Source: Pontivivens nitratireducens
GTDB lineage: Bacteria > Pseudomonadota > Alphaproteobacteria > Rhodobacterales > Rhodobacteraceae
Length of the DNA stretch: 64,000 bases
Assembly: GCF_014235845.1 (NCBI RefSeq)
Contig: NZ_JACJUQ010000003.1
Span: forward strand, 62,001-126,000
Reading direction: 5' to 3'
Below are positions 1-64,000 of the stretch, piece after piece; the first letter of the stretch is position 1; the number at the start of each line of letters is the position of its first letter. The notes beneath the pieces were generated by a model. That model ran no database searches and was not told the DNA's origin. It was given only the letters and a program-made list of their open reading frames with translations. Position numbers and translations under genes: made by a program.

Positions 1-197
1 CCGGCATTTCGCGCGGTGGCGACGTTCGCTTCGTCGTGGCGCAGCCAGTGCACGGACAGGTCGCGTGGGGCCGGGGCGTCGGACACCACGATGATTTCGG
101 GCTTGATGTGACGCTGCCGTTTGAGCGCCTGCAAGGTCAGGCTCAACGACCAGGCACGGCCCCGGTTTGCGACGATGACGCTGACCGAGGGGGTCAT
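1..197 (-). CDS. Glycosyltransferase family 2, N-terminal part (cut by window edge)
   Basis: The minus-strand frame opens MTPSVSVIVANRGRAWSL and continues through LTLQALKRQ, EIIVVSD and a DEANVATARNAG segment. This is the usual start of a GT-A fold family 2 glycosyltransferase: beta-strand, first nucleotide-binding loop, and the conserved ARNAG helix. Only about 65 residues are inside the window, so the DxD motif and the acceptor part cannot be judged. It lies just downstream of kdsB on the same strand with almost no gap, so it is probably co-transcribed and works in surface polysaccharide assembly. Sugar specificity is unknown. Confidence 0.75.
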   Translation of the reverse strand, partial: MTPSVSVIVANRGRAWSLSLTLQALKRQRHIKPEIIVVSDAPAPRDLSVHWLRHDEANVATARNA

Positions 198-201
198 GCG
201 C

Positions 202-1002
202 TCAGTCCAGATCGTGATCGCGCAGGATCGCCTCGATCCGTTCGACATCCACGGGGTTGTTCAGCTCCCAGAACGCGCGGCCACGGGCATCGACCTCGAC
301 ACAGTGCACGGGAATGCCGTTTTCCATGAAGCGCAGTTGCTCCAACCCCTCCCATGCTTCCAGCCGCCCCTCGGGCCAGCCGGAATAGGCCGCCAGCGCT
401 GTGGGACGGTAGGCATATACGCCGACATGATGGAAAACCGGGTTGTCCTCCCCCTCCGCGAAATCACGCCCGGTATATGGAATGACCTCTTTCGAGAAGT
501 ACATCGCCCGGCCCGCCCGGTCGAACACGGCTGTGGTGCCGCCGACACGATCATTGCGGCGATCCTCACGAAACCCGCGCAGGGCCATGGCATCGGTGCG
601 CAGCACGGGGGTGGCCACCTGCATTTCGGGATCGGCTTGCATGGCGCGGATCAGATCCTCGACGAACCAAGCGGGTGTCAGCGGCGCGTCGCCTTGCAGG
701 TTCACCACGATATCAGGGGGCGTAACCATGGCGGCGACCGCCTCGGCGCAGCGCTCCGTCCCGTTTCGCGCGGTGGTGGAGGTCATCACGACCTCCGCCC
801 CGAATGCGCGTGCATGATCCGCGATCCGCGCGTCATCCGTGGCAACGGCGACACTGTCCGCCCCCGCCACCGACAGCGCCGCGTCCCAGCTGCGCCGAAT
901 CAGTGATTTCGCCTGCCCGGACGCGCCTACCAGCTCGACCAGCGGCTTGCCCGGATAACGGGTGGAGGCATAGCGCGCGGGGATCAGGATCAGGACGGAC
1001 AT
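202..1002 (-). CDS. kdsB: 3-deoxy-manno-octulosonate cytidylyltransferase
   Basis: This 266-residue protein is predicted to activate KDO as CMP-KDO for lipopolysaccharide or capsule synthesis in the cytoplasm. Family landmarks are the N-terminal PARYASTRYPGKP loop (residues 8-20), NGTERCAEAV, and AMYFSKEVIPY. The nucleotide/metal motif normally reading QGDEP is QGDAP here (about residues 103-107), so the acidic residue is an alanine. The start is fixed by a TAATG overlap with the upstream cysQ stop, and the longer open frame upstream of it is the cysQ shadow. The neighbours (glycosyltransferase, KpsM-like permease) suggest a KpsU-like role in capsule export. A related CMP-sugar synthase of another specificity is possible. 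Confidence 0.82.
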   Translation of the reverse strand: MSVLILIPARYASTRYPGKPLVELVGASGQAKSLIRRSWDAALSVAGADSVAVATDDARIADHARAFGAEVVMTSTTARNGTERCAEAVAAMVTPPDIVVNLQGDAPLTPAWFVEDLIRAMQADPEMQVATPVLRTDAMALRGFREDRRNDRVGGTTAVFDRAGRAMYFSKEVIPYTGRDFAEGEDNPVFHHVGVYAYRPTALAAYSGWPEGRLEAWEGLEQLRFMENGIPVHCVEVDARGRAFWELNNPVDVERIEAILRDHDLD

Positions 1003-1790
1003 TACGCCTCCAGCTTCAGTTCGGCAGGGGCCGCGATGAAGAAGGGGTTTTCGAACCCGGACTTGCCATAGGCCAATGGCGCATGATCGTCGAAGCGGAC
1101 CACCGTGCCACCGGCCCCGCGCAGCACCGCGTCGCCCGCTGCAGTGTCCCATTCCATCGTGCGGCCCAGCCGGGGGTAGAGGTCCGCCTCACCCGCCGCC
1201 ACGAGGCAGAATTTCAGCGAGGATCCCGCCGCGACCAGCTCATCCACATCGTATTTTGCGATGTAATCATCCGTTGCCGCATCGCGATGCGACTTGGACG
1301 CCACGATCCGCAGCGCGCCCGAGGGGGGGGCGACGTTCATCGGCGACACCGGACCCGGCTCCGCGCCGAACGCGCCGGTTTCCTCGACCGCCTGTCCGGT
1401 CGCATCGGTATAGAACAGCCGCCCGACCGCCGGGGCGTAAACGACGCCCCGCGTCGGCACGCCGTTTTCAACCAGTGCGATGTTGACCGTGAATTCACCC
1501 CGCCGCTGCACGAATTCCTTCGTTCCGTCCAGCGGATCGACGATGATAAAGGTCGAAACGTTCTGCCCATGCGTGGCGGATTGTTCTTCGGTCACGAGGG
1601 CGATGTCTGGGAATGTCGCGCGCAACCCGGCGGAGATCAGGGCATCCGCGGCCTCATCCGCCGCCGTTACCGGGCTTTCGTCGGACTTGGACCGGACGTC
1701 GAAATCGTCAGTGCCGTAGATGTCCATGATCGCCGTGCCTGCTTCGATGGCAAGCCGACGAAAGGTTGCGGTAACGTTTTCGTAGTCCAT
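1002..1790 (-). CDS. cysQ: 3'(2'),5'-bisphosphate nucleotidase CysQ
   Basis: This is an inositol-monophosphatase-fold enzyme predicted to hydrolyse 3'-phosphoadenosine 5'-phosphate left by sulfation and sulfate assimilation. The metal-binding motifs are complete: VTEEQ (Glu about 68), DPLDGTKEF (85-93) and the C-terminal WDTAAGD (214-220). The length of 262 aa is normal for the family. An ATG three codons earlier (1799) sits directly against the GAGG ribosome site with no spacer, whereas the chosen ATG has GAGG at 9 nt, so it is preferred. The stop overlaps the kdsB start, implying translational coupling. A polysaccharide-cluster location for CysQ suggests a sulfated product or simple hitch-hiking. 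Confidence 0.9.
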   Translation of the reverse strand: MDYENVTATFRRLAIEAGTAIMDIYGTDDFDVRSKSDESPVTAADEAADALISAGLRATFPDIALVTEEQSATHGQNVSTFIIVDPLDGTKEFVQRRGEFTVNIALVENGVPTRGVVYAPAVGRLFYTDATGQAVEETGAFGAEPGPVSPMNVAPPSGALRIVASKSHRDAATDDYIAKYDVDELVAAGSSLKFCLVAAGEADLYPRLGRTMEWDTAAGDAVLRGAGGTVVRFDDHAPLAYGKSGFENPFFIAAPAELKLEA

Positions 1791-1875
1791 GTCATTCATC
1801 CTCGTGCGTTGCGGGACATTCGACCCGCTTGTGGTGTATGAGATACCTACCGTCTTCTGACAAGGACCGGACACG

Positions 1876-2694
1876 ATGCCTCGTTTCGAGAAATACCACC
1901 GCGCCACGACGTTCTGGGAATCCAGTCTCAGTCTGATCGAGCTGATCTACATCTCCATCGTCCGGTCCTTTCGCACCGCGACGGGCGGATCGTTTCTGGG
2001 ATTTGCCGGGCTGTTGGTGCAACCGCTGATCCTGTTCGTGATGTTCTACCTCATGTTCGAGGTTTTCGGCCGCAGTCCGGTGATCCGCGGTGATTTCCTG
2101 TTGTTCATGATGACGGGCATTTTCCTGTACCGCGCCCATATTCAGGCGGTAACGACGCTCAAGGGTGCCAGCCATGCTATGTCGGGCATGATGTTCTACG
2201 CCAAGACATCGACATTGTTGAGCATTCTGGCATCGGCGATCAACCAGCTCTACATCGTCGTGCTGTCGATCATCGTGATCATGGGGACCTCCTACCTGGT
2301 CCGGGGCGAGCTTGAGGTCTACAATCCGTCGGGCATGTTGCTGCCGTTTTTTCTGGCATGGGCCAGCGGTTTGGCGGTCGGATTGATGTTCATGGCGTTT
2401 TCGCCCCTGGCACCGAAGTTCATTCCGATGCTCTATCAACTCTACAGGCGCGTCCAGATGATCACGAGCGGCAAGATGTTCGTGGCCAATATGATCCCCG
2501 CCAGCATTCTGCCGTTCTTCACCTGGAACCCGTTGTTCCATGCGATCGACCAGGCGCGGGGGCAGGCCTTCATCAATTATGTCCCGAAGAAAACCAGCAT
2601 GGAATACCCGCTTTACTTCACGCTGGCGGCGCTTGCGCTCGGCTTCGTTGTCGAGTTTGCGCTGCGCGCGCGCCAAAACTACGGAATGGAATGA
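1876..2694 (+). CDS. Polysaccharide ABC-2 transporter permease, KpsM-like
   Basis: A 272-residue inner-membrane protein with about six hydrophobic segments and the ABC-2 export architecture: a cytoplasmic amphipathic start, then helices around LVQPLILFVMFYLMF, FLLFMMTGIFLY, LYIVVLSIIVIMG, FFLAWASGLAVGLMF and the C-terminal LALGFVVEF. The stretch ASILPFFTWNPLFHAIDQAR matches the conserved region before the last helix in KpsM/Wzm-type capsule exporters. It is divergent from cysQ-kdsB across an 85-bp gap. The ATPase partner is not in the window. The presence of kdsB nearby supports capsule or KDO-linked glycan export. It converges on the LysR gene with 1 bp between stops. Confidence 0.8.
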   Translation: MPRFEKYHRATTFWESSLSLIELIYISIVRSFRTATGGSFLGFAGLLVQPLILFVMFYLMFEVFGRSPVIRGDFLLFMMTGIFLYRAHIQAVTTLKGASHAMSGMMFYAKTSTLLSILASAINQLYIVVLSIIVIMGTSYLVRGELEVYNPSGMLLPFFLAWASGLAVGLMFMAFSPLAPKFIPMLYQLYRRVQMITSGKMFVANMIPASILPFFTWNPLFHAIDQARGQAFINYVPKKTSMEYPLYFTLAALALGFVVEFALRARQNYGME

Positions 2695-2695
2695 C

Positions 2696-3601
2696 CTACC
2701 AGATCACGTCGCCTTGTTTCTTGAAATGCGAGGCCATGAACTCGACGAAGGCCCGCAGTTTCGGTTGCGGGAACCGGCCCGGCGGATAAACCGCGTAGAT
2801 TCCCAACTGCGGTTTGCGCACGTTCGGCAATATTTCCACCGTGCGGCCCTGCGCGATGGAATCGCGAATGATGAATGTCGGCACGGAAGATATGCCCAGC
2901 CCCGCCTCCACCGCGCGCAGCAGTGATTCGCCATTGTTGACCGTCAGCTTTCCGCCGGCACGCACCTGTTTTTCCACGCCGGTTTCGCTGACCAATCGCC
3001 AGAAATTGCCGGTGGACAGGTTCGAGTAATGCAGCAGATCGTGCGCCGCCAGTTCGTCGATGGTTTGCGGTGTTCCGCGCCGGGCCAGGTATTCGGGGGA
3101 TGCGACCAGCAGGCCGGTCGCCGCACCCAGCTTGCGCGCCCGCAGACTGGAATCCGGCATGTTCCCGATGCGGATTGCCAGGTCGAAACCTTCGGCCACC
3201 AATTCCACGAAACGGTCGTCCATCGTCATGTGGATCGAGACGTCCGGGTATTGCAGCAGGAAGGCCGCCACCGCCTCGGACACGTGGGTTGTACCGAATC
3301 CCACAGGCACGGACAGGCGCAATTCGCCGCGCGGTTCGGATTGCATGGCCGATACCATGGCGTCCGCGTCGCCAGCCTCGGACAGGACCCGCCCTGCCTT
3401 GTCGTAATACGCCAGCCCGATTTCCGTCGGGCTGACGCGGCGTGTCGTGCGGTTGAGCAATCGCGCGCCCAGCCGGGCCTCCAGGCTGGACACGTGTTTC
3501 GAGATCGCGCTTTTGGAAATATTCAGCTTGCGCGCGGCATCGGTGAAGCCACCTTGATCCACCACAGCGATGAACGCTTCCATTTCCGCCAGACGATCCA
3601 T
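2696..3601 (-). CDS. LysR-family transcriptional regulator
   Basis: Residues 1-60 form a LysR winged helix-turn-helix (MDRLAEMEAFIAVVDQGGF, TDAARKLNISKSAISKHVSSLE, LLNRTTRR), followed by a type 2 periplasmic-binding-like effector domain (GELRLSVP, FDLAIRIG, AGLGISSVPTF). At 301 aa the length is standard. The subgroup with HVSSLEARLGARLLNRTTRRVSPT resembles the DsdC/GcvA/PecT-like single-domain repressors that often control a neighbouring oxidoreductase. However, no divergent target gene is adjacent here; the next gene upstream is on the same strand. The effector is unknown. Confidence 0.88.
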   Translation of the reverse strand: MDRLAEMEAFIAVVDQGGFTDAARKLNISKSAISKHVSSLEARLGARLLNRTTRRVSPTEIGLAYYDKAGRVLSEAGDADAMVSAMQSEPRGELRLSVPVGFGTTHVSEAVAAFLLQYPDVSIHMTMDDRFVELVAEGFDLAIRIGNMPDSSLRARKLGAATGLLVASPEYLARRGTPQTIDELAAHDLLHYSNLSTGNFWRLVSETGVEKQVRAGGKLTVNNGESLLRAVEAGLGISSVPTFIIRDSIAQGRTVEILPNVRKPQLGIYAVYPPGRFPQPKLRAFVEFMASHFKKQGDVIW

Positions 3602-3667
3602 GCGATGCTCCGTTCATGTACCTGCATCACAAAGGGATCCCCGTGCGAATTGTCAACGCAGCGATGA

Positions 3668-4255
3668 TCACGCCGTGCGGCTGGGACATGCGTTCAGTTG
3701 CAGGGCATAGGCGCCGGACATCATCTGAACCTGCGACGCGGCGTTCAGCAGGAACTCCTTTTGCCAGTACGTCCCCTGCGCAAATCCGCGATGCCCCTCG
3801 TGATAGGCGAGGTAATGCGCGAAACTGTCGGTGAAGTCCAAACCGTTCTGGCGGCCCGTCTGGGTCATGTACCAACCGACGAAATCCGCCGCGTCGGCAA
3901 AGTTGTCGCGCCGGGCGTTCCGGTTGCCTGACGACTCCTTGTACCAATCCCACGTCGCATCGATCGCCTGCGCGTAGCCATAGGCCGATGTCGTGCCCGG
4001 ACTGGCATGTTGCTGGAACCGGCTTTCCCGCCACATGATCCCCATCATCACCGGCACCGGCGTGCCATAGCGCAGCGAGGCCGTCTCCACGTCCGAGCGC
4101 CAGTGCGGACGCTCCGCGAAAATCGCGCAGATATTGAGTGTATTGGTGGGCGCATCGCCGCGCTGGGCGACGGAACCTTCATTACGCCCGCCACAGGCAG
4201 CCAGAAGGGATAATATCGCGATACCCGCCATGCGGGCGAAGGGGCTGAACCTCAT
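3668..4255 (-). CDS. Lytic transglycosylase (SLT domain) lipoprotein
   Basis: The 195-residue precursor begins with a lipoprotein signal peptide (AILSLLAACGG; lipidated Cys about residue 21). It then carries an SLT/lysozyme-like fold with the catalytic glutamate in IMWRESRF (about Glu77), the AYGYAQ segment and a closing AHYLAYHEG motif. It should cleave the glycan strands of peptidoglycan in the periplasm. The chosen ATG has AGG at 8 nt; a GTG three codons upstream is possible but lies inside that ribosome site. It is divergent from hspQ. The MltE/EmtA-like short form without extra domains is typical of this lineage. Confidence 0.85.
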   Translation of the reverse strand: MRFSPFARMAGIAILSLLAACGGRNEGSVAQRGDAPTNTLNICAIFAERPHWRSDVETASLRYGTPVPVMMGIMWRESRFQQHASPGTTSAYGYAQAIDATWDWYKESSGNRNARRDNFADAADFVGWYMTQTGRQNGLDFTDSFAHYLAYHEGHRGFAQGTYWQKEFLLNAASQVQMMSGAYALQLNACPSRTA

Positions 4256-4388
4256 AATCGTCACCTGTAACTGTCACTGCTCGACGAACCCTTTGCGGGT
4301 CTCTGCCGGGATCATAGCACGACTTTTGCGAATGCGCTCGGCGATCTTTGTCACGTAACAGCGCGGGGCGGGCGGAACCGGCCCTGCG

Positions 4389-4416
4389 CTGGACACTCCG
4401 CGGCACAGTGCCTATC
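4389..4416 (+). promoter_or_regulatory. Possible RpoH (heat-shock) promoter of hspQ
   Basis: CTGG is followed after 18 bases by CCTATC, close to the alphaproteobacterial RpoH form CTTG-N17/18-CCTATNT with one mismatch in the -35. It would give a leader of about 20 nt before the hspQ start. HspQ is a heat-shock gene in enterobacteria, which makes this plausible. The match is imperfect and was found by eye. Confidence 0.35.
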
Positions 4417-4443
4417 ACTCGGCTGATCGGAAGGGGTGCGAGC

Positions 4444-4770
4444 ATGGAGATGAAAGTAGCGAAATTCGCGATAGGACAGGTGGTGCGCCACCGGGTTCAT
4501 CCGTTTCGCGGCGTGATCTTCGATGTGGACCCGGAATTCGCGAACTCCGACGAATGGTGGGAATCGATCCCCGAGGAACACCGTCCTCGCAAGGATCAGC
4601 CGTTCTATCACCTGTTCGCCGAGAATGAGACGAGCTACTACGTGGCCTACGTCTCCGAACAAAACCTGTTGCAGGATGAGACGGGTGAGCCTGTCGATCA
4701 TCCCGATGTCGGCGGCATGTTCCACACCCTAGAAAACGGTCGTTACCACATGTGGGGCGGCACGCATTAG
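4444..4770 (+). CDS. hspQ: Heat shock protein HspQ
   Basis: A 108-residue protein matching HspQ over its whole length: AKFAIGQVVRHR, PFRGVIFDVDPEFANSDEWW, the IPEEHRPRKDQPFYHL segment, then YVAYVSEQNL. HspQ binds hemimethylated oriC and works as a specificity enhancer and substrate of Lon in enterobacteria; the alphaproteobacterial role is less studied. The start has a strong GAAGGGG ribosome site 7 nt upstream. A second in-frame ATG two codons later is possible. It stands alone, divergent from the lytic transglycosylase. Confidence 0.92.
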   Translation: MEMKVAKFAIGQVVRHRVHPFRGVIFDVDPEFANSDEWWESIPEEHRPRKDQPFYHLFAENETSYYVAYVSEQNLLQDETGEPVDHPDVGGMFHTLENGRYHMWGGTH

Positions 4771-4836
4771 GCGTTTACCGAACGTTAAGACATTTGTCGT
4801 TTTCTACCGGCGGGGGCCTCTGCTGGAGGATGATCT

Positions 4837-4971
4837 ATGCGCGAAATCTGGTCTGATCTGCGCCGTGCGGAGGGGTTGGTCGTATGGTCGGCCCTGATCC
4901 TGTTTTCCGTGGGGGTCTGGTTCGGGATCATATCTTTCGCGTTACGTCTCATCCTCGCCGATCCATCCTGA
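4837..4971 (+). CDS. Small single-pass membrane protein (44 aa), unknown function
   Basis: The short frame reads MREIWSDLRRAEGLVVWSAL and continues into a hydrophobic helix (LILFSVGVWFGIISFALRLIL) before ADPS and a stop. It has an excellent ribosome site, GGAGG 7 nt before the ATG. A charged amphipathic N-terminus followed by one membrane helix is the usual plan of a bacterial small membrane protein. Upstream at 4774-4788 lies TTTA-N7-TTAA, a CtrA-like site with one half degenerate. I do not recognise a family. It is convergent with the following GGT gene. Confidence 0.6.
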   Translation: MREIWSDLRRAEGLVVWSALILFSVGVWFGIISFALRLILADPS

Positions 4972-5002
4972 CCAATCCGTGCCCCCGGCCGGGGCCCTGG
5001 GG

Positions 5003-6571
5003 TCAATATCCCAGGGCGCAGCCGTCCTTGCGCGGGTCGCTGGCCCCCTCCAGAACGCCATCGGAATGGATGCGGATGGCCTGCGCGCCGCCGATCGCCG
5101 TTTCGGGGGACACGACATCATGCCCCTTGCCGCGCAATGCGTCCCAAACCTTGGGAGCGTAGCCGTTTTCCAGCTCCAACGGTCCCAGCGCGCCAAAGCT
5201 GCGGGGCGCATCTATCGCCGTCTGCGGGTCCATGCCGTAATCCACGATATTGGAGATCACACGCGCATGACCGTTGGGCTGATAGGCCCCGCCCATCACG
5301 CCGAAGGGCATTTCGACCCGTCCGGTCCTCTTCAGCATTGCGGGGATGATCGTGTGCATGGGCCGCTTGCCCGGCCCGACCTCGTTCGGATGCCCCTCGA
5401 CCAGCGAAAATCCGGCCCCCCGGTTCTGAAACCCTATGCCGTATTTGGAGGAGGCCAGACCGGACCCGAAACTGTGAAAGATGGAATAAATCAGGCTGAC
5501 CGCCATGCCGTCACCATCCACGACGGTGATGTAGATCGTATCCTTGTGCACCTGTTCGGACAGCGGGGCGGGGGCCGCCATAACGGAGTCCATGTCGATC
5601 AGGGCGGCCAGATCGCGCGCGGTTTGCTCGGACAGCATGTGGTCCAGCCGCGTCGTGTGCCCGGCATCGGCAATGAAGCGATTTCGCGCGTCATAGGCCA
5701 GCTTCGCGGCTTCGGCCTCCAGATGGGCGCGGTCCGCGCCGAACGGGTCCATCGCGGCGATATCGAACCCTTCGAGCATCTTGAGAAGCAGCAGCGCGGT
5801 TGCCCCGGACCCGTTCGGCGGCAGCTCCACCAGCTCCGCCCCGCGATAGGTGCCCGTCACCGGCTCCACCCAGTCGCAGGCGGTTCCGGCGAAATCCTCC
5901 AGCGTGTGGGTGCCTCCCATCGCCCGCAGCGAATCGACCATATCGGCAGCCACGTCCCCCTCGTAGAATCCGGCACGACCCTTCTGGGCGATCTGGCGCA
6001 GCACATGGGCCTGACCGGGGGCGCTGAACATCGTTCCGGGCTTCGGCGGCTTGCCGTCGATCAGGAAATGGCTGCGGGCGTCCCCGCTCAGATTGTCGGC
6101 CCTGGCCCAATCGTCAGCGACGCGCGGAGCGACGGGAACGCCGGCCTCGAAATAGGGAATCACAGGCTCCAGTATCGCGGCCATCCCCAGTTTGCCCATC
6201 GTCTCGGACAGGGTGCAGAACCCGTCCACCGCACCGGGAACGCTGACCGCATCGACCGAATAGACCGGCACGCTGTCATGCCCCGCGGCCCGCATCGCAG
6301 CGGCAGAAATTCCCGCCGGCGCACGACCCGAGGCGTTCAGACCCCGAATCTTCCCCTGATGTGAGACCAGCGCGAACATGTCGCCGCCCAGCCCGGTCAT
6401 CTGCGGTTCACACAGGCCCAGCAGAACGGCACCCGCGATTGCCGCATCGACGGCGTTTCCACCGCGTTTGAGCGTGTCGATCGCCATGCCAGCGGCCAGC
6501 GGGTGCGAGGTTGCGCACATGCCGTTGGTTGCGAATACGGGGGATCTGCCGGGTAGGTGAAAGTCGCGCAT
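5003..6571 (-). CDS. Gamma-glutamyltransferase family protein (no signal peptide)
   Basis: This 522-residue Ntn-hydrolase-family protein resembles gamma-glutamyltranspeptidase: early MCATSHPLAAGMAIDTLKRGG with GGNAVDAAIA and TGLGGDMF, then HKDTIYITVVD with the expected autoprocessing/nucleophile Thr at about 345, and the late PMHTIIPAM and FGVMGGAYQPNGH segments. It lacks a visible signal peptide, unlike the second GGT in this window, so a cytoplasmic role on gamma-glutamyl or cephalosporin-acylase-like amides is likely. The true start is well inside a longer open frame; homology begins at MRDFHLPGR. The substrate is unknown. Confidence 0.85.
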   Translation of the reverse strand: MRDFHLPGRSPVFATNGMCATSHPLAAGMAIDTLKRGGNAVDAAIAGAVLLGLCEPQMTGLGGDMFALVSHQGKIRGLNASGRAPAGISAAAMRAAGHDSVPVYSVDAVSVPGAVDGFCTLSETMGKLGMAAILEPVIPYFEAGVPVAPRVADDWARADNLSGDARSHFLIDGKPPKPGTMFSAPGQAHVLRQIAQKGRAGFYEGDVAADMVDSLRAMGGTHTLEDFAGTACDWVEPVTGTYRGAELVELPPNGSGATALLLLKMLEGFDIAAMDPFGADRAHLEAEAAKLAYDARNRFIADAGHTTRLDHMLSEQTARDLAALIDMDSVMAAPAPLSEQVHKDTIYITVVDGDGMAVSLIYSIFHSFGSGLASSKYGIGFQNRGAGFSLVEGHPNEVGPGKRPMHTIIPAMLKRTGRVEMPFGVMGGAYQPNGHARVISNIVDYGMDPQTAIDAPRSFGALGPLELENGYAPKVWDALRGKGHDVVSPETAIGGAQAIRIHSDGVLEGASDPRKDGCALGY

Positions 6572-6841
6572 GGGCTGCCTCGTTTGGATATTCCACAGGT
6601 CGGACCTGCATTCTTGCGTCATGCTTATCAAATGTCTGGGAATGTGCGACACACGGAAACGACCCGTATTCAGTTTGGGGGCATGAAATTGAGCCGTCCC
6701 GTGTATCACGGATTTAATAGAGGTAAAAAAAGTGGCCGGAACGTGGAGGAAATCGTACCCTTTCACGCCAAGATTGCGGCGCGATTGCCTTAATCGCCTT
6801 GGGGTGCTTGTCGTGCTGGCAAAAGGGAATAATCTTGAGCC

Positions 6842-7186
6842 ATGAACAGCGTCACCCCCATAAACGGCCCGCGCAACCCGGATGAGGTGGTCAGCTATCA
6901 CCGGACCGAACTGAACGTAATCCTGTCGCTGTACGGCCGAATGGTCGCGGCCGGGGAATGGCGCGACTATGGCATCTCTGCCTTGCGGGACGTGGCGGTC
7001 TTCTCCGTCTTTCGCCGCGCGGCCGAATATCCGCTTTACCGGATCGAGAAGCGGCCCAAGCTGGCGCGCGCGCAGGGCATGTATGCGGTGATCGCCATGG
7101 ACGGCCAGATCCTGAAGCGGGGTCATGACCTGAAAACCGTGCTGCGGGTGTTGGAGCGAAAGCTGATCCGCGCCGTGGACGACTAG
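6842..7186 (+). CDS. DUF2794 family protein
   Basis: A 114-residue soluble protein with the alphaproteobacterial DUF2794 pattern (VVSYHRTELNVILSLYGRMVA, then a PLYRIEKRPKLARAQGMYAV segment and LKRGHDLKTVLRVLERK). Function is not known; the family is nearly universal in Rhodobacterales and has a compact alpha/beta look without catalytic motifs. It sits alone between the divergent GGT gene and the convergent rnr. The 270-bp gap upstream holds no other gene that I can support. Confidence 0.82.
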   Translation: MNSVTPINGPRNPDEVVSYHRTELNVILSLYGRMVAAGEWRDYGISALRDVAVFSVFRRAAEYPLYRIEKRPKLARAQGMYAVIAMDGQILKRGHDLKTVLRVLERKLIRAVDD

Positions 7187-7224
7187 CCCCGAAGCATCAG
7201 GCCAAGCAGATCAAGCCCCGCAGT

Positions 7225-9453
7225 TCAGGCCCTGCGGGAGCGGTTGCGGCGGATCTTCGATTTCGTCAGCTTGCGCTTGCCGCCGCCCTTGCGCGGGCCG
7301 CTCTTGCCGCGTGGCATGGCGCGATCCTCGACCGACAGCAATTCGAACAGCAGGCCGCCCGTCACGGGAACCGCTTCCTCCAGCCGCACCGTTACCGGCA
7401 TCCCAAGCCCTATCACCCGGCCCGAACGGTCGCCCATCAGGGTTTGCGTATCGGGATCGTGGCTCCAGTATTCGTGGCCCAGCCTGCTGATCGGGATCAG
7501 GCCATCGGCACCGGTTTCGTCCAGCTTCACGAACAGGCCGAAACGGGCGACGCCGGCGACCCGGCCCTCGAACTCATTGCCCACCCGCTCCGCCAGATAG
7601 GCGGCGAGGTAGCGGTCGGTCGTGTCGCGTTCTGCCAGCATGGATCGCCGCTCGGTCTGGCTGATATGCTCGGCCGTCTCCTCCAGCCTTTCCTCATCCA
7701 GCGGGCCAAGCCCGTCATCCCCCCATTTGTGAGCCGAGATCAGCGCCCGGTGCACGATCAGGTCGGCATAGCGCCGGATGGGAGAGGTGAAATGCGCATA
7801 CCGCGCAAGGCTGAGCCCGAAATGCCCGAAATTTTCCGCCGCGTAATAGGCCTGCATCATCGACCGCAGGACGGAGACGTTGATCATCTCCGCATGTTCC
7901 TGACCCGCGCTGTCGTTCAGCAGCGCATTGAGATGCGCGGTTCTGAGCACCTGCCCCTTGGCCAGCACCATGCCCACGCTGTCCACGACCTCACGCAGCT
8001 GGTCCAGCTTCGCGGGGGAGGGTTCCTCATGCACGCGGTACAAGAGCGGGCGCTGCTTGCGTTCCAGCGTTTCGGCGGCGCACACATTCGACAGGATCAT
8101 GAACTCCTCGATCAGCTTGTGCGCGTCGAACCGGTCGCGGAACGCGACGGAGGTCACTTCGCCCGCGTCGTTCAGGATCACCTTGCGTTCGGGCAGATCC
8201 AGATCGAGCGGCGCACGGTGTTCGCGCGCCAGCTTCGTCGCCTCATAGGCGGCCCAGAGCGGGCGCAGCACCCAGTCGAGCAGGGGTTCGGTCCGCTCCG
8301 TCACTTGCCCGTCGATCGCGGCCTGCGCCTCCTCATAGCTGAGCGAAGCAGGTGAGCGCATCAGAGCGCGGGTGAAGCGATGCCCGATCTTGCGCCCCCC
8401 CGCGTCCAGTTGCATGCGCAACGCGATACAGGGGCGGTCCACCCCCTCATGCAGGCTGCACAGATCGCCGGACAACTCCTCCGGCAGCATCGGCACGACG
8501 CGGTCGGGGAAATAGGTGGAATTGCCGCGCTTGCGCGCCTCCGCATCCAAGGGGGAGCCGGGGATGACGTAATGCGCCACATCCGCGATGGCGACCCAGA
8601 CCACATGCCCGCCGGGATTCTGCGGATCGCTGTCCGCCTCCGCCGCGACGGCGTCGTCGTGGTCGCGGGCGTCCGACGGGTCGATGGTGATCAGCGGCAG
8701 ATGGCGCAGATCCTCGCGCTGGCCCAGGCTGACAGGCTTGGCCTTGATCGCCTGCTTGACCACGTCGTCGGGAAAGGCATCGGGGATGCCATGTTCATGA
8801 ATGGCGATCAGGCTGACGGATTTTGGGGCGGCGGGGTCGCCCAGCCGGGCGCTGATCCGGGCCTTTGGCAGACCCATCCGGTCGCCGCGCCCGATCTGCT
8901 CACCCTCGACCAGTTCACCGTCGCGCGCGCCGTTGCGATCACCGGGTTGGACCACCCATTCGCGGTCGGCCTTCTTGCTGATCGGAACGATGCGCCCGCC
9001 GTATTCCTGCTGGCGAAAGATGCCGAGCACCTTTTGCGGGCCGGAACCGACCTTGCGGATCACCTTGCCGAAATAGCCGTGATCGCCGCGGTCGATCTTG
9101 ACCAGAACCTGATCGCCCTCTCCGACGGCCTTATCCCCGCGCCCCGGCGGGATGGAGACGCGCGGCTTCGCGTCCTCACTGTCCCATTGCAGCGGTTCGG
9201 CCCACAGATCGCCGTCGCTGTCGGGGGCCATGACGCGCAGCACGGCCACGGGCGGCAACTCACCGGCCTTGTGGAACTTCTTGCGGCCCTTCTCGATCAG
9301 GCCCGCCTCGGTCATTTCGCGCAGGACACGCTTCAACTCGATCCGGGCATTGCCCTTGATGCCGAACGCGCGGCCGATCTCTCGCTTGCCGCTGGCATTG
9401 GGATGCGCGCGGATGAAATCGAGGATCTGCTCTTGGGTGGGGAAATCTTTCAT
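7225..9453 (-). CDS. rnr: Ribonuclease R
   Basis: A 742-residue 3'-5' exoribonuclease. An N-terminal winged-helix segment (residues 1-60, FIRAHPNASGKREIGRAF) is followed by cold-shock domains and the RNB catalytic domain with the magnesium site DPSDARDHDD (about 258-267) and the ISRRSMLAERD-like helix region. An S1 domain (FEGRVAGVARFGLFVKL) comes next, and then a basic tail rich in Lys/Arg. RNase R degrades structured RNA, including defective rRNA and tmRNA-tagged messages. It is separated from the DUF892 gene upstream by a hairpin region. Confidence 0.96.
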   Translation of the reverse strand: MKDFPTQEQILDFIRAHPNASGKREIGRAFGIKGNARIELKRVLREMTEAGLIEKGRKKFHKAGELPPVAVLRVMAPDSDGDLWAEPLQWDSEDAKPRVSIPPGRGDKAVGEGDQVLVKIDRGDHGYFGKVIRKVGSGPQKVLGIFRQQEYGGRIVPISKKADREWVVQPGDRNGARDGELVEGEQIGRGDRMGLPKARISARLGDPAAPKSVSLIAIHEHGIPDAFPDDVVKQAIKAKPVSLGQREDLRHLPLITIDPSDARDHDDAVAAEADSDPQNPGGHVVWVAIADVAHYVIPGSPLDAEARKRGNSTYFPDRVVPMLPEELSGDLCSLHEGVDRPCIALRMQLDAGGRKIGHRFTRALMRSPASLSYEEAQAAIDGQVTERTEPLLDWVLRPLWAAYEATKLAREHRAPLDLDLPERKVILNDAGEVTSVAFRDRFDAHKLIEEFMILSNVCAAETLERKQRPLLYRVHEEPSPAKLDQLREVVDSVGMVLAKGQVLRTAHLNALLNDSAGQEHAEMINVSVLRSMMQAYYAAENFGHFGLSLARYAHFTSPIRRYADLIVHRALISAHKWGDDGLGPLDEERLEETAEHISQTERRSMLAERDTTDRYLAAYLAERVGNEFEGRVAGVARFGLFVKLDETGADGLIPISRLGHEYWSHDPDTQTLMGDRSGRVIGLGMPVTVRLEEAVPVTGGLLFELLSVEDRAMPRGKSGPRKGGGKRKLTKSKIRRNRSRRA

Positions 9454-9492
9454 GCAGTCGCCTTAGCATGAAGGGAAAGCGGACACGAGAGC

Positions 9493-9519
9493 GCCCCGCC
9501 CGCGAATTGCGGACGGGGC
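9493..9519 (-). terminator. GC hairpin between DUF892 gene and rnr
   Basis: GCCCCGCCCGC and GCGGACGGGGC pair with a 5-nt loop, giving an 11-bp stem. It lies just past the stop of the minus-strand ferritin-like gene. No long U-run follows on the minus strand, so it may act as a weak terminator or 3' stabiliser. Confidence 0.45.
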
Positions 9520-9541
9520 TATCATTTGATTTGCTGTCGGA

Positions 9542-10039
9542 TCAGGCCGCAGCGGATTTATTGACACTGCCGGTCGCGATCTCGGTCATGTGACGGTCGC
9601 CGTCATAGGAGGCGTCCAGACATTTATCCAGTTTCGTGGCATCGTCGGTCTGGTCCAGCCGCTTGGCAAATGCCTTGCAGCAGCCATACCCGGCAATGGC
9701 GTAGTGGGCCATGCGCTGATATTGCGTGATGATCATGGCATCGCGCACGTCATCGTCGGAAAAGTCCTCATCCAGGACATGCGCGTGCACCTCCTTGACC
9801 AGACCTTCCATGCCCTTGCAGAACTCATCTGTGGGGTCTTCGCCATGGCCCTTGATGATCTCGGACAGGGTGTCCATGCCATCCTGAATGCCGTCGGCGC
9901 CGGCCTTCAGCGCCTTTTTCAATTCATCGTCGGTGGCGGCATCGTGCAGCTTCTGCGTTGCGGCCTTAGATTGTTTGCAGGCGGAATAAATGTCCTGCAT
10001 CTGGTCGATATAGATATCTTTCAGGGACGAAAATGCCAT
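9542..10039 (-). CDS. YciE/YciF-type ferritin-like protein (DUF892)
   Basis: A 165-residue all-helical protein starting MAFSSLKDIYIDQMQDIYSA, with a four-helix di-iron-type layout: repeated Glu/His-bearing helices include LVKEVHAHVLDE, ITQYQRMAHYAIAGYG and the final SYDGDRHMTEIA. This is the DUF892 group, which in several bacteria is induced by osmotic or general stress. The start is set by GAGAGGA 7 nt upstream; an ATG eight codons earlier lies upstream of that site. A perfect EcfG-type promoter lies 42 bp before the start, so control by the general stress response is likely. Actual iron binding is not shown. Confidence 0.85.
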   Translation of the reverse strand: MAFSSLKDIYIDQMQDIYSACKQSKAATQKLHDAATDDELKKALKAGADGIQDGMDTLSEIIKGHGEDPTDEFCKGMEGLVKEVHAHVLDEDFSDDDVRDAMIITQYQRMAHYAIAGYGCCKAFAKRLDQTDDATKLDKCLDASYDGDRHMTEIATGSVNKSAAA

Positions 10040-10080
10040 CGTGAAATCCTCTCGTTGCTTCAATAGCCTTGGACAGAGGA

Positions 10081-10105
10081 AACGTGCAGATCGGCTGCCA
10101 GTTCC
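10081..10105 (-). promoter_or_regulatory. EcfG-type general stress promoter (GGAAC-N16-CGTT)
   Basis: On the minus strand GGAAC is followed after exactly 16 bases by CGTT, matching the alphaproteobacterial EcfG consensus GGAAC-N16/17-cGTT. The inferred transcript would lead into the YciE-type gene 42 bp downstream. The -35 also sits inside an inverted repeat, GCCAGT-N6-ACTGGC. Confidence 0.65.
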
Positions 10106-10173
10106 GAGACTGGCGATTTTGTCGCGCTCATCAGGTGCGCATCAGATTCATGAAGGGTGACAGACGCGAAATC

Positions 10174-10905
10174 CTATAGTCGCCGCAACATACCCAACAG
10201 GCGGCTCAGCTTTGGGTCGTTTTGCGCGGTCAGTCGGGCGACATTGATCGACCAGCGTTTCGCATCGTCCGTGGTGCCCGCCAGACCGCGCAGCGGCAGG
10301 GCCTGCCGTATCGGTTGCGGCGGGGCGGCGCACTGATCGGTGACATCGACGTGATACATGCCGTCCACCAGAACGTTCAGCATCAGGGTGACACCTTCGG
10401 GAAAGCGTGCATCGTCCGGACGCAGGGCGATCATCAGCGGCACCAGGCCCATATGCAGGGTAAAGCTGTAATGCGGCATCAGCTGGCCCAGCCACGGCAC
10501 CAGATCGGTGTGGTGGCGTGGCTTTCCGAACGCGGTCGTTGCCCAATCACCGATCTGCGCACGGGACAGGCCGGTATATTCCTCGATTCGCCGCCAAAGT
10601 TCGGTTGAGGCCGCGTCGCTCAGCGTGGTTTCCGCATCACCCCGGACCGACACATCGTGCCGCAGCCAGTGCGTCGTGCGGGCCGTCCGGGCAAAGGCCT
10701 GCATCGCGTGCATCCGCTCCGCCTCGGGCAGGTTGGCCAGACGGGTGCAGTCCCATCGCCCCATGCCAAAGCGCAGCGGCACGCGGATCGCCGCATCCTG
10801 CACCGCGCGCGGTTTCATCAGGACGCTGACCGCAGGCGGTGCGTTGTGGCCGTAGGCAGCCCCGATAAAGTCGAACGCGCCGGAGCCGATCGTGATGGTC
10901 GTCAT
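10174..10905 (-). CDS. Protein of unknown function (243 aa)
   Basis: The protein begins MTTITIGSGAFDFIGAAYG and is soluble, rich in Trp, His and Arg (RFGMGRWDCTRL, TTHWLRHDVSV, GKPRHHTDLVPWL). It has no signal peptide, membrane helix or catalytic motif that I recognise. The start has GGAGG at 6 nt. It lies downstream of topA on the same strand across a 93-bp gap that contains a 9-bp inverted repeat. GC-rich codon use like its neighbours argues that it is a genuine resident gene. Confidence 0.7.
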   Translation of the reverse strand: MTTITIGSGAFDFIGAAYGHNAPPAVSVLMKPRAVQDAAIRVPLRFGMGRWDCTRLANLPEAERMHAMQAFARTARTTHWLRHDVSVRGDAETTLSDAASTELWRRIEEYTGLSRAQIGDWATTAFGKPRHHTDLVPWLGQLMPHYSFTLHMGLVPLMIALRPDDARFPEGVTLMLNVLVDGMYHVDVTDQCAAPPQPIRQALPLRGLAGTTDDAKRWSINVARLTAQNDPKLSRLLGMLRRL

Positions 10906-10946
10906 GCGAAGCCTCCGGCCTGAAACGAGGGCCGCCGCAGCAGCCA

Positions 10947-10983
10947 TAGACCGCATAGATGCGGCGCGGGGCGCTGCGGTCTA
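10947..10983. repeat. Inverted repeat between topA and the 243-aa gene
   Basis: TAGACCGCA and TGCGGTCTA form a perfect 9-bp inverted repeat around a GC-rich 19-nt interior. No U-run follows, so a simple terminator is not certain; an operator or processing hairpin is possible. Confidence 0.45.
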
Positions 10984-10998
10984 GGCAATTTCGTGCTT

Positions 10999-13791
10999 TC
11001 AGCCCTCGTCATCCACCACATCGGCATCCGCCGCCTTCTTCGGCGCGGCTTTGCTGGCGGCGGTTTTCTTCGCGGCAGGTTTCTTTGCTGCGGGCTTCTT
11101 CTTGGCTGCCGGCTTTTTCGCGGCGGGTTTCTTGGCGGGGGCTTTCTTCTTGGGTTTGGTCGCGGCCTTCTCGTTGATCCAGACCAGAGCCTGTTCCAGC
11201 GTCACCGCTTCGGGTTCCACATCCTTTGGCAGGGTGGCGTTGATCTTCTCCCACTTCACGTAAGGGCCGTAGCGCCCCTTCATAACGTTGACCGGCCCGC
11301 CATCGGGGTGATCGCCTAGTTGTTTCAGCGGTTCGGCTGCCACGCCGCGCCGTCCGGGGTTCAGCTTCTTCTGCTCGATCAGGTCCACCGCCCGGTTCAG
11401 GCCGATTGTGTGAACCTCCTCGGGATCGGCCAGGTTGGCGTAGACCTTCTTGGGCTTGTCCTTCGCACTGGCGCCTTCGGGCAGGGGTTCGGTCAGCATC
11501 ACATAGGGGCCGAAGCGCCCGATATTGCTCTCGATATCGCCGCCATCGGGGTGCTTGCCGACGAAACGCGGCAGCGCCAGCAGCGGCAGCGCCATGGCCA
11601 GATCGACCTGTTCCAGGTCCGTCCCCTTGGGGATGCTCGCGCGCTTGGGCTTGGGGGCCTCCTCAGTCGGCTCGCCCAACTGCACATAGGGGCCGAAACG
11701 CCCGGTGCGCAGCGTGACCGGCACGCCCTCTTCGTCATGACCCAGCAGCTTTCCGTCGGGTCCGGCAACATCGCCGCCCTCGACCTCACCTGCCAAGGGG
11801 CGGGTATAGCGGCAATCGGGATAGTTCGAGCATCCGATGAATGCGCCGCCCGAGCGGGCCGTGCGCATCGACAGACGGCCCTCACCACAATTGGGGCACA
11901 GGCGCGGGTCCGATCCGTCCTCCTTGGGGGGGAACAGATGCGGTTCCAGCACCTCGTTGATCTTTTCCAGCACGGCGGTGATGGACAGGTCCATCGTCTC
12001 ATCCAACGCGATCTTGAAATCGGCCCAGAACCGTTCGAGCAGCTTGTGCCAGTCGGCCTCACCGGCGGAGACGTGATCCAGATCCTCCTCCAGCTTCGCG
12101 GTGAAGTCGTAGCTGACATAACGGCGGAAGAAGTTTTCGAGGAACGCCGTCACCAGCCGCCCCTTGTCCTCGGGGATCAGGCGGTTCTTCTCCTTGCGAA
12201 CGTAGTCGCGGTCCTGAATCGTCGTGACGATGCTGGCATAGGTGGACGGGCGTCCGATGCCCAGCTCCTCCATCCGCTTGACCAGCGTGGCCTCGGTATA
12301 GCGGGGCGGCGGTTGGGTGAAGTGTTGCTGGCCCAGAACGGCACCGTCACCGCCCAGAACCGCCCGCTCCTCGCGAACCACACCGCGCGTGCCTTCGACC
12401 TCCACCACTGAGTCGGATGTGAGTTTGTCGAATTCGGCGGCGAACTCACCGGATTTCTTGCGTGCGTCCTCACCTTGGGTGATCTGCGGCAGGCGCTTGG
12501 CGTCGTCCGCCTCCACGTCGTCGCGGCCCTCCTCATAGACCTTGAGGAACCCGTCAAAGGTCACGACCTGGCCTGTGGCCCGCAAAGTGACCTCACCGTC
12601 CGAGGATCCGACATCGACGGTGGTCCGCTCCAGCCGGGCGCTTTCCATCTGGCTGGCGATGGTCCGCTTCCAGATCAGATCGTAGAGCTTGCGCTGCTCC
12701 GCCTCGACCCCGCCGGGCAGGTCGTCCACAGCCCGCGAAAGCTCGGTCGGACGCACGCATTCATGTGCCTCCTGCGCGTTTTTCGCCTTGTTCTTGTACA
12801 CGCGCGCACTGCCGGGGACATAATCCTTGCCATAGCGTTCGCCGATCGCATCGCGCGCGGCAGTCACGGCCTCGGGGGCCATGTCGATCCCGTCGGTCCG
12901 CATGTAGGTGATGTAGCCCGCCTCATACAGGCGCTGCGCCACGTTCATCGTCTGCCGCGCACCCCATGAGAATTTGCGGCTCGCCTCCTGCTGAAGCGTG
13001 GATGTCATGAACGGGGCGGCGGGGTTGCGCGTCGCGGGCTTGGCCTCGACGTTCAGGACCTTCAGATCGCGCGAAGTGATCGCGGCGACCGCCAGTTCGG
13101 CGGCCTCACCCGTGGCCAGATCGTAGCGGTCCAGCTTGCGCCCGCCCAGATGGGTCAGCCGGGCCTCGTAGGTCTGGGCGCGCGGGTTTTCGAGCATCGC
13201 CTTGACGCTCCAGTATTCCCGCGGCTTGAAGGCCTCGATCTCCATCTCACGCTCAACGATGACGCGCAGGGCGACCGATTGCACACGGCCTGCGGATTTC
13301 GCACCGGGCAGCCGGCGCCACAGCACGGGAGACAGCTTGAACCCCACCAGATAATCCAGCGCGCGCCGGGCCAGATATGCCTCCACCAGTTCCATATCGA
13401 CCTGACGGGGGTTTTTCATCGCCTCGGTGACGGCCGTCTTGGTGATCGCGTTGAACACGACGCGTTCGACCTGGGTGGTTTTCTTGATGGCGCGCCGCTT
13501 GGTCAGCGCCTCCTGCAAGTGCCACGAGATCGCCTCCCCCTCCCTGTCGGGGTCGGTCGCGAGGATCAGTTTGTCGTCATCCTTCAGGGCCTCGACGATG
13601 GCCTTGATATGTTTTTGCGAGGCGGTGGCCACCTCCCACTTCATCTCGAAATTGTCGTCGGGATCGACCGATCCGTCCTTGGGCGGCAGGTCACGCACAT
13701 GGCCGTATGAGGCGAGGACGGTGTAGTCCTTACCCAGATACTTGTTGATTGTCTTGGCTTTGGCAGGGCTCTCGACGACGACGACTGGCAT
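10999..13791 (-). CDS. topA: DNA topoisomerase I
   Basis: A 930-residue type IA topoisomerase that relaxes negative supercoils. The TOPRIM domain opens VVVESPAKAKTINKYLG with the metal motif LATDPDREGE (about 78-86). The active tyrosine is in YITYMRTDG (Tyr296). A C4 zinc finger (CPNCGEG ... CSNYPDC) is followed by three repeats of the GRFGPYV type and ends in a long Lys/Ala/Pro tail. Usually dprA sits next to topA in this order; here dprA is about 5 kb away on the other strand. It appears to be transcribed alone. Confidence 0.97.
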   Translation of the reverse strand: MPVVVVESPAKAKTINKYLGKDYTVLASYGHVRDLPPKDGSVDPDDNFEMKWEVATASQKHIKAIVEALKDDDKLILATDPDREGEAISWHLQEALTKRRAIKKTTQVERVVFNAITKTAVTEAMKNPRQVDMELVEAYLARRALDYLVGFKLSPVLWRRLPGAKSAGRVQSVALRVIVEREMEIEAFKPREYWSVKAMLENPRAQTYEARLTHLGGRKLDRYDLATGEAAELAVAAITSRDLKVLNVEAKPATRNPAAPFMTSTLQQEASRKFSWGARQTMNVAQRLYEAGYITYMRTDGIDMAPEAVTAARDAIGERYGKDYVPGSARVYKNKAKNAQEAHECVRPTELSRAVDDLPGGVEAEQRKLYDLIWKRTIASQMESARLERTTVDVGSSDGEVTLRATGQVVTFDGFLKVYEEGRDDVEADDAKRLPQITQGEDARKKSGEFAAEFDKLTSDSVVEVEGTRGVVREERAVLGGDGAVLGQQHFTQPPPRYTEATLVKRMEELGIGRPSTYASIVTTIQDRDYVRKEKNRLIPEDKGRLVTAFLENFFRRYVSYDFTAKLEEDLDHVSAGEADWHKLLERFWADFKIALDETMDLSITAVLEKINEVLEPHLFPPKEDGSDPRLCPNCGEGRLSMRTARSGGAFIGCSNYPDCRYTRPLAGEVEGGDVAGPDGKLLGHDEEGVPVTLRTGRFGPYVQLGEPTEEAPKPKRASIPKGTDLEQVDLAMALPLLALPRFVGKHPDGGDIESNIGRFGPYVMLTEPLPEGASAKDKPKKVYANLADPEEVHTIGLNRAVDLIEQKKLNPGRRGVAAEPLKQLGDHPDGGPVNVMKGRYGPYVKWEKINATLPKDVEPEAVTLEQALVWINEKAATKPKKKAPAKKPAAKKPAAKKKPAAKKPAAKKTAASKAAPKKAADADVVDDEG

Positions 13792-14022
13792 TCACTACTC
13801 CCCCTCGGACCCCGGGTCCGCGTTGATCCGGGAAAATGGGTGTACGCTTGCCAAGTGTCAACGGGGCAAGAAAACATGGCCCTTATCCAGGTTTGGTTCC
13901 GGTCCGGGGCCATGCAGGTTCGTGACAATGTACGAAACCGACCGGGGGCGCGGCTGTGACAGCCCGGCGCGGGAGGGTGTTTCGCCCACGCGCCGGGGGT
14001 AAGGTATCTCGGGGCGGGGGCC

Positions 14023-15033
14023 CTAGAATCCACCCTCCGCCGCTTCCGCAGCGGCGATCAGGTCGCGCCCGATTGCATCCTCGAACTGTGTCCAGACCGG
14101 CGACAGTGCCGCGATCCAGAGCGCGCGGGTCTCCTCATCCAGAGTGCGGATGCGCACGCCGTCCTGCCGGACACGAATCTTGTTCAACTCGCCCAGTTCG
14201 AACGCGAAGCGGTTCCGCTCATGCGTCACTTCCAGCAGGATCTGCGCCAGTTCGTCGCGCAGGTCAGGCTCCAGCCCGGCCCACCAGTCCTGCGAGGTTA
14301 CGACCAGATAGTCGATGATGCCGTGATTGCTCTCGGTCACGCCGTCCTGAACCGTATGGAAAGACTGGGTATAGATATTGGACCAGGTGTTTTCCTGCCC
14401 ATCGACCTCGCCGGAGTTCAGGGCGTCGTAGACCGCACTGAACGGCATCGCGATGCCGGTGCCGCCGATCGCCTCCATCTGCGCGTTGATCACGGCGGAG
14501 GGCTGGATGCGGAACCTCAATCCATTCGCGTCCGCCGGTTCGATCAACGGACGGTTGGCAGAAAACTGCTTCATGCCGTTATGCCAGAACGCCAGACCCA
14601 AAAATCCCTCGTCCAGCATGGATTCCTTCAGCGCCTGACCCGCCTCGGAGTTCTGGAATTCCTCCACCGCCAGAATGTCCTCGAACAGGAACGGCAGGTC
14701 GAACAATTGCAGGCTTTCGGTATAGGCGCCGAATTTCGACAGGGAAGGGGCTGCCATCTCGACCTCGCCGCGCAGCATGGCCGGCAGCACGTCGTCATCG
14801 TTGAACAGGCTGGAACTGGGATAGACCTCCATGCAGGCGCGCCCATCCAGTTCATCGTTTACGCGCTGCTGCAACAACAGGGCGGCTTCGCCCTTCGGGT
14901 GGCCTTGCTCCGCCGTCACATGCGCGAATCGGATGGTCATCTCTCCCGCGTCGCATTGCGCGAACGCCGCATTGGCCGTCAGCGCCAACCCCAGCGCCCC
15001 CCCGAGCGCCGTGGCGAACATTGTCAGTCGCAT
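14023..15033 (-). CDS. TRAP transporter substrate-binding protein, DctP family
   Basis: A 336-residue periplasmic receptor with a signal peptide ending AFA before QCDAGEMTIRFAHV. DctP features are the AEQGHPKGEAALLLQQRV start, LFDLPFLFED, AFWHNGMKQFSANRPL with the conserved Arg-containing GLRFRIQPS, and NTWSNIYTQSFHTVQDG. It should capture an organic acid for a TRAP system. The membrane partners DctQ and DctM are not adjacent, so it is an orphan receptor here. AAGGA at 7 nt supports the ATG. The 231-bp gap after topA holds nothing I can call. Confidence 0.9.
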   Translation of the reverse strand: MRLTMFATALGGALGLALTANAAFAQCDAGEMTIRFAHVTAEQGHPKGEAALLLQQRVNDELDGRACMEVYPSSSLFNDDDVLPAMLRGEVEMAAPSLSKFGAYTESLQLFDLPFLFEDILAVEEFQNSEAGQALKESMLDEGFLGLAFWHNGMKQFSANRPLIEPADANGLRFRIQPSAVINAQMEAIGGTGIAMPFSAVYDALNSGEVDGQENTWSNIYTQSFHTVQDGVTESNHGIIDYLVVTSQDWWAGLEPDLRDELAQILLEVTHERNRFAFELGELNKIRVRQDGVRIRTLDEETRALWIAALSPVWTQFEDAIGRDLIAAAEAAEGGF

Positions 15034-15291
15034 TCGAATTCCTTCCCTGTCTTTCACCGGTCGCCCGGTTCCCCCTCGCGGGTTGTGCCCCGTATCGGGC
15101 CATCTCACCATGTTCGTTTAATGTCTTACAACTACACGGGGCGCGTTCTCCAACACTTTCGTCGGTAAAGTTGTGCAATATGTGGCAACCGAGCCGACAA
15201 AGCGTCCGAAGCGGCCGGTTTTCCGGGCGCTTGCCCCATCAGGTGCCGCCTGACATAACGCGAGGCAACACGGAACAGAGAGGGATTTGCG

Positions 15292-16215
15292 ATGTTCGAT
15301 CACCGGCACCTACTGGGAATCGAACATCTGAGCCCGATGGACATTGCCGCCGTCCTGGACCGGGCCGACACATTCGCGACGACGCCCGACAGCCGCGCGG
15401 TGCGCCGGGACAGTCTGTCCGGCCTGACCCAGATCAACATGTTCTTCGAGAATTCGACGCGGACCCAGGCCAGCTTCGAGATCGCGGGAAAGCGTCTGGG
15501 CGCGGACGTGATGAACATGGCCATGCAGGCGTCGTCCATCAAAAAGGGTGAGACGCTGATCGACACCGCCCTGACGCTCAACGCGATGCACCCCGATCTG
15601 CTGGTCGTGCGCCACCCCAATTCCGGCGCGGTGGCCCTGCTGGCGCAAAAGGTGAACTGCGCCGTCATCAATGCCGGTGACGGGCGGCATGAGCATCCCA
15701 CGCAAGCTCTGCTCGACGCATTGACCATCCGCCGCAGGAAAGGCCGCCTGCAACGCCTGACCGTGGCGATCTGCGGCGACATCGCGCACAGCCGCGTCGC
15801 CCGCTCGAACATCATGCTGCTGGGCAAGATGGAAAACCGCGTGCGTCTGGTTGGCCCCAAGACGCTGATGCCCCCGGGGATCGAGAAATTCGGCGTCGAG
15901 GTGACGGACGATATGGCCGCAGGGCTGAAGGACGCCGACGTCGTGATGATGCTGCGCCTGCAACGCGAACGCATGGATGGCGGCTTCATCCCGTCCGAGC
16001 GGGAATACTACCACCGCTTCGGTCTGGACGCAGCCAAGCTCGCCCACGCCAAACCGGATGCCATCGTCATGCATCCCGGCCCGATGAACCGGGGGGTGGA
16101 GATCGACGGAGAAATCGCCGACGACATCAACCGCTCCGTCATTCAGGAACAGGTGGAGATGGGCGTCGCGGTCCGCATGGCCGTGCTCGAATTGCTGGGG
16201 GAGGGACGGGGATGA
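15292..16215 (+). CDS. pyrB: Aspartate carbamoyltransferase catalytic subunit
   Basis: A 307-residue ATCase chain catalysing the first committed step of pyrimidine synthesis. The carbamoyl-phosphate loop [13 protein letters not shown] (Ser55-Thr58), [11 protein letters not shown] and the C-terminal MHPGPMNRG are all intact. The start has GAGAGGGA upstream. No pyrI regulatory gene is present; the dead dihydroorotase-like pyrC encoded 660 bp downstream is the likely structural partner, as in Pseudomonas-type class A ATCases. An unrelated small gene interrupts the pair. Confidence 0.95.
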
Positions 16216-16261
16216 GCGACACGTGCCGTCACTCCCGCCCCAACCACTGTGGCGATCCCTA

Positions 16262-16277
16262 CCCCCGCTCGCGGGGG
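16262..16277. repeat. Short GC hairpin after pyrB
   Basis: CCCCCGC and GCGGGGG flank a 2-nt loop in the gap between pyrB and the unknown membrane gene, followed by purine-rich GGAGGAGAGGAGG. It could end or attenuate the pyrB message, or mark the edge of inserted DNA. Confidence 0.4.
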
Positions 16278-16321
16278 GAGGAGAGGAGGGGGGCTACCTC
16301 TCGATTTAAAGGACAGTTCTA

Positions 16322-16879
16322 ATGATCGAGATCGTGGCGGGCATCGGCATCGCGTTCGTTAGCTCTTTCTTCTCGCTTGTCGTGGCATTTCTGCTCACGA
16401 TGATAGCCAACTGGCGGCACGATCAGGAACAGCGCCGCCAGCACCGCGCGGCGCTCAATCTGATCGAAATCGAATTGCGGGAGCGTCTTGAGTTGCTTGG
16501 CGCGTCCTCGGAATGGGACACCATAATGCGGACAATGAACGCAGACTCCACCGAAAGTGGCACTGCTCCACCCTTCGCCGATGATCTCAGGACACATAGA
16601 CGTCTCTACGAAAATGCGCTGTCCACAATCGGTCAGTTGCCGGTGTCTCTTTCAAGCCCCATTGCCGCACACTACGAAAGTACGGCGCGCATGCACCGTG
16701 ATTTCCATGAGTGTTTCAAGTTGAATGGAACACGAGATCAGGCTTTAGACATACTGAAAGAGTACATTTCTGGCGGGCAGGACGTTCTCAATCGAATGGA
16801 TGAGGCGCGAGATCATTTTCGGGCACTCGGCTTTTGGGACTGGCTTTGGTCTCGACCACGCGCACGGAGCCGAACATGA
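16322..16879 (+). CDS. Unknown membrane-anchored coiled protein (185 aa) between pyrB and pyrC
   Basis: One N-terminal membrane helix (about residues 4-28, IVAGIGIAFVSSFFSLVVAF) is followed by a charged helical stretch (HDQEQRRQHRAALNLIEIEL) and a soluble alpha-helical domain. The layout suggests a cytoplasmic coiled-coil protein tethered to the inner membrane. Codon use is more AT-rich and mixed at third positions than in pyrB or pyrC, and it overlaps the pyrC start by 4 bp. No family is recognised. Its location inside an otherwise conserved pyr pair and its composition suggest acquisition. ATG preceded by AAGGACAG is a fair start. Confidence 0.65.
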   Translation: MIEIVAGIGIAFVSSFFSLVVAFLLTMIANWRHDQEQRRQHRAALNLIEIELRERLELLGASSEWDTIMRTMNADSTESGTAPPFADDLRTHRRLYENALSTIGQLPVSLSSPIAAHYESTARMHRDFHECFKLNGTRDQALDILKEYISGGQDVLNRMDEARDHFRALGFWDWLWSRPRARSRT

Positions 16880-18171
16880 CCCAAACCCTCCTCCACAACG
16901 CCCGCCTGATCGACCCTGAGAGCGGCACCGACACCCTCGGCGCGCTTGTCATCGAGGATGGCCGCATTGCCGAAATCCTAACGGAAAACATAAAATTGTC
17001 GGATTTCCCCGCGGGGAAGGCCATTGACTGTCGCGGAAAATGCGTGGCCCCCGGCATCGTCGATATCGGGGTGAAGATCTGCGAACCCGGTGAGCGGCAC
17101 AAGGAATCCTTCCGCTCCGCCGGGCGTGCCGCCGTGCGCGGCGGCGCTACCACCATCGTCATCCGACCGGACACCGATCCCACCATCGACACGCCCGAAA
17201 TGGTCCGGTTCCAGATCGAGCGTGCCGAGGATGACGCCCCGGTCAACGTCCTGCCCATGGCCGCGCTGACCAAGGGCCGCGCCGGGCGCGAAATGACGGA
17301 AATCGGCTTTCTCACCGATGCGGGCGCCGTTGCCTTCACCGATTGCGATGCCGTGGTCACGGATACCAAGGTTCTGAGCCGCGCGCTGACCTATGCCGCC
17401 GGTCTGGGGGCGTTGGTGATCGGCCACCCGCAGGAACCGGTGCTGTCACACGGCGCTTGCATGACCTCGGGTCAATATGCCTCGCAACTGGGGCTGCCCG
17501 CCGTGTCCCCGCTGGCGGAACGGATGGGGCTGGAGCGTGATTTGGCGCTGGTCGAGGCAACCGGTGTGCGCTGGCATGCGGATCAGATCACCACGGCGGC
17601 TGCCCTGCCGGCGCTGCGCCGTGCGCGGGCGGCGGGCTTGCCTGTCACTGCCGGAACTTCGATCCACCATTTGACCCTCAACGAATTCGACGTCGCGGAC
17701 TACAGGACCTTCTTCAAGGTCAAACCGCCCCTGCGCGCGGAGGAAGACCGCCTCGCCATCCTGACCGCACTGGTGGATGGTGAGATCGACATCGTCTGTT
17801 CCATGCACACCCCCCAGGATGAGGAGTCGAAACGGCTGCCGTTCGAGGAAGCGGCCAGCGGTGCGGTCGGTCTGGAAACCCTGCTGCCTGCCGCGTTGCA
17901 ACTGGTCCATGGCGGATATCTGGATCTGCCCGAACTCTTCGCCAAGCTGTCGCTGAACCCGGCACGGCTGCTGGGGCTGGATTGCGGGCGTCTGACCCCC
18001 GGAGCGCCGGCCGACCTGATCCTGTTCGATCCCGACGTGCCCTACGTGCTCGACCGCTGGTCGCTTGCATCGAAATCGAAAAACACGCCCTATGATCTGC
18101 GCCGGATGCAGGGCCGCGTTCTGGCAACCTGGGTCGGCGGAACGCAGGTCTATGCGGAGGAGCGGAAATGA
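16876..18171 (+). CDS. pyrC: Dihydroorotase-like protein lacking metal ligands (pseudo-DHOase)
   Basis: A 431-residue amidohydrolase-fold protein of the dihydroorotase family. The zinc signature DxHxH is replaced by VDIGVKICEPGE, so both histidines are lost (Gly65, Lys67). The HxED-type segment reads HPQEP (184-188), and the usual TDHAPH-type aspartate is gone (CSMHTPQ, 308-314). The substrate-side IHHL (263-266) and GLET motifs remain. It is therefore probably inactive as a dihydroorotase and serves as the PyrC' scaffold of the PyrB complex, as known for Pseudomonas. An active DHOase must be encoded elsewhere. The stop overlaps plsY (ATGA). Confidence 0.85.
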   Translation: MTQTLLHNARLIDPESGTDTLGALVIEDGRIAEILTENIKLSDFPAGKAIDCRGKCVAPGIVDIGVKICEPGERHKESFRSAGRAAVRGGATTIVIRPDTDPTIDTPEMVRFQIERAEDDAPVNVLPMAALTKGRAGREMTEIGFLTDAGAVAFTDCDAVVTDTKVLSRALTYAAGLGALVIGHPQEPVLSHGACMTSGQYASQLGLPAVSPLAERMGLERDLALVEATGVRWHADQITTAAALPALRRARAAGLPVTAGTSIHHLTLNEFDVADYRTFFKVKPPLRAEEDRLAILTALVDGEIDIVCSMHTPQDEESKRLPFEEAASGAVGLETLLPAALQLVHGGYLDLPELFAKLSLNPARLLGLDCGRLTPGAPADLILFDPDVPYVLDRWSLASKSKNTPYDLRRMQGRVLATWVGGTQVYAEERK

Positions 18172-18794
18172 CCGCCTGGCTGCCGGATATTCTGGGATTG
18201 GAACGGGCGCTGCCGGCGCTGACCGCCATCTTGGGTGCGGCTTATCTGATCGGCTCCATCCCGTTCGGTCTGCTCATCACCCGCGCCCTCGGGCTGGGCG
18301 ATGTGCGCAAGATCGGGTCGGGCAATATCGGCACGACGAACGTCTTGCGCACGGGCAGCAAGAAGGCCGCGGCCCTGACGCTGCTGCTCGATGGGGGCAA
18401 GGGCGCGGTCGCGGTGGCGGTGGCCTATGGAATGTACGGAAACCTCGCGGCGCAGATCGCGGCGCTGGGCGCATTTCTGGGGCATCTCTATCCGGTCTGG
18501 CTGCGCTTCAAGGGCGGCAAGGGGGTCGCGACTTTCCTGGGTGTGATGCTGGCCTTGCACTGGCCCGCGGGCTTGCTGGCCTGCGCCACCTGGCTGGCCA
18601 GCGCGGTGTTGTTCCGCATGTCCTCGCTCGCGGCGCTGATCGCGGCAGCGCTGGTTCCGGTCTGGCTGTGGCTGACACGGGCGGAGCCGTTCATCTGGCT
18701 GTCGCTGTGCCTGGCCGCGCTGATCTTCGTCAAGCACCACGCGAACATCCGCCGGATTGCCAAGGGAACCGAGCCAAGGATCGGGAAATCCTGA
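18168..18794 (+). CDS. plsY: Acyl-phosphate:glycerol-3-phosphate acyltransferase PlsY
   Basis: A 208-residue inner-membrane enzyme adding an acyl chain from acyl-phosphate to glycerol-3-phosphate, the first step of phospholipid synthesis. It shows the three PlsY loops: IGSIPFG near residue 28, the KIGSGNIGTTNVLR phosphate loop, and GHLYPVWLRFKGGKGVAT. Five to six membrane helices surround them. The ATGA overlap with pyrC indicates co-translation in a pyr-plsY operon, a common alphaproteobacterial arrangement. Confidence 0.95.
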   Translation: MTAWLPDILGLERALPALTAILGAAYLIGSIPFGLLITRALGLGDVRKIGSGNIGTTNVLRTGSKKAAALTLLLDGGKGAVAVAVAYGMYGNLAAQIAALGAFLGHLYPVWLRFKGGKGVATFLGVMLALHWPAGLLACATWLASAVLFRMSSLAALIAAALVPVWLWLTRAEPFIWLSLCLAALIFVKHHANIRRIAKGTEPRIGKS

Positions 18795-18816
18795 GCGCTG
18801 GTTCGCCGCGATAGGC

Positions 18817-18831
18817 TTAACGACCCATTAA
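18817..18831. promoter_or_regulatory. CtrA binding site (TTAA-N7-TTAA) upstream of dprA
   Basis: TTAA, seven bases, TTAA, followed by C: an exact match to the full CtrA recognition sequence. It lies 36 bp before the TTG start of dprA, so it could overlap a promoter. CtrA is known to control dprA and other DNA-uptake genes needed by gene transfer agent recipients in Rhodobacter capsulatus. Confidence 0.7.
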
Positions 18832-18867
18832 CCCGAATCGAGGTGAAGTGGCGCGAGGAGATTTGCC

Positions 18868-19983
18868 TTGCCTGCATTTGCTAAGCCCCGGCCTGATCCG
18901 GATGAGTTGCCCGACCAGGATGAGTTGACCACGCACCTCGCGCTGGCCCGCTCGCCGCGCGTGGGAACCGTGACGTTCCGGCGCTTGATCGCCACCTACG
19001 GCTCAACCGCCGCGGCCCTGCATGCGCTGCCGGAACATGCCGCGCGGGGCGGGATGAAGGGGTATCGCCCTGTCGACATGGATCTGGTGCGGCGTGAGAT
19101 CGAGCAGGCGACCGATGCGGGTGCAACACCGCTGATGCTCGACCGCCCCGGCTATCCACAGCGGCTGGTCCATCTGAGCGATGCGCCGATGCTGTTGTGG
19201 ATGCGCGGCGCGATGCCCGATCCCGTGCGCGCGACCACCGCCATGGTCGGCGCGCGCAACGCCTCCGCGCTGGGCCTGCGGATGGCACGTACATTGGCGG
19301 AGGATCTGGGGACCTTGAATCACGTCGTCGTCTCAGGTCTGGCGCGTGGCATCGACACCGCCGCGCATGAGGCTTCGCTGGAAACCGGCACCATCGCCGT
19401 GATGGCGGGTGGCATCGAGACCATCTACCCGGCTCAGAATGCGGATCTGGCGCAGCGGATCGCCGCGAACGGTGCCCTGCTGACGGAGGCTCCTCCGGGC
19501 CTTGCGCCCATGGCGAAACATTTTCCGCGCCGCAACCGGATCATCGCGGGCCTGTCCGACACCGTCGTGCTGATCGAGGCGGCGGAACGCTCGGGTTCTC
19601 TCATCACGGCCCGCATGGCGCTGGAGCAGGGGCGTGAGGTCATGGCCGTTCCGGGGCATCCGTTCGATGCCCGCGCCGCCGGATGCAACCGGCTGATCCG
19701 TGAGGGGGCCGGTCTGGTCCGCAGCGCCGCCGATGTGGTCGAGGCGCTGGAAATGCCCACGCTCATGGCTTTCGCGGAGGAACAGGAGACATGGCAGGTG
19801 GAACCCGCGGCGGAGGGGACGGCAGACGCGCTGATCGCGCTCCTGTCCCCCGCCCCGGTGGCGGAGGATGAACTGATCCGCCAGGTGGACCGCCCGGCGG
19901 GGCAGGTGCTGGCCGCGCTGATCGACATGGAGCTTTCGGGCGCAATCGCGCGGCATCCCGGCGGCATGGTCGCATTGGCCTGA
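18868..19983 (+). CDS. dprA: DNA-processing protein DprA
   Basis: A 371-residue DprA/Smf protein that loads RecA onto incoming single-stranded DNA. An N-terminal SAM-like helical region (SPRVGTVTFRRLIATYG) precedes the Rossmann domain with MVGARNASALG, VVSGLARGIDTAAHEASL, GGIETIYPAQN, FPRRNRIIAGLSD and RSGSLITARMALEQGREVMAVPG. A DprA winged-helix C-terminus follows. The start codon is TTG, well supported by GAGGAG at 7 nt and no better candidate. It probably acts in GTA-mediated recombination, given the CtrA box. Confidence 0.94.
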   Translation: MPAFAKPRPDPDELPDQDELTTHLALARSPRVGTVTFRRLIATYGSTAAALHALPEHAARGGMKGYRPVDMDLVRREIEQATDAGATPLMLDRPGYPQRLVHLSDAPMLLWMRGAMPDPVRATTAMVGARNASALGLRMARTLAEDLGTLNHVVVSGLARGIDTAAHEASLETGTIAVMAGGIETIYPAQNADLAQRIAANGALLTEAPPGLAPMAKHFPRRNRIIAGLSDTVVLIEAAERSGSLITARMALEQGREVMAVPGHPFDARAAGCNRLIREGAGLVRSAADVVEALEMPTLMAFAEEQETWQVEPAAEGTADALIALLSPAPVAEDELIRQVDRPAGQVLAALIDMELSGAIARHPGGMVALA

Positions 19984-20030
19984 CCGGAATTGCTCTGGTG
20001 AGCGGCGGGCGCTGTGGGTAGGGTCGGGGC

Positions 20031-21563
20031 ATGACGCTTCCCGTACAATATTCCGACGATCAGGCCGAGGCTTGGGACGCCATCACCGAGCTGCTGCGCG
20101 GCGCCGGGGTCGATCTGGTTGAGGGCACCACCGCCCCCGCAGTCGAAAAGGCGAAGCCAGCGGTGCTGGCCGTGATGGGCAAGGCCGGATCGGGCAAGAC
20201 CCTGCTGCTAGCCGAATTGGTCAAATCCTTGCGCGAACTGGGGTTGGAAACCGTTTCAGGCGATTGGGAGAGCCGCAAGCGTGGCGATAAACGCACGCTC
20301 GCCATCCTCGCCCCGACGAACAAGGCGGCCAGCGTCCTGCGCAACCGGGGCGTTCCGGCCACGACCATCCACCGCATTATCTACACCCCCGTCTACGATC
20401 CCGAATACGAGAAGATCGCGGAATGGCTGGCCGGTGAGGGCGACCGCCCCACGATCGAGGGTCTGACGGAGGAGGCGCTGGACCGCGCCCATGCCTTTTA
20501 CCAGCAACAACCCAGCGTGCCGGGGGCGCTGGCCGCGGCGGGGCTGCGCGGTTCGGACTTCATCACGGGCTGGAAACGGCGCGACGATCCGCTGGACATC
20601 GGTTTCGTCGATGAATCCTCGATGCTCGACGACAAGCAGATGGACGATCTGCGGGAGATTTTCTCAACCCTCGTGCTGTTCGGCGATCCGGCGCAGCTGG
20701 CACCTGTGGGCCAGTCCGGCTCGATGGTGTTCGACGCGCTGCCCGACAGTCGCAAGCGGATGCTCGACCGGGTGCACCGGCAGGCGGCGGACAGTCCGAT
20801 CCTGGATCTGGCGCATGCCCTTGGCGACCCGGCCCTGCAATTCGAGGATTTCGAGCGAATGATCGAGCAGGCCGCCGCCCGCGACGATCGCGTGGTGGTG
20901 GCGCAGCGGGTGGATGCCGAACTGATGTCCCGCTCCCCCGTGCTGGTCTGGCGCAACGCCACGCGCATCCGCCTGATCTCCGCCTTTCGCGCGGCGCACG
21001 GGGCCCCGGAATTCGCCCTGCTGCCGGGGGAGCCGTTGATCTGTGACGGCGTGGAACTGCCGCTGAAACACCGCAAGAAACGCATCGATCTGGAGGCGCG
21101 GGGCCTGATCAAGGGCGCGCAATGCGTTTTCATGGGCGAGGGGCGAAAGCCGGGATTCTCACGCCTCTACGTCATGGGCGCGGAGGAGCCGCAGGTGAAC
21201 GCCGCCACCATCATCAAGATCGAAAAGCCGGATCAGGAGGAGCCGTTCATCCCCTCGGCGGCCCGGATGGGTGCGGCCTTCGTCCACGGTGCGGCCTGTA
21301 CGATTCACAAGGCGCAAGGCTCGCAATGGAGCGACGTGCAGGTCTTCGCGCCGGATCTTTACGGTGCCGCGCGGATGGGGCGGTCAGAGGCGGGCATTCC
21401 GCTGTGGAAACGCCTCGCCTATGTGGCGATCACGCGGGCGGAGACGCGCCTGCACTGGGTCACGAAATACCGCCTTGCCCGCCCGGCTGAACCGCTGGGC
21501 ATCGAGGATCTGCGCAATCCCGAACCCTCGGTCCTGACGCTGGAGGCGGAGGGAAACGTGTGA
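20031..21563 (+). CDS. RecD/Dda-like superfamily 1 DNA helicase
   Basis: A 510-residue ATP-dependent helicase. Motif I is GKAGSGKT (50-57), motif II DESSM (about 195), motif III GDPAQLAPVGQ, and motif VI-region TIHKAQGSQW with VAITRAETRLHW at the end. An SH3-like insertion is suggested by ARGLIKGAQCVFMGEG. It resembles the short RecD-like / Dda enzymes annotated as ATP-dependent exodeoxyribonuclease in Rhodobacterales, with 5'-3' polarity expected from the family. RecB/RecC are not adjacent. Its last bases overlap the GTG start of a compositionally foreign gene. Confidence 0.88.
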   Translation: MTLPVQYSDDQAEAWDAITELLRGAGVDLVEGTTAPAVEKAKPAVLAVMGKAGSGKTLLLAELVKSLRELGLETVSGDWESRKRGDKRTLAILAPTNKAASVLRNRGVPATTIHRIIYTPVYDPEYEKIAEWLAGEGDRPTIEGLTEEALDRAHAFYQQQPSVPGALAAAGLRGSDFITGWKRRDDPLDIGFVDESSMLDDKQMDDLREIFSTLVLFGDPAQLAPVGQSGSMVFDALPDSRKRMLDRVHRQAADSPILDLAHALGDPALQFEDFERMIEQAAARDDRVVVAQRVDAELMSRSPVLVWRNATRIRLISAFRAAHGAPEFALLPGEPLICDGVELPLKHRKKRIDLEARGLIKGAQCVFMGEGRKPGFSRLYVMGAEEPQVNAATIIKIEKPDQEEPFIPSAARMGAAFVHGAACTIHKAQGSQWSDVQVFAPDLYGAARMGRSEAGIPLWKRLAYVAITRAETRLHWVTKYRLARPAEPLGIEDLRNPEPSVLTLEAEGNV

Positions 21564-22141
21564 AGCTTACGTTAGATTGGAACTGCGTTATCGAGGCAGA
21601 AAATAACCAACCTCAGGCACATTCTCTGCAGCGGCTCGTTGAAAGTCATCGTAGTGGGAGTGTCGACGTGGCGTTGCTTGGGGCTTCTGCATCAGAGAAT
21701 ACGCGCGAAAAACGCCTCCCTTCTACTTTTCACCACTTTCAAATGAAAATTGAAGATTTAGGCTGGTCCGATCTGCCAATCGTGCCGATGCCCTGCGTGA
21801 TAGGATTAACTTATATCGGGCGCAGTTTCATCGTGGGTGATGCCGATCTATTTAAGAGAGACGTGAATGCCATATGGGAGGTTATTGCGCCTAACGTCCC
21901 ACGAGCCCCCAGGGACATCGCTTCAAACTGGGAAGAATCCAAGGATATAGGTTCGGAGGATTTGGCCCGATGGAGGAATGTTTGGTGCGATGTAATGTCA
22001 GCATATTCACATATTAAAGCGGACCGGGATGTTTTTGTCACGAACAACACCCGAGATTTTCAGAGTAAATCCACGCCACTCTCTAAGTTGGGAATGAAGC
22101 GAATTTGCACGCCAGACGAGGCCGTGAACCTCGTCCGATAG
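21560..22141 (+). CDS. PIN-domain-like protein, AT-rich (193 aa)
   Basis: The protein starts MKLTLDWNCVIEAEN and ends its conserved part with DRDVFVTNNTRDFQSK. An early Asp in a beta-strand followed by an acidic helix, and a late VTNNTRDF strand, is the plan of PIN nucleases, whose active site is built from such acidic residues. The middle (WEESKDIGSEDLARWRNVW) is less typical. Codon use is strikingly AT-richer than all neighbours (many ATT, TTA, AAT codons), pointing to recent transfer. The GTG start overlaps the helicase stop (GTGA). No antitoxin gene is visible, so a plain toxin-antitoxin assignment is not supported. The function is a guess. Confidence 0.6.
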   Translation: MKLTLDWNCVIEAENNQPQAHSLQRLVESHRSGSVDVALLGASASENTREKRLPSTFHHFQMKIEDLGWSDLPIVPMPCVIGLTYIGRSFIVGDADLFKRDVNAIWEVIAPNVPRAPRDIASNWEESKDIGSEDLARWRNVWCDVMSAYSHIKADRDVFVTNNTRDFQSKSTPLSKLGMKRICTPDEAVNLVR

Positions 22142-22159
22142 ATTTGAAGGCTTTTATTT

Positions 22160-23140
22160 TCAGGGGTTCGGCGCTGCCGCCCGGATCAACCGGTCATTGA
22201 TCGCGGCGCCCAGACCCTGCGTCGGAATGGGCATGACGGCGATGCGTTGCGCGGTGGCGTCCGCCTTTCGCAGCAGCGCGAACAGGTTCGCGGCGGCCTC
22301 GACCGGATCTCCGCTGGCGGACAGGGACCATTCAGACGGGCCGTCGCCGAAGCGCAGCAGCACCTCATCCGCGTCCGGCTCCACCACGTTCAGGCGCAAT
22401 GCCCCGCGCGGGGCGTAGTGGGAGGTCAGCTGGCCGGGGGCTGTGATGTCGCTGCCTTCGTGCAAGGTCACGGGGCGATCCAGCAGCGCCTCGATCCGCT
22501 CCACCGCCAGCCCGCCGGGGCGCAGCAGGATCGGGATATCGTCGTCGAAGCCGAGGATCGTGGATTCCAGCCCGACCGCGCAGGCACCGCCATCCAGAAC
22601 GGCGGCGATGCGTCCGGACAGGCCGTCCATTACATGCGCGGCGGTCGTCGGGCTGATGCGGCCCGATGGATTGGCGCTGGGCGCGGCGACCGGACGGCCG
22701 ATTGCGGTCAGCAGAGCGTGTGCGACAGGGTGCGCCGGCACCCGCACGGCCAGGGTGTCGAGCCCGGCGGTCACGAGGTCCGACACCTCACCGTGTCGGG
22801 GCAGGACCAGCGTGAGCGGGCCGGGCCAGAATGCCTGGGCCAGCCGCCGGGCCTGCGGGGTCATCCGCACCAGCGACTCGGCCATTGCCATGTTCGCGAC
22901 ATGGGCGATCAGGGGGTTGAAGGCGGGGCGTCCCTTCGCGGCGTAGACGCCGGCGACGGCGCGGCCATCCGTCGCATCCGCGCCCAGACCGTAAACCGTT
23001 TCCGTCGGGAACGCGACGCAGTGCCCCTGCGCCAGCAGACGCGCGGCGGTGGCGATGCCGTCGTCATCTGCGGCGAGCAGACACGTTTCGTATCGCGAAG
23101 TGTCGCCGCGTTGTTCTTGTTCATTCGGGATGTTTTGCAT
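22160..23140 (-). CDS. L-threonylcarbamoyladenylate synthase, Sua5 type
   Basis: A 326-residue enzyme making threonylcarbamoyl-AMP for tRNA t6A37. The YrdC domain has AFPTETVYGLGADA, AKGRPAFNPLIAHV, the FWPGPLTLVLPR segment, VRVPAHPVAH and APSANPSGRISPT. A linker then leads to the C-terminal Sua5 Rossmann-like domain (LTSHYAPRGALRL, ending IPTQGLGAAINDRLIRAA). This long Sua5 form is distinct from short TsaC. The ribosome site is weak (AAGAAAG two bases before the ATG), so the start could shift. It is divergent from the acyl-CoA dehydrogenase by 37 bp. Confidence 0.93.
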   Translation of the reverse strand: MQNIPNEQEQRGDTSRYETCLLAADDDGIATAARLLAQGHCVAFPTETVYGLGADATDGRAVAGVYAAKGRPAFNPLIAHVANMAMAESLVRMTPQARRLAQAFWPGPLTLVLPRHGEVSDLVTAGLDTLAVRVPAHPVAHALLTAIGRPVAAPSANPSGRISPTTAAHVMDGLSGRIAAVLDGGACAVGLESTILGFDDDIPILLRPGGLAVERIEALLDRPVTLHEGSDITAPGQLTSHYAPRGALRLNVVEPDADEVLLRFGDGPSEWSLSASGDPVEAAANLFALLRKADATAQRIAVMPIPTQGLGAAINDRLIRAAAPNP

Positions 23141-23177
23141 AACTTTCTTACAACTCTGACAGTGATGGACTGCTTAA

Positions 23178-24890
23178 ATGACCTATGCCCCCCCGATCCG
23201 CGACATGCAATTCACTCTGGACAAGGTGATTGGTGCCGACAGGCTGGCGCAGACCGACCTGTTTGCCGACGCCACCCCCGATACGGTGGAGGCAATCCTG
23301 CTGGAGGCAGGCAAACTGTCCGCCGAGGTTCTGGCCCCCGTCAACCGTGACGGCGATCTGACGCCCGCCCGGTTGGAGAACGGCGTGGTGCGCGCCTCGC
23401 CCGGATTTGCCGAGGCATACAAGGCCATCGCCGAGGGTGGCTGGGTCGGCATGAACGCGGACCCGGAACATGGCGGCATGGGTCTGCCGATGATCCTGAC
23501 CACCGCAGTGGGTGAGATGATGAACTCCGCCTGTCTGTCGCTGGCGCTGAACCCGCTGATGACGCAGGGCCAGATCGAGGCGTTGGAGCATCACGCCTCG
23601 GACGAGATCAAGGAACTGTACCTGCCCAAGCTGACCTCGGGTGAGTGGACGGGCACCATGAACCTGACCGAACCACAGGCCGGGTCGGATGTGGGTGCGC
23701 TGCGATCCAAGGCGGAACCCCAGGGCGACGGCACCTACAAGGTGACGGGTCAGAAGGTCTATATCACGTGGGGCGATCACGACGTGGCGGAGAATATCTG
23801 CCATCTGGTGCTGGCACGCCTGCCGGACGGCGTGCCGGGAACCAAGGGGATCAGCCTGTTTCTGGTGCCCAAGTTCCTGCCCGACCAAAACGGCAATCCG
23901 GGCGTGGCAAACACGCTCAAACCCATCAGCCTGGAACATAAGCTGGGGCTGCACGGCTCCCCCACCGCGGTCATGGAATTCGAGGGCGCGACCGGCTGGA
24001 TGGTCGGGCCGGAGCATGGCGGCATGGCGGCGATGTTCACGATGATGAACAACGCGCGTCTGGGCGTCGGCGTGCAGGGGCTGGGCATCGCGGAAGCTGC
24101 CTATCAAAAGGCGCTGGCCTATGCGCAGGACCGTGTGCAGGGCGCCACGATGGTAAGTGATACCAACACGATTCTGGATCACGCCGATGTGCGCCGGATG
24201 CTGATGCAGATGAAGGCGCTGACCGGGTCTGCGCGCGCGATCTGCCTGGACACGGCGTTCAGCCTCGACATGGCGCGGGCCAGCAGCGGCGATGAGGCTG
24301 CCAAGTGGAAGGCGCGCGGTGCGTTCCTGACCCCCATCGCCAAGGCGTTCGGCACCGATGTCGGGTCCGAGGTCGCCGATCTGGGCATCCAGGTCCATGG
24401 CGGCATGGGCTATATTGAGGAAACGGGTGCGGCGCAATATGCCCGCGACGTGCGCGTGACCCGCATTTACGAAGGCACCAACGGCATTCAGGCGATGGAT
24501 CTGGTGGGGCGCAAGCTGATGGATGGCGGCACCGCGGGTGAGGCCCTGCTTGGAGAGATCGAGGCGACGGCGAAGGCCGCGCGCGCCGATCACCCCGATC
24601 TGGCAGATGCCTTGCAGGACGCGGGTGAGACATTGGCCTCGACCATGGATTGGCTTCTCAAGGCGGAGATGAACGACCGATTCGCAGGCTCCGTTCCGTT
24701 CCTGCGGGCGTTCGCACTGGTTCTGGGCGGGCATTACCTGCTGCGCGGCGCGATGGCGCAGGACAGCCGCCTGCCGCTGGCGCAATACCACATTCTGCAA
24801 TTGATGCCGCAGGCCGCCGCATTGTGCGCTGCGGTTGTGCAAGGAGCCGCGCCGCTTTACGCCCTGGACGCGGAGGCGCTCGCCTCTTGA
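23178..24890 (+). CDS. Acyl-CoA dehydrogenase, DmdC/FadE-like subgroup
   Basis: A 570-residue flavoprotein with the long form of the family: an N-terminal extension (MTYAPPIRDMQFTLDKV), the FAD region LTEPQAGSDVGALRS, GQKVYITWGDHD, the catalytic base in RIYEGTNGIQAMDL, and a C-terminal extra helical domain. This subgroup includes methylmercaptopropionyl-CoA dehydrogenase DmdC of roseobacters and medium-chain acyl-CoA dehydrogenases of similar length. With AcuI and a DmdB-like ligase in the same window, a role in DMSP demethylation is possible but not shown. Likely co-transcribed with the small membrane protein gene 10 bp downstream. Confidence 0.88.
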   Translation: MTYAPPIRDMQFTLDKVIGADRLAQTDLFADATPDTVEAILLEAGKLSAEVLAPVNRDGDLTPARLENGVVRASPGFAEAYKAIAEGGWVGMNADPEHGGMGLPMILTTAVGEMMNSACLSLALNPLMTQGQIEALEHHASDEIKELYLPKLTSGEWTGTMNLTEPQAGSDVGALRSKAEPQGDGTYKVTGQKVYITWGDHDVAENICHLVLARLPDGVPGTKGISLFLVPKFLPDQNGNPGVANTLKPISLEHKLGLHGSPTAVMEFEGATGWMVGPEHGGMAAMFTMMNNARLGVGVQGLGIAEAAYQKALAYAQDRVQGATMVSDTNTILDHADVRRMLMQMKALTGSARAICLDTAFSLDMARASSGDEAAKWKARGAFLTPIAKAFGTDVGSEVADLGIQVHGGMGYIEETGAAQYARDVRVTRIYEGTNGIQAMDLVGRKLMDGGTAGEALLGEIEATAKAARADHPDLADALQDAGETLASTMDWLLKAEMNDRFAGSVPFLRAFALVLGGHYLLRGAMAQDSRLPLAQYHILQLMPQAAALCAAVVQGAAPLYALDAEALAS

Positions 24891-24900
24891 GGAGGACCCC

Positions 24901-25353
24901 ATGATCGAGGCGCGATATCCCTACAGCCCGCATATCCGGATGATCGGATTGCTGGCGGGGGTCGGCCTCGTAATGGTTCTGGCGATCTCGTCCCCGCCGA
25001 GCGGGGGCGAGGGTGCCGGATTTGCGGCCAAGATATTGCTGCCGATCGTGGCGCTGCTGGTCCTTTGCGGATGGTCGTACCGGCGCGAAAATTCCGACAG
25101 CAGGCCCGTCGTGCCGACGCGCGCGGCGATCATCGCGCCGCTGAATGCGGTGAGCGCGAAGCGGATCACACTGCGCTATGCTGACATTGCGAACATGCAT
25201 GTGATAGGCCTGCGCAATAACACGACCCTGCGGATCCAATATGCCGGCGGGGCCTTGGGCATCCCCCTTGGTGCGATGCCCGACGAAAACACGTTCAAGA
25301 GCCCGAGCCACGATCTGGCCGCGCGGATTGAGAAAGCGAAGCCTCATGCCTGA
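24901..25353 (+). CDS. Two-helix membrane protein of unknown function
   Basis: A 150-residue protein with two hydrophobic segments (MIGLLAGVGLVMVLAI and ILLPIVALLVLCGW) followed by a soluble beta-rich part (ITLRYADIANMHVIGLRN, TLRIQYAGGALGIPL). The architecture resembles membrane proteins with a PH-like domain. It has the strongest ribosome site nearby, GAGGAGGA 5 nt upstream, and its stop overlaps the following hydrolase by 8 bp, so the genes are translationally coupled. No function is known. Confidence 0.75.
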   Translation: MIEARYPYSPHIRMIGLLAGVGLVMVLAISSPPSGGEGAGFAAKILLPIVALLVLCGWSYRRENSDSRPVVPTRAAIIAPLNAVSAKRITLRYADIANMHVIGLRNNTTLRIQYAGGALGIPLGAMPDENTFKSPSHDLAARIEKAKPHA

Positions 25354-26380
25354 TGATATTCCCGTAACCATCAATTTCCCCCATGCCGAACCGCCCGCCC
25401 ATGGCGAGGTCACGCAGGTGGCCGATGGAATCCTGTGGGCGCGACTTCCGCTGCCCATGGTGCTGAACCACGTCAATATCTACATCCTCGACGATGGTGA
25501 CGGCTGGACGGTGGTGGACGCCGGCATCGACACCCCCACCGCGCGGCAGATATGGGAGCGCCTCTTGTCCGGGCCGCTGGCGGGCAAGCCTGTGCGCCGC
25601 GTCGTGCTGACGCATCATCATCCCGACCATGTCGGTCTGGTCGGCTGGTTCCAGCAGCGGGGGGCGGAACTGGTCACGACCCGCACCGCATGGTTGTTTG
25701 CGCGGATGCTGACTTTGGATGAGCAGGAAACCCTGCCCGAGCAGACGCTGGACTTCTACGCCCGTGCCGGGATGGATGCCGCACGGCTGGACAAGCGCCG
25801 CACCGAACGGCCGTTCAACTTCTCCGACTCGGTCCATCCGATGCCTGTCGGGTTCACCCGAATCCAGCAGGGCGACAAGATTCGCATCGGCGGGCGTGAC
25901 TGGGACATCCATATCGGCAACGGCCACGCGCCGGAGCATGCGACGCTGTGGTCGGGCGACCTGATTCTGGCGGGGGATCAGATCATTCCCGGCATCTCCT
26001 CCAATATCGGGGTCTACGCGACGGAGCCGGACGCAGATCCGCTGGGTGAGTGGATCGAGAGCTGCCAGCGGCTCAGCGATCTGGCAACACCCCGACATCT
26101 GGCCCTGCCGGGGCACAAGCTGCCGTTTACCGGCGTTCCGGCCCGTTTGCGGCAGTTGATCGACAATCACGAAAATGCGCTGCGGCGCCTGCTGGCCTTC
26201 GTCGCGGAGCCGCGTCGCGCGCCGGAATGTTTCCCGCTGCTGTTCAAACGCACCATCGACGACGCGACTTTCGGTCTGGCCCTGGCTGAGACCGTGGCCC
26301 ACCTGAACCACCTCTGGCATAATGGGGCGGTCACGCGCGAACTGGCGGAGGATGGAGCATGGATCTGGACGGCAAGGTAA
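25346..26380 (+). CDS. MBL-fold metallohydrolase
   Basis: A 344-residue metallo-beta-lactamase-fold hydrolase with the zinc motif THHHPDH (about 89-95), the third histidine in GNGHAPEH, a metal-bridging Asp in LILAGDQ, and a final LPGHKLPF. A C-terminal winged-helix (LLFKRTIDDATFGLALAETVAHLNHLWHNGAV) is typical of the LACTB2/RNase-Z-like lactamase group often encoded beside acyl-CoA dehydrogenases. It probably acts on a thioester or phosphodiester, unknown. The ATG overlaps the upstream stop and is preferred over the longer frame. Confidence 0.88.
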   Translation: MPDDIPVTINFPHAEPPAHGEVTQVADGILWARLPLPMVLNHVNIYILDDGDGWTVVDAGIDTPTARQIWERLLSGPLAGKPVRRVVLTHHHPDHVGLVGWFQQRGAELVTTRTAWLFARMLTLDEQETLPEQTLDFYARAGMDAARLDKRRTERPFNFSDSVHPMPVGFTRIQQGDKIRIGGRDWDIHIGNGHAPEHATLWSGDLILAGDQIIPGISSNIGVYATEPDADPLGEWIESCQRLSDLATPRHLALPGHKLPFTGVPARLRQLIDNHENALRRLLAFVAEPRRAPECFPLLFKRTIDDATFGLALAETVAHLNHLWHNGAVTRELAEDGAWIWTAR

Positions 26381-26805
26381 ACACGACCGCAGAGGCGGCG
26401 GAGAATGCCGTGCTCGCCCACGCGGTTCATATCGAGGGGCAGGAGGTCGCTGAAAACTGCGACCGCCCAAACGCGCTGAAGGCGGATGCGGGAAAGTCGC
26501 CCGCCCAGTGGGCCTATGAGCGGATCATCAACTATATCCAGAAGTTCGAGGAATTGCTCGACGCCGAGCATGAGGTTGGCTTGGGGTTTGTCGGATCGGA
26601 CAGCGGCACGCTGACCATTCAGGGAATGGGCTATTTCGCGCCGGACATCATCACATTCTACGGCACCGATGCCGGGGGCAACAAACGTCAGTTGATCCAG
26701 CATGTCAGCCAGTTGAGCGTCATGCTGACCGCCGCGCCCAGATTGAAAAGCCCCGCGCAGCGCATCGGGTTCAAGCTGGCCGCCGATCTGGAGGGCAAGG
26801 GCTGA
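26359..26805 (+). CDS. DUF6173 family protein
   Basis: A 148-residue soluble protein whose core SPAQWAYERIINYIQKFEEL, DAEHEVGLGFVGSDSG and the IQGMGYFAPDIITFYG segment matches the alphaproteobacterial DUF6173 family. Function is unknown; the conserved Trp-Ala-Tyr-Glu helix and a small beta domain suggest a ligand- or protein-binding role. It overlaps the hydrolase gene by 22 bp in another frame, so it belongs to the same operon. Confidence 0.78.
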   Translation: MDLDGKVNTTAEAAENAVLAHAVHIEGQEVAENCDRPNALKADAGKSPAQWAYERIINYIQKFEELLDAEHEVGLGFVGSDSGTLTIQGMGYFAPDIITFYGTDAGGNKRQLIQHVSQLSVMLTAAPRLKSPAQRIGFKLAADLEGKG

Positions 26806-26860
26806 CTTGCGCGGCGCACCGCATGGTGTATGAAACGAACAGCATTCTAAGGGGAAGAAC

Positions 26861-27007
26861 ATGGCCGATCATCACGAACCGCACGAGCATGGCACGATGG
26901 ACATCACCGCGCAGGAGAAGACCTTCGCCGGATTTCTGACATTCGGAACCCGGCTCACAATCGCGTGCATCGCGGTCCTGATCTTCCTCGCGATTTTCCG
27001 CACGTAA
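26861..27007 (+). CDS. aa3-type cytochrome c oxidase subunit IV-like peptide (48 aa)
   Basis: The peptide starts MADHHEPHEHGTMDI, followed by TAQEKTFAGFLTFGT and one membrane helix (IACIAVLIFLAIF). This His-rich start, QEKTF motif and single helix are characteristic of the small subunit IV of alphaproteobacterial aa3 oxidases (Paracoccus CtaI-like). It was too short for routine gene lists. AGGGGAAGAAC precedes the ATG. The other oxidase subunits are not in the window, as is usual for this lone gene. It is convergent with the phosphatase gene. Confidence 0.85.
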   Translation: MADHHEPHEHGTMDITAQEKTFAGFLTFGTRLTIACIAVLIFLAIFRT

Positions 27008-27022
27008 TCGTTGCCGCCGGGC

Positions 27023-27790
27023 CTAGCCGCGCGGCAGCAGTGGCCGGATATTGTGGCCGGTCAGGATGCCGGCCTGATCGCCGTCCAGCACCAGACAGGT
27101 CAGCCTGTCACCGAACACGGCGCCGGTGTCGATCGCGATGCGGTAGCCGTGATGTTCGGGATCGTCCACCACCGTGTGGCCATGCACCACGGTAAACGGC
27201 AGCGTTCCCTGCCAGTCCATCCAGCCCTCGCGAATCCACAGCAGATCCTCGACGGTCTGGTCCTGCGGCGGGCGGGTCGGATCAATTCCTGCGTGGACGA
27301 ACAGATAATCGCCGATCCGATGTTGCAGCGATAGGCCGGCCACGTAATCCAGATGCGCCTGCGGGATCGCCTGCGCTGCGGCCTCGTGAAATTCCGCCGC
27401 ACGCTCCAGCCCCAGAACGCCGGGGGGCACGTCCACACCGTAGCTCATCAGGGTTTCCCCGCCGCCGATGCGCGGATGCAGGTAGTGATAACCCTTCTCG
27501 CGATACAGCTTGGGATCCTGCCAATCGGGATGGGTCGCGTAGCGCAGGAACATCCGGTCGTGGTTGCCCATCAGGTCGATACGTTCCTCGCCCTGGCTGG
27601 CGATCAGATAGTCGATGACGCCGCGACTGTCCGGCCCACGGTCGGTATAGTCGCCCAGATGGATGATCCGCACCTCGCGCCCCGGATGTTGCGCGCGGTC
27701 GCGCTCGATCCAGTCGTGGACCTCCCTCAGGTTGTCCAACATGCCGTGAACATCGCCTATGGCATAGATGCGGATACCGTCCGTGTGCAT
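27023..27790 (-). CDS. Metallophosphoesterase, ApaH/PrpA-like serine/threonine phosphatase
   Basis: A 255-residue calcineurin-like enzyme with the complete metal set: GDVHG (12-16), GDYTDRGPDS, the LMGNHDRMFL signature, and the later VHAGIDP and VVHGHT histidines. It is predicted to be a cytoplasmic protein phosphatase or diadenosine polyphosphatase. ATG is chosen over a TTG four codons upstream because GGGA lies between them. It follows rpsU on the same strand but is separated from it by a strong terminator that lies at the phosphatase start, so it needs its own promoter or read-through. Confidence 0.87.
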   Translation of the reverse strand: MHTDGIRIYAIGDVHGMLDNLREVHDWIERDRAQHPGREVRIIHLGDYTDRGPDSRGVIDYLIASQGEERIDLMGNHDRMFLRYATHPDWQDPKLYREKGYHYLHPRIGGGETLMSYGVDVPPGVLGLERAAEFHEAAAQAIPQAHLDYVAGLSLQHRIGDYLFVHAGIDPTRPPQDQTVEDLLWIREGWMDWQGTLPFTVVHGHTVVDDPEHHGYRIAIDTGAVFGDRLTCLVLDGDQAGILTGHNIRPLLPRG

Positions 27791-27810
27791 GATCGTTCCC
27801 AACAGTCAGA

Positions 27811-27850
27811 ACCAAAATGAAAAGCCCCCGCACCGTGAGGTGCGAGGGCC
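27811..27850 (-). terminator. Rho-independent terminator of rpsU
   Basis: On the minus strand GCCCTCGCACC and GGTGCGGGGGC form an 11-bp stem with a TCAC loop (one G-U pair), followed by TTTTCATTTT. It lies 46 bp after the rpsU stop. Confidence 0.85.
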
Positions 27851-27895
27851 TGAATGACAACAGTCGGGTGGCACCGACCGGTTGCTTTCATCGTA

Positions 27896-28102
27896 TCAGA
27901 GCATGCCTTCGCGCTGAGCCTTTTTACGAGCCAGCTTGCGCGCACGGCGGACGGCCTCGGCCTTCTCACGTGCTCGCTTGATCGACGGTTTCTCGTAATG
28001 TTGCTTGAGCTTCATTTCCCGAAACACACCTTCACGCTGAAGCTTTTTCTTCAGGGCGCGGAGGGCCTGATCGACGTTGTTGTCGCGAACCTGTACCTGC
28101 AC
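27896..28102 (-). CDS. rpsU: 30S ribosomal protein S21
   Basis: A 68-residue very basic protein with the full S21 pattern: [37 protein letters not shown], and the C-terminal [20 protein letters not shown] tail. It binds the 16S 3' region near the anti-Shine-Dalgarno. The start codon is GTG, with AAGGTGG upstream. The gene is monocistronic, bounded by its terminator and a divergent COQ9 gene. The 136-bp divergent gap also carries a tandem GGCCTTCGC duplication next to the COQ9 side. Confidence 0.97.
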
Positions 28103-28238
28103 TTGTAGTCACCACCTTCCTAGTAAAATTGCGAAATTGCAGGAATGCGCTAGATAGACCCGCAACGACGTCTTGTCTACCCTTCACGGGCCTTCGCAGG
28201 CCTTCGCGGGGACCGAGACATGCAAGCAGGAGGACGAT

Positions 28239-28925
28239 ATGACCGAAAACATGGCGGAACGTCACGATCTGGCCCGGGATGCGGTTCTGGACGCGGCCAT
28301 GGTCCATGTCCCGTTTGACGGCTGGTCGCAGGAAACGATGCGCCGCGCGATTGCCGATTCGGGGGTGGAGCCGGCATTGGCCGATGCGCTGTTCCCGCGC
28401 GGCCCCGTCGATCTGGCGCTGGCGTTTCATTATCGCGGCGACCGGATGTTGGCGGAATGGCTGCCCGAATTACAGGGCGGCATGACGGCGAGGATCACGC
28501 AGGCCGTCTGGCATCGGCTGGAACTGGTGGACGGACAAAAGGAAGCCGTGCGCCGGGGGGCCACGCTGTTCGCGCTGCCCAATCACGCCGTCGATGGTTC
28601 ACGCGCGATCTGGAACACGGCAGACACGATCTGGACCGGGCTGGGCGACAGTGCCGATGATTACAACTGGTACACGAAGCGTGCGACCCTGTCCGCCGTC
28701 TATTCCTCGACGGTGCTGTACTGGCTGGGCGACACGAGCCCGGATCACAGCGCAACGCGGGAGTTTCTGGACCGGCGCATCGCGGATGTGATGTGGGTTG
28801 AAAAGACCAAAGCCCGCCTGCGTCAGACGCCGCTGGCCCGGGCCTTCGACATCGGGCCGGGGCGTTTGTTGAGCCGGGTCCGCCCGCCCGTTCCGCGTGC
28901 GATGCCCGGACGGTTCAACCGGTGA
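28239..28925 (+). CDS. COQ9 family protein (ubiquinone biosynthesis)
   Basis: A 228-residue protein with the COQ9 layout: a TetR-like N-terminal helical part (LARDAVLDAAMVHVPFDGWS, RRAIADSGVEPALADALFP) and the conserved C-terminal lipid-binding fold containing AIWNTADTIWTGLGDSADDYNWYTKR, where the WxxAD and DxNWYTKR motifs are diagnostic. It is expected to present ubiquinone intermediates to COQ7-type hydroxylase. AGGAGGA precedes the start. It overlaps the end of the convergent cfa gene by 11 bp. Confidence 0.9.
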   Translation: MTENMAERHDLARDAVLDAAMVHVPFDGWSQETMRRAIADSGVEPALADALFPRGPVDLALAFHYRGDRMLAEWLPELQGGMTARITQAVWHRLELVDGQKEAVRRGATLFALPNHAVDGSRAIWNTADTIWTGLGDSADDYNWYTKRATLSAVYSSTVLYWLGDTSPDHSATREFLDRRIADVMWVEKTKARLRQTPLARAFDIGPGRLLSRVRPPVPRAMPGRFNR

Positions 28926-30174
28926 TGCGTTGCGGTTCGAGGCGCTCCTCCGCCTCTGCCAGCCGTGCCTCGGCCTGCGCAATGTAATCGCGTGTCAGGG
29001 GTACGGCGTCCCGCTGGTGGGTGAGTTGCACCTGATAGACGACTTGGCCGCGCCAGCGAAACGCGGCCTCGGACGCGGCGAGATAGAAATCCCACATCCG
29101 GCAGAACCGCTCATCATACAGACGGGCGGCGTCGTCCCAGCGTGCCAGGAACCGCTGACGCCAGTTGCGCAGGGTCATCGCGTAGTGCAGGCGCAGGTTT
29201 TCGACATCGGTCATGTATAGCCCCGCGCGTTGCGCCGCGGCCGCGATCTGATCGAGGGTCGGGATATATCCGCCGGGAAAGATGTACTTGCGGATGAACG
29301 GTGCCGTCGGCGCGGGGGGGGCGGCGTTGCCGATGGTGTGCAGCAGCATGACGCCATCGGGGCGCAACAGCTCCGCCACCTTATTGAAAAAGGTGTCGTA
29401 TTGACTCTTGCCCACATGCTCGAACATCCCGACGGAGACGATCCGGTCGAAATCACGCTGCAAGGTGCGATAATCCTTCAACTCATACTCCGTCCGGTCG
29501 CCATAGCCCAGTTCGGCACTGCGGGCGGTGGCATAGGCATGCTGTTCGGTCGAAAGAGTGACGCCCTTGACCCGCGCGCCCGCCGTTCCGGCCAGATACC
29601 GCGCCATGCCACCCCAACCGCACCCGATGTCGAGCACCTCCAGCCCTTCGCGGTTCAGATGCATCTTGGCGGCGATGTGACGTTTCTTGAGCGTTTGCGC
29701 GGTGTCCAGATCGGTGTCGGATGTCGGGAAATAGGCGCAGGAATATTGCCGGTCCTCATCCAGAAACAACTCGTACAGTTCCGTTGAAAGATCGTAGTGA
29801 TGCGCGACGTTCTGCCGGGCGCGCGTCAGGCCGTTGCGATCCAGCATCCGGTACATCGCGCCACGGACGCGCAGCAATGCGTTGAGTCGGGGGTGCATTT
29901 CCTCGACCCGCGCGACATCGCACAGCACCGCGCGCAACAGATCGTAGATGTCGCCCTCCAACATCTCCAGATCGCCATCCATATAGGCCTCAGCCAGCTT
30001 GAGCGAGGGGTCGAGCGCGATGTTGCGTTCCGCCCGCGCATTGACCCGGACGTGCGGGGTCGGGATATCGGAGCGTTCCGTGCCGAACAGGTGGGTTTTT
30101 CCGTGCGCGTCGGTTACCCGCAAGGCTTGCGTGCGGACCACGTCATCGACGAGCTTGTGAAGTATGCCGAGCAT
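28915..30174 (-). CDS. Cyclopropane-fatty-acyl-phospholipid synthase family methyltransferase (copy 1)
   Basis: A 419-residue SAM-dependent enzyme. An N-terminal lipid-binding domain (LDPSLKLAEAYMDGDLEML) precedes ARQNVAHHYDLSTELYELFLDED, the SAM loop VLDIGCGWGGMARYLA, GVTLSTEQ and FDRIVSVGMFEHVG, and then the FIRKYIFPGGYIPTL signature. It should add a methylene or methyl group to unsaturated acyl chains of membrane phospholipids. It is encoded 63 bp after the iron-sulfur photolyase on the same strand. A second copy at 52.8 kb lies in another photolyase cluster; either could be the UfaM-type methylase of furan fatty acid synthesis rather than true Cfa. Confidence 0.9.
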   Translation of the reverse strand: MLGILHKLVDDVVRTQALRVTDAHGKTHLFGTERSDIPTPHVRVNARAERNIALDPSLKLAEAYMDGDLEMLEGDIYDLLRAVLCDVARVEEMHPRLNALLRVRGAMYRMLDRNGLTRARQNVAHHYDLSTELYELFLDEDRQYSCAYFPTSDTDLDTAQTLKKRHIAAKMHLNREGLEVLDIGCGWGGMARYLAGTAGARVKGVTLSTEQHAYATARSAELGYGDRTEYELKDYRTLQRDFDRIVSVGMFEHVGKSQYDTFFNKVAELLRPDGVMLLHTIGNAAPPAPTAPFIRKYIFPGGYIPTLDQIAAAAQRAGLYMTDVENLRLHYAMTLRNWRQRFLARWDDAARLYDERFCRMWDFYLAASEAAFRWRGQVVYQVQLTHQRDAVPLTRDYIAQAEARLAEAEERLEPQRITG

Positions 30175-30237
30175 GGCGGACCTCCGTTACAGACCAATGT
30201 CCCGGCAGAGTATCTGAAACCTTTGTCTGGTCCACCC

Positions 30238-31773
30238 TCAGATTCGTTGACCTGCGTCCAGTCTGGCCAGAAGGTCGGTGGCACTGGCCCGGCTTTCATC
30301 ACGCTTGCCCTCATCCATCCGGTCCCAGGTGCGGTACATCTGCGCCATGCGCGGATTACGCGCGAACCGGTCGCGGTGGCGCAGCAGGAAATCCCAGTAG
30401 AGCGGGTTGAACGGGCAGCAACCCTCACCCGACTTGCGTGAGACGGAATAGGCGCATCCCTTGCAATGGTCGGACATGCGATTGATGTAAGCGCCGGATG
30501 CGGCATAGGGCTTGGACCCCACGATGCCGCCATCCGCGAACAGGACCATGCCGACGGTGTTTGGTGCTTCGACCCATTCGAAGGCATCGGCATAGACCGC
30601 CAGATACCATTCATGCACCTGTTGCGGGTCCAGCCCGGCGAGCAGGGCGAAATTGCCGGTGACCATCAGGCGCTGGATATGGTGGGCATAGGCGTCCTCA
30701 ATGGTCTGGCCGATGGCGGATTTCATGCAGGCCATGTCCGTCTCGCCCGACCAGTAGAACCATGGCAGGTCGCGATTCGCGTTCAGGGCGTTGCGGGCGG
30801 CATAGTCCGGTCCTTCGTGGAAATAGACGCCTCTGACGAATTCGCGCCAGCCAAGGATCTGGCGGATATAGCCCTCGACCGCGTTCAGGGGGGCGCGGCC
30901 CGCACGATACTCCGCCTCCGCCCGCTGGCACAGGTCCAGGGGATCGAGCAGGCCGATGTTCAGATACGGGCTGAGGATCGAGTGATAGAGGAACTTCTCC
31001 CCCTCCAGCATCGCGTCCTGATAATCGCCGAAGCGGGGCAGGGCCTCCGCCATGAACCAGTCGCGCGCGGCCTCGGCCCCGGCGCGGGTGGTGGCGAACC
31101 AGAACGGGTGGAGCGTGCCGAAAGTATCCGGGTACTCACGCTCCACCAGCGCCAGGACCTGCGTCACGACCTCATCGTACTGGTGGTGCAGGGGTTGGGG
31201 CATGAACAGATCCGCCCTGGCCGGTTTGCGGTTGTCGTGGTCGTAGTTCCACTTGCCGCCCTCGGGGTGATCGCCATCCATCAGGATGCCGGTCTTGCGG
31301 CGCATCTCACGATAGAAATACTCCATCCGCAGGGTTTTTCGCCCCTCGGCCCACCCGGAAAAATCCGTCTCGGAACAGATGAAGCGTGTGTCGGGATGCT
31401 GACGCACAGGCAGCGGCAGATCGTCGAGCAGCTGGCGCAACCGCCATTCGCCGGGTGTGGTGGCGATCACGGAGCTGGCGCCGTGTTCCTCAGCCCGGCG
31501 CAGCAATTCGCCGCCGATGCTGTGCGTGTTGTGCGGGTCGTCCAGCGGGGTGTAGGCAACTGCCCAGCCATCGCGGCGAAGGTCATCGGCGAAATGACGC
31601 ATCGCGGCGAGGATCAGCGCGATTTTCTTGGCATGGTGGGGCACATATGTTCCCTCGGCACGGACCTCCGCCATCACGATGACGTCACGGGATTTGTCAG
31701 CTGAATCGAGGGCGCTGAGGTCGGGGCTGAGTTGATCGCCAAGGATCAGGATCAAACGCGGCGCGCTCACCAC
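30238..31773 (-). CDS. Iron-sulfur bacterial cryptochrome/(6-4) photolyase (FeS-BCP, PhrB/CryB type)
   Basis: A 511-residue flavoprotein of the FeS-BCP clade. It starts with [16 protein letters not shown] and shows [44 protein letters not shown] and [19 protein letters not shown]. The four [4Fe-4S] cysteines are present: C349 (DMACMK), C437 and C440 (HCKGC), and C453 ([10 protein letters not shown]), matching the known spacing of Agrobacterium PhrB. It repairs (6-4) lesions or acts as a light regulator. The start is one of two consecutive GTG codons overlapping the upstream SDR stop; ribosylumazine and FAD are the expected cofactors. Confidence 0.93.
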
Positions 31774-32453
31774 GGCACGACATCCCCGCGCCAGTCGAAG
31801 AAGCCGCCGGTGTGGGCGGGGGTCAGCCGGGCCATGGCGTTCGCCAGATTCTCCGCCGCCTCCGCCGCCGGAACGGAGGGGTGGCGGCCAAGATATTTCC
31901 GGGTCAGGTCCGATTCCACCGTGCCGGGATGCAGGGCGACCACGACCGCCTCGGGCCGCTTGCGCGATACTTCGATCGCGGCGGTGCGCACGATCTGGTT
32001 CAGCGCCGCCTTTGCCGCGCGATAGGCGATCCAGCCGCCGGCGCGGTTGTCCCCGATCGACCCCACACGCGCCGAAAGCGTGGCGAAGAGGGCGGGCCCC
32101 CCGTCCGCCAGCAGCGGCACCAGATGTTTCAGCAGCAGGGCGGGACCGGTCGCGTTCAGCGCGAATTGTGCGGCCATGGCTGCGGGGTCGATGGCGGCGA
32201 TTGTCTTCTCCGGCCCGTGTCCGTCGATTTCCAGCGCGCCCGTCGCGTCGAAGATCAGGCGGTAGCCGGGGGTCAGACCCTGCACAGCCGCCGCGATGCT
32301 GGCCTCATCCGTCAGATCCAGCCCGTCGGTGGATCGGCTGAGCGTCTCAACCTGCATTACAGGCTGCAAACGCCGTGCCAGCGCGGCACCGATGCCGCCG
32401 CTGGCCCCCAGGATCAGCGCCCGTCCGCCCCCGTATTTTTCGTCAAAATTCAT
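31767..32453 (-). CDS. Short-chain dehydrogenase/reductase (C-factor-like)
   Basis: A 228-residue Rossmann enzyme: [17 protein letters not shown] is the NAD(P) glycine motif, [12 protein letters not shown] the NAG-like helix, and the catalytic set is Ser in ATLSARVG and [10 protein letters not shown] (Tyr-x3-Lys). [14 protein letters not shown] and [14 protein letters not shown] at the end mark the CsgA/C-factor-like subgroup. The ATG has only a weak ribosome site; an upstream in-frame ATG (32474) is an alternative. It is translationally coupled to the photolyase (GTGA overlap) and follows rlmJ closely. Confidence 0.87.
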
Positions 32454-32492
32454 GGCAGTCAAAATGGGCTGCATGAACGCGCCGCCCAAGTG

Positions 32493-33227
32493 TCAGACGG
32501 TCGCAGGCCCCAGTTCCACACCGGCGGGCAGGTTCACCGCCGCAAGGCCGGAGCCGAGCATGCCCGCGCCGCCCTTCAGGTCGAACGCGATCTCGTGAAT
32601 GACGGGGTTCAGCGGCGCGATCTCCTCCAGCAGTTCGGCGTGACGCCCGGCGCGCAGGATCGGATACCAGACCATGACGCAGGCCTCGGGCCATTTGCGG
32701 CGCAGCAGGTTGCGCATGAACGCCCCCGCCTGCGCATATTCTGTCTTCACCTCGTAGGACGGGTCGATCAGCACCATGCCCGCGCGCGGTTCGGGGGGCG
32801 ACAGGTCCATCACGCCCTGATAGCCGTCACATCGCTGGATCGCCGCACCGGGCAGCACGTCGCACAGCGCCGCATGTTCGGCGGGGTGCAGTTCCATCAG
32901 ATGCATCTGATCCTGATCGCGCAGCATCGACGCGGCAAGCCACGGGGAGCCGGGATAGGCCGTCGGACCGTTCAGGTCGCGCACCAGTTCCAGCGTCTCG
33001 GCAAAGGGTTCGCCCGCCAGATCGGTCAAGGCGATCCCCTCCGCTGCCTCACCTGTCTTGCGGCTCTCGGCGCTGGCCAGATCGTAGAGGCCGCGGCCGG
33101 AATGCGTCTCCATATAGGTCAGGGGGCGAGGTTTCGCCGTCAGCGCGCGCAGCACGCGAGCCAGGGCCACATGCTTGTGCACGTCCGCAGGGCCGCCGGC
33201 GTGATAGGCATGTTGGTAGCTCAGCAT
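32493..33227 (-). CDS. rlmJ: 23S rRNA (adenine-2030 N6)-methyltransferase RlmJ
   Basis: A 244-residue SAM methyltransferase with the RlmJ start [22 protein letters not shown], the [10 protein letters not shown] motif, GSPWLA and [10 protein letters not shown]. The catalytic DPPYE is DPSYE here (LIDPSYEVK), one residue different from the consensus but still a plausible N6-adenine site. [13 protein letters not shown] and [10 protein letters not shown] close the domain. First gene of a minus-strand run with the SDR and photolyase. It is divergent from rpsD across 252 bp. Confidence 0.93.
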
Positions 33228-33303
33228 CGCAATCTCCAGTTATCCGGATGTCAGGTCACACAGCGCGAGCGGGCGGATTCAGCGCAGCCCCGGCAGGGTC
33301 CGG

Positions 33304-33331
33304 TTGACTCCACCGTTCGCGTCCGTATAAC
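33304..33331 (+). promoter_or_regulatory. Sigma-70 promoter of rpsD
   Basis: TTGACT and TATAAC are separated by 16 bases, followed directly by a GC-rich discriminator CCGCCC. The same TATAACCCGCCC string occurs at the tRNA-Ser promoter in this window. A leader of about 140 nt separates it from the rpsD start. Confidence 0.75.
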
Positions 33332-33479
33332 CCGCCCATCCCGGATTGGCGAACGCCGTCTGGGCCTTGGTGTTTGTGGTCCTCGCAAGAGGAACCCTGT
33401 CGCCCGTGTTTCGCAAGATGGACGGGAGAGGAAAGCACCTTTCACATCGCGCATCCGCGCCACAGAAAGGAACCAGATC

Positions 33480-34100
33480 GTGACCAAACGCACGTCTGCC
33501 AAGTACAAGCTCGACCGCCGCATGGGCGAAAACATCTGGGGTCGTCCGAAGTCCCCGGTGAACCGCCGTGAATACGGCCCCGGCCAGCACGGCCAGCGCC
33601 GCAAGGGCAAGCTGTCCGATTTCGGCCTTCAGCTGCGCGCCAAGCAGAAATTGAAGGGCTATTACGGCGACCTGACCGAAAAGCAATTCCGCCGCATCTA
33701 TGCCGAGGCAGAGCGTCTGCGCGGCGACACCGGTGAGAACCTGATCGGCCTGCTGGAAAGCCGTCTGGATGCCATCGTGTACCGCGCGAAGTGGGTTCCG
33801 ACCGTCTTCGCCGCACGCCAGTTCGTCAACCACGGCCATGTCACCGTGAACGGCAAGCGGGTCAACATCGCTTCCTACCGCGTCAAGGAAGGCGACGTCG
33901 TGCAAATCCGCGAGAAGTCGCGCCAGCTGGCACTCGTCATGGAAGCGATGGGTTCGTCCGAGCGTGACACCCCCGAATATCTCGACTGCGACAACTCCAA
34001 GCTGTCCGCCGTGTTCGTGCGCAAGCCCTCGCTGGGTGATGTGCCCTATGCGGTTCAGATGGAACCGAACCTGGTCGTGGAATACTACGCGAAGAACTGA
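33480..34100 (+). CDS. rpsD: 30S ribosomal protein S4
   Basis: A 206-residue S4: [20 protein letters not shown], the [20 protein letters not shown] basic segment, [37 protein letters not shown] and the S4 RNA-binding fold [19 protein letters not shown]. The start is GTG with AAAGGA 9 nt upstream. The frame stays open far upstream only because it shadows rlmJ and the SDR on the other strand. It is a single gene with its own promoter and terminator. Autogenous control through the leader is possible. Confidence 0.97.
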
Positions 34101-34122
34101 TCTTCGCAGTCTTGCGATTTCG

Positions 34123-34160
34123 ATGGCCGTGTCCCGCAGGGGGCACGGCCATTTTCGTTT
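34123..34160 (+). terminator. Rho-independent terminator of rpsD
   Basis: ATGGCCGTGTCCC pairs with GGGGCACGGCCAT (13 bp, one wobble) around a GCAG tetraloop, followed by TTTCGTTT. It lies 22 bp after the stop codon. Confidence 0.9.
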
Positions 34161-34167
34161 CAGGGGA

Positions 34168-34938
34168 TCAGCGCGGCGCCATGCGGATCGCGCCGTCCAG
34201 CCGCACGACTTCGCCGTTCAACATGGAATTCTGCGCCATATGCGCGACCAGTGCCGCATATTCCGATGGTTTGCCCAAGCGGGCCGGGAACGGCACCTGT
34301 GCGCCCAGCGAATCCTGCGCCTCCTGCGGCAGGCTCTCCAACATCGGGGTCAGGAACAGGCCGGGTGCGATGGCATTGACCCGGATGCCGGACCGCGACA
34401 GATCGCGTGCCATGGGCAGGGTCATGCCGACGATGCCGCCCTTGGATGCGGAATAGGCGACCTGTCCGATCTGCCCCTCGAATGCCGCAACGGAAGCCGT
34501 GTTGACGATCAGGCCACGCTCACCGTCCGCTGTAATCGGATCGGCCTGTATCATGCCCGCAGCCGACTGGCTGGCGACGTTGAAGCTGCCCATCAGGTTG
34601 ACCGCGATCGTCTTCGCGAAGGCATCGGGATCGTGGGACTTGCCGTCGCGGTCTACGGTCTTGATCGCCCAGGCGATGCCCGCGCAGTTGATGCAAATCC
34701 GCTCCTGCCCATGGGCATCGCGGGCGTTTTTCAACGCGGCGGTCACGCTGGCGGCGTCGGACACGTCCACGGCGACGAAGGTGCCGCCGATATCGCCGGC
34801 GACCTTTTGACCGCGCTCCTCATCCCGATCCAGAATGGCGACGCGCACGCCCTGCTCAGCCAGCGCACGTGCCGTGGCCTCCCCCAGACCGGAGGCGCCC
34901 CCGGTAACGACGGCGGCGATTGAATTGTCCAGTTTCAT
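34168..34938 (-). CDS. SDR family 3-hydroxyacyl-CoA dehydrogenase-like protein
   Basis: A 256-residue short-chain dehydrogenase: VVTGGASGLGEATARAL is the NAD loop and VDVSDAAS follows; then INCAGIAWAIKT, NLMGSFNVASQSAAGM, the catalytic Ser in VNTASVAAFEG and YSASKGGIVGMTLPMARDL (Tyr/Lys), and PGLFLTPML. The sequence resembles type II 3-hydroxyacyl-CoA dehydrogenase (HSD10-like), used in branched-chain acyl-CoA oxidation. The start has GGGGAGA upstream. The nearby acyl-CoA dehydrogenase and thiolase fit a beta-oxidation role. Confidence 0.88.
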   Translation of the reverse strand: MKLDNSIAAVVTGGASGLGEATARALAEQGVRVAILDRDEERGQKVAGDIGGTFVAVDVSDAASVTAALKNARDAHGQERICINCAGIAWAIKTVDRDGKSHDPDAFAKTIAVNLMGSFNVASQSAAGMIQADPITADGERGLIVNTASVAAFEGQIGQVAYSASKGGIVGMTLPMARDLSRSGIRVNAIAPGLFLTPMLESLPQEAQDSLGAQVPFPARLGKPSEYAALVAHMAQNSMLNGEVVRLDGAIRMAPR

Positions 34939-34995
34939 AGTGGTCTCCCCTTCATTTTGAGGGGGATTGTCCACACCCCAAGGGGGAAGTCCAGC

Positions 34996-35859
34996 CTAAC
35001 CTGTAGCAGTTTTCGCGCCTCTTTTGGCCTGGTCGCCGAACTGTTTCGCCAGACTCTCGATATCGTTGCCCGTGACCTTTGGAATGATGCGATGGGTGGC
35101 GTTCACGAAGCAGAACAGCGCGAAGCCGAGCAGCCCGATACATACCGCGATCACCAGAATCTGGCCGTAGGCTTGCTCATGCAGCCATGAGAATGCTTCA
35201 CCGACGCCACCGGCCTTTTGCGGATCGGCGGTCAGGCCGGCATAGGTGATGAAGCCACCGATCAGGGTGACGATAACCCCCTGCGCCGCGACGCCGGCCC
35301 GCAGCATCGGATCCCAGTTGCGGGTGAAGTGGTTGGAGGCGAGCACCTCCCTGTACTTACGCTTCCACGCCTTGTGCAGATAATAGAGCCCCGCCCCGAT
35401 CGTCACCAATCCGGCAAGGGCAACCAGTGCCCGCCCGGCTGGCAGGGCCATGACCCCGGACACCGCGGCCGACAGCCCGGAACCGCTGCCGCCGTCGCTG
35501 AGTTTGAACAGGGCGATGACCGCCAGAATTCCGATCGTCAGATGCAGCGTTCCGGTGACGAGCATTCCTGTCCGCGCGATGATCCCCTTCGCATCGGTGC
35601 CGTAATCCTCCAGATCGTAGGTCGCATCCACGACACGCCAGACCGCATAGGCCAGCATACCGAGCGCGATCAACACCAGAACCGGAATGCCCCATGCGCT
35701 GTCGCGGATCGAGGAAAGCGCCTCAGACGTGCCCGCAGCGTGCCCGCGCGCCCACAAGGTATAGAGCGAGACCCCCGCAACCACGAGGTAGACGATCCCC
35801 CGCCCCGCATATCCGGCACGCATTACGGGAATGGACCAACTCAGATCGTCCTTGCTCAT
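34996..35859 (-). CDS. DUF1206 membrane protein
   Basis: A 287-residue integral membrane protein with six hydrophobic segments in three pairs, each opening with a similar Arg-x-Gly-Tyr/Met motif (VMRAGYAGRGIVYLVVA, IARTGMLVTGTLHLTIG, MLRAGVAAQGVIVTLIG). This internal threefold repeat is the DUF1206 pattern. Function is unknown. An EcfG-like promoter 30 bp upstream suggests stress control. The start has AGGAG at 8 nt. Confidence 0.85.
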   Translation of the reverse strand: MSKDDLSWSIPVMRAGYAGRGIVYLVVAGVSLYTLWARGHAAGTSEALSSIRDSAWGIPVLVLIALGMLAYAVWRVVDATYDLEDYGTDAKGIIARTGMLVTGTLHLTIGILAVIALFKLSDGGSGSGLSAAVSGVMALPAGRALVALAGLVTIGAGLYYLHKAWKRKYREVLASNHFTRNWDPMLRAGVAAQGVIVTLIGGFITYAGLTADPQKAGGVGEAFSWLHEQAYGQILVIAVCIGLLGFALFCFVNATHRIIPKVTGNDIESLAKQFGDQAKRGAKTATG

Positions 35860-35888
35860 CACATCGCTCCTGTCAGAATTGGCAGTAT

Positions 35889-35914
35889 AACCCGACAGAA
35901 GCGTGCAGAGTTCC
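35889..35914 (-). promoter_or_regulatory. EcfG-like promoter before DUF1206 gene
   Basis: On the minus strand GGAAC is followed after 17 bases by GGTT, one base off the EcfG form GGAAC-N16/17-cGTT. It lies about 30 bp before the start codon. Moderate match. Confidence 0.4.
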
Positions 35915-35934
35915 AAGCCGGTCCAAACGACGTG

Positions 35935-37062
35935 TCAGGACATCTGGCGCGCAATCAGCATTTTCTGGATATCCGAGGTGCCTTCGTAGATCTGGCAGAC
36001 CCGTACATCGCGGTAGATCTTCTCGATGCCATATTCGCTGAGATACCCATAACCGCCCAGAGTTTGGATCGCGGCGGAGCAGACGTTTTCCGCCATCTCG
36101 GAGGTGAAGAGCTTGGCCATGGCGGCCTCACGCAGGCAGGGCGTGCCCGCATCCTTCATCCGCGCGGCGTTCAGCACCAATTGGCGCCCGGCCTCGATCT
36201 GCGTTTCCATATCGGCCAGTCGGAATTGCACCGCCTGATGGTCAAAGATCGCCTTGCCAAAGCTCTGCCGTTCCCGCGCATAGCTCAGCGCCGCGTCGAA
36301 GGCTGCCTGTGCCATGCCCACCGCCTGCGCCGCGATGCCGATCCGCCCGGTTTCGAGTGAGGACAGCGCGATGCGGTAGCCCTCGCCCTCCTCCCCGATC
36401 CGGTTCTCGAAGGGGATTTCCATGTCGTCGAAGGTCAGGGCACAGGTGTCAGATGCCCTTTGGCCCAGCTTCTCCTCGACCTTCGCGACCAGAAAGCCGG
36501 GGGTGTCGTTCGCGACGTAGAAGGCCGACAGCCCGCGCTTTCCGGCCTCCGGATCCGTGACGGCAAAGATGATCGTCGCCCCACCGATCCGGGCGGAGGA
36601 GATGAATTGCTTGGCACCGTTCACCACGTAGCGGTCGTTATGCTTCACGGCCCGCGTGCGCAGGGCGGAGGCGTCGGAGCCTGCGTGGCTCTCCGTCAAA
36701 GCGAAACAGCCGATATGCGCCCCGCGCGCGGCGGGCTTCAGCCACGATTCCTTTTGCGCGTCGCTGGCGAAGCGGTCGAGGATGGCGAGGAACGGCGCGT
36801 TGTGCACGCTGACCATGGTGGACACCGCGCCGTCGCCCTTCGCGATTTCCTCCAACGCCAAGGCATAGCTGACGTAATCGGCCCCGACGCCGCCCCATTC
36901 CTCGGCTATGGTCATGCCGAGGAAGCCCAGTTCTCCCAGCTCCGCCCGCACTTGCGGCTCGATCTCCGCCGCTGCCTCACGGGCCATGGCACCGGGGGCA
37001 AGGCGGTCGCGGGCAAAGGCGCGGGCGGTGTCGCGGATCATGGTCTGGTCGTCGGTCAGCAT
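35935..37062 (-). CDS. Acyl-CoA dehydrogenase (short/branched-chain type)
   Basis: A 375-residue standard-length acyl-CoA dehydrogenase: ALTESHAGSDASALRTRA (FAD/substrate loop), VNGAKQFISSARIGGATIIFA, FDDMEIPFENRIG, ERQSFGKAIFDHQAVQFRLADM, QTLGGYGYLSEY and the catalytic Glu in VCQIYEGTSDIQKMLIAR. The YEGTSDIQ position of Glu is that of short-chain rather than isovaleryl enzymes. It follows two rhodanese genes on the same strand with a 46-bp gap. Confidence 0.92.
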   Translation of the reverse strand: MLTDDQTMIRDTARAFARDRLAPGAMAREAAAEIEPQVRAELGELGFLGMTIAEEWGGVGADYVSYALALEEIAKGDGAVSTMVSVHNAPFLAILDRFASDAQKESWLKPAARGAHIGCFALTESHAGSDASALRTRAVKHNDRYVVNGAKQFISSARIGGATIIFAVTDPEAGKRGLSAFYVANDTPGFLVAKVEEKLGQRASDTCALTFDDMEIPFENRIGEEGEGYRIALSSLETGRIGIAAQAVGMAQAAFDAALSYARERQSFGKAIFDHQAVQFRLADMETQIEAGRQLVLNAARMKDAGTPCLREAAMAKLFTSEMAENVCSAAIQTLGGYGYLSEYGIEKIYRDVRVCQIYEGTSDIQKMLIARQMS

Positions 37063-37108
37063 TTTTATGTCCTGTGGTCAGGGAAGAAGGCGTTCGAATA
37101 GTCGGGTA

Positions 37109-37495
37109 TCATCGCTGCGCGATCGGTCCACCTGCTTTTTTCCAGCCTGCGAAACCATCCTCGATATGGGAGACGTTTTCGAGCCCCATATCCTGCGCCG
37201 CCTTGGCCGCCAGCGCGGATCGCCAGCCCGACGCGCAATAGAACACGAAGCGGTTGCCGGTCTGGAAGGCCTCCTTTGCATAGGGGGAGGCCGGGTCGAT
37301 CCAGAATTCCAGCATTCCGCGCGTGGCGTGAAAGGCGTCGGGGATCATGCCGTCGCGGCTCAACTCACGCGGGTCGCGTAGATCGACGAAGGTGACACCG
37401 GCCTGGCCGTGCAGCGAGAGCGCATCGGTGGCGGGCATGTGGGCGACCTGGCTGTTGGCCTCGGCCACCATGTCTGCAACAGGACGGATGCTCAT
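37109..37495 (-). CDS. Rhodanese-domain protein (tandem copy B)
   Basis: A 128-residue single-domain rhodanese. The CH2A-like VTFVDLRDPRELSRDGMIPDA segment and the active loop FYCASGWRS with Cys at about 87 are intact, so sulfurtransferase activity is plausible. The C-terminus GLENVSHIEDGFAGWKKAGG is standard. Its ATG overlaps the stop of the upstream paralogue by 4 bp. The two proteins are clearly related in arrangement and motifs and probably arose by duplication. Confidence 0.88.
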   Translation of the reverse strand: MSIRPVADMVAEANSQVAHMPATDALSLHGQAGVTFVDLRDPRELSRDGMIPDAFHATRGMLEFWIDPASPYAKEAFQTGNRFVFYCASGWRSALAAKAAQDMGLENVSHIEDGFAGWKKAGGPIAQR

Positions 37496-37866
37496 TGTGT
37501 CGGCCCGCCGTTTTCCTTCCATTCGCCGAAGCCGTTTTCCATGGCGCGCGCATCGTCCAGCCCCATGGATTTCGCGGTCTGGGCGGCCAATGCGGCGCGA
37601 CCGCCGCTGGCGCAGTAGAATACATAGGTTTTCGATGGGTCCGCGAAGGCGGCCTTGGCCGAGGGCGCGCTCTGATCCACCGCGAATTCCAGCGTTCCAC
37701 GCGGGATCGCCTCGGCCCCTGCGATGGTGCCCTGTGCGGTTTCGGGCGGTTCGCGCACATCGACGAAGGTCACGTCGTCGCGACCGTGAAGCTCCATTGC
37801 ATCCGCAACGCTGATGGTGGGCACGTCCGCCTTGGCGGAGGAAACGCGGTCCTTGAGGCTTGTCAT
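37492..37866 (-). CDS. Rhodanese-domain protein (tandem copy A)
   Basis: A 124-residue rhodanese: VTFVDVREPPETAQGTIAGA, GTLEFAVDQSAP, active loop FYCASGGRAAL with Cys85, and ENGFGEWKENGG. It differs from copy B mainly in the loop residue after Gly (Gly-Arg instead of Trp-Arg), which sits at the mouth of the active site and may change the acceptor. AAGGA lies 9 nt before the start. It is the first gene of the rhodanese A - rhodanese B - acyl-CoA dehydrogenase run. Confidence 0.88.
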   Translation of the reverse strand: MTSLKDRVSSAKADVPTISVADAMELHGRDDVTFVDVREPPETAQGTIAGAEAIPRGTLEFAVDQSAPSAKAAFADPSKTYVFYCASGGRAALAAQTAKSMGLDDARAMENGFGEWKENGGPTQ

Positions 37867-38275
37867 ATCGAGTTCGTCCTTTCAAATGCGGGCCGTGATC
37901 GCCGCTGATAATCCGGTGCGTGCGACCCGGCGGGTTGAAGATCAGCGAGCCAGCAGACGAATGCGCCGCCAAGCTCACTGACCGCTCCCGACAGAATATA
38001 GGAGTTCTCCGTTACTCCGACAGGGGCTGGAAAGGATAGTGGCTGGAACGTCGCTTTCGGGGTGAACAGAATGCGATGCGGAACGACATCCTCCACGCGC
38101 ATTGGACCGGCATCCATGGCGCTTTGCATCAGGCGGCTGAAGTTAGCACGGCCCAGCGATCACAGGGCTGACCGCCCGCCGGAGCCGGGGCACATCTGCG
38201 CAAAGTTGCACAGATGTCCAGCCCGGTCCGGTACGGTGGTCAGATGGCGGGATGCCTTCTCAGTCACGCTCCTTC
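37867..38275. other. 409-bp gap without a convincing gene
   Basis: The region between rhodanese A and the thiolase holds an 88-codon minus-strand frame ending in an ATGA overlap with rhodanese A, but its third-position GC is far lower than in real genes here and no motif is seen. It also carries a strong inverted repeat and a short tandem duplication, listed separately. It probably contains the promoter of the rhodanese operon. Confidence 0.5.
38192..38217. repeat. Inverted repeat, candidate operator of the rhodanese operon
   Basis: ACATCTG-C-GCAA, two bases, TTGC-A-CAGATGT: two 12-nt arms with a single mismatch and a 2-nt centre. There is no U-run, and it lies about 325 bp upstream of rhodanese A and 58 bp past the thiolase stop, so it could be an operator or a terminator hairpin. 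Confidence 0.5.
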
Positions 38276-38284
38276 TCAGTCACG
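38255..38284. repeat. 14-bp direct repeat (period 16) at the thiolase stop codon
   Basis: CCTTCTCAGTCACG occurs twice, 16 bases apart. On the minus strand the first copy encodes the final Arg-Asp-stop of the thiolase, so the second is a duplicated stop region, most simply a slipped-strand duplication. Confidence 0.7.
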
Positions 38285-39445
38285 TTCGATGGCCAGGGCG
38301 GTGCCCTCACCCCCGCCGATGCAGATCGCGGCTAGCCCGCGTTTCAGGTCGCGTTTTTCCAGCGCATTGAGCAGGGTCACGATGATCCGAGCCCCCGACG
38401 CCCCGATGGGGTGGCCCAGCGCACAGGCCCCGCCATTCACGTTGACCTTATCGTGGGGCGCGCCGGTTTCCGCCATGAAGGCCATGGGCACGACAGCGAA
38501 GGCTTCGTTTACCTCGAACAGGTCCACGTCGTCGATGCTCCACCCCAATCGGTCGAGCACGGTTTTTGTGGCGGGCACGGGCGCGGTGGTGAACCAGCCG
38601 GGGGCCTGGGCGTGGCTGGCATGCCCCATGATACGGGCGCGGATGGTCAGGCCACGGGCCTTCGCCTCGGATTCGCGCATCAGCACCAATGCAGCCGCCC
38701 CGTCCGAGATGGACGAAGCGTTCGCCGCGGTCACGGTGCCATCCTTGCGGAAGGCCGGCTTGAGGGTGGGGATCTTGTCCGGTCGCGCCTTGGCGGGCTG
38801 TTCGTCGGCGGCGACGATGCTTTCACCCTTGCGGGTCTGTAGCGTGACGGGGGTGATCTCCCCTTCGAAATCCGCCGCCAGCGCGCGTTCCAGCGAGGCG
38901 AGCGCGTAATCGTCCTGCGCCTGGCGGGTGAACTGGAACTTCTCGGCGCAATCCTCGGCGAAAGTGCCCATCAGACGGCCCTTGTCATAGGCATCCTCCA
39001 GCCCGTCGAGGAACATGTGGTCGATGGTTTGCCCGTGGCCGAGCCGCGCCCCGCCGCGCATGTTGGGCAGCAGGTAGGGCGCGTTGGTCATGCTCTCCAT
39101 CCCGCCGGCCACGACAATTTCGCCATTGCCGAGCGCGAGCTGGTCATGTGCCATCATCACGGTCTTCATGCCGGAGCCGCACATCTTGTTGAGCGTGGTG
39201 GCGGGCACCCCCTCACCCAGACCGGCGGCGAAACCGGCCTGCCGGGCCGGGGCCTGACCCTGACCGGCGGGCAGGACGCAGCCCATCAGCAGTTCATCCA
39301 CGTCCGCGGGATCGACGGCGCTGCCCGCAAGGGCCGCCGCAATGGCCGCGCCCCCCAGTTGCGAGGCGGTGACAGCCGAAAGCTCACCCTGAAAGCCGCC
39401 CATAGGTGTGCGCGATGCGCCGACGATGACGATTGGATCGTTCAT
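38276..39445 (-). CDS. Acetyl-CoA C-acetyltransferase (thiolase)
   Basis: A 389-residue thiolase with all catalytic elements: acylated Cys in LNKMCGSGMK (Cys89), VNEAFA, and GGACALGHPIGASGARI with the second Cys/His pair near the C-terminus, plus VVAGGMESMTNAPY. It interconverts acetoacetyl-CoA and acetyl-CoA in ketone body, PHB or branched-chain metabolism. A TetR-type palindrome lies about 33 bp upstream of its start. The phaB-type partner is not adjacent. Confidence 0.94.
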   Translation of the reverse strand: MNDPIVIVGASRTPMGGFQGELSAVTASQLGGAAIAAALAGSAVDPADVDELLMGCVLPAGQGQAPARQAGFAAGLGEGVPATTLNKMCGSGMKTVMMAHDQLALGNGEIVVAGGMESMTNAPYLLPNMRGGARLGHGQTIDHMFLDGLEDAYDKGRLMGTFAEDCAEKFQFTRQAQDDYALASLERALAADFEGEITPVTLQTRKGESIVAADEQPAKARPDKIPTLKPAFRKDGTVTAANASSISDGAAALVLMRESEAKARGLTIRARIMGHASHAQAPGWFTTAPVPATKTVLDRLGWSIDDVDLFEVNEAFAVVPMAFMAETGAPHDKVNVNGGACALGHPIGASGARIIVTLLNALEKRDLKRGLAAICIGGGEGTALAIERD

Positions 39446-39477
39446 GCAAGGTCCCCCGATATGGTTTACCGCTCTTG

Positions 39478-39491
39478 TGAACGGTCGTTCA
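39478..39491. promoter_or_regulatory. TetR-type operator palindrome upstream of thiolase
   Basis: TGAACG-GT-CGTTCA is a perfect 6+2+6 inverted repeat containing AACGNNCGTT, the half-site arrangement of several TetR-family regulators of CoA-ester catabolism (for example PaaR). It lies in the divergent gap between the thiolase and an MFS gene and may serve either. No TetR gene is in the window. Confidence 0.5.
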
Positions 39492-39694
39492 TATTATTCT
39501 GGCATGGCACGATTGCCCGATCAAGTCGGCAACATTGTACCCATACTCTTGGCGGGTCGGTGTCGCGTCCCATATAGGTGACTGAAAGTCTCATACCTTC
39601 CATTTCCATGACGACCGCTGCCCGTGCTATTCGGATGGCCTGGCCGCCTACCTTATATCGGGCCTGTATGCGGGCTCACCCGCCTGGAGATCTC

Positions 39695-40939
39695 ATGGCC
39701 GATACCTCGACCCCACCCTATACCCCGCGCAGCCGATGGCTGGACCGGACCACACCGCCCCATATCATAACCCTCGTCCTGATCGCGGGGATCGGTGCGT
39801 TGAACATGAACATCTTCCTGCCGTCGTTGCCAACCATGGCCACGTGGTTCACGGCGGATTACGCGACGGTCTCACTGGCGATCTCGGCCTATATGGGGGC
39901 GACCGCGCTGTTGCAGATTTTCATCGGGCCGCTGTCGGATCGCTATGGCCGCAGGCCGGTCATGCTGGTTTCGACCGGCGTGTTCGTACTGGCGACGGTC
40001 GGGTGCCTGCTGGCGAAGAGCATCGAGACCTTTCTGGCCTTCCGTTTCCTGCAAGCGGTGATCGTAACGGGCATGGTGTTGAGCCGCGCCGTGGTGCGCG
40101 ACATGGTCGGCCCGGACCGCGCGGCGAGCATGATCGGCTACGTCACCATGGGTACAGCCGTGGTTCCGATGGTCGGGCCGACGCTGGGCGGGCAGCTGGA
40201 TCTGTATTTCGGTTGGCACGGCAGCGTCGCATTCCTGATCATGGCAGGGGTGGCGATGTACGCGTTGGTCTGGGCCGACATGGGGGAGACAAACCACACG
40301 CCATCCGCCTCGTTCGGGGCGCAGTTTCGCGCGTATCCCGAGCTTTTAACCTCACGCAGGTTCTGGGGATACGCGCTGGTCGCGGCGTTCGCGTCGGGGA
40401 CGTTCTTCACCTTGCTCGGCGGGGGCCCGTTCGTGGCGACGGTCATATTGGGGCTGAATGCGGCGGAGTTCGGGCTGTATTTCGCGCTGATCGCGGTGGG
40501 CTACATGGGGGGTAATTTTCTGTCCGGCAGGTTTGCCGCGCGGGTTGGGCTGGACTGGATGATGGTGATCGGCGGTTGCACGGCTGCGGCGGGCACGATC
40601 ATCGCCATCGTTCTGTTTGGCGCGGGTTTCCTGCATCCTATCGTGCTGTTCGGTCCGATGGTGCTGGTGGGAATGGGCAATGGTCTGACGTTGCCTTCAG
40701 CCAATGCGGGCATGGTCAGTGTGCGCCCGCACCTGTCGGGATCCGCATCCGGTCTGGGTGGCGCGCTGATGATCGGAGGAGGCGCGGCCCTGTCCGCGAT
40801 CGCCGGCGCGTTGCTGAGCGTGGAGAGTGGCGTCTGGCCGTTGTTGCTGATTATGCTGGCCACGGCATTGCTATCGGTGCTGTGCGCGATCTACGTCATT
40901 CGCAGAAGCCGCAAGGTCGCACCGCTGCCGGCGGAGTAA
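39695..40939 (+). CDS. MFS drug-resistance transporter, Bcr/CflA family
   Basis: A 414-residue 12-helix transporter. The start region has LNMNIFLPSLPTMATWF, typical of Bcr/CflA efflux pumps, followed by the MFS loop signature GPLSDRYGRRPVMLVS and motif C in GTAVVPMVGPTLGGQLD. Proton-driven export of bicyclomycin-like drugs or other small molecules is expected; the true substrate is unknown. GGAG lies 5 nt before the chosen ATG; the longer upstream frame has no homology. Confidence 0.9.
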   Translation: MADTSTPPYTPRSRWLDRTTPPHIITLVLIAGIGALNMNIFLPSLPTMATWFTADYATVSLAISAYMGATALLQIFIGPLSDRYGRRPVMLVSTGVFVLATVGCLLAKSIETFLAFRFLQAVIVTGMVLSRAVVRDMVGPDRAASMIGYVTMGTAVVPMVGPTLGGQLDLYFGWHGSVAFLIMAGVAMYALVWADMGETNHTPSASFGAQFRAYPELLTSRRFWGYALVAAFASGTFFTLLGGGPFVATVILGLNAAEFGLYFALIAVGYMGGNFLSGRFAARVGLDWMMVIGGCTAAAGTIIAIVLFGAGFLHPIVLFGPMVLVGMGNGLTLPSANAGMVSVRPHLSGSASGLGGALMIGGGAALSAIAGALLSVESGVWPLLLIMLATALLSVLCAIYVIRRSRKVAPLPAE

Positions 40940-41062
40940 GACACGTCTGCCAGCGGAGTAGGACGCTGTCCGATCAGGATTTGGCGGACTCGCTGGCGGA
41001 TTGAAAACCCCGTCCCGTCGTTCTGCCCGATGCGGAACGCGGGGCTGTCGCCCCGTCACTCC

Positions 41063-42799
41063 TCACTCCCCCATGGCGATGCCTTCACGCCGGGGATCGG
41101 CCGCTCCTGTCAGGGAGCCGTCCGGTGCGATGGTGATGACGTGCAGCCCGCTGTTGAGGTTGCGCACATTCGTTTCCTGACCAAAACCCTGCAATCCCTC
41201 GATCATTTCGACGGCGTCGGTGCCTTCCTCCAGATCGGTGGTGCCGTTGCGATTGACGATGTGACCGGCATTGATCGCCGATTGCGGGTCCATGCTCATG
41301 TCGATCATCCGCACCAGCGATCCGGCCACGTAGTTGATGATCCGGCTGCCCCCCGGCGATCCGATCAGGATCGCGGGCCGCCCGTCCGTCAGCACGATGG
41401 TCGGCGCCATCGAGGACCGGGGCCGCTTGCCGCCCTCGACACGGTTCGCAACCGGGCCTTCATCGCCCTCAGGCCGGAAGGAGAAGTCGGTCAGCTCGTT
41501 GTTGAGAAGGAAGCCATTCGTCATCACCCTGCTGCCGAACCCGGTTTCGATGGTCGTGGTCATCGAGACCATGTCGCCGTAGCGGTCCACGATCACCATG
41601 TGCGAGGTGCCGGGCAGGTCCGGGTTCGTGTCCGGCGACCACAGCCGGGTTTCGTCCCAGGTGGGCGTTCCCGCCTGCGCCTGGCCCATGGTGGTGGCCG
41701 GGTCGATCAGATCGGCGCGACTGGCCAGATAACCCGGTTCGATCAACCCCTCGGTCGGCATGGCCACGAAATCGCTGTCGGCCATGTATTTGCCGCGATC
41801 CGCATAGGCCAGACGCGCGGCTTCGATATAATGGTGCCACGCTTCGGCCTGCGACATGCTGGAAAGGTCGAAATTATCGAGGATGCCCAGCATCTGTCCG
41901 ACGGTCAGCGCCCCGCTGGAGGGCGGGCCCATACCGCACACCTCATGCGCGCGGTAGAGCACGCAGACAGGCGTCCGCTCCACCACCTCATATGCGGCCA
42001 TATCGGCCATCGTCAGAATGCCGGGATTGGTTTCTGTGCGCACGGCCTCCACGATGTCACCGGCAATGGCGCCGGTGTAGAACGGGGCGATGCCCTCCGC
42101 CGCGATCAGGCGCAGCGTTCGGGCAAGGGCGGGATTGGTCAGCACTTCGCCCGCCTGACGTGGGGTGCCGTCCTCGTGAAAGAAATAGGCGGCGGTTTCG
42201 GGAAACAGGGCAAGGTCACGATCCGTCGCGCCCGCTATGCTGTCGGCCAGGCGGGGGCTGATCTCGAACCCGGTTTCCGCCGTCTCGATCGCCGGCTGGA
42301 ACAGGTCGGCCCACGGGGTGCGGCCATGCTGCGCGTGCAGCCGGTCGAGCAGGGCGAGCGTTCCGGGCACCCCGACCGAGCGGCCTCCGGTCACGGCATC
42401 CCAGAATCCCACCGGCTGCCCGTCCTGGCCCAGCCAGTAATCCGGGGTGGCGGCCATGGGGGCCTTCTCTCGCCCGTCCAGTGTCGTCAGGCGTTGTTGC
42501 GAGGCGTCCCAGAACACCAGAAACGCACCGCCGCCCAGGCCGGAGCTTTGCGGTTCGACCAGATTGAGCATCAGTTGCGTGGCAATGGCGGCATCGGCGG
42601 CGGACCCGCCCGCGGCCAGAACGTCATAACCCGCCTGCACGGCCAGCGGATTGGCGGCGGCGATCATGAATTCGGATGCGGTCACCGCGCTCTGCTCGGT
42701 CAGGGCGGTGGTCCGCTCCGGCTGGGCGGAGGTGTCCTGCGCAGGGGCGATGGCAGGCACGGTAAACATGGTGAAGGCGAGCAGAATCTGTCGGTACAT
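41063..42799 (-). CDS. ggt: Gamma-glutamyltransferase, periplasmic
   Basis: A 578-residue precursor with a signal peptide (ILLAFTMFTVPAIAPAQ). The heavy-subunit part shows GGSAADAAIATQLMLNLVEPQ, SSGLGGGAFLVFWD and MGPPSSGALTVGQ. The autoprocessing/nucleophile Thr is in LPGTSHMVIVD (about Thr398), followed by GFLLNNELTDFSF, RPRSSMAPTIV and GSPGGSRIINYV. All core GGT motifs are present, so it should cleave glutathione in the periplasm. It is much closer to classical GGT than the signal-less family member at 5-6.5 kb. GAGAGG precedes the start. It is divergent from a TRAP receptor gene. Confidence 0.94.
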   Translation of the reverse strand: MYRQILLAFTMFTVPAIAPAQDTSAQPERTTALTEQSAVTASEFMIAAANPLAVQAGYDVLAAGGSAADAAIATQLMLNLVEPQSSGLGGGAFLVFWDASQQRLTTLDGREKAPMAATPDYWLGQDGQPVGFWDAVTGGRSVGVPGTLALLDRLHAQHGRTPWADLFQPAIETAETGFEISPRLADSIAGATDRDLALFPETAAYFFHEDGTPRQAGEVLTNPALARTLRLIAAEGIAPFYTGAIAGDIVEAVRTETNPGILTMADMAAYEVVERTPVCVLYRAHEVCGMGPPSSGALTVGQMLGILDNFDLSSMSQAEAWHHYIEAARLAYADRGKYMADSDFVAMPTEGLIEPGYLASRADLIDPATTMGQAQAGTPTWDETRLWSPDTNPDLPGTSHMVIVDRYGDMVSMTTTIETGFGSRVMTNGFLLNNELTDFSFRPEGDEGPVANRVEGGKRPRSSMAPTIVLTDGRPAILIGSPGGSRIINYVAGSLVRMIDMSMDPQSAINAGHIVNRNGTTDLEEGTDAVEMIEGLQGFGQETNVRNLNSGLHVITIAPDGSLTGAADPRREGIAMGE

Positions 42800-42985
42800 G
42801 TCGGAACCTCTCGATTGGTCTGCTGCTAAGATAGCGCGAGGCCGCGTCACGTCGTGCGTTTTCTGTATGGCGCGCCTGTCCGATCCGCTGTGACATTGCG
42901 AACGGGGCTTGACGCTGGCAGGCTGCGCGGGGCACGACCCAAGCCCGAGGGCCGCCGTGCGCGCGGTCTGCTGGGAGTCAAGAAC

Positions 42986-44035
42986 ATGAACGGTTTTTTC
43001 AAGTCTGTCTGCGCGGGCGCAGTGATCGCGGTACTGGCCGTGCCCACCATGGCGCAGGAGGTGACGTTGCGGTTTCAGCACTTCATCTCGAACGAAAGCG
43101 CGATCCCGAAATATTTCATGATCCCATGGGGTGCGACGATCGAGGAGGAAAGCGAGGGTCGCATTGATTTCGAGCTGTACCCAGCGATGCAGCTGGGCGG
43201 CGCGCCGCCCGCCCTCTATCAGCAGATCGCGGACGGTGTGATCGACGGCGGGTGGTTCTCGCCCGGCTACACCCCCGGACGCTTCCCAAGTGCAGAGGCG
43301 CTGCAACTGCCGTTCATGACCACGATGAACGCCGAGGAATCGAGCCGCGCCGCCTGGCGGTACTACACCGAGTTTCTGGAGGAGGAATTCGCAGGGATAA
43401 AGGTTCTGGCCATCCACGTGCACGGACAGGGCGTTGTCCACACGCGCGGCCTGTCGGTCGAAACGCTGGAGGATATGGCCGGGCTGAAACTGCGCGGTCC
43501 GTCGCAGCAGGCGAGCGCATTGCTGGAGGCGATGGGCGCCACGCCGATCGGCATGCCGGTCCCCGCCTTCCCCGAGGCTTTGAGCAAGGGTGTGGTCGAT
43601 GGTGGCGTTATCCCGTGGGAGATCGTCCCCTCGCTGCGGGTGCACGAACTGGCCGACAGCCATACCGAGCTGGGCGGGGACCGTTCGCTTTATAACACGG
43701 TGTTCGTCTGGGCGATGAACCTCGACAGCTATAACGGCCTGCCGGACGATCTGCGCGCGATCATCGACGCGCATTCTGGGCTGGAGAGCTCGGCCTGGGC
43801 CGGGCGCGCGGCGAATACCGGTGACATTCCGGGGCGCGAAGCCGCCGTTGCGGCCGGAAATACCATGGTATTGCTGGACGAGGCGGAAACCGCGCGCTGG
43901 GCCGCGCTCGCCGATCCGGTGATCGCCGAGTGGATCGAGCGGATGGAGAGCCGCGACATGCCCGGCGCCCGGATGGTCGAAAGGGTGCGGGAACTGGTGG
44001 CTGAGGAAGAGGATCGGGAACACCTGTCGCGTTAA
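42986..44035 (+). CDS. TRAP transporter substrate-binding protein (DctP family, second)
   Basis: A 349-residue periplasmic receptor with signal peptide ending TMA before QEVTLRFQHF. DctP-like features include WGATIEEESEGRIDFELYPAMQLGG, GRFPSAEALQLPFM, GLKLRGPSQQASALLEAMGATPIGMPVPAFPEAL and GVVDGGVIPWEI. It belongs to a subgroup distinct from the receptor at 14 kb. No DctQ or DctM lies beside it. GGGAG precedes the ATG. It may supply a TRAP permease encoded elsewhere. Confidence 0.9.
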   Translation: MNGFFKSVCAGAVIAVLAVPTMAQEVTLRFQHFISNESAIPKYFMIPWGATIEEESEGRIDFELYPAMQLGGAPPALYQQIADGVIDGGWFSPGYTPGRFPSAEALQLPFMTTMNAEESSRAAWRYYTEFLEEEFAGIKVLAIHVHGQGVVHTRGLSVETLEDMAGLKLRGPSQQASALLEAMGATPIGMPVPAFPEALSKGVVDGGVIPWEIVPSLRVHELADSHTELGGDRSLYNTVFVWAMNLDSYNGLPDDLRAIIDAHSGLESSAWAGRAANTGDIPGREAAVAAGNTMVLLDEAETARWAALADPVIAEWIERMESRDMPGARMVERVRELVAEEEDREHLSR

Positions 44036-44084
44036 GGCTTCGCTCATGCAATCATGATCGTGTGCACCCCAAGGCATCAGAGAC

Positions 44085-44966
44085 GTGATTTCGATCCGGG
44101 GTGTCGCAGGTGAAGGGAAAATTCGGCAAGTGGCGGATATTGAAAACGGGCGCGGGATCGAGCGCATTCTGGTCAGAACCCGAATGGTGGCATGGTTGAT
44201 GTTCTTCGCCGGATGTCTGGCGGCGTGGTATGTGCTTTTCGTGTGGTCCTCGCATATGCAGGTCGGTTGGCTGGGCTTTCCTGGCATGACGACACAGATG
44301 TCGCTGGATACCGCGACGATTCAGGGGGGATTGGCCGGGCAGGGCGACATGCTCGACATGGACCGGTTCCTGTCGCTGTTTGCGATGTGGATGGTGATGA
44401 TGGCGGCGATGATGCTGCCGACCTTCGTTCCGACGGCCCGCATCTTCATGGATCTGGTGGAGGCGGAAATCGCGCGGCCGGTGGGGCTGGCCGGGTTGGC
44501 CGTCGGTTATACCGGTGTCTGGATGGGTGTGGCCGCACTGTTGGCCGCGGTGCAGACTGGACTGGTCCATATCGGTCTGACCGGCCCCACGGGGCAGAAC
44601 ATGTCGCCGCTGTTTTCCGCAGTATTGCTGATCGTTGCGGGCCTGTATCAGTTCACCGAAGCCAAGGACCGCTGCGCCCACCTGTGCCGAAGCCCGATGA
44701 GCATGTTCCTGGCGGAATTTCGCCCCGGTCTGCGCGGCGGGATCGGGCTGGGGCTGAAGGCGGGGAAATATTGCGCAGTGTGCTGCTGGGGCCTGATCGC
44801 GCTCGGCTTCGCCGGGGGCATGATGAGCCTGCTCTGGATGGGACTGGCGACCGTTCTGATGGTGCTGGAAAAAACGCCGAAGATCGGTCGGTGGTTGACC
44901 GCGCCCATCGGGATCGGTCTGGTAGCACTCGGACTGGGGGTCGCGGGGCGCGGCTTTCTTGGCTGA
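44085..44966 (+). CDS. DUF2182 membrane protein, metal-binding candidate
   Basis: A polytopic inner-membrane protein with six to seven helices. The diagnostic DUF2182 segment is MDRFLSLFAMWMVMMAAMMLPTFVP, followed by LYQFTEAKDRCAHLCRSPMSMF (the conserved Lys-x2-Cys-x3-Cys motif), GLKAGKYCAVCCWGLIALGF and GMMSLLWMGLATVLMVLEK. The Cys and Met enrichment suggests copper or another soft metal. The start is uncertain: a GTG is used for the longest form, with GTG at 44130 and ATG at 44184 as alternatives. Often found with DUF1326 genes, which are absent here. Confidence 0.78.
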   Translation: MISIRGVAGEGKIRQVADIENGRGIERILVRTRMVAWLMFFAGCLAAWYVLFVWSSHMQVGWLGFPGMTTQMSLDTATIQGGLAGQGDMLDMDRFLSLFAMWMVMMAAMMLPTFVPTARIFMDLVEAEIARPVGLAGLAVGYTGVWMGVAALLAAVQTGLVHIGLTGPTGQNMSPLFSAVLLIVAGLYQFTEAKDRCAHLCRSPMSMFLAEFRPGLRGGIGLGLKAGKYCAVCCWGLIALGFAGGMMSLLWMGLATVLMVLEKTPKIGRWLTAPIGIGLVALGLGVAGRGFLG

Positions 44967-45014
44967 GGGCTGAACAAATCTGCCCCGAAATCTGAGCCAA
45001 AAACGGAGGAAGAC

Positions 45015-46007
45015 ATGAGTTTCAACGCTTTGGTGGTTCGCAAGGACGACGAGGGAAAGACTTCGGCACAGGTCGAGCAGATCGAACTGGACGATCTGCC
45101 CGCGGGTGAGGTCGTGGTCACCGTCGAACACTCTACGGTGAACTACAAGGACGGCCTGTGCCTCGGGCCGGGCGGCGGTCTGGTGCGCGACTATCCGCAT
45201 GTTCCGGGCATCGATCTGGCCGGAACCGTCGAAACCTCGGACGATGTGCGGTATTCCCCCGGCGACAAGGTGGTTCTGACAGGCTGGCGCGTGGGTGAGA
45301 ACCGCTGGGGCGGTTATGCGCAAAAGGCACGGGTAAAGGCCGACCATCTGGTGCCGCTGCCCGATGGGTTGAGCACGAGCGACGCGATGGCAGTCGGCAC
45401 CGCCGGGTTCACGGCAATGCTGGCGGTCATGGCGCTGGAGGATCACGGGCTGAAGCCTGGCACCGGCCCGGTTCTGGTCACCGGCGCGGCGGGGGGTGTC
45501 GGCTCGGTCGCCACCGCCATTCTGGCCGCGCGCGGGTATGAGGTCGCCGGTGTGACCGGCCGACCCGAAACCGCGGATTACCTGCGATCGCTGGGCGCAA
45601 CGCAGATCGTCGCGCGTGAGGAGATCAACGAGACGGTAAAACGCCCGCTGGAGGCGGAGACCTGGGCCGGATGCGTCGATGCCGTCGGCGGTGCAATGCT
45701 GGGCCGCGTGCTGGGACAGATGAAATACGGTGCTTCGGTCGCGGCGGTCGGACTGGCCGGTGGTGCGGGTCTGCCCGCCACGGTGGTGCCGTTCCTGCTG
45801 CGCGGTGTGAACCTGCTGGGCATCGACAGCGTGATGCAGCCCTATGACAACCGCGTCCGTGCGTGGCAGCGTGTCGCCAGCGATCTGCCAATGGACAAAC
45901 TGGCACAGATGATCCAGCCGGCGGGACTGGGCGATTTGCCGAAACTTGGCGCGGACATCCTGAAAGGTCAGGTGAAGGGCCGGGTTCTGGTGGACGTCAA
46001 CGCTTGA
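45015..46007 (+). CDS. acuI: Acrylyl-CoA reductase (NADPH) AcuI / MDR oxidoreductase
   Basis: A 330-residue zinc-independent medium-chain reductase with the AcuI/YhdH pattern: MSFNALVVRKDDEGKTSAQV, HSTVNYKDGLCL, PHVPGIDLAGTVE, GWRVGENRWGGYAQ and AVGTAGFTAMLAVMALE. The NADPH loop GAAGGVGSVATAILAARGYEV and the later LRGVNLLGIDSVMQP complete it. AcuI reduces toxic acryloyl-CoA to propionyl-CoA, the detoxifying step in DMSP cleavage and in 3-hydroxypropionate use. GGAGGAAG precedes the start. The next gene is a BCCT transporter, a pairing consistent with DMSP uptake. Confidence 0.88.
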   Translation: MSFNALVVRKDDEGKTSAQVEQIELDDLPAGEVVVTVEHSTVNYKDGLCLGPGGGLVRDYPHVPGIDLAGTVETSDDVRYSPGDKVVLTGWRVGENRWGGYAQKARVKADHLVPLPDGLSTSDAMAVGTAGFTAMLAVMALEDHGLKPGTGPVLVTGAAGGVGSVATAILAARGYEVAGVTGRPETADYLRSLGATQIVAREEINETVKRPLEAETWAGCVDAVGGAMLGRVLGQMKYGASVAAVGLAGGAGLPATVVPFLLRGVNLLGIDSVMQPYDNRVRAWQRVASDLPMDKLAQMIQPAGLGDLPKLGADILKGQVKGRVLVDVNA

Positions 46008-46079
46008 TTTCGGGCCTGGTGGCCGGGTCCGGTCACTGGGGCTGATTTCCGGCCTGATTTGGGGCCGATTTTGTGGTCG

Positions 46080-46125
46080 GGTCGCAATCTGCGACCTTAT
46101 GACTTAGGAAGGGGGCATATCCCCC
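46080..46125. promoter_or_regulatory. Clustered inverted repeats upstream of the BCCT gene
   Basis: GGTCGCA-ATC-TGCGACC (46080-46096) is a perfect 7+3+7 palindrome, followed by GGGGG-CATAT-CCCCC (46111-46125); the half TGCGACCC recurs at 46130-46137. This dense symmetry in the 165-bp gap before the transporter suggests operators or RNA hairpins controlling it. Confidence 0.5.
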
Positions 46126-46172
46126 GGGATGCGACCCGGTAACCCGCGATAATACAGGAGAGATTGGCCCAT

Positions 46173-47819
<1,647 letters not shown>

Positions 47820-47850
47820 TGTGTCGCTGATCTGACTGACAGGTCGAAGC

Positions 47851-47888
47851 GGGCGCGGGGTTGTAACACCTCGCGTCCGTTTTCATTT
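47851..47888 (+). terminator. Rho-independent terminator after the BCCT gene
   Basis: GGGCGCGGGG and CCTCGCGTCC pair over 10 bp with two wobbles, loop of 8 nt, followed by GTTTTCATTT. It lies 31 bp past the stop. Confidence 0.8.
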
Positions 47889-47960
47889 GGCGCGCCCCTT
47901 GGCTGGTGGCCGTCGCGAAGTCCCGCTAGGCTGCCGCGAAACCGAATGGAGGGATGGTCT

Positions 47961-49187
47961 ATGGCGACGCTGGATGTGGATTTCGTGCGGGCGCAGTTTC
48001 CCGCCTTTGCCGACCCCTCACTGCGGGGGCTGGCTCATTTCGAGAATGCCGGCGGCTCGTTTGCCTGTGGGCAGGTCATTGACCGGCTGACGCGGTTCTA
48101 TACCTCGCGCAAGTTGCAGCCCTATGGCGATACCGCGCCCAGTGCCGCCGGGGGTGCGGAGATGGACGAGGCGCGGTCGCGTCTGGCCGCCATGCTGAAC
48201 GTCGGTGAGGATGAGATCGCCTTTGGCCCCTCGACCACGCAGAACACCTATGTGCTGGCCAATGCCTTTCGCCAGATGATGCAGCCGGGCGACGCGGTGG
48301 TGGTTACCAATCAGGACCACGAGGCCAATTCCGGCCCGTGGCGGCGGCTGGCTGACGAGGGCTTCGAGGTGCGCGAATGGCGCATGGACGCAGAGGGCCA
48401 TCTGGCGCTGCCCGATCTGGAGGCGTTGCTGGATGATCGGGTGCGGGTGGTCTGTTTTCCCCATTGCTCGAACCTGGTGGCGCAGATCAACGACGTGCCC
48501 GCCATCGTGGCCAAGGTACATGCCGCAGGTGCGCTGGCCTGTGTCGATGGGGTCAGCTATGCGCCGCACGGCCTGCCCGATATCGGGGCGCTGGGCGCGG
48601 ACATCTATCTGTTCTCCACCTACAAGACCTACGGCCCGCATCAGGGGATCCTGTGCGCCACCCGCGCCGTGATCGACGCGCTGCCCAATCAGGGGCATTG
48701 GTTCAACGCGAAATATCCCGGCAAGCGGCTGACCCCTGCCGGGCCGGACCACGCGCAGATCGCCGCCTGCGCTGGGATCGCCGATTACATCGACGCGCTG
48801 TATGCGCATCACTTCGAAGCTGAGTCGCAGGCCGGGCCGGTTGCCCGCGCCGCGCAAGTGCACGATCTGATGCGGGCACGGGAAATGGCGCTGACGGGAC
48901 CGGTGCTGGAATGCCTGTCGGATCTGGACGTCAGGGTACTGGGGCCGATTGACCCGGCAGACAGGGCGCCGACCATCGCGCTGCATCATGCGCGCAAGGG
49001 AGCCGATCTGGCGGCCGATCTGGCGGCGGACGGGATCATGTGCGGCGGCGGGGATTTCTACGCGGTGCGTCTGCTGGAGGCGATGGGCATCGACCCGGCG
49101 CATGGTGTGCTGCGCGTCAGCTTCACCCACTATACCAGCGAAGAGGAAATCGACCGATTATGCGCGGCCTTGCAGCGGGTTTTGTGA
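47961..49187 (+). CDS. Aminotransferase class V / cysteine desulfurase-like protein
   Basis: A 408-residue PLP enzyme of the CsdA-like class V group: HFENAGGSFACGQVID near the start, FGPSTTQNTYVLANAF, NQDHEANSGPWRRL, VCFPHCSNLVAQINDV, VDGVSYAPHG and the PLP lysine in LFSTYKTYGPHQG. It ends with GVLRVSFTHYTSEEEIDRL. The usual mobile Cys loop of desulfurases is not obvious, so isopenicillin-epimerase-like or kynureninase-like activity cannot be excluded. GGAGGG lies 7 nt before the ATG. It precedes the stress-island promoter. Confidence 0.85.
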   Translation: MATLDVDFVRAQFPAFADPSLRGLAHFENAGGSFACGQVIDRLTRFYTSRKLQPYGDTAPSAAGGAEMDEARSRLAAMLNVGEDEIAFGPSTTQNTYVLANAFRQMMQPGDAVVVTNQDHEANSGPWRRLADEGFEVREWRMDAEGHLALPDLEALLDDRVRVVCFPHCSNLVAQINDVPAIVAKVHAAGALACVDGVSYAPHGLPDIGALGADIYLFSTYKTYGPHQGILCATRAVIDALPNQGHWFNAKYPGKRLTPAGPDHAQIAACAGIADYIDALYAHHFEAESQAGPVARAAQVHDLMRAREMALTGPVLECLSDLDVRVLGPIDPADRAPTIALHHARKGADLAADLAADGIMCGGGDFYAVRLLEAMGIDPAHGVLRVSFTHYTSEEEIDRLCAALQRVL

Positions 49188-49204
49188 AATCATCGCAGGA
49201 GAGG

Positions 49205-49233
49205 TGATCCGAAGGACGGGGGGCGTCGTAAGA
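49205..49233 (+). promoter_or_regulatory. RpoE(ChrR-type)-like promoter of the photolyase operon
   Basis: TGATCC-N18-TAAGA, matching the Rhodobacter RpoE singlet-oxygen consensus (TGATC, about 18-19 bases, TAAGA). It lies about 30 bp before the TTG start of the photolyase. The bases before the -10, GTCG, resemble those of the second site (GACG). Confidence 0.75.
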
Positions 49234-49265
49234 AATACGACACCTTGCGATGGAGATGACCCCCC

Positions 49266-50690
49266 TTGGCCGATGGCACTGCACATGATGGAAATACCGT
49301 AAGGACGGCGATCCTGTGGTTGCGCCGCGATCTGCGTCTGGCGGACCATCCGGCGCTGTGCGCCGCGGCCGAGGCGGGCATCGTGATCCCGGTCTTTATC
49401 CGCGACGCTCAGGTTGAGGCGATGGGCGCGGCGGCGAAATGGCGTCTGGGCCTGTCGCTGGCCGATCTTTCGCAGGCGCTGGCGGCGCGCGGATCGCGGC
49501 TGATCCTGCGCTCCGGCCCCCCGGCGGAGGTCTTGCAGACATTGGCGGCGGAGGTTGGCGCGCAGGATGTGCACTGGTCGCGGCTGTATGACGGAGCCTC
49601 GGTCGAGCGGGACACCCGCGTCAAGGAGACCCTGCGCGATGCCGGTTTGAGCGTGATCAGCCATCCCGGCCATGTCCTGCACGAACCCTGGACGGTCCAG
49701 ACGGGCAGCGGCGGCTATTACAAGGTCTTCACCCCCTATTGGAAGAATGTGCGTGAGGTCGCGGTGCCGCAACCGCTGCCGGTGCCGCAGATCGACGCCC
49801 CGGCGAACTGGCCGGAAGGCGAGACTCTGGACGACTGGGCATTGGGTGCCGCGATGCGGCGCGGCGCGGAGGTCGTGGCGCAGCACGTCAATGTCGGTGA
49901 AAAGGCAGCGATGGCGCGGTTGGATCGCTTCCTCGAAGACGGGATCGAGGATTACGCGACCGACCGCAACCGCCCCGACCGGGACGGGACTTCTCGCTTG
50001 AGCGAGCACTTCACCCTGGGCGAGATCGGCATTCGTACCGTCTGGCACGCGGCCTTGCGCCCCGGCACGGGCGCGGAGACATTTCGCAAGGAACTGGCCT
50101 GGCGCGATTTCGCCTGGCATCTGGTCTATCACACCCCGCATATCGAGGACCGCAACTGGCGTGAGGAGTGGCGCGACTTCGCCTGGCGCGAGGACAGCGA
50201 CGATGCCGAACGCTGGCGTCGGGCCATGACGGGGGAGCCGATTGTCGATGCCGGACTGCGTGAGATGTACGTCACCGGCTACATGCACAACCGGGTGCGG
50301 ATGATTGTCGCCTCCTACCTGACGAAACATCTGTTGACCGATTGGCAGGTGGGCCTTGCCTGGTTCGCGGATTGCCTGATCGACCACGACCCGGCCTCGA
50401 ACGCGATGGGCTGGCAGTGGGCGGCGGGATCGGGGCCAGACGCCTCGCCCTTCTTTCGTATCTTCAATCCCGAAACCCAGGCCGAGAAGTTCGACCCCGA
50501 TGGGCGTTATCGTCGCAGGTGGCTGAACCCTGAAACCTCCCCGGACGCTGCCGCGTATTTTCGGGCAATTCCAGCCAGCTGGGGCATGTCACCGGACGAT
50601 CCTTATCCCGATCGCATGATCGGGTTGAAGGAGGGCCGGCAAAGGGCGCTGGACGCCTACGAGACTTACAAGGAAGGGGCGGACAGGTGA
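49266..50690 (+). CDS. phr: FAD-dependent deoxyribodipyrimidine photolyase (class I)
   Basis: A 474-residue photolyase using light to split cyclobutane pyrimidine dimers. It starts with ILWLRRDLRLADHPAL, has FTPYWKN, TSRLSEHFTLGEIGIRTVW, FRKELAWRDFAWHLVYHTP, the FAD-site EMYVTGYMHNRVRMIVASYLTKHLL region, and NAMGWQWAAGSGPDASPFFRIF. The start is TTG with GGAG 10 nt upstream and a stop just before, so no other start is possible except internal ones. First gene of a five-gene operon; the FAD oxidoreductase overlaps by GTGA. It is distinct from the iron-sulfur photolyase at 30-32 kb. Confidence 0.94.
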   Translation: MADGTAHDGNTVRTAILWLRRDLRLADHPALCAAAEAGIVIPVFIRDAQVEAMGAAAKWRLGLSLADLSQALAARGSRLILRSGPPAEVLQTLAAEVGAQDVHWSRLYDGASVERDTRVKETLRDAGLSVISHPGHVLHEPWTVQTGSGGYYKVFTPYWKNVREVAVPQPLPVPQIDAPANWPEGETLDDWALGAAMRRGAEVVAQHVNVGEKAAMARLDRFLEDGIEDYATDRNRPDRDGTSRLSEHFTLGEIGIRTVWHAALRPGTGAETFRKELAWRDFAWHLVYHTPHIEDRNWREEWRDFAWREDSDDAERWRRAMTGEPIVDAGLREMYVTGYMHNRVRMIVASYLTKHLLTDWQVGLAWFADCLIDHDPASNAMGWQWAAGSGPDASPFFRIFNPETQAEKFDPDGRYRRRWLNPETSPDAAAYFRAIPASWGMSPDDPYPDRMIGLKEGRQRALDAYETYKEGADR

Positions 50691-51985
50691 AAATCGCAAT
50701 CATCGGCTCAGGCATTTCGGGCATGGGCGCCGCCCTCGCACTCAGCGAAGCGCATGAGGTCACATTGATCGAGGCGGCGGAGCGGTTCGGCGGCCACGCC
50801 AATACGGTGGAGGTGGACGGAACCCCCGTGGACACCGGTTTCATCGTCTATAACCACGACAATTATCCGAACCTGACGGGGCTGTTCGCGCATCTGGACG
50901 TGCCCACCAAGGAGTCTGACATGTCGTTCGGCATGTCCATGAATGGGGGCAGCACGGAATATGCCTGCGACAACCTGTGGAAGATCTTTGCCCAGCCGAC
51001 GAACCTGCTGCGGCCGACCTTTCGCAAGGGCGTGCGTGAGATCCTGCGCTTTCACGAGGAAGCCCCCGTCGATCTGGAGGCTGGACGGTTGCGGGGCGTC
51101 AGCCTCGGCTCCTATCTGAAGCGCAAGGAATATTCCGATTGGTTGCGCGACAGTTTCCTGTTGCCGATGGGCGGGGCGATCTGGTCCACGCCTGTGGGCG
51201 ATATGCTGGATTTCCCGGCGGAGAATTTCGTCAATTTCTTTCGCAATCACGAATTGCTCAACGGGAACGGCGCGGGCAAACGCTGGCGGACGGTGGACGG
51301 GGGCAGCCGGGAATATGTCCGCCGTCTGATCGGGGCGCTGCCGCTGGCCGTCGCGGGGGCGAATGTGGTCGAGATCACGCGCCCCGCCGGACGGCCGCAT
51401 CTGCGGTTCGCGGACGGGTCCGAGGCGGCATTCGATCAGGTCGTTCTGGCGACACATGCACCGCAGGCCCGCGCCCTGCTGGCCGACATTGACCCGCAGG
51501 AGCGTAGTATTCTGGGGGCGTTCGGAACCTCCTCCAACCGGGCTGTCCTGCATTCGGACCCGGCGCTCATGCCGCGCCGCCGCCGCGTCTGGTCCAGTTG
51601 GAATTTCCTCAGCGATGGGGCGCAGGACGGAACGCGCCCGGCACCGATCACCTATTGGATGAACCGTTTGCAGGGGATTGACCGGGCGCAGCCCTTGTTT
51701 GTCAGCCTGAATCCGGGGGTGGAGCCGGACCCCGCGCTGGTCCATGCGACGTTCGACTATGCGCATCCGCTGTTCACGCAGGCTGCCTTTGACGGGCAGC
51801 GCGACATCGACGCGATTCAAGGCCGGGGCGGTGTGTGGTACGCTGGCGCATGGCTGGGTTACGGATTTCACGAGGATGGTTTGCGCGCGGGTCTGCGGGT
51901 CGCCGCTGCTATGGGCGCGCAACCCGCATGGCGGGGCGAGGATGCCACCCCGATCCTGTCACCCATGACACAGGCGGCCGAATGA
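50687..51985 (+). CDS. FAD/NAD(P)-binding oxidoreductase (amine-oxidase fold)
   Basis: A 432-residue flavoprotein of the protoporphyrinogen-oxidase/amine-oxidase fold: AIIGSGISGMGAALALS binds FAD, ERFGGHANTVEVDGTPVDTGF follows. It has LLPMGGAIWSTPVGDML and a C-terminal RGGVWYAGAWLGYGFHEDGLRAG. This type is encoded beside DUF1365 and cyclopropane-synthase genes in many bacteria and is linked to unsaturated or furan fatty-acid formation in Rhodobacter. Its GTG start overlaps the photolyase stop. It probably acts on acyl chains of phospholipids at the membrane. Confidence 0.88.
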   Translation: MKIAIIGSGISGMGAALALSEAHEVTLIEAAERFGGHANTVEVDGTPVDTGFIVYNHDNYPNLTGLFAHLDVPTKESDMSFGMSMNGGSTEYACDNLWKIFAQPTNLLRPTFRKGVREILRFHEEAPVDLEAGRLRGVSLGSYLKRKEYSDWLRDSFLLPMGGAIWSTPVGDMLDFPAENFVNFFRNHELLNGNGAGKRWRTVDGGSREYVRRLIGALPLAVAGANVVEITRPAGRPHLRFADGSEAAFDQVVLATHAPQARALLADIDPQERSILGAFGTSSNRAVLHSDPALMPRRRRVWSSWNFLSDGAQDGTRPAPITYWMNRLQGIDRAQPLFVSLNPGVEPDPALVHATFDYAHPLFTQAAFDGQRDIDAIQGRGGVWYAGAWLGYGFHEDGLRAGLRVAAAMGAQPAWRGEDATPILSPMTQAAE

Positions 51986-52716
51986 ACCCCGCCATCACCC
52001 TGTATACCGGGCATGTCATGCACATGCGGTTGCTGCCGAAACGGCACCGGTTTCGCTATCGCGTCTTCTCATGCCTGTTCGATCTGGACCGGATGGGCGC
52101 TGCGATGCGGGACAGCCGGGTCTGGGGTCGGATCCTGCGCTTCGATGCGAAGGATCACGGGCCGCGGGACGGGTCGGACCTGCGCCCATGGGTCACGCGG
52201 ATGCTGGCCGATCACGATCTGCCCGCGCCCGCGCGGGTGGAGTTGCTGTGCTTTCCGCGATTGTGGGGCATCGTGTTCAACCCGTTGTCGGTCTACTTTT
52301 GCCGCGATGCGCAGGATGAGGTTTATGCCACGCTCTACGAGGTGAAGAACACCTATGGCGGGCAGCAGGTCTATGTCCTGCCGGCGCAGGTTCAGGGCGG
52401 CGCGATCCGACAGCGGCAGCAGAAGACCTTCTGGGTTTCCCCCTTCATTCCGATGCAGCAAACTTACAGATTCGACGTGCAGCCGCCGGGCGCGCGGTTG
52501 TCGCTGCGCATTCGTCAGCATGGCGATGACGGCGACGTTCTGATCGCCACGCAGACCGGTCATGGACAGATCGCCACCGACCGGGCGCTGTTGCGGGCGG
52601 TGGCAACCCATCCGCTGATGACGCTGAAGGTGATCGTGGCGATCCACTGGCAGGCGCTGCGCCTCGCCCTGAAGGGGGTGCGCTTTCTGGGAACCACCGA
52701 CCCCGCCACCCGATAA
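51982..52716 (+). CDS. DUF1365 family protein
   Basis: A 244-residue protein matching DUF1365: LYTGHVMHMRLLPKRHRFRYRVFSC, the FCRDAQDEVYATLYEVKNTYG segment preceded by WGIVFNPLSVYF, and KTFWVSPFIPMQQTYRF. The conserved His/Arg at the start and NPLSVYF are diagnostic. It almost always accompanies the FAD oxidoreductase and a Cfa-like methyltransferase, so a role in modified fatty acid formation is inferred. Its ATG overlaps the previous stop (ATGA). Confidence 0.88.
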   Translation: MNPAITLYTGHVMHMRLLPKRHRFRYRVFSCLFDLDRMGAAMRDSRVWGRILRFDAKDHGPRDGSDLRPWVTRMLADHDLPAPARVELLCFPRLWGIVFNPLSVYFCRDAQDEVYATLYEVKNTYGGQQVYVLPAQVQGGAIRQRQQKTFWVSPFIPMQQTYRFDVQPPGARLSLRIRQHGDDGDVLIATQTGHGQIATDRALLRAVATHPLMTLKVIVAIHWQALRLALKGVRFLGTTDPATR

Positions 52717-52759
52717 ACATTCATTTGATTTTTGGATTCAGACTGCCGAAGGTTTCGAT

Positions 52760-53965
52760 ATGACGTATTTGACGACGACTTCGGGCCAGACGGGCCTGCC
52801 ACGCTGGTTCGGACAAGGCTTCGCGATCCTGTCGAACATCCGTGCCGGAACCATCGACACGCATCTTCCCGACGGCCGAATCTTTCGTGCCGAGGGGGCT
52901 GAGCAGGGTCCCTATGGTCGGATCGAGGTCAAGGACGGCGCGATGTTCGCCCGTGTCGTGCGCGACGGGGAGCTGGGATTTTCTGAGGCCTTCATGGACG
53001 GGCAATGGGATACTCCCGATCTGCAAGCGCTGCTGGACGTGCTGTTGCTCAACAACGAGCAGATCGGCCGGAATGCGCCGGGGATCGCACTGGTTCGGAT
53101 GTGGGAGCGGGCGCGCCACTGGATGCGCCGCAATTCCCGCGATCAGGCGCGCAAAAACATCAGTTACCACTACGATCTGGGCAACGAATTCTACGGCCTG
53201 TGGCTGGACGACACGATGAGCTATTCCTCCGCTTTGTTCACCCATCCACAGCAGGCGCTGGAGGCGGCGCAAACCGCGAAATACGCCTCAATATGCGATG
53301 AGCTGGGGGTCAAGCCGGGCGATCACGTTCTGGAAATCGGCTGCGGCTGGGGCGGTTTCGCGGAATACGCGGCGAAGGAACGCGGCGCGAAGGTCACCGG
53401 CCTGACCATCAGCCAGCAGCAGCACGATTACGCCGTCGAGCGTATTGCCCGTGCCGGATTGCAGGATCAGGTTGAGATCGCGATGCGCGATTATCGCGAT
53501 GAAACGGGAACCTATGACGGCATCGCCTCGATCGAGATGTTCGAGGCGGTCGGAGAGCAGTACTGGCCGACCTATTTCGACGCCGTGCGCGCCCGGTTGA
53601 AACCCGGCGGTCGTGGAACGTTTCAGATCATCACCATTGCCGACAAGCTGTTCCCGGAATATCGCAAGAGCGTCGATTTCGTGCAGAAATATGTCTTTCC
53701 CGGCGGAATGCTGCCTTCGGTGTCGGCCCTGCGTGAGCAGTTCGCGCGGGCGGAGTTGAGCGAGGTCGGCAATATCCAGTTCGGGCAGAGCTATTCCGAA
53801 ACCCTGCGCCGCTGGCATGAGACGTTCAATGCCCGTTGGGATGAGATCGCGGCGCTGGGCTTTGACGATCGGTTCCGCCGTATGTGGAATTTCTATCTGA
53901 CCAGCTGCGCCGCGACCTTCCGCTACGAGACGACAAATGTCGTCCAGATGACCGTCAGGCGGTGA
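52760..53965 (+). CDS. Cyclopropane-fatty-acyl-phospholipid synthase family methyltransferase (copy 2)
   Basis: A 401-residue SAM methyltransferase: NISYHYDLGNEFYGLWLDDTMSYSSALF, SAM loop VLEIGCGWGGFAEYAA, GLTISQQQHDYAVERI, IASIEMFEAVGEQYW, the KYVFPGGMLPSV segment and the final RMWNFYLTSCAATFRY. In R. sphaeroides a related methylase of the singlet-oxygen regulon (UfaM type) makes a methylated trans-unsaturated acyl chain, precursor of furan fatty acids; the Cfa and UfaM options cannot be separated by eye. It is placed in the RpoE-type operon. Confidence 0.9.
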   Translation: MTYLTTTSGQTGLPRWFGQGFAILSNIRAGTIDTHLPDGRIFRAEGAEQGPYGRIEVKDGAMFARVVRDGELGFSEAFMDGQWDTPDLQALLDVLLLNNEQIGRNAPGIALVRMWERARHWMRRNSRDQARKNISYHYDLGNEFYGLWLDDTMSYSSALFTHPQQALEAAQTAKYASICDELGVKPGDHVLEIGCGWGGFAEYAAKERGAKVTGLTISQQQHDYAVERIARAGLQDQVEIAMRDYRDETGTYDGIASIEMFEAVGEQYWPTYFDAVRARLKPGGRGTFQIITIADKLFPEYRKSVDFVQKYVFPGGMLPSVSALREQFARAELSEVGNIQFGQSYSETLRRWHETFNARWDEIAALGFDDRFRRMWNFYLTSCAATFRYETTNVVQMTVRR

Positions 53966-55254
53966 GGGACAAGAGCGGGCTGAGGCGCCGCGCGCTGGCT
54001 GCCTATGCCGCCCCTGCTCTGCCAATGGCGGCGCTGTACCTGCCTGTCTATGTCTTCCTCGCTCAGTACTGGTCGGGCACGATGGGGGTGTCCGTCGGGG
54101 TTATCGGTGCCGTGTTCATAGCGGTGCGATTGCTCGATGCGATCACCGATCCGGTCATGGGCTGGCTGTCGGATCGGGTGACCATAGGGGGATTGCGGCG
54201 CAAGCCGTGGTTGCTGTTGGCCCTGCCCGGCATCGGGGTGGCGGTCTGGGCCTTGCTGGTGCCGCCGAACGGGGCCGGGATCGTCTGGTTCGCAGGCTTC
54301 CTGGTATTGCTGACCATCTCGTGGACCATGTACCTGACGCCGTATTTCGCATGGGGCGCGGAGTTGACCGGCGATTATGCCGAACGCGCCCGCGTGACCG
54401 TCTGGAGGGAGACCGCGGGCCTGCTGGGAACGGTCTGCGCCATGCTTCTTTACGGAACGGCGGAGGCGGGCACCGGGTTGCAGCGGATCGCATTGCTGGT
54501 GATGATTGGCTTGCCGGTGCTGACCCTGATTGCGCTGCGCGCGCCAGAGGGGGCTGTCAGACCTGCACCGGGAAGGGAGGCGTTGTGGCGGGTGCTGCGC
54601 ACCGACCCGGTGTTCGGGCGGTTGTTGCTGGCCTATCTGCTGAACGGGGCGGCGAATGCGCTGCCCGCGACGCTGTTCCTGTTCTTCGTTGAATTTCGTT
54701 TGGGCGACGCGGCGGCGGGGGGACCGCTGCTGATCGCGTATTTCGGGGCTGCGATGCTGGGCGCGCCGTTGTGGATCTGGGCGGGCAAGCGGTTCGACAA
54801 GCATCGGGTCTGGTGTCTGGCCATGCTCTATGCCTGTGCGATCTTCGCGGCGGCCTTCACGCTGGGACCGGGCGATGTGACGGGATTTGCCGTGATTTGC
54901 GTGTTGAGCGGATTGGCGCTGGGCGCGGACCTGTCCCTGCCACCCGCGATGCAGGCCGATGTGGTGGACGTGGACACGCTGCGCAGTGGCGTGGCGCGGA
55001 CCGGTGCGTTCTTTGCGCTGTGGTCGGTGGCGACCAAGGCCTCCGTCGCGGTGGCGGGGGGCGTGGCGCTGATCGTTCTGGAATGGCAGGGCTTTTCGGC
55101 CCAGGGCAGTAATGCGCAGGGTGCGCTGATCTGGCTGGCCGGTCTGTACGCGCTGGCGCCGGTCGCGCTGAAACTGGCGGCGGTGGCGCTGATGTGGCGG
55201 TATCCGCTGGGGCGTGAGGTTGCGACGGCCAACCGGGCGCGGATCGAGGGTTAG
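53962..55254 (+). CDS. MFS transporter of the GPH (glycoside-pentoside-hexuronide) type
   Basis: A 430-residue 12-helix protein: ALPMAALYLPVYVFLAQYW, LLDAITDPVMGWLSDR with the GPH-like DP-x2-G motif, and PYFAWGAELTGDYAERARVTVWRE, the conserved loop of MelB relatives. The second half has ALWIWAGKRFDKHRVW. A similar GPH gene belongs to the R. sphaeroides RpoE operon. It may transport or flip a lipid-derived compound rather than a sugar. The GTG start overlaps the methyltransferase stop (GTGA). Confidence 0.85.
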   Translation: MRDKSGLRRRALAAYAAPALPMAALYLPVYVFLAQYWSGTMGVSVGVIGAVFIAVRLLDAITDPVMGWLSDRVTIGGLRRKPWLLLALPGIGVAVWALLVPPNGAGIVWFAGFLVLLTISWTMYLTPYFAWGAELTGDYAERARVTVWRETAGLLGTVCAMLLYGTAEAGTGLQRIALLVMIGLPVLTLIALRAPEGAVRPAPGREALWRVLRTDPVFGRLLLAYLLNGAANALPATLFLFFVEFRLGDAAAGGPLLIAYFGAAMLGAPLWIWAGKRFDKHRVWCLAMLYACAIFAAAFTLGPGDVTGFAVICVLSGLALGADLSLPPAMQADVVDVDTLRSGVARTGAFFALWSVATKASVAVAGGVALIVLEWQGFSAQGSNAQGALIWLAGLYALAPVALKLAAVALMWRYPLGREVATANRARIEG

Positions 55255-56051
55255 CTCTTGCGCCGATCCTGGCCGTTCCAGCCCGTCGCCTTTCGCACGG
55301 CGGCGATATAGGCGCGGTTGGGCAACAGGCGGAATGTCTTGAGCAATATCTCGAACCGGGTGGGGAATGCGATTTCGAATCCCGGCTTGCCCAGGCCCGC
55401 GACGATCCGCGCCGCCGCGTCCTGCGGTTGCATCAGGAACGGCATGTCGAATTCATTGACGGCGGTCGCCTCTGTATCGACGAAGCCGGGGTTGATGACG
55501 GAAATCCGCACGCCGAGATCTTCGAGGTCCATGGCCAGCGCCTCGCAATAGGCGATCAGCGCGGCCTTGGTGCCGGAATAGACCGCTGCGTCCGGCAACC
55601 CGCGATAGCCTGCGACGGAGGCGGTTACGGCCAGATGCCCGGTCCCCTGAGCGATCATCGTCTTCAATACCGGATCGGTACAGTTGGAGACGCCCTCCAG
55701 ATTGACGCGCCACATTTTCGCAGCGGTGGCTGCATCGAAATCATTGGCACGCATCGGCGTGTAGACCCCAGCGTTGAGCAAGGCGAGCGCGAGGGGGCGC
55801 TCCGCCGTGATCCGCGCCACGATCTGCGCCATCTGCTCGGCATCGGTGACGTCGCCGGGGGTGGGGATGATACGGCCTGCCGGACCCTCCGCCGCCAGAG
55901 TGTTCAGGTCGTCCTCGCCCCGCGCGGTAGCGTGGATCGTCCAGCCGGCCTGCGCCAGTTTCAACACCGTCGCGCGCCCGATGCCGCCCGACGCACCTGT
56001 CACCCATGCGACACCGTCTTCGGGGGTCATGACCTTGGAAAACACACTCAT
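55251..56051 (-). CDS. Short-chain dehydrogenase/reductase of the ChrR operon
   Basis: A 266-residue SDR: VAWVTGASGGIGRATVLKLAQ (NAD(P) loop), LLNAGVYTPMRANDF, NLEGVSNCTDPVL, catalytic Ser in AVTASVAGYRG and YSGTKAALIAYCEALAMDL, and NPGFVDTEATAVN. The C-terminal basic helix (RFEILLKTFRLLPNRAY) suggests membrane association, fitting a lipid substrate. Its start overlaps the DUF6134 stop (ATGA), so it is the last gene of the minus-strand stress operon; it converges on the GPH gene by 4 bp. Confidence 0.87.
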   Translation of the reverse strand: MSVFSKVMTPEDGVAWVTGASGGIGRATVLKLAQAGWTIHATARGEDDLNTLAAEGPAGRIIPTPGDVTDAEQMAQIVARITAERPLALALLNAGVYTPMRANDFDAATAAKMWRVNLEGVSNCTDPVLKTMIAQGTGHLAVTASVAGYRGLPDAAVYSGTKAALIAYCEALAMDLEDLGVRISVINPGFVDTEATAVNEFDMPFLMQPQDAAARIVAGLGKPGFEIAFPTRFEILLKTFRLLPNRAYIAAVRKATGWNGQDRRKS

Positions 56052-56722
56052 GATTCACTCCAGATTTCGGCAAAGGCAGGGCTGAGACTGTCGGCAATAT
56101 AGGTGACCTGCGATCCGCGGGCGTCAAACGTGCTGCCGGCCCATTCCCCTGATGCGGTGTAGTGGACCGTGGCGGGAAGCTCCGCCCCCAGCGCATAGGC
56201 CGTCGTCGCCACGGTGCCGCCCGATACCGGGTAACTGGCCGTGCCCGTCCGGGTGGCGCGAATGTCGAGCGGTGTGCCGCCCTGCGTGCTGATCCAGACG
56301 GGGCGATCCAGAATGGCCGGGTTCCAATAGCTCGTCGTGCCCACATCCGCATCCGCAGTGCCCGAAAATGCGGAGCCGTTTATGCGGATCACAGACCCGG
56401 ACCAATCGGCGTTCACGAAGGTCGCATCCCCATTATTGTCACTGCGCGACCGAATGCTTCGTAACATGCCGTTTTGCCAGATTTCGCGGCTCGTCATCTC
56501 ATAGCGATAGGCGACAAGGCCCAGAACTCGCACCGCGATTGCGATGCTGACATCCACCGTCAGCGTATCGCCGGAGCGGCCGATACTGATGTCGTGGGTT
56601 CCAATCTCGCTGCCCGCACGATCCAGACGATAGCGGCGCGACGCCGTCTGTGCCCGGGCCACGGATGGCATGGCCAGGGCGGCAACACCGGTGGAGATGA
56701 GCGTGCGGCGCGACAGGATCAT
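56048..56722 (-). CDS. DUF6134 family exported protein
   Basis: A 224-residue precursor with a twin-arginine-like signal (SRRTLISTGVAALAMPSVARA) and a mature beta-rich domain (RRYRLDRAGSEIGTHDISIG, VAYRYEMTSREIWQNGMLRSIRSRSDNNGDATFV). The Arg/Asn-rich SRSDNNG turn and the repeated strands match DUF6134, a family with lipocalin-like appearance. It is likely periplasmic and might bind an oxidised lipid. ATGA overlap links it with the ChrR-like gene upstream. Confidence 0.8.
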   Translation of the reverse strand: MILSRRTLISTGVAALAMPSVARAQTASRRYRLDRAGSEIGTHDISIGRSGDTLTVDVSIAIAVRVLGLVAYRYEMTSREIWQNGMLRSIRSRSDNNGDATFVNADWSGSVIRINGSAFSGTADADVGTTSYWNPAILDRPVWISTQGGTPLDIRATRTGTASYPVSGGTVATTAYALGAELPATVHYTASGEWAGSTFDARGSQVTYIADSLSPAFAEIWSES

Positions 56723-57360
56723 GTGAACAGGTTCAGCGCACGGGAGAACGGGCCGGTGAAGCGCATCTTTCCCGACATCACGATCAGGCAGTAACATATT
56801 TCGTCTCCCGTAATTCGGGGGCGGTGGTCATGATCGCCGTCCGCCTCCGCGATGTCGCCGCGCCGCAGGACGGTGTCGCCGTCGGTCATTTCACCTGACA
56901 GGATCAGGGTCGCTTCCTCACCATGATGGGTGTGTTGCAGCATCCCCGCGCCCGGCCGCGCGCGCAGCAGGGAAACGTCCTCCCCCTCGGAATAGCCTTC
57001 GAGAACGTATTCGTGCAGGCCGGGCAGACGGAATTGCCAGTGCAGATCGTCCACCGGTCGCCCCAGAACGGCGGCCAGGGGGGCAGGCAGGATGCCCAGC
57101 GGTTCGGGGGCGGGATCCTCGGGCGGGTCGACTTCCAGCGTGTCGAGGCGGGTCAGCGTGCGGTTCAGCGCGTCCTTGGCGAGGGGCACGGCGGGCGCGT
57201 CGTGCAGCAAGGCACCCCCGACATCCTGCATCAGGTGGAGCCGCTCCACGCAATGCGGCGCGATGGCCAGATGGCTTCGCATCAGCAAATCCACGCCCGG
57301 CGTCGCGGTGCCGGACGCGAAGGCGGCGAGCATGGCGTCAGAGGGCAGGTGGCTGGTCAT
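56719..57360 (-). CDS. chrR: ChrR-like zinc-binding cupin anti-sigma protein (altered anti-sigma ligand set)
   Basis: A 213-residue two-domain ChrR homologue. The C-terminal cupin keeps the metal set HTHHGEE (His143, His145, Glu149) and a later His in DGDHDHR. The N-terminal zinc anti-sigma domain normally has His ... His-x3-Cys-x2-Cys; here it is His4, His30, Ala34 and Cys37, with an extra His36. One cysteine ligand is therefore missing. No ECF sigma gene lies upstream. The gene leads a minus-strand operon and carries its own RpoE-type promoter. It may be a second, degenerate ChrR, or bind the metal with His36. Confidence 0.85.
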   Translation of the reverse strand: MTSHLPSDAMLAAFASGTATPGVDLLMRSHLAIAPHCVERLHLMQDVGGALLHDAPAVPLAKDALNRTLTRLDTLEVDPPEDPAPEPLGILPAPLAAVLGRPVDDLHWQFRLPGLHEYVLEGYSEGEDVSLLRARPGAGMLQHTHHGEEATLILSGEMTDGDTVLRRGDIAEADGDHDHRPRITGDEICYCLIVMSGKMRFTGPFSRALNLFT

Positions 57361-57393
57361 TATGCGCACATTCCGGTCGTTTCCTTTACCCCC

Positions 57394-57422
57394 TTTTACG
57401 TCGTCCCGAGGCGGGTGGATCA
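57394..57422 (-). promoter_or_regulatory. RpoE(ChrR-type)-like promoter of the chrR operon
   Basis: Minus-strand TGATCC-N18-TAAAA, the same spacing and -35 as the photolyase operon promoter. It lies 34 bp before the chrR start. Both sites occur in opposite orientation at the two ends of the island. Confidence 0.7.
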
Positions 57423-57494
57423 ACCACAATAACGTTTCGACAAAGTTTTTTATCTGGGCTATCGCAGGGCCGAACCGAACGAGGAGCGCCCGCC

Positions 57495-58628
57495 ATGACC
57501 CGCCACCTGTTTTTCTACGGCACGCTGCGCGATGTCGAAACGCTCGACACTGTGATGGGACCATACGCGGAGGTCATCGAGGCGAGTGAGGCGACGCTGC
57601 CCGATCACGCGGTGGTGGAGGTTATGGGCGAGGATTATCCGGTCATCGTGGCGTGCCAGGGGGCGATGGCGCGGGGTGTGCTGGCCTCGAACCTGCCGCA
57701 GGGCGCGGTCGAGCGATTGCGCTATTTCGAGGATGAGTTCGACTATGCGCTGGAAACCCGCACCGTGCACACGGCAGACGGACCAAGCGAGGCCGAGGTC
57801 TTCTTTGTACGGGGCGATCATCTGAAAATCGGCGGATCGTGGGATTTCGAAGGATGGGCGCGGACCCATCAGGCCGCCTTCGTCGAATGCGCGCGTGAGC
57901 TGATGGCGCTGTACGGGCAGGTGCCGGATAAGGACGTGGATCGTATCTGGCCCGGCATCCGCTTTCGCGCCTATGCCCGTGCACGCGCCCGCGCGGAACG
58001 CCCCGCTGTGATCCACCGCAGCGGATTGAGCCGCGAGGATGTGGAGGTCAAGCGGACCGAAAGACCCTATGTGGATTATTTCGCTGTCGAGGATCTGCGG
58101 CTGAGCCACCGGACCTTCGCCGGTCAAATGCAGGGGCCGATGGATCGGGCGGTTTTCGCCAGCGGCGATGCGGTCGCCGTGCTGCCATGGGACCCGCGCA
58201 CGGATCGGGTGCTGATGATCGAGCAGTTCCGCCCCGCGCCCCTGGCCCGAGGCGCGCAGGTGCCATGGTTGCTGGAGCCGATTGCCGGACGCATCGACAC
58301 CATCGAAACCGCCGAACAGACCGCCCGGCGCGAGGCGGAGGAGGAGGCCGGCCTGACCATCGGGCGCATGGACGCGCTGCCGCCCTTCTATTCCAGCCCC
58401 GGCTGCCTGACCGAGCAGATGAGCTGCTATATAGCCGAGGCCGACCTGTCGCAGGCGGGCGGCGTGCACGGGCTGGACACGGAGCATGAGGATATTCGCT
58501 CGGTTCTGCTGGATGTCGCGGATCTGCGCGATGCTCTGACCTCGGGCGAGGTTGAGAACGGGCCGCTGATCGTTCTGATCCAGCATCTGCTGATCCATCA
58601 TGATCGTCTGCGGTCCGCCTGGGGGTGA
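57495..58628 (+). CDS. trgB: Fusion of gamma-glutamylcyclotransferase-like and Nudix hydrolase domains (TrgB-like)
   Basis: A 377-residue protein. Residues 1-100 are an AIG2/GGCT-like domain (HLFFYGTLRDVETLDTVMG). The C-terminal half is an ADP-ribose pyrophosphatase-type Nudix domain with the box G-x5-E-x7-REAEEEAG (GRIDTIETAEQ ... TARREAEEEAG) and the preceding LEPIAG. This matches TrgB of Rhodobacter sphaeroides, whose gene also precedes cysK and contributes to tellurite resistance. GGAG precedes the start. The roles of the two domains are unproven. Confidence 0.85.
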   Translation: MTRHLFFYGTLRDVETLDTVMGPYAEVIEASEATLPDHAVVEVMGEDYPVIVACQGAMARGVLASNLPQGAVERLRYFEDEFDYALETRTVHTADGPSEAEVFFVRGDHLKIGGSWDFEGWARTHQAAFVECARELMALYGQVPDKDVDRIWPGIRFRAYARARARAERPAVIHRSGLSREDVEVKRTERPYVDYFAVEDLRLSHRTFAGQMQGPMDRAVFASGDAVAVLPWDPRTDRVLMIEQFRPAPLARGAQVPWLLEPIAGRIDTIETAEQTARREAEEEAGLTIGRMDALPPFYSSPGCLTEQMSCYIAEADLSQAGGVHGLDTEHEDIRSVLLDVADLRDALTSGEVENGPLIVLIQHLLIHHDRLRSAWG

Positions 58629-58734
58629 GGTCGGGCGTCCGGCGGGGATATTTGGCGAAAGTGAAAGGCCAGGTGCGCTTGATGGTCGGGCGAGGAGGCT
58701 CTAGGTTCTGAGGGCAAAGATCGGGGAGCCTGCC

Positions 58735-59775
58735 ATGCGCAACGTGTACGAAAACCTGCCGGAGAGCATCGGAAACACGCCGCTGATCCGGCTGCGTCAG
58801 GCCAGCGAGGCCACCGGATGCGAGATCTGGGGCAAGGCCGAGTTCCTCAACCCCGGCCAGTCGGTCAAGGACCGGCCCGCGCTCTACATGATCCGCGACG
58901 CGGTCGCGCGCGGCGATCTGCGACCCGGCGGCACCATTGTCGAGGGGACAGCGGGCAATACCGGCATCGGGTTGAGCCTGGTGGGCGCGGCGATGGGGTT
59001 CCGCTCGGTCATCGTGATTCCCGAGACGCAGAGTCAGGAGAAAAAGGACATGCTGCGGCTGGCCGGCGCGGAGCTGGTCGAGGTGCCTGCCGTGCCCTAC
59101 AAAAATCCCAACAACTACGTGCGCTATTCCCAGCGTCTGGCCGAGGCGCTGGCCAAGACTGAGCCGAACGGCGCAATCTGGGCCAACCAGTTCGACAACA
59201 CCGCCAACCGCCAGGCGCATCTGGAAACCACCGGTCCCGAGATCTGGGAGCAGACCGACGGCAAGGTGAACGGCTTCGTATGCTCCGTCGGGTCGGGCGG
59301 CACGCTGGTCGGTGTCGGCATGGCGTTGCAGCCCAAAGGCGTGAAGATCGCCATCGCGGATCCGGACGGCTCCGCCCTGTTTGAATATTACGCGCATGGT
59401 GAACTGGCTTCCTCCGGTTCGTCCATAACCGAGGGGATCGGCCAGGGGCGCATCACCGCCAACCTCGAAGGCTTCACCCCGGACATGGCTTTCAACATTC
59501 CCGACAGCGAGGCCGTGCCCATCGCGTTCGATCTGTTGGAGCATGAGGGCCTGTGCCTGGGCGGCTCATCCGGCGTGAACGTGGCGGGCGCGATCCGCAT
59601 GGCGCGTGAGATGGGGCCGGGTCATACCATCGTGACCATCCTGTGCGATTACGGCACACGCTACGGCTCCAAGCTCTACAACCCGGAATTCCTGCGCTCC
59701 AAGGATCTGCCGGTGCCGCATTGGCTGGTCGAAAGCCGTGATGACATTCCCGAGGTGTTCGAGGATGTGACGTGA
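58735..59775 (+). CDS. cysK: Cysteine synthase A
   Basis: A 346-residue PLP enzyme making cysteine from O-acetylserine and sulfide. The PLP lysine is Lys45 in NPGQSVKDRP; GTAGNTGIGLSLVGAAMG and CSVGSGGTLVG bind substrate and cofactor phosphate, and PDGSAL and EGIGQGRI follow. It starts 106 bp after trgB. The stop overlaps the alanyl-tRNA editing gene (GTGA). Together with trgB it forms the conserved Rhodobacter tellurite/cysteine locus. Confidence 0.94.
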   Translation: MRNVYENLPESIGNTPLIRLRQASEATGCEIWGKAEFLNPGQSVKDRPALYMIRDAVARGDLRPGGTIVEGTAGNTGIGLSLVGAAMGFRSVIVIPETQSQEKKDMLRLAGAELVEVPAVPYKNPNNYVRYSQRLAEALAKTEPNGAIWANQFDNTANRQAHLETTGPEIWEQTDGKVNGFVCSVGSGGTLVGVGMALQPKGVKIAIADPDGSALFEYYAHGELASSGSSITEGIGQGRITANLEGFTPDMAFNIPDSEAVPIAFDLLEHEGLCLGGSSGVNVAGAIRMAREMGPGHTIVTILCDYGTRYGSKLYNPEFLRSKDLPVPHWLVESRDDIPEVFEDVT

Positions 59776-60488
59776 CCGAGCCTCTCTTCCGCGCCGACGC
59801 CTATTTGCGCGAAGCCGAGGGCCGGGTCGTGTCGGCAAGCGATGACGGGATCGTACTGGACCGCTCGATCTTCTATCCGACCGGGGGCGGGCAACCCGGC
59901 GACGGGGGCGTTCTGGAGTGGGATGGCGGCAGCACGCCCATCACGACCGCCAGCAAGGCCGAGGGCGATGCTATCCTCCTGATCCCGGACACGGGGGCCA
60001 CATTGCCGCCGGTCGGCGCGACGGTGTTGCAATCGCTGGACTGGCAGCGGCGCTATGCCCACATGCGGGTCCACACGGCACTGCATCTGCTGTCCGTCGT
60101 GATTCCCTTGCCGGTGAGCGGCGGCAGTATCGGAACGGAGAAAGGGCGGCTCGACTTCGACATGCCCGACGCGCCCGAGGACAAGCAGGCCTTGCAGGAC
60201 AGCCTGAACGCGCTGATCGCCGCGGATCACGAAGTGACCGAGGACTGGATTAGCGAGGCGGAACTGGATGCCAACCCCGATCTGGTCAAGACGATGTCCG
60301 TTCAACCGCCGCGCGGTTCGGGACGGGTGCGCCTGATACGGATCGACGGAACGGCGGAGCAGGTGGACCTACAGCCCTGTGGCGGCACACATGTGCGGCG
60401 CACGGCGGAGATCGGACCCGTGCGTTTGGGCAAGGTGGAAAAAAAGGGCCGCCGCAACAGGCGCGTGACTGTGCATCTTGAAGGGTGA
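59772..60488 (+). CDS. Alanyl-tRNA editing protein (AlaX type)
   Basis: A 238-residue free-standing AlaX editing domain with the zinc motif RVHTALHLLS (His-x3-His) and the partner CGGTHVRR near the C-terminus. GGGQPGDGG near residue 40 is the substrate loop of AlaRS-type editing domains. It hydrolyses Ser or Gly mischarged on tRNA-Ala. The start is GTG in a GTGA overlap with cysK. It also lies directly upstream of a tRNA-Ser gene, a coincidence worth noting. Confidence 0.92.
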   Translation: MTEPLFRADAYLREAEGRVVSASDDGIVLDRSIFYPTGGGQPGDGGVLEWDGGSTPITTASKAEGDAILLIPDTGATLPPVGATVLQSLDWQRRYAHMRVHTALHLLSVVIPLPVSGGSIGTEKGRLDFDMPDAPEDKQALQDSLNALIAADHEVTEDWISEAELDANPDLVKTMSVQPPRGSGRVRLIRIDGTAEQVDLQPCGGTHVRRTAEIGPVRLGKVEKKGRRNRRVTVHLEG

Positions 60489-60507
60489 CAAAGGCCGCGC
60501 AAGGCCC

Positions 60508-60535
60508 TTGCGCTTCGCCGTCGCATCGGTATAAC
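60508..60535 (+). promoter_or_regulatory. Promoter of tRNA-Ser(GGA)
   Basis: TTGCGC, 16 bases, TATAAC, then the discriminator CCGCCC, 10 bp before the tRNA. The -35 is part of a GCGCAAGG-C-CCTTGCGC palindrome (60497-60513). Spacing and discriminator match the rpsD promoter. Confidence 0.7.
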
Positions 60536-60545
60536 CCGCCCCAAC

Positions 60546-60635
60546 GGACAGGTGGCCGAGTGGTCGAAGGCGCACGCCTGGAAAGCGTGTAGGCGGGAGA
60601 CCGTCTCCAGGGTTCGAATCCCTGTCTGTCCGCCA
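60546..60635 (+). tRNA. tRNA-Ser(GGA)
   Basis: A 90-nt class II tRNA. The acceptor GGACAGG pairs with the 3' TCTGTCC, the discriminator is G and CCA is encoded. The anticodon stem CACGC/GCGTG encloses the loop CTGGAAA, anticodon GGA, reading TCC/TCT. A long variable arm and GGTTCGAATCC T-loop complete it. Confidence 0.97.
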
Positions 60636-60909
60636 TGATTTCTCGCTCTCATTTGCCCGATCCAAGCTGTCTGTGGAGCTGGGAATCTGTCGTGTAGCAA
60701 TTTCGGGAGCAAAGTCAGGGGTATATGCCTTTCGGTGATGATACCAGCCTCCGCGCTTTAGCTGTTCTATCCGTCAGTTGGTTTTTCCTGAAAGGCGGCA
60801 CTGGAAATTCCGGTGCCGCCAGTTGAATGCCCACACACAGGTAGAGGACCAATCCTGTAAGGAGTCTGTATCCCTTTGGTAGTCTCAGCGTCCCATTTGT
60901 GCCTTGTCC
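60636..60909. other. Non-coding stretch after tRNA-Ser
   Basis: The 274 bp downstream of the tRNA hold no gene I can support. The composition is more mixed than elsewhere. The only structure is a strong hairpin at 60794-60820. No copy of the tRNA 3' end (attachment site) was seen here or later in the window. Confidence 0.5.
60794..60820 (-). terminator. Strong hairpin, possible terminator of the fragment zone
   Basis: GGCGGCAC-T-GGAA, centre A, TTCC-G-GTGCCGCC: 13-nt arms with only a T-G wobble. On the minus strand it is followed by TTTC, so it may end transcription coming from the minus-strand fragment upstream. Confidence 0.5.
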
Positions 60910-61083
60910 TCACTCGGCACTTGTCGAAACCATGGGCGAGATCGCTTTCGCCAGGGCCGCCTGACGCGTGGGAAGGTTCACGACCTCGGCCGCGACAAGG
61001 CGGTCGCCGTTTTTCAGGTGCACCTCCAGCGAGAGGGGATCCTGCGAAGCATCGCTTCGCACCAGATCGTAACCGGCTGCTAC
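60910..61083 (-). pseudogene. Unrecognised C-terminal gene fragment
   Basis: A minus-strand frame reading VAAGYDLVRSDASQDPLSLE and then HLKNGDRLVAAEVVNLPTRQ to a stop after MVSTSAE. It has gene-like codon use, but it begins abruptly in a different frame where the MalT-like fragment stops. I do not recognise the family. Taken as the 3' end of a gene that lost its 5' part. Confidence 0.4.
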
Positions 61084-61724
61084 TGAATCTCGGGCAGGTG
61101 GATGATCGCCTCGCTCGACGTATTCGATTTGCCGGCCAATGCGCAAAGAAGCGGCCAGCCCTCTGTCATGTCGAATATCTCTTCGGCGCGGTCGGCCTCC
61201 AGCGGCAGAATGGAGCATGTCTCGTCGAGGGTGAAATTCAACTCGGCCGGGCCGACCTTCACCACGTCCGGCAGAACCGACAGGGAAAGCAACGTACCGG
61301 GAAAGCGCTGGCTCACCACCAGTCGCGCGGTTTCCGGTGTTTCCAGGGTGAGCGTTTTCAGAAACCTCTGGATCGTGGGGGAATCCGTGACGCCATCCAG
61401 ACAGATCGTGACGGGCTTTTCGTGACCCAGAAGAAGGTGCAGCGCGACGGTCTTCATGCTGCGCCCGCGCGGCTTGCCGCTAAGCTCCCGAGGGGCCAGA
61501 ACCCCGACGATCGCGCTGGCGATCAGCTCGGTCTCGGACGCACCGTCCTGCCAGAAGGAGGACAGATCCAGATAGATGGAATCCTCGCCACGGTCGATCG
61601 CCGTCTGGGCGCACAAGGCCACCTGAACCGATTTGCCAAATCCGCGGGGTGCCCTGAACAGAAGGCATTTCGCGCCGGGATGTCCGGCAAAGTCCAGCCT
61701 GTCACGCTTCAGGCAGCCCGACAG
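61080..61724 (-). pseudogene. MalT/LAL-type STAND ATPase regulator, internal fragment
   Basis: About 215 residues of the ATPase module of a LuxR-family large (MalT-like) regulator. The nucleotide loop [18 protein letters not shown] is followed by SIYLDLSSFW, KPVTICLDGVTDSP (Walker B region), ETARLVVSQRF and MTEGWPLLCALAG, in the standard LAL order. The N-terminus runs into a foreign gene fragment at about 61.72 kb, and the protein stops after HLPEIQ, hundreds of residues before the LuxR helix-turn-helix a LAL protein needs. It is therefore a remnant, cut at both ends. Confidence 0.7.
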
Positions 61725-62448
61725 GCCGAACGTGCAGTTTCACTTCCTGCCGACCTATCTGAAGGATCACGGCCGCAAGATCGCTTTCGGCTATGGCTAT
61801 ACCCTGCACATCTGCGATGTCCTGCCCAAGAGCCGGGGCTATATCGGTCTGAAAAGCCCGGATCCGATGGACGACCCGCTGATTCAGCCGAATTACCTGA
61901 GCGACCCGGAAGATATGGAAACCATGATCGCTGCGTTCAAAGCGGCGCGCAGGATACTCGAAGCTCCGGCAATGTCTGCGCATAGCAAATACGAGGTCCA
62001 ACCCGGAAAAGCCGTCCAAACCGACGCTGAAATCGCGGCATTCATCCGCGAAGGCGCCGAGACGATCTATCACCCGGTCGGCACCTGCCGGATGGGCGCG
62101 GACAAGGAGTCGGTGGTCGATCCCGAACTGAAAGTTCGCGGCGTGTCGGGACTGCGGGTGGTTGACGCGTCCATCATGCCAAGCCTCGTCGCCGGAAACA
62201 CCAACGCCCCCACCATGGTCATTGCCGAGAACGCGGCGGAGATCATTCTGGGACAGGTGCGCGTTCTGGAGCGGAGCCGTCCGTTGCCTGAGCACAGTGA
62301 AAGGCGAAAAAAGACAGAACCCTGCCACGGATGCGATGGCGTGTGCTGCACGAAACTGCAAGCCGCGACCAGCAGCTTTCAGGCTTTCCAGAACGATCAG
62401 ACCCAAGACACCGAATCCGATGAGGAAGCCAAATGCGCGGACAAATGA
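61720..62448 (+). pseudogene. GMC oxidoreductase (choline-dehydrogenase-like), C-terminal fragment
   Basis: From [19 protein letters not shown] onward the frame follows the C-terminal third of BetA/AlkJ-like GMC flavoenzymes: [48 protein letters not shown] with the catalytic His, [19 protein letters not shown] and [12 protein letters not shown]. The FAD-binding N-terminal two thirds are missing; the DNA upstream encodes the MalT-like fragment on the other strand. After AEIILG a further 60 codons show no GMC similarity, so the 3' end may also be altered. The frame overlaps the ligase start. Confidence 0.75.
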
Positions 62449-64000
62449 TGGCGATGCCACTGACAATCCATTCCCTGATCGACCATGGTGCCCGCTACCA
62501 CGCAGACACCCAGATCGTGTCAGTGGAAACGGATGGTACGAAGACACGAACGACATGGAAAGGCATTTCCGATCGCGCGCGCAAGCTCGGCTCCGCACTG
62601 ACGAAACTGGGGCTGTTCAAGGGGGATCGCGTGGCAACGGTCGCGTGGAACAATGCGCGGCATCTGGAGTGCTACTTTGGCATTTCGTGCCGCGGCATGG
62701 TGTGCCACACGATCAATCCGCGCCTCTTCCCCGAACAGCTGGTCTATATCATCAACCACGCGGAAGACCGGGTCATCTTCTTCGACAAGACGTTCCTGCC
62801 GATCATCGCAGGGATCCGGGAGCAGCTGACGACAGTCAACACGTTCGTCCTTATGTCGGAGCATGATGAGGAGGCGGCAAGCAAGATCCCCGGCCTCGTA
62901 TTTTATGAGGATTTCCTGGCCACAGGGGAAGAAAATGCCGATTGGGTGGATGTGGACGAAGCCGACGCATCCAGCCTGTGCTATACTTCGGGAACCACGG
63001 GAAACCCTAAGGGCGTGCTCTATTCCCATCGGTCCACTGTCCTGCATTCCATGGGCGCGGCGCTGCCCGACACGCTGAACATTTCAGCGCGCGAAGTGAT
63101 GATGCCGGTCGTTCCGATGTTCCATGTCAACGCCTGGGGCATTCCCTATGCGGCGGCGATGGTCGGGGCGAAGCTGGTGCTGCCGGGGCCGGGTCTGGAT
63201 GGGGACAGCCTCGCCCGGCTGATCGACGACGAGGGCGTGACGGTGGCATTGGGTGTTCCGACGATCTGGCAGGGGCTGCTTGCCTCGCTGGAGAAGCTCG
63301 GGTCCAGCGCCGAGACGCTGAAAAGAACCGTGGTCGGCGGGTCGGCCTGCCCCCCTTCGATGATCGCGGAGTTCCGCGACAAATATGGCGTGGAGGTCGT
63401 ACACGCCTGGGGTATGACCGAAACCTCGCCTCTGGGGACTGCAAACGCTTTGCTTGAGCGTCATGCAGGCATGACCGAGGAAGAGCAGGCGAAAATTCGC
63501 GAAAGTCAGGGGCGCCCGCCCTATGGTGTGGAACTCAAGATCGTGGACGACGAAGGCGCCTCCCTGCCCGAGGACGGGTCAGCCCAGGGCAATCTGCGCA
63601 TACGTGGACACTGGGTCGTGGAGAATTATTTCGGCGCGGAACCCGGCACGACGTTGGAGCCGGACGGATGGTTCGAGACCGGCGATGTGGCCTCGATCAA
63701 TGCCGATGGGTTCATGACGATCCGTGATCGGTCCAAGGACATCATCAAGTCGGGGGGCGAATGGATCTCCACCGTCGAACTTGAGGGCATCGCCGTCGGT
63801 CATCCAGGTATCGCGGATGCCGCCGCCATCGCCGCGCGGCATGAGAAGTGGGACGAACGCCCGATCCTCGTGTCCGTCAGGGCGGCAGAAACGAACGTCT
63901 CCGAGGAGGATCTGATCGCCTTCTTCACAGACAAGGTCGCCAAGTGGCAGATCCCCGATGCCGTCGTTTTCGTGGATCAACTGCCGCGAAACGCAACGGG
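62433..64000 (+). CDS. Acyl-CoA ligase, DmdB/long-chain type (3' end beyond window)
   Basis: At least 522 residues of an ANL-superfamily ligase. It begins [20 protein letters not shown], an N-terminus typical of Rhodobacterales DmdB-like enzymes, with GAGG 7 nt upstream. Motifs: [20 protein letters not shown] (ATP loop), [44 protein letters not shown] and [15 protein letters not shown]. The final catalytic Lys (PRNATG-K) falls at or just past the window end. Possible substrates are methylmercaptopropionate or medium-chain acids; AcuI and a DmdC-like dehydrogenase elsewhere in the window fit DMSP use. It looks intact, unlike its neighbours. Confidence 0.88.

What the first reader, a model, noticed from the sequence alone, without database searches (positions are those of the whole stretch)
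49205..57422. Two matched RpoE/ChrR-type promoters bracket a singlet-oxygen-type stress island
TGATCC-N18-TAAGA stands before the photolyase operon and TGATCC-N18-TAAAA, on the other strand, before the chrR operon. Both are 30-35 bp from their first start codon. The spacing, -35 and -10 match the RpoE promoters known from Rhodobacter sphaeroides, and the gene content (photolyase, Cfa-like methyltransferase, FAD oxidoreductase, DUF1365, GPH transporter, SDR, ChrR) is that of its singlet-oxygen regulon. Here it is split into two convergent operons.
Basis: partly seen in the sequence, partly recalled or inferred. Interest (0 to 1): 0.75.

Follow-up and report, generated by a model that had tools for sequence, protein, structure and literature searches.

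The report
Rewired light-stress switch, anti-sigma separated
Two matched promoters do flank a gene island that looks like a known bacterial defence against light-generated singlet oxygen, but here and in related bacteria the gene for the brake protein ChrR is separated from that of the sigma factor it should hold, and ChrR often lacks the zinc site thought essential to it, which gives a natural test of how singlet oxygen is sensed.

Summary
TGATCC-N16-CGTA stands at 49205 (+) before the photolyase operon and at 57422 (-) before chrR. It fits the published R. sphaeroides RpoE promoter, and the genes fit the RpoE (sigma-E) singlet-oxygen regulon. The only ChrR over cut-off in the genome heads a chrR-DUF6134-SDR operon. 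The best RpoE orthologue lies on another contig, overlapping an asparaginase gene, with no RpoE site upstream. A third site stands before one of two rpoH genes.

Of 84 chrR loci compared, 68 have rpoE beside chrR and 16, the window included, do not. The 16 form one branch. In the 68, rpoE carries the site in 64. In the 16, chrR carries it in 13; rpoE carries it in 0 of 10 genomes examined. Inferred circuit: constitutive sigma-E, ChrR as delayed negative feedback, furan-fatty-acid genes as positive feedback.

The window's ChrR lacks two of the four zinc ligands of its anti-sigma domain. The full set is missing in 10 of 16 separated and 8 of 68 linked ChrRs; the cupin ligands are invariant in 84 of 84. 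I have no expression, metal or singlet-oxygen data. New variant of a known kind.

The parts
49205..49233 (+). RpoE-type promoter A: TGATCC (49205-49210), N16, CGTA (49227-49230), before the photolyase operon
   Evidence: site before phr in 7 of the 10 loci of this branch that have phr there, window included
49266..50690 (+). photolyase (phrA-like), TTG start
   Evidence: PF03441, PF00875
50687..51985 (+). FAD amine oxidase-like; kind and position of RSP_1091/UfaD (furan fatty acid desaturase)
   Evidence: PF01593; beside rpoE in most linked relatives; name from PMC7380195 by family and position, no R. sphaeroides sequence compared
51982..52716 (+). DUF1365 protein, RSP_1090/UfaO-like
   Evidence: PF07103; name from PMC7380195 by position
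52760..53965 (+). CMAS/Cfa-like methyltransferase, RSP_2144/UfaM (cfaS)-like
   Evidence: PF02353; name from PMC7380195 by family
53884..55254 (+). GPH/MFS_2 transporter, RSP_1089-like; start codon uncertain (searched from 53950)
   Evidence: PF13347
55251..55254 (.). 4-bp overlap of the stop codons of the two convergent operons; no terminator-like hairpin found there
55251..56051 (-). short-chain dehydrogenase/reductase, RSP_1087-like
   Evidence: PF00106
56048..56722 (-). DUF6134 protein; likely start ATG 56722, directly against the chrR stop codon (the longer ORF starts at 56797); looks exported (RR plus hydrophobic N-terminus, read by eye)
   Evidence: PF19630; in 14 of 16 separated chrR loci
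56719..57360 (-). ChrR, 213 aa: anti-sigma domain without the full HHCC zinc set (L/H/A/C at R. sphaeroides positions 6/31/35/38), cupin domain with all ligands
   Evidence: TIGR02451 132.8 bits, cut-off 124.5; model m3624b06ac449
57394..57422 (-). RpoE-type promoter B: TGATCC (57422-57417), N16, CGTA (57400-57397), before chrR
   Evidence: site before chrR in 13 of 16 separated loci, window included
57495..58628 (+). GGACT-NUDIX protein, stands next to chrR where rpoE lies in linked relatives
   Evidence: PF00293, PF06094

Best explanation
The island is the response and brake part of an ECF11 sigma-E (RpoE)/ChrR system whose sigma factor gene has been separated from its anti-sigma gene. Sigma-E is made from rpoE on contig C41 without autoregulation, probably from a housekeeping promoter. 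ChrR holds it. When singlet oxygen or a lipid-peroxidation signal removes ChrR, sigma-E transcribes (1) phr plus a furan-fatty-acid gene set (ufaD-ufaO-ufaM-like) and a transporter, (2) chrR-DUF6134-SDR and (3) one rpoH gene, taken as rpoHII. Output 1 would feed the signal that removes ChrR (positive arm); output 2 rebuilds the brake (negative arm). Shown by sequence: sites, gene order, separation, RpoE and ChrR orthology, missing zinc ligands, invariant cupin ligands. Inferred: pairing of this ChrR with that RpoE, constitutive rpoE, inhibition without the anti-sigma-domain zinc, cupin-based sensing, rpoHII identity, induction by singlet oxygen.
For: Sites and positions. Same motif before rpoE in 64 of 68 linked relatives (shuffle mean 0.2) and before chrR in 13 of 16 separated ones (shuffle mean 0.015), but before rpoE in 0 of 10 genomes of the branch; controls SDR 0 of 15, FAD gene 0 of 10. 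rpoH 6 of 10. phr 7 of 10. RpoE orthology: best solved match is R. sphaeroides RpoE, 1.7e-40 against 7.6e-22 for the next; in 8 of 8 linked genomes searched its best hit is the chrR-linked RpoE; separated and linked RpoE fall together apart from 7 paralogues (support 97). Only one TIGR02451 hit over cut-off in the genome. In G003, a one-contig genome of the same genus, chrR and rpoE are about 1.25 Mb apart. Separation is one change on the ChrR tree, support 99. The rpoE place is shared: IalB-like gene divergent in 10 of 10, asparaginase downstream in 9 of 10. TTGCCA/T-N17-(G/A)ATAAT upstream of rpoE in the 4 genus members, TTGTTC-N17-GATAAT in G017. The anti-sigma domain of members without the zinc set is still constrained: dN/dS 0.25-0.37 for the 3 genus pairs; ASD/CLD identity ratio 0.75 in zinc-poor pairs, 0.75 in zinc-bearing pairs, 0.69 in mixed pairs.
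Against: No expression, binding or metal data. A housekeeping-type rpoE promoter of one common form was found in 5 of 10 only; a sixth regex match (G004) is of another form and place. The site is missing before chrR in G250, G286 and G346 (G346 has CGTT), before rpoH in 4 of 10 (two of them in this genus, G001 and G003), and before phr in 3 of 10. The motif is short and must also occur by chance (23 looser sites in the genome, most inside genes). Zinc binding is reported as required for R. sphaeroides ChrR to inhibit sigma-E (PMC6852236), so a ChrR lacking ligands might not inhibit. The separated RpoEs are not one clade on the RpoE tree. rpoE was located in 10 of the 17 genomes concerned (16 with separated chrR plus G001).
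Confidence: 0.72

Rival explanations
1. Ordinary R. sphaeroides-type system: the reader's reading, with only gene order changed and the same autoregulated sigma-E/ChrR circuit.
For: Same promoter motif and gene content; same kinds of target: phr, ufa-like genes, rpoH.
Against: rpoE is not next to chrR in 16 of 16 separated loci and has the site upstream in 0 of 10, against 64 of 68 in linked relatives.
Confidence: 0.12
2. ChrR here is a decaying relic: without the full zinc set it no longer inhibits, sigma-E is free, and the cupin part persists for another reason.
For: Full zinc set absent in 10 of 16 separated ChrRs. In G001 of the same genus only the last ~55 residues remain and no site was found before phr or rpoH. 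The anti-sigma domain evolves faster than the cupin domain.
Against: The anti-sigma domain is under purifying selection (dN/dS 0.25-0.37) and, relative to the cupin, as conserved in zinc-poor pairs as in zinc-bearing pairs; 8 of the 10 zinc-poor separated ChrRs keep a site before chrR; the predicted model's best matches are the six R. sphaeroides ChrR chains.
Confidence: 0.15
3. Another ECF sigma factor of the genome reads the sites, or the C41 RpoE has another anti-sigma factor; the two genes are not partners.
For: Five further ECF-like sigma genes exist in the genome by my reading; pairing was not tested.
Against: The two of them that the RpoE search found are far less similar (87 and 60 bits against 442); the motif is the ECF11 one and stands before rpoE of the ECF11 pair in 64 of 68 linked genomes.
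Confidence: 0.06

Closest known systems
Rhodobacter sphaeroides sigma-E (RpoE)/ChrR, ECF11, singlet-oxygen response (PMC6852236; PMC3818230; PMC7380195; PMC7074977)
   Same: Orthologous RpoE and ChrR, same promoter motif, photolyase, ufaD/ufaO/ufaM-like genes, GPH transporter, SDR, an rpoH target.
   Different: rpoE is unlinked and without an RpoE site; chrR heads its own operon with DUF6134 and SDR; photolyase and furan-type genes share one operon; window ChrR lacks the full HHCC set; linked relatives have a gene between transporter and SDR (DUF3833 in the one tested) and no DUF6134 hit over 45 bits.
Corynebacterium glutamicum SigH/RshA (PMC3489674, abstract)
   Same: Circuit logic: sigma gene from housekeeping promoters, anti-sigma gene from a sigma-dependent promoter of its own, proposed for quick shut-down.
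   Different: There the two genes form an operon and are also co-transcribed; another ECF group (recalled).
Anti-sigma factors with a zinc-less domain, RseA and RskA (PMC7406223, passages)
   Same: An anti-sigma domain can fold and inhibit without zinc.
   Different: Membrane proteins of other ECF groups without a cupin domain (recalled); here zinc-poor members sit inside the ChrR family beside zinc-bearing ones.
Rhodobacter capsulatus remodelled rpoE-chrR locus (PMC7074977, passages)
   Same: A relative in which the locus was rebuilt.
   Different: rpoE and chrR stay adjacent there and are only remotely similar to those of R. sphaeroides (24% and 13% identity as stated in that paper).

Membership tests
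ECF11 sigma-E/ChrR system | sigma factor of the RpoE (R. sphaeroides) type | tested here: met
   C41 RpoE: 2q1z_A 1.7e-40, next 7.6e-22; best hit is the chrR-linked RpoE in 8 of 8 linked genomes searched
ECF11 sigma-E/ChrR system | sigma and anti-sigma genes together as rpoE-chrR | tested here: not met
   chrR on C33, rpoE on C41; 16 of 16 separated loci lack rpoE beside chrR
ECF11 sigma-E/ChrR system | promoter TGATCC(N15)GCGTA before regulon genes | tested here: met
   phr, chrR and an rpoH gene; the G before CGTA is not matched here and was not required in the counts
ECF11 sigma-E/ChrR system | RpoE site before rpoE itself (autoregulation) | tested here: not met
   0 of 10 rpoE upstream regions in this branch, 64 of 68 in linked relatives
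ECF11 sigma-E/ChrR system | induction by singlet oxygen through ChrR turnover | not testable with these tools
   needs expression and proteolysis assays
ChrR family (TIGR02451) | full-length match over curated cut-off | tested here: met
   132.8 bits, cut-off 124.5; low, the 54 linked members fetched score 167-234
ChrR family (TIGR02451) | cupin-like domain with H141, H143, E147, H177 | tested here: met
   invariant in 84 of 84 aligned
ZAS (zinc anti-sigma) proteins | HHCC ligand set, H-X24-H-X3-C-X2-C | tested here: not met
   window L/H/A/C; full set in 6 of 16 separated and 60 of 68 linked ChrRs
ZAS (zinc anti-sigma) proteins | zinc in the anti-sigma domain needed for inhibition | not testable with these tools
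   needs metal analysis and a binding assay

The most novel reading that the evidence does not exclude
In this branch ChrR holds sigma-E without any anti-sigma-domain zinc and responds to singlet oxygen through its cupin domain alone; the zinc site, proposed elsewhere as the singlet-oxygen sensor, has been lost repeatedly (at least 10 changes of state on the tree), most often in the lineage that was rewired from an autoregulated sigma/anti-sigma pair to constitutive sigma plus anti-sigma feedback.
Probability: 0.38. Interest if true: 0.7.

Novelty: new variant of a known kind. Interest (0 to 1): 0.52.

Why it matters
Whether singlet oxygen acts at the anti-sigma-domain zinc or in the cupin domain of ChrR is stated as open (PMC6852236; PMC6432622 argues for the zinc, PMC4960319 names the cupin domain). 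ChrRs that lack zinc ligands but keep the cupin ligands, and mostly the promoter and the regulon genes, are natural variants for that question. The separation also changes feedback design: autoregulated sigma with co-made anti-sigma would become constitutive sigma with inducible anti-sigma, so one regulon could be compared under two circuit designs in related bacteria.

Tried and rejected

A wider own-genome regulon: the 27 sites from the patterns were checked. phr and chrR (given) and one rpoH gene were accepted. TGATCC-N17-TAAAA 44 nt before a 441-aa oxidoreductase-like gene (L001) was not, because spacing and -10 differ. Several sites have an ORF downstream but lie inside longer ORFs; one is at a contig end.

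rpoHII identity: the genome has two rpoH genes; I call the one with the site rpoHII by that site alone.

Zinc loss as a mark of separation: rejected as exclusive, because 8 of 68 linked ChrRs also lack the full set. The Fisher value (6.7e-5) ignores relatedness; on the tree the trait needs 10 changes, about 4 of them in the separated branch by my reading. The residue-6 column lies near the N-terminus and its alignment is less sure than 31, 35 and 38.

A second ChrR: the C40 match (32.7 bits) covers the cupin part only and is below cut-off.

Rows dropped: 28 of the 88 genomes over cut-off were not fetched; of the 319 genomes matched only the best 30 loci were looked at; G122 (chrR broken over two contigs) and G001 (chrR remnant) are outside the 84. 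57 of 84 ChrRs went into the tree. The RpoE tree holds 22 of 68 linked RpoEs, 10 from the separated branch and 7 paralogues; there the separated RpoEs are not one clade and G103 and one paralogue are long branches.
Full report
Observation. Both sites are present as described and are beyond chance for the window (2 found, 0.07 expected, 0 of 100 shuffles with 2). They end 32 and 33 nt before the likely start codons of phr and chrR. The genes are photolyase, FAD amine oxidase, DUF1365, CMAS methyltransferase and MFS_2 transporter on the plus strand, and ChrR, DUF6134 and SDR on the minus strand. I take the ChrR start at 57360, where the TIGR02451 match begins; the longer ORF is an upstream extension.

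Motif. In 68 related genomes with rpoE next to chrR, the region before rpoE carries TGATCN-N16-NGTA in 64 (61 with TGATCC-N16-CGTA; shuffle mean 0.2). The published R. sphaeroides RpoE promoter is TGATCC(N15)GCGTA (PMC5036791, one passage). A scan of the window's genome with a related pattern gave 23 sites. Of the 27 sites from both genome scans, three stand directly before a gene of a known RpoE-regulon kind: phr, chrR and, on contig C42, an rpoH gene (TGATCCGACCCGCCAACCGGGACGTATCA, about 46 nt from its probable start). It is one of two rpoH genes; I take it as rpoHII because of the site. In R. sphaeroides phrA, cfaS and rpoHII are direct RpoE targets (PMC7074977, passages).

The missing sigma factor. 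No rpoE lies beside chrR; a GGACT-NUDIX gene is there. The genome has one ChrR over the TIGR02451 cut-off. Among its sigma region-4 genes the one at C41:81341-81955 is the RpoE orthologue: its best solved match is R. sphaeroides RpoE (1.7e-40, next 7.6e-22); in 8 of 8 linked genomes searched its best hit is the chrR-linked RpoE at 42-52% identity, well ahead of the next sigma factor; and on a tree it groups with linked RpoEs apart from 7 paralogues (support 97), although the separated RpoEs are not a single clade there. It overlaps an asparaginase gene and faces an IalB-like gene. That place is shared by the genomes examined (IalB-like 10 of 10, asparaginase 9 of 10). In the one-contig genome G003 of the same genus chrR and rpoE are about 1.25 Mb apart, so the separation is not an assembly effect. 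No RpoE site stands before rpoE in any of the 10 genomes of the branch examined. The four genus members have TTGCCA/T-N17-(G/A)ATAAT and G017 has TTGTTC-N17-GATAAT instead. I read this as a housekeeping promoter; that is inference, and the other five lack this form.

How old and how wide. In 395 genomes of the family, the window's ChrR finds matches in 319; 15 genomes score 143 bits or more and the next 114. Of the best 30 loci, the top 15 lack rpoE beside chrR and the next 15 have it. With G003, not in that sample, there are 16 separated chrR loci; 54 linked ones fetched and 14 more make 68. A tree of 57 of these 84 ChrRs puts the separated ones on one side of a single branch (SH-aLRT 99, quick method). 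Contig lengths identify G002 as Monaibacterium marinum and G017 as Rubricella aquisinus; NCBI lists Pontivivens marinum, which I recall as the same organism. I did not name the window's own species. In this branch the RpoE site stands before chrR in 13 of 16 (12 exact; shuffle mean 0.015), before phr in 7 of the 10 loci that have it (G001 included), before the rpoH gene in 6 of 10 and before rpoE in 0 of 10; controls: SDR 0 of 15, FAD gene 0 of 10.

Zinc. By alignment to R. sphaeroides ChrR of 2z2s the anti-sigma-domain ligands H6, H31, C35, C38 are L, H, A, C in the window. The full set is present in 6 of 16 separated and 60 of 68 linked ChrRs; on the tree this needs at least 10 changes. The cupin ligands H141, H143, E147, H177 are kept in 84 of 84. 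All 8 linked ChrRs without the full set still have the site before their rpoE, and 8 of the 10 separated ones have it before chrR. The anti-sigma domain of zinc-poor members is not decaying faster: dN/dS is 0.25-0.37 among the three genus members with a full chrR, and its identity relative to the cupin domain is 0.75 in zinc-poor pairs (45), 0.75 in zinc-bearing pairs (15) and 0.69 in mixed pairs (60). It does evolve faster than the cupin domain (dN/dS 0.09-0.10 in two pairs; the third was saturated at synonymous sites and is meaningless). A model of the window's ChrR (4 sequences, mean pLDDT 71) has four N-terminal helices and a cupin; its best six solved matches are the six R. sphaeroides ChrR chains. 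Confidence falls after residue 40, so this shows the fold family, not zinc-free stability. In R. sphaeroides zinc in this domain is needed to inhibit sigma-E, and its role in sensing is called unknown (PMC6852236, parts 1-4 of 6 read). A model peptide study supports this zinc site as sensor (PMC6432622, passages); another paper names the cupin domain (PMC4960319, passages).

Mechanism. The plus-strand operon joins kinds of gene that R. sphaeroides keeps at two places, phrA and cfaS/ufaM (RSP_2143, RSP_2144) and RSP_1091-1089 (ufaD, ufaO, GPH) (PMC7380195, PMC3818230 and PMC7074977, passages). The names rest on Pfam family and position; no R. sphaeroides sequence of these genes was compared. 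Proteins that make furan fatty acids are required for ChrR turnover by singlet oxygen (PMC6852236), so this operon would be the positive arm and the chrR operon the negative arm. With rpoE outside, the sigma pool would be constant and ChrR the adjustable part. Similar logic is described for C. glutamicum SigH/RshA (PMC3489674, abstract). The step from sequence to circuit is inference.

Literature. The listings (titles and starts of abstracts) of searches, and the passages read, showed me no report of an unlinked chrR in this group or of ChrRs without the zinc ligands; most subscription papers are not in the library. Zinc-less anti-sigma domains as such are well known (PMC7406223, passages).

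Verdict. The finding is real and, as stated, ordinary for this family. The part worth following is the separated, often zinc-poor ChrR.

Noticed in passing
window 55251-55254; for relatives: The two RpoE-type operons end in overlapping stop codons with no terminator-like hairpin found between them; overlap of 4-18 bp in 7 of 10 convergent members, gaps of 1, 28 and 32 bp in the others. Convergent transcription by one sigma factor should give overlapping antisense ends.
   Followed up: partly
L031 (G001, same genus), about 10100-10370: chrR is reduced to its last ~55 codons; TGATCC-N16-CGTATAT still stands before it, rpoE has a full open frame, but no site was found before phr or rpoH: a natural chrR loss.
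   Followed up: partly
window 56048-56722: DUF6134 gene directly behind chrR in 14 of 16 separated loci; function unknown; no hit over 45 bits in the 54 linked loci, where the one gene tested between transporter and SDR is DUF3833.
   Followed up: partly
window 47946-49187: A kynureninase/class-V aminotransferase-like gene stays next to the plus-strand operon in several branch members.
   Followed up: no
L029 (G003), downstream of SDR: A fasciclin-like gene by eye in the sequence; R. sphaeroides lists a fasciclin gene (RSP_1409) in its RpoE regulon. In G003 no photolyase operon was found at this locus.
   Followed up: no
8 linked relatives: G013, G028, G061, G103, G106, G115, G133, G327: ChrRs still next to rpoE also lack part of the HHCC set while keeping the RpoE site before rpoE.
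   Followed up: partly
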